Positions 1-22,602 of a stretch of DNA of 22,602 nt are shown here, piece by piece; positions within the stretch are counted from its first letter, which is position 1, and every line of letters starts with the position of its first letter. The translations under genes were made by a program, and so were the position numbers. The DNA comes from a virus. The stretch covers positions 1-22,602 of the IMG/VR virus record IMGVR_UViG_3300027668_000112. One strand, 5' to 3'. The notes beneath the pieces were generated by a model. The model saw nothing but the letters and a program-made list of their open reading frames with translations. It did no database searches and was not told where the DNA came from.

Positions 1-44
1 TTAGTTAAATCTGCCAAGTTATATACTCACTTAATTATCTAATA

Positions 45-53
45 GTATTTATC
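45..53 (-). promoter_or_regulatory. Late-type promoter box for a gene off the left edge
   Basis: Read on the minus strand this is GATAAATAC, matching the T4 late -10 element TATAAATA in seven of eight positions. It lies just past the terminator at 55-80 and points out of the window. No start codon occurs between it and base 1, so the gene it serves starts outside. The same box precedes about ten genes here, which is the main support. Confidence 0.6.
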
Positions 54-54
54 A

Positions 55-80
55 ACAAAAAAGCAGCCCTAAGGCTGCTT
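55..80 (-). terminator. Intrinsic terminator after the 547-aa gene
   Basis: A perfect 8-bp stem (AAGCAGCC at 61-68 with GGCTGCTT at 73-80) has a 4-nt loop. On the minus strand it is followed directly by a run of six T. It lies 26 bases past the stop codon of the 547-aa gene and just before the next late promoter box, so it separates two transcription units. Confidence 0.85.
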
Positions 81-105
81 CTTATATTAACTAATGTTTG
101 CTAGT

Positions 106-1749
106 TTAATATTTTATTAACTTAGCTATTCTTTTTTGACTTTCATTCAATGATTCATCTTCAGTAGCAACTTCTTCAGTTGATTCTGCCCATCTATTAG
201 AAGTCGTATTATGATGTCCTGCCTTTGGGGCTATTCCATCATCATTATAATTACGTTTTCTGTTATTATGTTTATGTTTTGCAATAGCACCAGAAATGGC
301 AGCGCCATCTTCTTCAACATCAACTGATTCAGAAGTGTCTTCATCTTTATTATGATATTCGCCAGAGGCATCTTTACTAAATGCATGAATATTTTTGTGT
401 TGGTCTTCTGGTTCTTTATCATCATATGGCTCTGGATGAATATCGCTAAACTCTTTATAATCTCCAGCCGTTCCTTTTATATCAGAATCCGATCCGACCC
501 ATGCCGCGCCAGTAATGTTTGCTTTAATCTCATCTTGAGGCATAGACTTATTACCTGCAAAATTGTCATCATCGCCATCCTCGCGAGAAACAAAGATACC
601 TAAGTGTACTCCACCTGATTTAGTATCTTTCCCGTCAATATCACCCTGTAATTCAAAACGATGTTTTGGCCAATGTTTCATACTAAAAAAGATTCTATCT
701 TCAGATTCACCATCCATGTTATTATGTAGTTCTTTGAATTGATTCCATACTGATTCATCTTCGTTGATGCTTTGAGCATCCATACCTGCTAATTCTCGTA
801 TCCTTGCTTGGTCTTCACTCATATTATTCTCCGTAGTCTCGTTAACTGCGTTGCAACCACAATCACATTCTGGTCCACAATCGCAATCTGAACCATGACC
901 ACAGCCACAATCTTCAGATATAGTTTCTTCTTTTAATTCGTCAGTAGTTTCTTCAACTGTATCGTCCTTTTTGCCTTTCTTAGCGGCTAGCATTTTTGCA
1001 AATGCTGCCTTCTGTTTAGGGCTTTGTGCTTCAGTAACTTCTTCTTTTGCTTCTTCTAAGTCATCGATACCAAGTGCATCAGCCGTCGACCTAAAGGCAT
1101 CATAAAACGGGTCAGCAAATGAAGCCACATATTCTTCATCCATGTTTTCTGGATAATACGGTGCATGATTGGATTTCTCTGATGGAATTTTTCTGTTTTT
1201 CGCTTGAAGTTCTTCGTCTTTATGATAGGCTAATAACTTATTATACAAATCAGTGATTTCTTCTGGCACTTTCGTACCTTGGCTAGAAAAGATTTGCTTC
1301 AGAATAATTTTCATATCGCCAAGAAAGTCTGCCGCGGAAGGGTTACTTGGAAAATTTAAATACTCACCAGGTTGAATTAATCTTGTAAGTTCTTCACGTG
1401 TTCCATCTGTAACTTCTTCAGTCTTATCAAACTCTTCCATCATTGCTTCATAGATTTCATTTTCGTCTAAAGAGTACTCTAATGGGTTATCACCAAGAGT
1501 TGGTTGAATTGATTTCTTTTGTTTGTTGATGCCATCGCCAGTCTTCTTTTCAAAATCAGTTAGTTCTAATTTATCATTTGCAGGAGTAGGCTCATATACT
1601 GACTCATCTTCTGCAACTACTTGTGCATTTTCAAGACCTGCCAGTTTCATCAATCGTAAAATTTCTTCTGGATGCTCTGTGACAGTCTGACTAGTTGTAA
1701 CTGACTGACCATTGTCATCAGTTGTTGATAGGTTATATTGTTTGCTCAT
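106..1749 (-). CDS. Large acidic phage protein with Cys cluster and LAG repeats (unknown function)
   Basis: This 547-aa protein is very acidic and I do not recognise a named family. Two similar segments are visible: residues about 30-50 (LMKLAGLENAQ, then EDESVY) and about 318-336 (RIRELAGMDAQ, then EDESVW). A third partial copy closes the protein (EDESLNESQKRIAKLI). Around residues 280-302 is a dense cysteine cluster (CGCGH..DCDC...CDCGCN) that could bind metal; a related cluster occurs in the protein at 6076-6453. The ATG overlaps the preceding stop as TAATG and has GGAG eight bases upstream, so translation is probably coupled to the 187-aa gene. The unit ends at the terminator at 55-80. 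A virion or prohead role is plausible from position only. Confidence 0.8.
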   Translation of the reverse strand: MSKQYNLSTTDDNGQSVTTSQTVTEHPEEILRLMKLAGLENAQVVAEDESVYEPTPANDKLELTDFEKKTGDGINKQKKSIQPTLGDNPLEYSLDENEIYEAMMEEFDKTEEVTDGTREELTRLIQPGEYLNFPSNPSAADFLGDMKIILKQIFSSQGTKVPEEITDLYNKLLAYHKDEELQAKNRKIPSEKSNHAPYYPENMDEEYVASFADPFYDAFRSTADALGIDDLEEAKEEVTEAQSPKQKAAFAKMLAAKKGKKDDTVEETTDELKEETISEDCGCGHGSDCDCGPECDCGCNAVNETTENNMSEDQARIRELAGMDAQSINEDESVWNQFKELHNNMDGESEDRIFFSMKHWPKHRFELQGDIDGKDTKSGGVHLGIFVSREDGDDDNFAGNKSMPQDEIKANITGAAWVGSDSDIKGTAGDYKEFSDIHPEPYDDKEPEDQHKNIHAFSKDASGEYHNKDEDTSESVDVEEDGAAISGAIAKHKHNNRKRNYNDDGIAPKAGHHNTTSNRWAESTEEVATEDESLNESQKRIAKLIKY

Positions 1750-2312
1750 TATTCATCTCCGCTGATAACTGATGCACTTGATTGTTCATCTTTTGACATC
1801 TGTTCCGGTGCTGGATCAGATTTTGGTTTAACGCTTAGTTCGTTTTCTACCACGTCATGCTCTTTTTTCTCTAAATCGTTTAGAAATTTGTCTACAAAAG
1901 TTTTACCGTAATTTGCACCGTCATCTGATTTATCGTCATAGTCTGTACCTAGTAATGCCTCTTTATCTGTATTATCTTCTTCTACTTCAGGTTCCCATCC
2001 GTCTGGATGAACAACCACACTAGTAAGTGATAATCCAAGTAAGTCGCTTAATTGTTGCTGTAGAATATCTGCTGATAATGGATAACCAGTAACTACATCA
2101 ATCTTTGAAACTTTTGAATTCTCTACATCTTTAAAAAACATTGGATTCTTAGTTATAGGAGTAGTAGATGTCTTTGACATCGTTTTAAGATCATATTTTG
2201 ACAAGAATGTCTCAATACGATTTTCCTGTGTTTCGTCTAAGTCACAACAAAATCTTAGTGTAAATTTATGTTCTTTTGTTGACTCTGTTAAGTATTGTTT
2301 AAATGTTTTCAT
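1749..2312 (-). CDS. Phage protein with capsid-targeting-like N-terminus
   Basis: I place the start at 2312 (187 aa), beginning MKTFKQYLTE. The frame extends to an ATG at 2324, but GGA lies seven bases before the 2312 ATG and the homology-like segment starts there. The first ten residues resemble the capsid-targeting sequence of T4 internal proteins (MKTYQEFIAE in IPI/IPIII). They include L-T-E, which fits the L/I-x-E rule of the T4 gp21 prohead protease. Residues about 15-110 look like a compact alpha/beta domain; the rest is acidic and low in complexity. A late box overlaps the end of the upstream gene about 45 bases before this start. The stop overlaps the next ATG (TAATG). Packaging inside the head is inferred, not shown. 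Confidence 0.8.
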   Translation of the reverse strand: MKTFKQYLTESTKEHKFTLRFCCDLDETQENRIETFLSKYDLKTMSKTSTTPITKNPMFFKDVENSKVSKIDVVTGYPLSADILQQQLSDLLGLSLTSVVVHPDGWEPEVEEDNTDKEALLGTDYDDKSDDGANYGKTFVDKFLNDLEKKEHDVVENELSVKPKSDPAPEQMSKDEQSSASVISGDE

Positions 2313-2356
2313 TGTAGGTTCCATATATTAAATATATAACTTTTATTTCTCTATTC

Positions 2357-2365
2357 TTATTTATC
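2357..2365 (-). promoter_or_regulatory. Late-type promoter box overlapping the gp16-like stop codon
   Basis: Minus-strand GATAAATAA spans the last two codons and stop of the terminase-like gene (Asp-Lys-stop). With T4 late geometry the transcript would start near 2352, giving a leader of about 40 nt to the ATG at 2312. Confidence 0.55.
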
Positions 2366-2869
2366 ATTTTCTATGTCTTTTTGTGCTGAATCTATTCTTT
2401 TTAACAGTTCATTTCTATCAATTGACACTGCACCGTCACTTTCAAGTTCAAAACCATCTTTATTTTTAGAAACACTATGGTCTAACTTTGCTTTTTGGAG
2501 TTGAAGGTTAATCATCTTTAATTTTCTATCAACTTTGCTATCTTTTGCTTCCATAGCCGTTTTTAGCATCTGATTTGCTGTTTCTAGCAACTTTGCACCA
2601 GCATGTACTTCTACATTCATTCCTAATTGAACTAAATCATTAAACGCATCTAATGCCATTCTATGAATATCATCCATCTCTTTATCATGCTTATTAAGGT
2701 CTGACACTAGTGGTAATGCACTATCAATCTTCTCAGTAGTTTTTAACTCAGAATATAGAATCTCGGTTAGTTCTTTTGATTCTTCTATTGAGGGTGTTTC
2801 CTCTTCAATTGTCTCAACAATTTCTTCTGCTGGTTGTATATCAAAGGTTTCTTCTAGTTTTTTTGTCAT
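2357..2869 (-). CDS. gp16: Probable small terminase subunit (T4 gp16-like)
   Basis: The open frame can start at a GTG at 2878, but I prefer the ATG at 2869 (170 aa): AAGAG/GGA lies at a workable distance before it, whereas nothing suitable precedes the GTG. The N-terminal 45 residues are acidic. A helical core follows at about 60-135 (KHDKEMDDIHRMALDAF, then KLLETANQMLKTAMEAKDSK, in which LLETA resembles FLETAKNADS of T4 gp16), and a lysine-rich helix ends it. T4 gp16 has 164 aa. The family forms the ring that recognises DNA and regulates the gp17 packaging motor. The gp17 gene is not in the window. The call rests on core pattern, size and neighbours, and no catalytic residues can confirm it. 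Confidence 0.65.
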   Translation of the reverse strand: MTKKLEETFDIQPAEEIVETIEEETPSIEESKELTEILYSELKTTEKIDSALPLVSDLNKHDKEMDDIHRMALDAFNDLVQLGMNVEVHAGAKLLETANQMLKTAMEAKDSKVDRKLKMINLQLQKAKLDHSVSKNKDGFELESDGAVSIDRNELLKRIDSAQKDIENDK

Positions 2870-2878
2870 GTTATCCAC

Positions 2879-3024
2879 TCTTAATTAGTTATATACGTAT
2901 TTATCAAAAATAGAGTTGCCGTTTTTTGTAGTCATAGTAGCGATATGAATAAAGGATAACGGCATCCTCACCTATAAGACATATGTAACAGCAAAGCCGA
3001 AACTTATATCGGTCCTAAGGTGTG
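2879..3024. other. 146-bp intergenic gap with possible RNA structure
   Basis: This gap is long for such a compact region. On the minus strand it contains a small hairpin CCGA...TCGG (about 2998-3013), a potential longer pairing between CACCT (near 3017-3021) and AGGTG (near 2967-2972), and GGAT/ATCC arms around GCCGTT. The late box lies at its left end. It is not a tRNA: there is no T-loop or acceptor pattern. No T-run terminator for gp4 was found. Confidence 0.3.
2897..2905 (-). promoter_or_regulatory. Late-type promoter box for the gp16-like gene
   Basis: Minus-strand GATAAATAC lies 28 bases before the ATG at 2869. By T4 late geometry +1 falls near 2892, giving a leader of about 23 nt. Confidence 0.65.
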
Positions 3025-3498
3025 TTATCTTGGTTTGATTGGCTTCTTAGGTTTTTTAACTGCTTTAGGTTTCTTCGTGTTAGCATAGATATCACCTTCA
3101 TTAAGAACTCTAAACTTCATACCTCGTTTTTTTGCCCAATGTGTCGCGGCATCCCACTTGGCATAGTTTATTGCAACTTGTGTCTGTTGTGCCCTACCTT
3201 TTGCAAATTTAGGATTAGATTGATTCGCTGGTTTTATCTCAATTAGTTCTGCGTTTTTCTTACCTTTGGAATCTCTGTATACCATAACGAAATCAGGAAC
3301 ATATGTAGTTATTTTACCAGTTAAAGGATGTTTATATGAAATTCTAACTGGTTCACTTGCCCATGCCATGACGTTTGGGTTCGTATCACAGAAATGCATG
3401 AACGTCTGTTCCCAACTACTTCTGAAAGTAGGTATTCCACTTCCTGAGTATTTTGATTGATTTAATATTTGGTATTGACCTTGATGGAATTTAGCCAT
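3025..3498 (-). CDS. gp4: Head-completion nuclease, T4 gp4 family (TnsA-like fold)
   Basis: The 157-aa protein has the PD-(D/E)xK nuclease signature: Glu30 in SSWEQTF, Asp69 in VPDF, and Glu87/Lys89 in LIEIK. The segment around FRSSWEQTFMHFCD followed by WASEPVRISY is typical of the T4 gp4 (gp50/65) head-completion family, which shares a fold with TnsA-type endonucleases; T4 gp4 has 150 aa. The family acts after DNA packaging, finishing filled heads before tail joining. The C-terminus is a basic KKPK tail, consistent with DNA contact. The ATG overlaps the stop of the upstream 87-aa gene (TAATG), so it belongs to the gp19 unit. All expected catalytic residues are present. Confidence 0.85.
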   Translation of the reverse strand: MAKFHQGQYQILNQSKYSGSGIPTFRSSWEQTFMHFCDTNPNVMAWASEPVRISYKHPLTGKITTYVPDFVMVYRDSKGKKNAELIEIKPANQSNPKFAKGRAQQTQVAINYAKWDAATHWAKKRGMKFRVLNEGDIYANTKKPKAVKKPKKPIKPR

Positions 3499-3761
3499 TA
3501 TTTAATAATTGCTCTTGCGGTATATGTGTTTGGTGTACGAGGAGTCATTTTTCCCGTTTTATATCCAAATCGCAATGCATTATTAAAGACAAACTCACCT
3601 AACTCATTGAAAGAAGAATCTTCGGAAAGTTCATCAATGAAGTCGTATGGACTTACACCGTATAATTTTGCAATGTTTGTAAGTTCTACTGCGTATGCTT
3701 CTGCTTTTTCTTGTGCGAAGCCTTTTTTCAACAGTTTTGCAGTTAATATATCTATCTTCAT
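3498..3761 (-). CDS. Small conserved-looking phage protein of unknown function
   Basis: I choose the ATG at 3761 (87 aa, MKIDILTAKLL...) over an upstream in-frame ATG at 3782 because its ATG overlaps the stop of the preceding gene as ATGA, a usual coupling arrangement here. The protein is mainly helical at first (residues 1-50, with YGVSPYDFIDEL) and ends with a basic, Thr/Pro-rich tail (GKMTPRTPNTYTARAIIK). I do not recognise the family. Its place between a tube-fold baseplate-type protein and gp4, with overlaps on both sides, suggests a virion assembly role. Confidence 0.75.
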   Translation of the reverse strand: MKIDILTAKLLKKGFAQEKAEAYAVELTNIAKLYGVSPYDFIDELSEDSSFNELGEFVFNNALRFGYKTGKMTPRTPNTYTARAIIK

Positions 3762-5380
3762 TCTGGTCCGCTCCCATTCCAAGTCTTAATTACTTTACTA
3801 ACACCATAATTACCAGGTGCTGAATCAGTTTTAAATACAGGAACTTTTTGCGTTACAATAGGTTTATTTGCTTTTACTGTAGTAGCATATGCGCCGCTTT
3901 TACTATTAGTCATACCATCAGTTGTTGTTGTGCCTGAAATTCTTCTACTTGATGTGTTTCCACCACCACTAATTATTGTATTCACTATAGCACCAGTGAT
4001 GTTGTTAGTATCAAATTTACGTTTACCGAAAAATGATCCAATTAATTCTTGAATCATTGATGTTCCTAAATCTGTAGTATACTGTGGATATTGATTTTTA
4101 GGTGGATTACTGTTTCCTATTCCGCCAAATCCTGGAATATCTGGATTCGTATATGTTCCTTCGTATTGAGAATCTCTTTGATTAAATGTATCTCTATAAG
4201 TTTTACTTGATTCTTTAGAAAATTTATTTGCTCTTGCCGCATCTATTACACCAATTCTACTTTTTAAGGCCGCCGCTAATGCTTCATTACCCTGCTCGTT
4301 AGGGTTTTTAACTTGAGCATTATATAATGTCATTAGTTCATTAAGTTTTCTGTTAGTATCTTGGTCTTTTTGTTGTTCTATTCTTAGTGGGTCAGTAAGA
4401 CTTTCAGACTGTTCTCTTCTGTGTTCATCGTCACCAAACACATTTTCTCGTTTTTTACCTTGAGCATCTACGTATTCTTCAGTTCCATCTTCTCTGCTTT
4501 TTTTGCCTAGTCCAAATTCTTTACCATCGTCAAATTTAAACTTAGGCGATTTATAAATTTCATCTAAATTGTTTCTCTGCATTTGTGGACTTAATTCATC
4601 TAACATATAATCCATTCCCAATGTCATCCAATCTGGAAATAGCACTGAATCTGGACTACCTATTATTATATTTTCTGGCTGGCATGAGAAGTCCATTGTT
4701 CTTAAATCAGTAACACTATAGTCACTAGGAGAAAAAGTAATGTTTGTGACTAATGGATTGACTAATTCAATCTTTTGGACATATCCTGTGGGTTCGTTTC
4801 CTTGTTCAGCGTGGGATCTAGCACCAGAAATATATTTGGTTAAATTAGCATCTAAACTACCAAAGAAGTGATATATCGTAATCTTTTCAAAATGTTGATG
4901 ATAATACTCGTGTTTGCTAGGGTCTGGTATCTTTCTACCATATGCGTGGCTATCTGTTAGGACTTGTTCTGCATTTGCACCTGTAAATTTAGCATCTTGG
5001 TTCTTAAAAAATTTACTATATATAGATTCTGCTATGTCAAACATTTTACCATCAACAGTGTCATACATTGTAATTCCCACTTCTGGAAAATCTACACGAG
5101 TAGGGATATAAATTCTTTTACCATACGCATCAATCGGCATAGTTGCTGTTGATATTGTGATAGGAGATACTGATTTTGCTAAAGCAGAGATACGAGACGT
5201 ATCTGTTTTGCTTCCACCAGAGACTGGTGTAAATTCTATAAACCAAAGATCAGAAAGTTTTGGGGCAGATTTAATAGGCGAGCCGAACTCGCCTGCAAAG
5301 CCAAATCTATGTTTTGCATTAGCACTATCCGCTAATACTCTCTTCCATGTCTTCTTAGCACTTTTTCTATCATGAGCCAT
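3758..5380 (-). CDS. Second tail-tube-fold protein, possible baseplate tube initiator
   Basis: This 540-aa protein has a gp19-like N-terminal half. Residues about 41-128 contain LWFIEFTP, then SPITISTATMPIDAYGKRIY, and the IYIPTRVDFPEVGITMYDT strand pair. These mirror the tube protein next door (YRFRVVVAG, IPLDSYNSRMYV, WEPITITLRDD). Residues about 280-540 are a hydrophilic, Gly/Ser/Asn-rich extension with no recognised domain. In T4, gp54 and gp48 are tube-fold proteins at the base of the tube; a gp54/gp48-like initiator role is my best inference. It starts 18 bases after gp19 with GAGG nine bases upstream of the ATG, so it is co-transcribed with gp19. It could instead be a structural protein that merely shares the fold. 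Confidence 0.65.
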   Translation of the reverse strand: MAHDRKSAKKTWKRVLADSANAKHRFGFAGEFGSPIKSAPKLSDLWFIEFTPVSGGSKTDTSRISALAKSVSPITISTATMPIDAYGKRIYIPTRVDFPEVGITMYDTVDGKMFDIAESIYSKFFKNQDAKFTGANAEQVLTDSHAYGRKIPDPSKHEYYHQHFEKITIYHFFGSLDANLTKYISGARSHAEQGNEPTGYVQKIELVNPLVTNITFSPSDYSVTDLRTMDFSCQPENIIIGSPDSVLFPDWMTLGMDYMLDELSPQMQRNNLDEIYKSPKFKFDDGKEFGLGKKSREDGTEEYVDAQGKKRENVFGDDEHRREQSESLTDPLRIEQQKDQDTNRKLNELMTLYNAQVKNPNEQGNEALAAALKSRIGVIDAARANKFSKESSKTYRDTFNQRDSQYEGTYTNPDIPGFGGIGNSNPPKNQYPQYTTDLGTSMIQELIGSFFGKRKFDTNNITGAIVNTIISGGGNTSSRRISGTTTTDGMTNSKSGAYATTVKANKPIVTQKVPVFKTDSAPGNYGVSKVIKTWNGSGPE

Positions 5381-5398
5381 TGGCTTACGCCTCGTTTA

Positions 5399-5995
5399 TT
5401 AACCGGCTATCGTAGAATTTGCTGTGAATACCTGGTCTGGGAAAATATCATCATTCAACACTGCATTATCATACTGAAGTGTTAACGTAATAGTAACTGG
5501 ATCTGAAACTGCATAATCAGTTTGAGAATAATCAGCGTTAGTAACGAAACATCCTTCTAATTGCCATTGTTCTGTCGCATTACCAGAGTTACCATCTAGG
5601 ATTTCAATCAATGTTGAAAACTTATAGTTAGTTCCTGCTGATGGACCTCTTTGACTTTTATGGTCTAACTGTGATTGTACTTGACGACCAACTAGTTTAG
5701 TTAGATTGTTTGCGATATCATCACGTAATGTAATTGTAATTGGTTCCCATGTGTGCTTACCCATGACGTACATACGTGAGTTGTACGAATCTAATGGAAT
5801 TGACTCATGTGATACCTTAGGACGGGATACATTCATAACCTGTCTTGTAAATTCTTGTGAACTTGTTCCAGTTCCACCAAAACCAGCAACTACTACACGA
5901 AATCTATAGTTTAGTTTTGGTTGTAATATACCGCTGCCGCTGACTGTATCACCAGAATCTGTAGGTACACCAAAATTGTTTAATGTTCTTGCCAT
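5399..5995 (-). CDS. gp19: Tail tube protein, T4 gp19 family
   Basis: The 198-aa protein has the T4 gp19 pattern: YRFRVVVAGFGG near residue 30, a VMNVSRPKVSHESIPLD segment, YVMGKHTWEPITITLRDD around 75-90, and a late strand pair near DYSQTDYAVSDPVTITLTL. T4 gp19 has 163 aa. It polymerises as stacked hexamers to form the inner tube through which DNA passes, surrounded by gp18 sheath. The N-terminus carries a Gly/Ser-rich lead-in. An AGGAG lies about nine bases before the ATG and a late box at 6041-6049. The gene heads a run that continues through the second tube-like protein, the 87-aa protein and gp4. Sheath and tube, usually adjacent in T4, are separated here by the CCA-enzyme cluster. Confidence 0.85.
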   Translation of the reverse strand: MARTLNNFGVPTDSGDTVSGSGILQPKLNYRFRVVVAGFGGTGTSSQEFTRQVMNVSRPKVSHESIPLDSYNSRMYVMGKHTWEPITITLRDDIANNLTKLVGRQVQSQLDHKSQRGPSAGTNYKFSTLIEILDGNSGNATEQWQLEGCFVTNADYSQTDYAVSDPVTITLTLQYDNAVLNDDIFPDQVFTANSTIAG

Positions 5996-6040
5996 TTTCT
6001 TAATCTCCTGTAATAATTTTTGAACTATGCTTTAACACTA

Positions 6041-6049
6041 GTATTTATC
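6041..6049 (-). promoter_or_regulatory. Late-type promoter box for the tail tube unit
   Basis: Minus-strand GATAAATAC lies 46 bases before the gp19 ATG, giving a leader of about 41 nt that contains the AGGAG ribosome site. It probably drives gp19, the tube-fold protein, the 87-aa protein and gp4. Confidence 0.65.
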
Positions 6050-6075
6050 TATTTTATCAATAATTAAGTTGTTAG

Positions 6076-6453
6076 TTAATACGCACGTAGAAATCGTTTA
6101 TTGCACCCACATTTACATCCCGCTTTACAGTCGCAATCTAGTTTTCTATGCCCACAAGAACACCATTCATCAGTATATTCAATATCTGGGTCTGCTTCAA
6201 TCGTGCTTTTTTTAAGTTCTTCCATATCGCCAAACTCGTCTTCAAATTCATAATACATATCGAGTTGTGGTCTCTTACTTTCAGGAAGATAATCATTATC
6301 AGTATCTATGAGTTTGTTGTCATATGTACGTTTCGAACTACAATGAGGACAAAACAGTTCAGTCGGGACCCATTCATCAGAGGCTGCAATAGACCAAAAT
6401 CCAGTACATGCTTTACAAGTGAAGTGCCATATTGTTTCTTTATAAACTTGCAT
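6076..6453 (-). CDS. Cysteine-rich probable zinc-binding protein
   Basis: This 125-aa protein has two metal-binding-like parts. The N-terminal part is zinc-ribbon-like: CKAC at 13-16 and CPHC at 35-38, separated by 18 residues. The middle (45-95) is acidic. The C-terminal 20 residues form a dense cysteine cluster (CSCGH...DCDC...CKCGCN at 98-118), nearly the same spacing as in the 547-aa protein at 106-1749. No named family is recognised. The ATG has GGAG eight to nine bases upstream, inside the end of the preceding 53-aa gene, which it overlaps. It is the last gene of the CCA-enzyme unit. Function is unknown; metal binding is inferred from the cysteine pattern only. Confidence 0.8.
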   Translation of the reverse strand: MQVYKETIWHFTCKACTGFWSIAASDEWVPTELFCPHCSSKRTYDNKLIDTDNDYLPESKRPQLDMYYEFEDEFGDMEELKKSTIEADPDIEYTDEWCSCGHRKLDCDCKAGCKCGCNKRFLRAY

Positions 6454-6601
6454 TATCTAACTCCTCTAATTCTTTTTCTAAGTCAGTAACTAACTTTGCA
6501 AATTTCTGCTTCTCAGCACAAGGTTTAAAGTGTGACATACTATTGTGCAGATTCTTATAGTTTACTAAAAGTAGTTCCATTGTTTTTTTATCTATGTTCA
6601 T
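6440..6601 (-). CDS. Small 53-aa charged protein between the CCA enzyme and the Cys-rich protein
   Basis: An uninterrupted 54-codon frame begins with an ATG placed directly after the TAG stop of the CCA-adding enzyme, with no gap, and overlaps the start of the Cys-rich gene by 14 bases. It starts MNIDKKTMELLLVNYKNL and ends with a coiled-coil-like KLVTDLEKELEELDN. The exact butt-joint at one end and short overlap at the other match the packing of neighbouring genes, which is why I consider it real. No strong ribosome site precedes it, so it would rely on coupling. No family or function is recognised. Confidence 0.6.
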   Translation of the reverse strand: MNIDKKTMELLLVNYKNLHNSMSHFKPCAEKQKFAKLVTDLEKELEELDNASL

Positions 6602-7972
6602 CTAATCAAATACATCTGGTGTTTCAGTCTTAGTCCAAGGACCTCTTTCCATATACTTAGAACTAACTGAGACTGTTTTACCAAATAATTCTTTTGGTGT
6701 AAGTATCATAATTTGATACTTTCTATTTACATCATCAGTTCCTGTTACTTCAATTTCCATTTCTTCGTGTTTCTTACCACCAAATGTAACACCATGACCA
6801 GTCATAAATTTGTGTACTGCTTCATTGATTACTTTGCTTTCGCCTAGTAGTTCATCTTTAGTTGCCTTGAAGTTACTTTGCTTCCATTTTTGTTTGAGTT
6901 GTCCAAGTTTTGCTCCAATTTCTGGTCCTGGATTCATACCTTTAGAAATTAAGTCAGTGCCTGTTACCGGAAAGGTTGGTACTTCTGCATCAATGTTTAC
7001 ATCTTTGCCTTGTAGTGTTGCTAGTGCTGAAATTAAATCTTTATTAACTCCATCAGCAATCATATCTTCTACTTTCTTTTGGTCAAGTGAATTATTTTTA
7101 TTCTTAACTAAAAAGTCTAACAGAGCCGATTCGTTGTTACTTAATCTCCAACGTTTTGCTATGTCTACTGTGTTACCCATCTGTGCTAATGCTACAATTG
7201 AGTTACCGTTGTCTTTAACTTTGCTTAAATCGTTTGTTGATAATCCTATAACTTTACTTACACCTGTTTTAGTCATGTGGTCTAATATATTCGCAACATT
7301 GTTACCTGCAAGAACTTTACTCATTTCTTGCCAAATACGTTCAGCACTTATTTTCTGTAAACCTGATGTGTTTGAACTGATTGCTTTTAAAGTATCTTCA
7401 TCCCAAGTAGGAGTTGATAATCTGCCTTGAAATCTGAAGTATCTCAATATACGTAAATAATCTTCTGTAATTCTTTGCTCTGCATCGCCCACAAACTTAC
7501 TGACTTTATCTTGTAAGTCGTCCATGCCATTAAAGTAATCAAATACATTACCTTCCATATCCATGCTCATAGCATTGTATGTTAAGTCTCTGCGTTTAGC
7601 ATCTTCTTCCCAATTAGTTACAAACTCTACTTTAGCATGCCTGCCATCTGTTTCTGTGTCTGCTCTTAGTGTTGTGATTTCAAATGGTTCACTATCTAAG
7701 ATTGCGGTAAGTGTGCCATGTTCTAAACCGGTTGGCTTATGTTTAATACCTGCTTTATCAAGTATAGCAATCATTTCATCTGGTGTAGCATCAGTTGCCA
7801 AGTCAATATCTTTTGGAGTTTTACCTAAAGCAATATCTCTAACAGCACCACCTACAATTCTTAGTTCGTAGTTGTTACTCTTAAAAACTTTATCTAGTTT
7901 TTTGATAGACGAAGTTATAACCGACTTTACGTCTAGTAATTCTTCGTGTAATATTACTTCATTAATTCTCAT
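6602..7972 (-). CDS. cca: CCA-adding tRNA nucleotidyltransferase / poly(A) polymerase family
   Basis: The 456-aa protein shows the full class II head: IVGGAVRD at 39-46, LGKTPKDIDLAT with catalytic Asp55 and Asp57, LEHGTLTA, the RRDLTYNAM motif at 127-135, and EDYLRILRYFRF at 170-181. This family adds or repairs the 3' CCA of tRNA; a poly(A) polymerase activity cannot be excluded from motifs. Two features are odd. The first residues, MRINEVILHEE, resemble a capsid-targeting tag with L-H-E. About 70 C-terminal residues, from roughly 385, go beyond the usual neck/body region and contain a beta-rich segment (EIEVTGTDD, KYQIMIL). There is no ribosome site, and a late box lies four bases before the ATG. 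No tRNA gene is in the window. Confidence 0.9.
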   Translation of the reverse strand: MRINEVILHEELLDVKSVITSSIKKLDKVFKSNNYELRIVGGAVRDIALGKTPKDIDLATDATPDEMIAILDKAGIKHKPTGLEHGTLTAILDSEPFEITTLRADTETDGRHAKVEFVTNWEEDAKRRDLTYNAMSMDMEGNVFDYFNGMDDLQDKVSKFVGDAEQRITEDYLRILRYFRFQGRLSTPTWDEDTLKAISSNTSGLQKISAERIWQEMSKVLAGNNVANILDHMTKTGVSKVIGLSTNDLSKVKDNGNSIVALAQMGNTVDIAKRWRLSNNESALLDFLVKNKNNSLDQKKVEDMIADGVNKDLISALATLQGKDVNIDAEVPTFPVTGTDLISKGMNPGPEIGAKLGQLKQKWKQSNFKATKDELLGESKVINEAVHKFMTGHGVTFGGKKHEEMEIEVTGTDDVNRKYQIMILTPKELFGKTVSVSSKYMERGPWTKTETPDVFD

Positions 7973-7976
7973 AACT

Positions 7977-7985
7977 GTATTTATC
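7977..7985 (-). promoter_or_regulatory. Late-type promoter box abutting the CCA-enzyme start codon
   Basis: Minus-strand GATAAATAC ends four bases before the ATG at 7972. With T4 late spacing (box at -13 to -6), +1 would be the A of the ATG itself. It either makes a leaderless message or is a chance match. Confidence 0.5.
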
Positions 7986-8006
7986 AGTTACGATATAGTT
8001 GCCCAT

Positions 8007-8034
8007 AAAAAAGCCCTCAATTAAGAGGGCTTTT
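8007..8034 (-). terminator. Intrinsic terminator after the tail sheath gene
   Basis: A perfect 10-bp stem (8009-8018 with 8025-8034, core GCCCTC/GAGGGC) has a 6-nt loop and is followed on the minus strand by six T. It lies 22 bases after the sheath stop codon and ends that unit before the CCA-enzyme unit. Confidence 0.9.
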
Positions 8035-8056
8035 AAACTAAACTCTCTAGTTTATA

Positions 8057-10705
8057 TTATAGTGTTTCGCCTGTGTTACGAATACGAAGTGGGATGTAGA
8101 TAAACTCTACTGACTTCGCTGGCTGTATTGCTACATCAACCCATAACTCATTTCTGTCGATACGTGCTGGTGTGTTATTTGAATCATCACATACAACTAC
8201 GAAATCATATAGGCCTCTTTGAGTAACAAGGTTACCACAAAAACGTTCAACTGCATCTCTCATATTATCACGAGTAATCTTATCGTTTTGCTCGAATAAG
8301 AATGCACGAGACATCTGGTCTAAGTTGTGACGCATATAGTTGACTAAACGTGCAACGTTTACTCTGTCTAGAGCAGTTGATGTTGCTTGTGTTGTCTTCT
8401 GACCATATACTGCCATTCCAGTTGATGGGAAGTCTGCGATTGGGTTTATACGTTGTCCATAAAGAACGTCACGTTGACCCTCACTTAGTTGTACTTTAAC
8501 AAACTCATCTTCTGAGTTGATATAACCAACTTGTGATGCGTTTGAAACTACACCACGTGTAAGACCTGCTGGCGCAAACCATGGGAATGATACTTGATCT
8601 GAAAATGCAAAAGTTCTTAATGCAATTGCTGATGAAGGTATAACTACATCATTACCTGACAAGTCACTTGACAAGCCGTGTGGGTAATAAATTGCCGCGT
8701 AAGTTTCTGCTGGAACATTTGCTGTTCCCCATGCTTTCATTGACGTTGAATCTGATTTCAATGTCATTGGACAATCACCGATAACGAATGCTATTTCTTT
8801 CTTGTCTTTGTTCAATGTAATCATTTCGTCCATTAACTCGAAGTATCCTGGAGCCGCGATTAGATTGAAATAAACTGCTTCTGAACGAATTCCATCGTTT
8901 GAAGAAATTGCTGCCTGCATTGCTGTAACAACCATCTGACGTTGTGCAGATGAGCCGAACTTACCAGAACCATCAGTGTTTACACCTGATGCCCATACCC
9001 ACTTACTGCTAGTGTATTTCTTAACGTTATAAGTAGAGTAGTCCATGTTAATCATCAATATGCCTTCCGGATGTAAATCTGGATTATCTACTGATGCGTG
9101 TACTGTTCTGCTTGTAGCCGCGCCTGATGAATCATAAGGTGCATCATGTGAGTAATGACTAAATGCCATTCCGTTTGTAGATGACTGGTCTGCATTGTCT
9201 AATTTGACCCATGCTGTACCTGACCAACGATAAGTCGTTGCGTAAGGAACTGCGTCACTGTCTACCCAAAGGTCACCTGTTGCTAATGATGTTGTTCCAT
9301 CTTTACGTTTTGTTGGTGCGCCCGAGACTAGTTGGCATTCGCTTGGAGCGGAGCCTAGTGTGTCTTCTGACCATGCATATTTTACCCATGTCATATTTCC
9401 GCCAACATTTGTATTCTTTAAGAATTCAATCTTAAGACTTGATGAGAACCAATGAGTACCTTCTGCAATTGTACCTGTAATTTGTGTTGCTGATGCTTGA
9501 TAAGATAATGCTTCCCAAACTGATGCTGTATTTGTAGCAACTGTGAAGCCTATATCTGTTTGACCTGCTGAGAATACTAAATTAAGTTCAAGACCGTCTG
9601 TCTTAGTGAAACGAATTTTATTTGTTCCAACTTTTTCAATACTAACGTTTGCTGTATTTAATGCCGCGTCTGCTTGAAATGTTGTTACAACATGATCTAA
9701 TGTCTTTGCTGAGAAACTAAAAGCAACTCCCTCTAAAGTACCCGCACATGTAATAGTTACTATATCTGAAATAGTACCTGAAGTAATGATTGATGTAGCC
9801 GCACCTGTGTGTCGTCTTAGTGACCAAGCACCAAGTCCACCTGTTGCTTTAGTATAAACGTCACCTACAGAAATCAATGTTGCTGATGCTAGGTCGTCAC
9901 TTGCATGAATTGGTGCTTGTTTTGAAACAAACAATCCTGATGTAGAATTATAAGACGATAAATCTACGTCTAATCCGCCGCCTGCTAATGCTTTACGTAC
10001 ATATAAATCACCTGCTACTAATGCCGCTGATGCTGAATTTACAGTTGGTGCAAATTGTGAAAATTGAAAATCTGCTGAGGCTACGTCACCCATTTGAATC
10101 CAAGCACTTGCAACTTTTTCATAATATTTAACAGGGTCAGTTGATATTACAACTGCGTAGTCGCCTGCTGAACCAAAAGTATTTGATGGCTCTCCAGAAC
10201 CTTCAACATTAACATCATCTAAAACTGATAGTGATGCTGCCGCCCATGCTGTACCTGACCACTTGAATAGTCCGAAATCTGTTTTTGAAGTGTTATGCCA
10301 ATGTGTTCCATTAGTGATAACGCCTGCTGGTGCTGTAGTTGATGCTTCTAATTCTGCTAAGTCAACATCTGCACGAATAACATATGCGTTGTTCGATACT
10401 CCTAGATATTGATATGCCGCTAATAGTCCGTATTCGCTTGTTTCAGCGCCTTGAACGACTGAACCGCCAACTGAATAAAATTTTGGTTCGCCGAATGTTT
10501 CGACTAACTCTCTCTGTGATGAAACTAGATAGGCAACACCCGCTGTTGCTGGTTTTGTACCAGCCGCGATTGCACTTCCTGAGGCATCTGATTTGTTACT
10601 TGCTGTTGCAATAACTAATAATGGTAATGTACCTTGTGTGGCTGCCGCATATTGCGACTCGTCACTAACTGTTACTGATACACCTGGTGATACTAATGTA
10701 GCCAT
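8057..10705 (-). CDS. gp18: Tail sheath protein, T4 gp18 family, with large fibre-like insertion
   Basis: At 882 aa this is much longer than T4 gp18 (659 aa). The N-terminal 115 residues (SPGVSVTVSDES, then the AYQYLGVSNNAYVIRA strand) and the C-terminal 290 (from about 590: VYFNLIAAPGYFELMDEM, then FVVVCDDSNNTPARID and FIYIPLRIRNTGETL) are typical sheath. The sheath contracts around the gp19 tube to drive injection. Residues about 115-585 are a long insertion with repeated aromatic pieces: FKWSGTAW (147-154), YYEKVASAW, GDVYTKATGG, GDLWVDSD...YRWSGTAW (477-499) and KKYTSSKW. These look like fibre modules and probably sit on the outer surface. AAGGAG lies six bases before the ATG. The gene is flanked by its own promoter candidates and the terminator at 8007-8034. 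Confidence 0.9.
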   Translation of the reverse strand: MATLVSPGVSVTVSDESQYAAATQGTLPLLVIATASNKSDASGSAIAAGTKPATAGVAYLVSSQRELVETFGEPKFYSVGGSVVQGAETSEYGLLAAYQYLGVSNNAYVIRADVDLAELEASTTAPAGVITNGTHWHNTSKTDFGLFKWSGTAWAAASLSVLDDVNVEGSGEPSNTFGSAGDYAVVISTDPVKYYEKVASAWIQMGDVASADFQFSQFAPTVNSASAALVAGDLYVRKALAGGGLDVDLSSYNSTSGLFVSKQAPIHASDDLASATLISVGDVYTKATGGLGAWSLRRHTGAATSIITSGTISDIVTITCAGTLEGVAFSFSAKTLDHVVTTFQADAALNTANVSIEKVGTNKIRFTKTDGLELNLVFSAGQTDIGFTVATNTASVWEALSYQASATQITGTIAEGTHWFSSSLKIEFLKNTNVGGNMTWVKYAWSEDTLGSAPSECQLVSGAPTKRKDGTTSLATGDLWVDSDAVPYATTYRWSGTAWVKLDNADQSSTNGMAFSHYSHDAPYDSSGAATSRTVHASVDNPDLHPEGILMINMDYSTYNVKKYTSSKWVWASGVNTDGSGKFGSSAQRQMVVTAMQAAISSNDGIRSEAVYFNLIAAPGYFELMDEMITLNKDKKEIAFVIGDCPMTLKSDSTSMKAWGTANVPAETYAAIYYPHGLSSDLSGNDVVIPSSAIALRTFAFSDQVSFPWFAPAGLTRGVVSNASQVGYINSEDEFVKVQLSEGQRDVLYGQRINPIADFPSTGMAVYGQKTTQATSTALDRVNVARLVNYMRHNLDQMSRAFLFEQNDKITRDNMRDAVERFCGNLVTQRGLYDFVVVCDDSNNTPARIDRNELWVDVAIQPAKSVEFIYIPLRIRNTGETL

Positions 10706-10739
10706 GTCTTTCTCCTTGTTGATTTAATTACTAATAGTA

Positions 10740-10768
10740 AATATATTTCGCTACTACTATTTAGTCAA
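10740..10768 (-). promoter_or_regulatory. Candidate sigma70-like promoter upstream of tail sheath, overlapping a late-like box
   Basis: On the minus strand TTGACT (10763-10768) and TATATT (10740-10745) are separated by 17 bp, each one base off consensus. A weak late-like box, CTAAATAG (10757-10764), overlaps the -35. The late box alone would give a leader of about 47 nt. Sheath expression is normally late, so the sigma70 reading is the weaker of the two. Confidence 0.4.
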
Positions 10769-10799
10769 AATCACTAAAAAACACTGTTTTTGGGGTTAA

Positions 10800-11438
10800 C
10801 TACGTAGACAACCCAGTCGCAACTTTACTATATAAAGCCTCGATGGTATCATCGTTTTGGATTATTCTATTGAACTGGTCATCCTTGTCTATCCATCTCC
10901 ATTCACTTTGATGAACGTCAGAATGATAATCTTTCATTAGTGATGATGCGGGATGGTGATTATCTTGTATAGCATATCCCCACCAACTTGGCAACTCGCC
11001 TCGTCTGACATTCCAAACTTCACCGCCAAGGTCTTTTATGATTTGTATTTCATTTGCAAATCGTACATCAGGAACGATATACTTATTATCAGGATTATTA
11101 ATTATTTCTTGTTTAACAAGACTGACCCAGATTCCTTGATAGAATCCATTTCTCATACAATCTGTACCGAACTCTTGTAGAACTAATCTAGGAGTAATTT
11201 CTCTGCCGGTTTCTTTTGTCCAAAATTCGTCAACAGTTTCACGCCAATCTCTACTCTCTACAGAGTCACCTTCGAGCATCGCACGGTCCCAACCGAACAC
11301 AGTTGCAACTCCGTCTTTGAGTTTATCTGCAAAACTTAATTTAATGTAATTGTGTTCATCGACTAGAATATCTGCAACAGTGCCTTTGCCTGAGCCAATC
11401 AAACCTGTAATACCTATTATCATTTGAGTGCTTTTCAT
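10800..11438 (-). CDS. Deoxynucleoside monophosphate kinase (T4 gp1-like)
   Basis: The 212-aa protein begins with a P-loop: IGITGLIGSGKGTVADIL, with the Walker A lysine at 18. The pattern matches T4 gp1-type dNMP kinases: a RLVLQEFGTDCMRNGF segment in the middle (T4 gp1: RRLMQALGTDLIVNNF), a YIVPDVRFANEIQIIK segment near 119-135, and WNVRRGELP. These enzymes phosphorylate dNMPs to dNDPs for phage DNA synthesis; T4 gp1 has 241 aa. It lies between DUF1289 and the tail sheath, away from replication genes. Its own consensus sigma70 promoter lies 16-45 bases upstream. The start may be 11438 or the Met at 11423, because neither has a clear ribosome site. No strong terminator separates it from the sheath gene. 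Confidence 0.85.
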   Translation of the reverse strand: MKSTQMIIGITGLIGSGKGTVADILVDEHNYIKLSFADKLKDGVATVFGWDRAMLEGDSVESRDWRETVDEFWTKETGREITPRLVLQEFGTDCMRNGFYQGIWVSLVKQEIINNPDNKYIVPDVRFANEIQIIKDLGGEVWNVRRGELPSWWGYAIQDNHHPASSLMKDYHSDVHQSEWRWIDKDDQFNRIIQNDDTIEALYSKVATGLST

Positions 11439-11453
11439 ATTTGGTGTAGACTT

Positions 11454-11483
11454 ATTATATCACTATACCAGTGTAAATGTCAA
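11454..11483 (-). promoter_or_regulatory. Perfect-consensus sigma70 promoter for the dNMP kinase gene
   Basis: On the minus strand TTGACA (11478-11483) and TATAAT (11454-11459) are both perfect and separated by 18 bp. The -35 overlaps the stop of the DUF1289 gene. Transcription would begin about 11447, giving a leader of only about 9 nt to the ATG at 11438, or about 24 nt to the Met at 11423. No GATAAATA box is present here, unlike at most neighbours. Confidence 0.8.
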
Positions 11484-11722
11484 CCGTTTTCTGAATTTAT
11501 ATCTCGGGATTCTATATCTTTCAATATGGCGTCTTTCATATCATCTGGATAATCAAGCCAATCGAAGATTTCATTCATGTGGCGTTTACAGCCTATGCAG
11601 AAGTTTTTTTCGTTGTATTTACATACACTGATACAGGGACTTTTAGTATTTCCATGTAAAGGGGATAATGGACTCTTATAGTTCATACAAGTAGGCGATG
11701 TCGGCGTATTATAATTAGCCAA
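11480..11722 (-). CDS. DUF1289-family small cysteine protein
   Basis: The 80-aa protein contains the DUF1289 pattern: SPCISVCKYN, then FCIGCKRHMNEIFDWLDY, with Cys30, 34, 42 and 45 (CxxxC-x7-CxxC), and a closing helix where the family usually has a short acidic/basic run. DUF1289 proteins are common in proteobacteria; the cysteines suggest metal or Fe-S binding, but the function is not established. The start is uncertain. The frame begins at a TTG at 11722 that overlaps the gp13-like stop, with AGG eight bases upstream. The first in-frame ATG is at 11686 and lacks a ribosome site. Both keep the cysteine core. The N-terminal 28 residues are Pro/Ser/Thr-rich. Confidence 0.75.
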   Translation of the reverse strand: MANYNTPTSPTCMNYKSPLSPLHGNTKSPCISVCKYNEKNFCIGCKRHMNEIFDWLDYPDDMKDAILKDIESRDINSENG

Positions 11723-11732
11723 TCATTACGCC
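11703..11732. repeat. Inverted repeat over the gp13-like stop / DUF1289 start
   Basis: Arms GGCGTA (11703-11708) and TACGCC (11727-11732) enclose 18 bases that hold the gp13-like stop codon and the putative TTG start of DUF1289. It could modulate translational coupling, or be chance. Confidence 0.3.
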
Positions 11733-12467
11733 TAATGGAGCAGAACCATCGATATATAGTTTCAACTCAGTTTCTAATTTTTCTATATCTGCGTTTGCAT
11801 CTGCTTTTAAGACATCACCGTTTAATTGAACTCCACCTTGGGCGCCAGGAAGTTGAGAAAATTTTGAACGAGCCTCGCCAATCATTTTCTTACAATATGC
11901 TAATGCATAATCTCTCATCCATGATTTTAGATAAGGATCTATTAGAAGTTGGTCGACTGAACGTTCTAAGTATACATGAAGAAGAACCATCTCGTCCGCT
12001 CTCATCTTTCTTAAAAGTTTAATCTTATGAGTGTTTGGTCTCCAGATGAATTGTATATCAGTTGCCGCAACTTTGTTTAGTGTTTCACGGTACTGAGAGA
12101 ATAATTCGTAAGTTGAAATACCACCTATGTGATTGTTCATAAAGAAATATGAATTCGCATATGCTAACTCAAATGGGTCCATATCAACACCAGAAGAAAT
12201 ACCATGACCGAATGAACGATGATGAATCTTCTTTACTTCTGTTATTTCGTCAGGTAGAGTATACTCGTCAACGTCTTTTTTGAGTTCGATAGTATAAAAA
12301 TCTTCTTCTACTGCATTCTCTGAACGTTGTCTAATCTTGTCAACTGCAATCTCAATTGCTAGGTCGTAATGTTCTGGATCTAATTCAATATCGACCATGC
12401 CATCGCCGAGCAATAGTCTAATCTGTTTAATTACATCATTTTGTATTTTATTACGTTGCTTTGCCAT
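11715..12467 (-). CDS. gp13: Probable neck protein, T4 gp13-like
   Basis: The 250-aa protein follows the pattern of cyanophage/T4-type gp13 neck proteins. A helical N-terminus is followed by LDPEHYDLAIEIAVDKIRQR (about 30-49), then EEDFYTIELKKDVDEYTLPD, and VKKIHHRSFG. The second half holds a QFIWRPNTHKIKLLRK strand pair and a SWMRDYALAYCKKMIGEARSK helix near 190. T4 gp13 has 309 aa. Gp13 and gp14 form the neck that closes the filled head and accepts the tail. GAGGG lies seven bases before the ATG, with a late box at 12510-12518. Its usual partners gp14 and gp15 are on the opposite strand 2.2 kb away. Identification is by pattern and context, without catalytic residues to confirm. Confidence 0.65.
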   Translation of the reverse strand: MAKQRNKIQNDVIKQIRLLLGDGMVDIELDPEHYDLAIEIAVDKIRQRSENAVEEDFYTIELKKDVDEYTLPDEITEVKKIHHRSFGHGISSGVDMDPFELAYANSYFFMNNHIGGISTYELFSQYRETLNKVAATDIQFIWRPNTHKIKLLRKMRADEMVLLHVYLERSVDQLLIDPYLKSWMRDYALAYCKKMIGEARSKFSQLPGAQGGVQLNGDVLKADANADIEKLETELKLYIDGSAPLGVMIG

Positions 12468-12509
12468 CGTTTGACCCTCAAAATATCGTTAACTATATTA
12501 GTTCTAACA

Positions 12510-12518
12510 GTATTTATC
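12510..12518 (-). promoter_or_regulatory. Late-type promoter box for the gp13-like gene
   Basis: Minus-strand GATAAATAC overlaps the TGA stop of the 427-aa gene and gives a leader of about 38 nt. A weaker sigma70-like pair, TTGATA-17 bp-TATAGT, can be drawn from the same bases. Confidence 0.65.
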
Positions 12519-13800
12519 AAAAAACTTTTATAATCAAACTGTGGTCATTAAATCTGCCATTCAATTTTATTTCAACACTGTTGATGGCTTCAAATTCCTT
12601 GCTTAATGCACGTTTTGTTACCTTCTTGAACATTGCCAGTTGGGCAAGTGGCTTCCGTAATGTCTTCTGGACGCTCGTCAATGGGTCAAAACCTGTAATA
12701 GTTGTTCCCTTGACGCTAAATCCCGAACCATCTCTTTTTAATCCCTTAGGATCAATATTAGAAGCATAGTATATTCCTAGTTTTCTAGTCTTAGAGTTGT
12801 AGACTACTGCCACATTTGCCCCTATTAAGTCTGTTGGTGGTACACTAATTGACTTTGTTTCTGGATGATGGTCTAAGTATTTGAACTTACTAACTTGATT
12901 TTCTGCACTTATTACCTTCTTCTTACGAGGCTTTCTTGTTACTTTTCCTTTTAGTACAATATTATCACACGCATCCATTATAGTTTTGTACATATTATAT
13001 TGATTCTTTATATCGACTTTAGACAGATGTGTATAGCCCTCTTTAAGTTGAGTGTGCATGTCTTGTTGAATTTCATCCATCGCTTTCATTTCTTTAGCAG
13101 ATGGTGGATTTACTAATTCTGAAAAATCATCAAACATCGGTTTGTAGATTGATGCTATTATCTTCGCATGATTTGGTTTTGCACCAACAATCAGTAGCAT
13201 TGTTTGAGGGTCGAAACTAGATAACATCTCTTTTGAACCATCATACCCATCAATGAACTCTTCAATATCATCTGACATTTCTAAAGACTTAGCAAACAAA
13301 AGTTGTTGAATCGTAGGCTTATATTTGGTAACTTTAATTGTATCTTCTACTTTTTTCTCTTCTTTAATTTTTTTACCGTGTTCGATAATACTTTCCAATT
13401 CTGTTTTGACTGAATCAGTTGCGTTTTTCATAGAATCTGATGAAAGTCCTGGCATTGATATCATGTATTCTGAAACACCTTCGTGATTTTCTGGCATTCC
13501 GTTAGTCAATGCTCTGACATATCCAGCAAGTGTACTTCTTGTACGCCAATCTGGCGCTGATTTGTAAGATGCAATATCTTCTTTTGAATAATCATTTGCT
13601 TTCATCCAATCGACTACCCAAATAATGAAATCTTTATAGTTGTAAAAATAACTATAATAATATGGAGTGCGAGAACGTTCTCTGTAGTACTCTTCGCCTG
13701 ACCATTGGTCTGCACCTTTCCAGTCGGGTTCGTATCCCACCATATACTCGTCAGTGAATTTTCCTTTCATCGCTATCTTTTTTCTTTTCGTCATTACCAT
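12517..13800 (-). CDS. Conserved-looking 427-aa phage protein of unknown function
   Basis: The frame extends to a TTG at 13818, but I place the start at the ATG at 13800 (MVMTKRKKIAMKGKF); the ATG at 13794 is also possible. GAGGG lies eleven bases before 13800. Visible parts are a Tyr/Trp-rich region (residues about 35-65, YYYSYFYNYKDFIIWVVDWMK), a segment WRTRSTLAGYVRALTNGMPE, a lysine-rich helical middle (125-150), and a C-terminal beta-rich part around GANVAVVYNSKTRKLGIYYA. I have the impression that similar proteins occur in T4-like marine phages, but I can assign no function. A perfect sigma70 promoter lies just upstream, so it may act early rather than as a virion part. Confidence 0.8.
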   Translation of the reverse strand: MVMTKRKKIAMKGKFTDEYMVGYEPDWKGADQWSGEEYYRERSRTPYYYSYFYNYKDFIIWVVDWMKANDYSKEDIASYKSAPDWRTRSTLAGYVRALTNGMPENHEGVSEYMISMPGLSSDSMKNATDSVKTELESIIEHGKKIKEEKKVEDTIKVTKYKPTIQQLLFAKSLEMSDDIEEFIDGYDGSKEMLSSFDPQTMLLIVGAKPNHAKIIASIYKPMFDDFSELVNPPSAKEMKAMDEIQQDMHTQLKEGYTHLSKVDIKNQYNMYKTIMDACDNIVLKGKVTRKPRKKKVISAENQVSKFKYLDHHPETKSISVPPTDLIGANVAVVYNSKTRKLGIYYASNIDPKGLKRDGSGFSVKGTTITGFDPLTSVQKTLRKPLAQLAMFKKVTKRALSKEFEAINSVEIKLNGRFNDHSLIIKVF

Positions 13801-13842
13801 CTCTGTTATATCCCTCAACTTTATATATCAACAATATTAAGT

Positions 13843-13871
13843 ATTATATGCCACATTTATCTTTTTGTCAA
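13843..13871 (-). promoter_or_regulatory. Perfect-consensus sigma70 promoter for the 427-aa gene
   Basis: On the minus strand TTGACA (13866-13871) and TATAAT (13843-13848) are exact and separated by the optimal 17 bp. The -35 overlaps the stop of the oxygenase gene. The spacer contains GATAAATG (13854-13861), a late-like box in the same orientation. The leader to the ATG at 13800 would be about 36 nt. Confidence 0.85.
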
Positions 13872-14590
13872 GTTTTTTGTGATTTATTATCAAATCTTGC
13901 TGTTTTATTCGAAGTATCTATCTCTCTAATTCTCTCTATTATGTTCACATCAAGTGCATTTATTAGCATTGCACTTCTAAATTCATTACTATTATTTGGC
14001 ATCGTACTATGTAATGTTCTCGAATTGTATATCAAACAATCACCTGGATTTGAAACAAATTGAAATCCCTCTGTCGTTAACAAGTCGTTGTACTCTTCTT
14101 GGTTCTCTTCTATATCTTTATAATAGTATCTACTTTTATGTGAGCCAGGTAAAACACAGGTTGCTCCATTTTCTAATGTGAACTTGTCTAATGGGATAAT
14201 AATCTGCACACCGAAGAGTTCGTCATTCGTTGACCTAGCAAAATCTTCAAATCGATAAGGAGTGTCAATGTGTGCCCTTATCTTTGTGCTGCCTGGTCTT
14301 GTTGTGATAGTATCAACAATATGGATGCCCCATTCTTTGCCGTTGAACATTGCATCAATATGTCTACCCAAAACATCTACTACCGGCTGCCACATCTCTC
14401 TTGGTGGCTCTTTACTCCAACAAACGTTATATTCTCTACCTTTTCTGTGTTTCCCGTAGTATTCCCCATTTACCGCGTTGCCACGGTGTATATTATCTGG
14501 GTTCATTGCCCACAACTTAAACTGTCTTACTGTAAATGGAGAGATTATCTCTTTTATGGAGATAAAACCTTGATTATCATTAATTAACAT
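13868..14590 (-). CDS. PhyH-like 2-oxoglutarate/Fe(II)-dependent dioxygenase
   Basis: The 240-aa protein has the phytanoyl-CoA dioxygenase-type layout. The iron ligands are His107 and Asp109 in RAHIDTPYR and distal His194 in RTLHSTMP, and Arg205 is a candidate for binding 2-oxoglutarate. The core segment VQIIIPLDKFTLENGATCVL with PGSHKSR (148-154) and NPGDCLIYNSR is typical. The family hydroxylates small molecules, or sometimes other substrates, using O2 and 2-oxoglutarate; the substrate here cannot be predicted. AGGAAGG lies eight bases before the ATG. Both a sigma70-like promoter (14642-14670) and a T4-late box (14613-14620) lie upstream. It is diverged from the gp14-like gene by 97 bases. 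Confidence 0.85.
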   Translation of the reverse strand: MLINDNQGFISIKEIISPFTVRQFKLWAMNPDNIHRGNAVNGEYYGKHRKGREYNVCWSKEPPREMWQPVVDVLGRHIDAMFNGKEWGIHIVDTITTRPGSTKIRAHIDTPYRFEDFARSTNDELFGVQIIIPLDKFTLENGATCVLPGSHKSRYYYKDIEENQEEYNDLLTTEGFQFVSNPGDCLIYNSRTLHSTMPNNSNEFRSAMLINALDVNIIERIREIDTSNKTARFDNKSQKT

Positions 14591-14612
14591 TATTCATACC
14601 TTCCTAAATGTC

Positions 14613-14620
14613 TATTTATA
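14613..14620 (-). promoter_or_regulatory. T4-late box for the oxygenase gene
   Basis: The minus strand reads TATAAATA, an exact T4 late -10 element. By T4 geometry +1 is near 14607, leaving a 17-nt leader that contains AGGAAGG. Confidence 0.65.
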
Positions 14621-14641
14621 GTTTCTGTATTATATAACTCT

Positions 14642-14670
14642 ATTATATGATAAATACACTAAGAAGTCAA
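14642..14670 (-). promoter_or_regulatory. Sigma70-like promoter for the oxygenase gene
   Basis: On the minus strand TTGACT (14665-14670, one mismatch) and TATAAT (14642-14647, exact) are separated by 17 bp. Its spacer holds the plus-strand late box at 14649-14657, so the two promoters overlap physically on opposite strands. Confidence 0.7.
14649..14657 (+). promoter_or_regulatory. Late-type promoter box for the plus-strand neck unit
   Basis: GATAAATAC lies 30 bases before the gp14-like ATG; +1 would be near 14662. It is the only late box pointing into the gp14-gp15-NUDIX run, and it sits within the spacer of the minus-strand sigma70-like promoter. Confidence 0.7.
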
Positions 14671-14687
14671 CTTATGGAGAAAAATAA

Positions 14688-15695
14688 ATGCCTCGCCTTA
14701 GTCTATGGAATCCTAAAAAGGGTAACGATTACAAATTTATCGATAAAAATATCAAGTCACATTTTGACCATGGCGGAACTTCGCTTCTAATTCATAAGTA
14801 TATTGGCTCACAAGATAAAACTGCGGCGGACTACGACCCGGCGTCTCCTGCTATACAAGATTTACTTTTTTTAGAAAATCGTGATAGAAAATACGAAAAA
14901 GATTTATACGACTTAAGAGGTGTATATACTGTATCTGACCAAGATTTCGAATTATCACAATTCGGTATGTTCTTAGGCAATGACCAACAAGTATTCACTC
15001 TTCATTTGAACGAGATGGTTAATCAACTAGGCCGTAAGATAATGACTGGTGATGTAATTGAACTTCCACATATGCGGGAAGACATGATGCTCGAAGGCAA
15101 TGATGGGGTTGACCCAGATGCTGTTAATCAATACTGGGTAGTCCAAGAAGCAACAAAGAGTGCTGAAGGATTTGACGCAGGTTGGTGGCCACATATTTGG
15201 CGTGTTCGTTGTAAGCAATTACAAGATACACAAGAGTATTCGGATATTCTTGGCACTGGTGAAGAAGCAGATGATTTGAAAAACATTTTGTCTACATACA
15301 ATAAAGAACTTCAAATTACTGATGCTGTCGTTCTTGAGGCTCAAGATAATGTTCCTGGAAAATACTGGGACTACAGAACAAACAACTTAATGTATGCAAC
15401 TCAAGCCAATCATCCAGACGATGTAGATTACGCAACAGTGGCGTATGGCAAAACATTTCCAGATAGTCCATCATCTGATTCATATTTCTTAAGAACAGAT
15501 TATACACCATCAAGATTATTTCAATACAGAGATAGTAAGTGGTTCAGAATCAACGATGACGATGGAGCATGGGAAGTGGGACATGCATTACACAATCAAT
15601 TTATTAACAATAGTGGCACAGTAACATTAGATGACGGCACCACTATCACATCAAAAGTCAATCTGTCAAAAGCAGTAAGACCAAAGGTAGACTAA
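14688..15695 (+). CDS. gp14: Probable neck protein, T4 gp14-like, with C-terminal extension
   Basis: The 335-aa protein is followed directly by gp15, the usual gp14 position. The central part, residues about 105-190, has a pattern compatible with gp14: TLHLNEMVNQLGRKIMTGDV, IELPHMREDMML, then YWVVQEATKSAEGF and WWPHIWRVRCKQL. T4 gp14 (256 aa) has a comparable KEGDLIYFPMDNSLFEI stretch. The last 95 residues go beyond the T4 length and contain a fibre-type piece near 255-290 (DSYFLRTDYTPSRLFQYRDS, then KWFRI). GGAGA lies seven bases before the ATG. In T4, gp14 binds gp13 to complete the neck; here gp13 is on the other strand. Assignment is by context and pattern, and is less certain than gp15. 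Confidence 0.6.
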   Translation: MPRLSLWNPKKGNDYKFIDKNIKSHFDHGGTSLLIHKYIGSQDKTAADYDPASPAIQDLLFLENRDRKYEKDLYDLRGVYTVSDQDFELSQFGMFLGNDQQVFTLHLNEMVNQLGRKIMTGDVIELPHMREDMMLEGNDGVDPDAVNQYWVVQEATKSAEGFDAGWWPHIWRVRCKQLQDTQEYSDILGTGEEADDLKNILSTYNKELQITDAVVLEAQDNVPGKYWDYRTNNLMYATQANHPDDVDYATVAYGKTFPDSPSSDSYFLRTDYTPSRLFQYRDSKWFRINDDDGAWEVGHALHNQFINNSGTVTLDDGTTITSKVNLSKAVRPKVD

Positions 15696-15696
15696 T

Positions 15697-17073
15697 ATGG
15701 CACAAAAACATTTCTATGACAATCAAGTTCGAAGATACATTCTACAATTTGTTAGAATGTTCAGTGGGTTCACAGTTAAAACTGGAAGAAAGAAGAATGA
15801 CAATGTAACTGATTATTATATTAGAGTTCCATCAAGATATGGAGATGTATCTCGTATGGCGGCAACTATTCTCAAAGGAAACTCTGAGAACGTTGTAAAT
15901 TCTGCACCATTTATCGCGGCACATGTTCAAAGTTTACAACCAGACAGACAACGACTACAAGACCCATTCTTTCAGGATGCTGTAAGTGTCAACGAAAGAA
16001 AATTTGATGAGAATACTCAATCATACACAAGTGAACCTGGACAGAAATATAATGTAAAACGACTAATGCCAGTTCCTTACTTACTGAACATGCAAGTTGA
16101 TATTTGGACTTCTAATACTGACCAAAAGTTACAATTACTTGAACAGATATTAGTTCTATTTAATCCAGCATTAGAAATACAACACAATGATAATCCAGTC
16201 GATTGGACTACTATTACAGTAGTAGAGATGACTGACTTACAATGGACAAGCAGAAGCATACCTGCTGGAATTGAAGACCAAATTGATATTGCCACAATGA
16301 TATTTCAAATTCCTATTTGGATTAATCCACCAGCACAGGTATCAAGACAAAACGTAATTAGAAATATTATTAACAATATTTACACCTATACAGATATAGA
16401 CACACTTGATTACGACCCAGATGCATTTGAATTCTTTAAAGATTTGAACGCCCAGTCAAGTGTTATTGTCACTCCAGGAAACTATGCACTACGAGTTTAT
16501 GAAAGTGGTGGTACAGTATTGTGTAGCCCATATGCAAACGGAAATTATGATGATAGTATAACATGGGCAACTGTGCTTAAAGAATATGGCACATTAGATA
16601 GTGGTGTTTCAAGACTTCGATTAAAGTATCATGGAGAGATTGATGACCTTAATGCTGATGTTATTGGTACATTGACATCCACTGGTGTTGCTGACACTTT
16701 ACAATTTACGATAGACACAGATACATTACCAACTAATACGGTAACGTCAGTTGATAAAATTCTCAACGCATCTACCGCCAAACCTGGCTTTTCTGGATTA
16801 CCAGCCGCCACGGTAGGTCAACGATATCTAACACTAGACGCGGCGAAGAGTAGCAGTGTTTGGGGAATTGATGTTTCTTCGAATGATATTATAGAATATA
16901 ATGGAACTGCATGGGTACTTAGTTTTGATGCAAGTGCATACAGTACACGTGCTTATGTAAAAAATACATTTTCATCACAACAATTCAAATTTGAGAAAGG
17001 TGAATGGACTGATACGTTCCAAGGAATATATGATTCGGGATATTGGAGACTAGAACTAGTAACGACTCCATAA
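15697..17073 (+). CDS. gp15: Tail sheath terminator/stabiliser, T4 gp15 family, with fibre-like C-terminus
   Basis: Residues 1-235 follow T4 gp15: HFYDNQVRRYILQFVRMFSG (T4: YFYNSSFRRYATLMGDLFSN), YYIRVPSRYGD (T4: KFIRVPITYAS), MPVPYLLNMQVDIWTSNTDQ, LLEQILVLFNPAL and IFQIPIWINPP. Gp15 caps the finished tail and joins it to the neck. Length is 458 aa against 272 in T4. The extra C-terminal half contains GQRYLTLDAAKSSSVWGID followed by IIEYNGTAWVLS, a layout like DUF2793-type tail-fibre modules, then a GEWTDTF...YWRLELV end. It starts one base after the gp14-like stop, with AAAGG in the preceding codons. Its stop overlaps the NUDIX start (TAATG). Confidence 0.9.
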   Translation: MAQKHFYDNQVRRYILQFVRMFSGFTVKTGRKKNDNVTDYYIRVPSRYGDVSRMAATILKGNSENVVNSAPFIAAHVQSLQPDRQRLQDPFFQDAVSVNERKFDENTQSYTSEPGQKYNVKRLMPVPYLLNMQVDIWTSNTDQKLQLLEQILVLFNPALEIQHNDNPVDWTTITVVEMTDLQWTSRSIPAGIEDQIDIATMIFQIPIWINPPAQVSRQNVIRNIINNIYTYTDIDTLDYDPDAFEFFKDLNAQSSVIVTPGNYALRVYESGGTVLCSPYANGNYDDSITWATVLKEYGTLDSGVSRLRLKYHGEIDDLNADVIGTLTSTGVADTLQFTIDTDTLPTNTVTSVDKILNASTAKPGFSGLPAATVGQRYLTLDAAKSSSVWGIDVSSNDIIEYNGTAWVLSFDASAYSTRAYVKNTFSSQQFKFEKGEWTDTFQGIYDSGYWRLELVTTP

Positions 17074-17510
17074 TGAAAGAATCAATAATCAAAGCGGCTG
17101 GTGGTTGCATAATTGCAAAAGACACCCATCGTATACTTCTTCAACAACGAACATTAGATGGATCATTTCCTAGAAATTGGGGATTCTTTGGCGGTAAAGT
17201 TGAAGCCAAAGAAAATGTCGCACAAGCATTATTACGAGAGTTAACTGAAGAAATAGCACTAAGTGTAGAAGACGATATTATCAAAATATATCCACTGGAC
17301 CAATATCATACAAGAAATGGTGAATTTAGTTATTACTCTTTTGCTATACTGGTTGAAAAAGAATTCATACCAAGTATAAATCATGAATCAGGTGGATACG
17401 CATGGGTTGATACAAATTATATACCCAAGCCTCTACATCCCGGCACTAGACGTACTCTCTTCAGAAAGAAAAAACTAAAAATCATAAAAGACATTATATC
17501 GTCACTTTGA
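17073..17510 (+). CDS. NUDIX hydrolase
   Basis: I place the start at the ATG at 17073 (145 aa), which overlaps the gp15 stop as TAATG; an upstream in-frame ATG at 17043 lies inside gp15. The NUDIX box is clear: Gly41-x5-Glu47-x7-Arg55-Glu56-Leu57-x-Glu59-Glu60, followed by Ile-Ala-Leu where the consensus has x-Gly-hydrophobic. All metal-binding glutamates are present and only the last glycine is changed to alanine. Such enzymes hydrolyse nucleoside diphosphates linked to other groups; T4 NudE (151 aa) is a comparable phage example, but the substrate cannot be read from sequence. No ribosome site is close to the ATG, so translation is likely coupled to gp15. Confidence 0.9.
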   Translation: MKESIIKAAGGCIIAKDTHRILLQQRTLDGSFPRNWGFFGGKVEAKENVAQALLRELTEEIALSVEDDIIKIYPLDQYHTRNGEFSYYSFAILVEKEFIPSINHESGGYAWVDTNYIPKPLHPGTRRTLFRKKKLKIIKDIISSL

Positions 17511-17526
17511 TACTTGCTAAATCATC

Positions 17527-17534
17527 CTAAATAC
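17527..17534 (+). promoter_or_regulatory. Late-like box before the 233-aa gene
   Basis: CTAAATAC differs from the common GATAAATAC at the first two bases. It gives a leader of about 27 nt carrying GAGGAG five bases before the ATG at 17566. Confidence 0.45.
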
Positions 17535-17565
17535 TAGGGTAAGAGAGAAGTTTAGAGGAGATACA

Positions 17566-18267
17566 ATGAACCACATTATCAACTTAGAGAAGCAACGATT
17601 TATCCGCGACTGTAAGCAAGTTCTTAAGGGTGAAAGAGTGACAGATGGCCTAAGAAGGACAATCATTCATTCAAGTCCAGGACATGTAGAATATCTTAAA
17701 AGAGATATGAATATGGCCGAAGCACGTCTTGTAGATATAGTAATAGCAAAAGTTAAAGAAGAATCAAAGAAGGCTTTATCAGCAAGTAGTCAGCGTATCA
17801 ATATATTGGCTATAAGTGTACTGGAAAATCTATCAACTGAGAATTCAGAATTTGCTGTTGAAGAAATAAAGAAGAGGTACCGAGAGAGTATTAATCCAGT
17901 AAAGGCATTGTATTATGACTTACAAGAGATTATGTTTCTCTACGATGGTAAACCCAAAAACAAACATCACCAATTCTTAATAAACCGATTCAATACTATT
18001 GAGTCTTTTGAAAAGATAATCGTAGCAGTTGACCGAGACATAAGTGACTTGGCTGAATGTAAACAACGTGTCAATAAGTTAAAAACTGAACACAATTATC
18101 CGAACACTAGTGAACATCTAAAGAGGATAGTAGATTTATATAATGAGATGATTCAGTGGAAAACACTGTTTGAAAAGTTTCCTGAATGGATTGAAGAGAA
18201 TTCATTACCTATCGAACCCAAAAGTACAAACAATCTTTGTACAACTATCAAAAAACTATTTAAGTAA
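17566..18267 (+). CDS. Helical 233-aa protein of unknown function
   Basis: I do not recognise this protein. It is rich in charged and helical stretches (ARLVDIVIAKVKEESKKAL near 53-71, FAVEEIKKRYRESI near 96-109, and KQRVNKLKTEHNYP), with no cysteine pattern, signal peptide or membrane segment. A strong GAGGAG lies five bases before the ATG. It is the last plus-strand gene and ends six bases before the stop of the converging minus-strand gene, with no clear terminator between them; a small GTACAAA/TTTGTAC hairpin lies at 18224-18242 inside its end. It may be structural or a regulator; nothing in the sequence decides. Confidence 0.75.
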   Translation: MNHIINLEKQRFIRDCKQVLKGERVTDGLRRTIIHSSPGHVEYLKRDMNMAEARLVDIVIAKVKEESKKALSASSQRINILAISVLENLSTENSEFAVEEIKKRYRESINPVKALYYDLQEIMFLYDGKPKNKHHQFLINRFNTIESFEKIIVAVDRDISDLAECKQRVNKLKTEHNYPNTSEHLKRIVDLYNEMIQWKTLFEKFPEWIEENSLPIEPKSTNNLCTTIKKLFK

Positions 18268-18273
18268 TTTCTT

Positions 18274-18663
18274 CTAAAGAAGGTCTGACATTATGAATTC
18301 TACGTTTGACGTAGATAATGCAACAGAATCTATTGTTGTTCCATGAATAAGTTCTTTAAGAATAGCAATATTATCCCCGGCAGATTCAAATACTTTGCCA
18401 TGTTCTACTGCAAACTTAAATAACATACCAGAACCCGTTAATGAAGGAGCAAGACCATCTAATGTAACTGATAATGGATTGTTCATAATGATGGGCTGTG
18501 CAACCAATGATATAATATTTACAATATCATCTAAGTTTTGTTGTGATTGGTCTAAAATATCACCAGTATGAGTAATATCCAACGTCTTTACGTACATTGT
18601 ATAAAAGTTGATGTTACCTGATACTGTTTCACTTGCCGATGCGGCACCGTGTATTCTTGCCAT
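18274..18663 (-). CDS. 129-aa phage protein, probably structural, unknown function
   Basis: The protein begins MARIHGAASASETVSGNI and continues with NFYTMYVKTLDIT, a beta-rich start. A QSQQNLDDIVNIISLVAQPI helix follows, then IMNNPLSVTLDG. I have an impression of similar proteins in T4-like marine phages but can name no family. GGAG lies eight bases before the ATG, with a late box at 18687-18695, so it has its own late transcript. It follows two fibre-type genes on the same strand and converges on the 233-aa gene. A small virion or fibre-accessory protein is a guess from position. Confidence 0.75.
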   Translation of the reverse strand: MARIHGAASASETVSGNINFYTMYVKTLDITHTGDILDQSQQNLDDIVNIISLVAQPIIMNNPLSVTLDGLAPSLTGSGMLFKFAVEHGKVFESAGDNIAILKELIHGTTIDSVALSTSNVEFIMSDLL

Positions 18664-18686
18664 AATCTTTTCTCCATCTATATAAT

Positions 18687-18695
18687 GTATTTATC
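18687..18695 (-). promoter_or_regulatory. Late-type promoter box for the 129-aa gene
   Basis: Minus-strand GATAAATAC gives a leader of about 19 nt containing GGAG, ahead of the ATG at 18663. Confidence 0.65.
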
Positions 18696-18710
18696 TAAAT
18701 TTGCAGTGAT

Positions 18711-19562
18711 TTAAACTGTATCGCTATCAGAAACTAGACCTCTATCTAATGTGTACGAGGCTGTATCAGTATCAGTAATAGCACCATAGTCTACATCAAA
18801 GACTTCACTATCAGTAATTAAACCATTATCTCTCGAATCATTCGCTGGAGTCATACCGCCAAGTTTAACCCAAGATGCGCCATTGTAACCTTCAAAAGAA
18901 TCTACATCAGAGTTGAAACGCATCATACCAACAACTCCTGTTCCTGGTCTTTGTGCTGTTGTTCCTACTGGCATAACGAAAGCACCAGTTGGCGTCATCT
19001 CTGTTCCATTTAATACAGGACTAGTAAGAGTTTTATTTGTAAGTGTTTCAGTTCCTGTTAAAGAAACGAAACTTTCACCTTGCATAGCAGTATTAAATTC
19101 TGCAAGTGTACCCGAGAGAGTATTAGAATCTAAATCTAATGATTTATTTGTTAATGTGTCTGTTGTTGCTTTACCAACTAAAGTATCATCAGCATTTGGT
19201 AATATAATAGTTCTGTCTGCTGTTGGGTTTACAACTGTTAGATTTGTTTCGTGAGCATCTGAAGTAGAACCTTCAAACTTTAAAGAATTTTGAACTTGAA
19301 TTTCTGTTGAGTTTACTGTAGTTGTTGTTCCTTGAACTGTTAAGTTACCAGTTACAGTTAAATCTGAGGCTGTTGTAATTCCCGACCATGCATTTGATAC
19401 ACGAAATTTTACAGTGCCATTTGATGTATCAAACCAAATATCATTCGTGTTTATTGTATAGGTATTACTCGGATCTGCATCTCCTTGATAGAAGGTCGTT
19501 CCTTGTTTACCAATCTTAAAATAAGGGACACTGGTCCCTTTCGCATTAATCGTTACTGCCAT
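18711..19562 (-). CDS. Fibre-like virion structural protein
   Basis: This 283-aa protein is built from modules seen in marine-phage fibre and structural proteins. At 41-58 there is an NDIWFDTSNGTVKFRVSN piece. A beta-helix-like segment follows at 68-90 (SDLTVTGNLTVQGTTTTVNS), then ADRTIILPNADDTLVGK and two LTNKSL/LTNKTL repeats. Near 205-240 lies RPGTGVVGMMRFNSDVDSF with YNGASWVKLGG. The C-terminus is acidic with repeats of the type TDSE/TDTD/VSDSD. The NLTVxGxxTT motif is shared with the giant protein upstream (19774 onward), which suggests a related assembly. GAGGAAC lies close before the ATG. A late box at 19642-19650 leaves a long leader of about 75 nt that contains a CAGAC/GTCTG hairpin. 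Confidence 0.85.
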   Translation of the reverse strand: MAVTINAKGTSVPYFKIGKQGTTFYQGDADPSNTYTINTNDIWFDTSNGTVKFRVSNAWSGITTASDLTVTGNLTVQGTTTTVNSTEIQVQNSLKFEGSTSDAHETNLTVVNPTADRTIILPNADDTLVGKATTDTLTNKSLDLDSNTLSGTLAEFNTAMQGESFVSLTGTETLTNKTLTSPVLNGTEMTPTGAFVMPVGTTAQRPGTGVVGMMRFNSDVDSFEGYNGASWVKLGGMTPANDSRDNGLITDSEVFDVDYGAITDTDTASYTLDRGLVSDSDTV

Positions 19563-19641
19563 TCTCGTTCCTCAACGTTCGTTTTTTATAAAGTCAGACC
19601 TAATAAATTAAGTCTGTCGTTAAAGATTTTTAGTTCTGTAT
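19563..19641 (-). other. Long leader of the fibre-like gene with small hairpin
   Basis: The stretch between the late box and the ATG at 19562 is longer than other leaders here. It holds CAGAC (19595-19599) and GTCTG (19611-19615) arms that could pair around an 11-nt loop. No reading frame was found in it. Confidence 0.3.
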
Positions 19642-19650
19642 GTATTTATC
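19642..19650 (-). promoter_or_regulatory. Late-type promoter box for the 283-aa fibre-like gene
   Basis: Minus-strand GATAAATAC lies 80 bases before the ATG, just past the terminator of the giant fibre gene. Confidence 0.65.
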
Positions 19651-19701
19651 ATAAACTGATAATATTAACTCAGTTGATTATAGACTAAACAAATTTTACA
19701 T

Positions 19702-19730
19702 AAAAAAAGGGATCCCGAAGGACCCCTTTT
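19702..19730 (-). terminator. Intrinsic terminator with UUCG tetraloop after the giant fibre gene
   Basis: An 11-bp stem (19705-19715 with 19720-19730; one G-U pair in the minus-strand RNA) closes on a C(UUCG)G tetraloop and is followed on the minus strand by seven T. It lies 44 bases after the stop codon of the giant fibre-like gene. Confidence 0.9.
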
Positions 19731-19773
19731 CATTATCACCGTAGTGCTAATGTTATATCAAATTACTCACAAA

Positions 19774-22602
19774 TTAGATTTGCTTGTATTCTGCTGTAAC
19801 AATTATAGCGCCAGTTGTAGGTGAAGCAGATGAACCACTATTCTGTAAAGTACCAGTAATAGTTGCACCGCCAGTTGTTGCAAGTTCAAAACCTAAATCA
19901 ACAATATATAAACCGCCCTCAGAAAGGTCAGCATCAGTTGTTGTCATTAGAGTATTTGTACCGTCAGAAACGACTAGTTCGTCACATCCAACAAACGCAG
20001 TAGTAACTTTTGCAGAAACACGACTTACATAGTAAGTTTTGCCTGCGATGTTAGCCATTGTGCCGATTGTAAATGAAGATGAACCATTTGCTGAGAATGA
20101 TACACGTCTTGTACCAGAAGAACCTGAAGTTGACGCTTTGTCATCTACATATTCTTTAGTTGCTAGAGCCGCGTCTGCCGCAGATGACATGTCATAGCCT
20201 GAAGGAGCAAGTATAATACCTGAACCTTTTGGAGCCAATGTCATGTTGACGTTTGTACCACCAGCCATTGCTAGTTCTACGCCGCCAATTCCGTTAGTTA
20301 TAGTTAAAGAGTCAGTTGCTGAAGCAGTCTCTACGAAAGTAGCGATTGCTGTGTCATCTGCACCTTTAATTTGAACGTTTCCGTCTGCTGAACCACCGTT
20401 ACCGCCTTTAATGACAACTGCACCAGAGGCATTACCGCCTGTACCGTTACCACCTTTAAGGACTAAGTCACCAGCCGCGCCTGCAGAAGCATCACCACCA
20501 CCTACTGTTAAGTCAGTATCGTCTTCACCTTGAATTAAGGCTTCGCCAGATTGACCTACAATAAATACGTCACCGCCATCTTGACCTTGTAGATATAAAT
20601 CTACAGCACCAGATGCCGCCGCGTTTTTGGCAGTCATTGTCATCTTACCAGTTGCATTAGTTAAAGCGATATATTCGCCAGAACCTGAAGAAACGCCAGA
20701 ACCATCAATAGCCATAACACCCGTAGAATTACGTAGTTGACCTACATATTCCATGTTGAATGCTGAACCAGTTGAAGTCATGACTTTATTATCAGAACCT
20801 ACCGCAGATATACCAGTACCACCGTTAGCGACTGGAGTTACGCCAGTTACGTCAGCAGTCATATCGACTTTTGCATAACCTAGAGTACCTGAAGCACCAA
20901 CTTTAAGTACAGTTGAGTTAGCACCTTTCGCCAATTCTGTTACTGTACCTGAACCACTGTTTAACATCATAGAGTTAGCCGCGAATGCTGAAGTATCAGA
21001 ACCCGTACCACCCATAGTTGCCGCTAAATCAACTGCTAGAGTTAACTCATTCACAGTCAAATCATTAATCGTTAGGTCAGCTTTAGAAGCGCCTACGTTA
21101 AGTTCAAATGCGTTTGAAGTTTCATTCCAGTTAACTGCCGCGTCATCATCAGAACCACGTTCAATAAGAATACCAGCGTTTTGTGTAGCGACACCAGTAT
21201 GGTTAGAGTTAAGAACGATAATGTTATCTTCGATATTTACTATCTCAGATAGAGTTGTTGTTACTGAACCAGAAACCGTTAAGTTTCCATTTACAGTAGC
21301 ATTACCCGTGACTTCTAATGAGCCAAGAGTTGTAGCACCTGCCGCAAGAGTATTTGCACCGAAGTCACCAGCAACACCAAATGTTGCAGTTGTATCAGAC
21401 AAAGTTAACTTGTTACTAGTTGCATTATCATCAATACCAGTTGAAGCGAAAGTAGAAATAATTCCACCGTCAATCTTGTCACCAGAGATTTGATTTGCAC
21501 CTAATGTTAGAGTACCCGAAGATACGTCTAATGAACGACCTGAACCTACAGTAATATCATAACCAGACATTGTGTCAGCAGAACCTAACAATGAAGCGTT
21601 AGAAATAGTACCGTTATGAATTGCATCACCAGATACAGAGTCATTAGCAAGAGTCAAAGTCTGACCAGTAAGGTCAATACTTGTACCACTAATAGCACCA
21701 CCAGTAATAGCAACGTTGTTAGAAGACATAGCAGGAATAGTAGCACTCGTAAGTGTTGCTGTACCGCCTGTAATCGTAGCATTTGCTGTAGTCATAGTAG
21801 AGAATCTACCAGCCGCTGAAGTAGTTGAACCAATTGCTGTTCCATCTACTGAACCACCAGTAATAGTTGCTGCCGACGAGTTCAATGTTGCACCCGAAAT
21901 AGCACCACCAGTTATAGTTGCATTTGCTGAAGTCATTGCAGAGAAAGTACCAGCCGCTGAAGTAGCCGCGCCAATAATTGTTCCGTCAATTGCACCACCA
22001 TTAACATCAACTGTTGCGAACGTTGAAGTTCCAGTTGAAGTTACATTACCACTAACTGCACCAGTATGAGTACCAGCAGAATCACCAGTTAAATCACCAG
22101 CTACATCACCAGTTACATTACCAGTTACATTACCAGTGTGAACACCAGCAGTGTTACCTGTTAAAGCACCAGTAAAACCACCAGATGCAGATACAGTTGT
22201 ACCTACGACTGCGCCAGTATGAGTACCAGCAGAATTACCTGTTACATCACCAGTTAAACCACCTACAAAAGCAGTTGATGTTACTGAAGATAAACCAGCA
22301 ATAGTAGTTGCTGAACCACCAAGTGAAATTGCAGTTGTACCAACTGTCATTGCACTATTTGATAGTTTGTCATTAGCAATTGAACCTGCTAACATTGTAT
22401 TAGTTACTGTTCCAGTGTCAGTTGTATAAACACCATTAGTAACTGTTCCAGCATTACCTGAAACTGTACCAGTTACATCACCAGTTAAATCACCAGTTAC
22501 GTCACCAGTTACATCACCAGCGATATCGCCAGTAAAACCACCAGATGCAGATACCGTTGTACCTACTACTGAGCCAGTATGAATACCAGCAGAGTTACCA
22601 GT
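19774..22602 (-). CDS. Giant repeat-rich fibre-like virion protein (5' end outside window)
   Basis: The frame is open without a stop to the right edge, so at least 942 codons are visible. The Met at 22395 is internal rather than the start. The outer part is built of very short G-x-V-T-G / G-D-L-T-G repeats and longer units that include VVGTTVSASGGFTG. A middle region repeats ANATITGGAISG / GSVDGTAIGSTTSAAG units. It then has NLTVSGSVTTTLSEIVNIED followed by NIIVLNSN and AGILIERGSDDDAAVNWNE, typical of marine-phage fibres, then a Gly-rich region and an ALATKEYVDDKAS segment before a compact C-terminal domain (last about 130 residues). Beta-helical fibre or tail-surface structure is likely; receptor binding is possible but not shown. 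The terminator at 19702-19730 follows. Confidence 0.85.
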   Translation of the reverse strand, partial: TGNSAGIHTGSVVGTTVSASGGFTGDIAGDVTGDVTGDLTGDVTGTVSGNAGTVTNGVYTTDTGTVTNTMLAGSIANDKLSNSAMTVGTTAISLGGSATTIAGLSSVTSTAFVGGLTGDVTGNSAGTHTGAVVGTTVSASGGFTGALTGNTAGVHTGNVTGNVTGDVAGDLTGDSAGTHTGAVSGNVTSTGTSTFATVDVNGGAIDGTIIGAATSAAGTFSAMTSANATITGGAISGATLNSSAATITGGSVDGTAIGSTTSAAGRFSTMTTANATITGGTATLTSATIPAMSSNNVAITGGAISGTSIDLTGQTLTLANDSVSGDAIHNGTISNASLLGSADTMSGYDITVGSGRSLDVSSGTLTLGANQISGDKIDGGIISTFASTGIDDNATSNKLTLSDTTATFGVAGDFGANTLAAGATTLGSLEVTGNATVNGNLTVSGSVTTTLSEIVNIEDNIIVLNSNHTGVATQNAGILIERGSDDDAAVNWNETSNAFELNVGASKADLTINDLTVNELTLAVDLAATMGGTGSDTSAFAANSMMLNSGSGTVTELAKGANSTVLKVGASGTLGYAKVDMTADVTGVTPVANGGTGISAVGSDNKVMTSTGSAFNMEYVGQLRNSTGVMAIDGSGVSSGSGEYIALTNATGKMTMTAKNAAASGAVDLYLQGQDGGDVFIVGQSGEALIQGEDDTDLTVGGGDASAGAAGDLVLKGGNGTGGNASGAVVIKGGNGGSADGNVQIKGADDTAIATFVETASATDSLTITNGIGGVELAMAGGTNVNMTLAPKGSGIILAPSGYDMSSAADAALATKEYVDDKASTSGSSGTRRVSFSANGSSSFTIGTMANIAGKTYYVSRVSAKVTTAFVGCDELVVSDGTNTLMTTTDADLSEGGLYIVDLGFELATTGGATITGTLQNSGSSASPTTGAIIVTAEYKQI
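21781..22011 (-). repeat. 141-bp imperfect tandem repeat in the giant fibre gene
   Basis: The stretch starting at 21781 recurs at 21922, an in-frame period of 141 bp (47 codons). It encodes units of the type TSAAGxFSxMTxANATITGG. Copies are diverged but clearly alike at the DNA level. Confidence 0.8.
22171..22602 (-). repeat. 360-bp-period direct repeat in the giant fibre gene
   Basis: Bases 22171-22242 match 22531-22602 at 66 of 72 positions with an exact offset of 360 bp (120 codons). The second copy is cut by the window edge, so further copies may follow. Between them are many short CCAGTTACATCA-type repeats coding for G-D-V-T-G. Confidence 0.85.

Follow-up and report, generated by a model that had tools for sequence, protein, structure and literature searches.

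The window analysed here, the whole 22.6-kb fragment of an uncultured virus (22,602 nt), contains a 97-nt gap (positions 14591-14687) that lies exactly between the ATG of a minus-strand oxygenase gene at 14590 and a plus-strand ATG at 14688 (Table 1). The PHROG match of the PhyH-family protein, to 2OG-Fe(II) oxygenase, is weak; no match to it was found among named phages, nor, with its N-terminal part as the query, in bacterial genomes. The plus-strand gene is called gp14 from its position beside gp15, the T4-type tail sheath stabiliser, and its PHROGs family is named just 'virion structural protein'. The gp14-position protein is 36-41 % identical to virion proteins of the PA5oct, SCTP-2 and Atu_ph07 type of jumbo phages, and its homologue in PA5oct is annotated as having been detected by mass spectrometry. 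The contigs of close relatives are up to 246-343 kb in length.

The stretch between gp13 and gp14 (12517-14590 of the window; also loci L204, L205 and L288-L302) resembles a slot for accessory genes. The gp13 and gp14 genes of Atu_ph07 and Phosso are immediate divergent neighbours, while in the window the oxygenase gene and an ORF of 433 aa lie in between. In other phages the slot is occupied by a different minus-strand gene, with a putative epimerase-like start, which has a late box of its own.

Table 1 Genes and promoter elements at the oxygenase/gp14 junction, in order of their position in the window
Feature	Position	Strand	Evidence or remark
PhyH-family 2-oxoglutarate/Fe(II) oxygenase, 240 aa	13868..14590	-	Pfam PF05721, E=7e-17
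Shine-Dalgarno-like AGGAAGG of the oxygenase gene	14600..14606	-	Sequence; conserved within the window's clade
Second, T4-like late box TATAAATA(G) before the oxygenase	14613..14620	-	22 nt from the oxygenase ATG; derived in the window's clade
Predicted +1 of the sigma70-type promoter (minus-strand A)	14635	-	7 nt past the last -10 base; A in 42/49 lineages
Sigma70-type (early-class) promoter of the oxygenase	14642..14670	-	-35 TTGACT 14670-14665, 17-nt spacer 14664-14648, -10 TATAAT 14647-14642
Late promoter box GATAAATAC of gp14-gp15	14649..14657	+	Wholly within the spacer of the minus-strand promoter; in 49/49 oxygenase-bearing lineages
Predicted +1 of the late promoter	14662	+	13 nt past the first box base by T4 numbering; A in 47/49 lineages
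gp14-position virion structural protein, 335 aa	14688..15695	+	phrog_11591, E=3.5e-80
gp15, T4-type tail sheath stabiliser	15697..17073	+	Pfam PF16724, E=2e-26

The initial annotation had placed three promoter elements in these 97 bases, namely a minus-strand sigma70-like promoter, a minus-strand T4-late box and a plus-strand late box, and all three are found where it put them, correct to the base. The minus-strand promoter, TTGACT-17-TATAAT, agrees with the consensus at 11 of 12 positions, and its hexamer spacing lies inside the 16-18 nt accepted for sigma70. The window has 4 non-coding near-consensus sites (at least 11/12), where shuffles predict 0.12, and five contigs together have 32, where approximately 1.3 are expected, while the complete composite pattern did not occur in any of 100 shuffles. 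A further TATAAT-like hexamer lies 13 nt downstream of the -10 (14629-14634, minus strand) without a -35, and most members of the window's clade have kept it.

The plus-strand box GATAAATAC is located 30 nt upstream of the gp14 ATG and has what is looked for in a late promoter: a NATAAATA core, a short leader and a late virion gene behind it. In the window and the contigs of four relatives this nonamer was counted 45 times in non-coding and 4 times in coding DNA, and this enrichment identifies it as the late motif of the group. In T4 the late box extends from -13 to -6 relative to the start (PMC1524935). A gene for a gp55-like late sigma factor (phrog_234) was found in seven of the eight relatives searched, including PA5oct, with E values of 1e-18 to 1e-23. 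The corresponding open frames (L362-L367) encode approximately 290-309 aa, compared to 185 aa in T4, and the gene itself has an early promoter and is divergent from a late gene.

Promoters of the sigma70 type occur also elsewhere in these genomes. Within the virion-gene region of the window, perfect ones precede the deoxynucleotide monophosphate kinase (DNMK) gene (TTGACA-18-TATAAT, 11483-11454, minus strand) and the conserved 433-aa ORF (TTGACA-17-TATAAT, 13843-13871, minus strand). In the relatives, near-consensus promoters are likewise present before the 433-aa ORF and DNMK genes, and consensus promoters stand ahead of the genes for the gp55-like late sigma, DNMK and ClpP protease, with one mismatch in the case of ClpP. 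As these are early-type genes, the promoters can be regarded as early-class, and the two classes may be named early and late with fair confidence on the basis of motifs and gene content.

The placing of the plus-strand late box inside the spacer of the minus-strand promoter, also claimed by the initial annotation, was borne out (14649-14657 within 14664-14648), and the overlap proved to be both conserved and specific to this junction. Each of the six genomes or contigs compared has exactly one interleaved early/late pair, and this is the pair at the oxygenase/gp14 junction. The near-complete relative G007 (342.6 kb) has 68 early promoters and 51 late boxes, and no second pair of this kind. Elsewhere in these genomes, divergent early and late promoters, those at the late-sigma gene among them, stand back-to-back, with the -35 at a distance of 25-61 nt from the late box.

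Conservation was assessed in 49 oxygenase-bearing lineages more than 3 % apart in gp14 DNA, which were fetched by gp14 protein homology alone. Loci fetched by motif were excluded from the statistics, as their use would have been circular, and a wide pattern scan with GATAAATACNNNNNNNNGTCAA, which returned mostly unrelated coding matches, was not taken as evidence. All 49 lineages share the same late box (pairwise identity 1.0) and the -35 hexamer has a mean pairwise identity of 0.98. In the -10 the identity is 0.973 at positions 1, 2 and 6 compared to 0.78 at positions 3-5. The intergenic flanks are at 0.47-0.53. The fourfold sites of gp14 are at 0.468, i.e. there has been ample time for divergence. 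The value obtained for the nine promoter columns was never reached by nine random other columns in 100,000 draws, in a test that ignores phylogeny. Relatives of gp14 that have no oxygenase gene possess the late box and lack TTGACT. The three-element arrangement is thus confirmed as real and not due to chance.

The variation that does occur is informative as to the function of the minus-strand hexamers. The -10 is found as TATAAT, TATTAT, TATAGT or TATATT, all with T1, A2 and T6, and varies just as far as a sigma70 -10 tolerates. In lineage L042 the -35 (TTAACT) and the -10 (AATATA) are both degraded and both late boxes are intact, as is expected if the -35 and the -10 form one unit separate from the late box. 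A contrary case is L294, in which the -35 reads TTGCAT, with three of six bases kept, and the oxygenase gene is present. At position 6 of the -35 nearly every lineage has T in place of the consensus A, which hints at an extra constraint from the opposite strand.

The minus-strand late box, TATAAATAG, shares its core with the phage's own late motif GATAAATAC and differs from it in the first and the ninth base. The T4-like core recognized in the initial annotation is therefore present, and conserved within the clade, but the box does not conform to the consensus of the phage itself, so that its strength is uncertain. Its core is invariant in all 22 lineages of the window's clade, in which the neighbouring bases vary, and outside the clade it occurs in one of 27 lineages, L066, where TATAAATA overlaps the -10. 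In the gp14 tree the lineages with this box form a single clade of 22, the window included (support 99/99), inside the oxygenase-bearing group. Judged by this tree the box is a feature gained once, and its nested position makes the interleaved pair the older element and the minus-strand box the later addition. An ancestral origin of the box, considered because outgroups have divergent late boxes at the same junction, was rejected in favour of the single gain.

We consider it probable that an early and a late promoter form a divergent unit at this junction and that two holoenzymes make use of the same 29-bp stretch. Host polymerase of the sigma70 type would use TTGACT-17-TATAAT early in infection for leftward transcription of the oxygenase gene, and later, polymerase with the gp55-like late sigma would use GATAAATAC for rightward transcription of gp14-gp15. 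Occupancy of the shared site would be exclusive, and a late enzyme bound there would contribute to closing the early promoter. We infer from the sequence that the two promoters are active, when they act, that they exclude each other and what follows from this. With textbook footprints, a sigma70 complex starting from 14635 covers approximately 14616-14690, and a late complex starting from 14662 approximately 14625-14682. As these footprints overlap, the two complexes should be mutually exclusive, in agreement with the earlier suggestion that polymerase on one promoter would keep it from the other; judged from the geometry, simultaneous occupancy would be sterically excluded. By T4 geometry the two predicted late starts (14662 on the plus and 14607 on the minus strand) are separated by 55 bp and lead outward in opposite directions, and two late complexes thus need not exclude one another and could nearly coexist.

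The consequence for the oxygenase would depend on the clade. The initial annotation had expected oxygenase expression to be turned down as that of gp14-gp15 begins. As worded this is not supported for the window, since the minus-strand late box, if active, would maintain or restart oxygenase expression late. The expectation would fit only clades without this box, in which the oxygenase would be early-only. In the window's clade TATAAATA is an addition that lies downstream of the early promoter and ahead of the oxygenase start. Late re-expression of the oxygenase is expected there, and the gene would pass from an early to a late promoter instead of being turned off. It is also possible, and proposed here tentatively, that the loading of the late holoenzyme itself represses the early auxiliary gene, i.e. 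that the junction acts as a switch without a regulator, from which one clade escaped by gaining a late promoter.

The main rival explanation accepts both promoters, each with its own time of use, but takes their overlap for a side effect of tight packing and ascribes no regulatory consequence to the exclusion. These genomes have little non-coding DNA, and once two promoters are interleaved neither of them can shift, so that their conservation needs no extra reason; a constant spacing follows from the interleaving alone and does not count as additional evidence of regulation. Moreover, T4-type phages have other ways of shutting off their early promoters (PMC2988021), and their late promoters are silent early and require late factors (PMC2988020). 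As early and late transcription are separated in these phages with no overlap, promoter exclusion need not do the switching. On the other hand, the spacing of 25-61 nt at the other divergent early/late junctions of the same genomes speaks mildly against compaction, and the leader lengths are variable, and free to vary, on both sides of the interleaved pair. Shortage of room is thus not an obvious cause of the overlap, and we regard compaction without regulation as rather unlikely, though deserving serious weight.

A different reading of the conserved -35 is that AAGTCAA, which would form bases +4 to +10 of the late gp14 RNA, is kept as an element of the plus-strand leader, for translation, RNA stability, late initiation or protein binding, its resemblance to a -35 being incidental. 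On the minus strand, position 6 of the -35 and the adjacent base are invariably T-T, while the other early promoters of the phage have TTGACA, and AAGTCAA merges into the gp14 Shine-Dalgarno sequence (AAGTCAAGGA) in many of the lineages that do not belong to the window's clade. However, the window's clade has a separate Shine-Dalgarno sequence and still keeps AAGTCAA, as do L034 and L038, in which gp14 starts approximately 80 nt further on; an origin solely as a Shine-Dalgarno sequence was rejected on these grounds. AAGTCAA is found in no other late leader, and the idea that late promoters in general have it as a downstream component was accordingly dismissed. It is also absent from the relatives without the oxygenase. 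The sigma70-style variation of the -10 and the joint loss of -35 and -10 in L042 also argue against a leader element, which we consider improbable. Consensus boxes rich in A and T are easily found in AT-rich DNA, and weak sigma70 matches in the region (67) are no more than the 68.7 expected. Chance is nevertheless refuted by the approximately 25-fold excess of non-coding near-consensus sites and by the conservation in 49 lineages, and the probability left to it is negligible. In L034, L036 and L038 an insertion of approximately 55 nt separates the late promoter from gp14 and contains a tiny ORF with a Shine-Dalgarno sequence of its own.

The nearest functional precedent is the A2c/A2b-A3 region of the Bacillus phage phi29, in which early (A2c/A2b) and late (A3) promoters diverge within one short region and constitute the early-to-late switch (PMC3100819). 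Early and late promoters are divergent in one regulatory region in both cases. In phi29, however, a single host polymerase serves both promoter classes, and the phage proteins p4 and p6, bound between the promoters, redirect it by repressing the early and activating the late ones, whereas at the present junction the late box lies inside the early spacer, the late promoter would depend on another sigma factor, and no regulator is known or needed. The interleaved layout would in fact leave little room for a regulator of the p4/p6 type.

With the T4 late promoters (TATAAATA, served by gp55, gp33 and gp45) the plus-strand box shares the 8-bp core at -13 to -6 before late virion genes, and a gp55-like gene is present in the relatives (PMC1524935, PMC2988020). 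It differs from them in having as a rule G as the first base and a following C (GATAAATAC), and in being embedded in an opposing early promoter. The early promoters of T4-type phages, read by host sigma70, likewise match the host consensus excellently before early-type genes (PMC2988021), but those of T4 are of the extended form with a GTTTAC-like -35, while here plain TTGACA/TATAAT is used and, at this junction, interleaved with a late promoter. Competition of polymerases for overlapping DNA is also a property of face-to-face and overlapping divergent promoters in bacteria; the present pair would differ in combining two sigma classes that probably act in different phases of a lytic infection. 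A search of the open literature, which did not extend to subscription papers, gave no description of an interleaved early/late arrangement of this kind.

If the proposed divergent unit is correct, the placing of two sigma-factor sites would by itself be enough to build an early-to-late switch, and this switch would act on an auxiliary metabolic gene in widespread uncultured marine jumbo phages. The versions of the junction with and without the minus-strand late box, together with the loss in L042, provide a natural comparison for which different levels of oxygenase transcript are predicted in the late phase. Existing marine metatranscriptomes could reveal these differences without culture.

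Other close arrangements of promoter elements were seen in the relatives. At 88599-88617 of G001 two late boxes lie head to head on opposite strands, a few bases apart. At 56886-56976 of G003 (L094) the leader of a minus-strand TTGACT-17-TATAAT promoter holds a plus-strand late box in reverse, and the early leader would thus cross a late promoter. In G001 and G002, which are syntenic to G003, late boxes face each other, possibly at the same junction.
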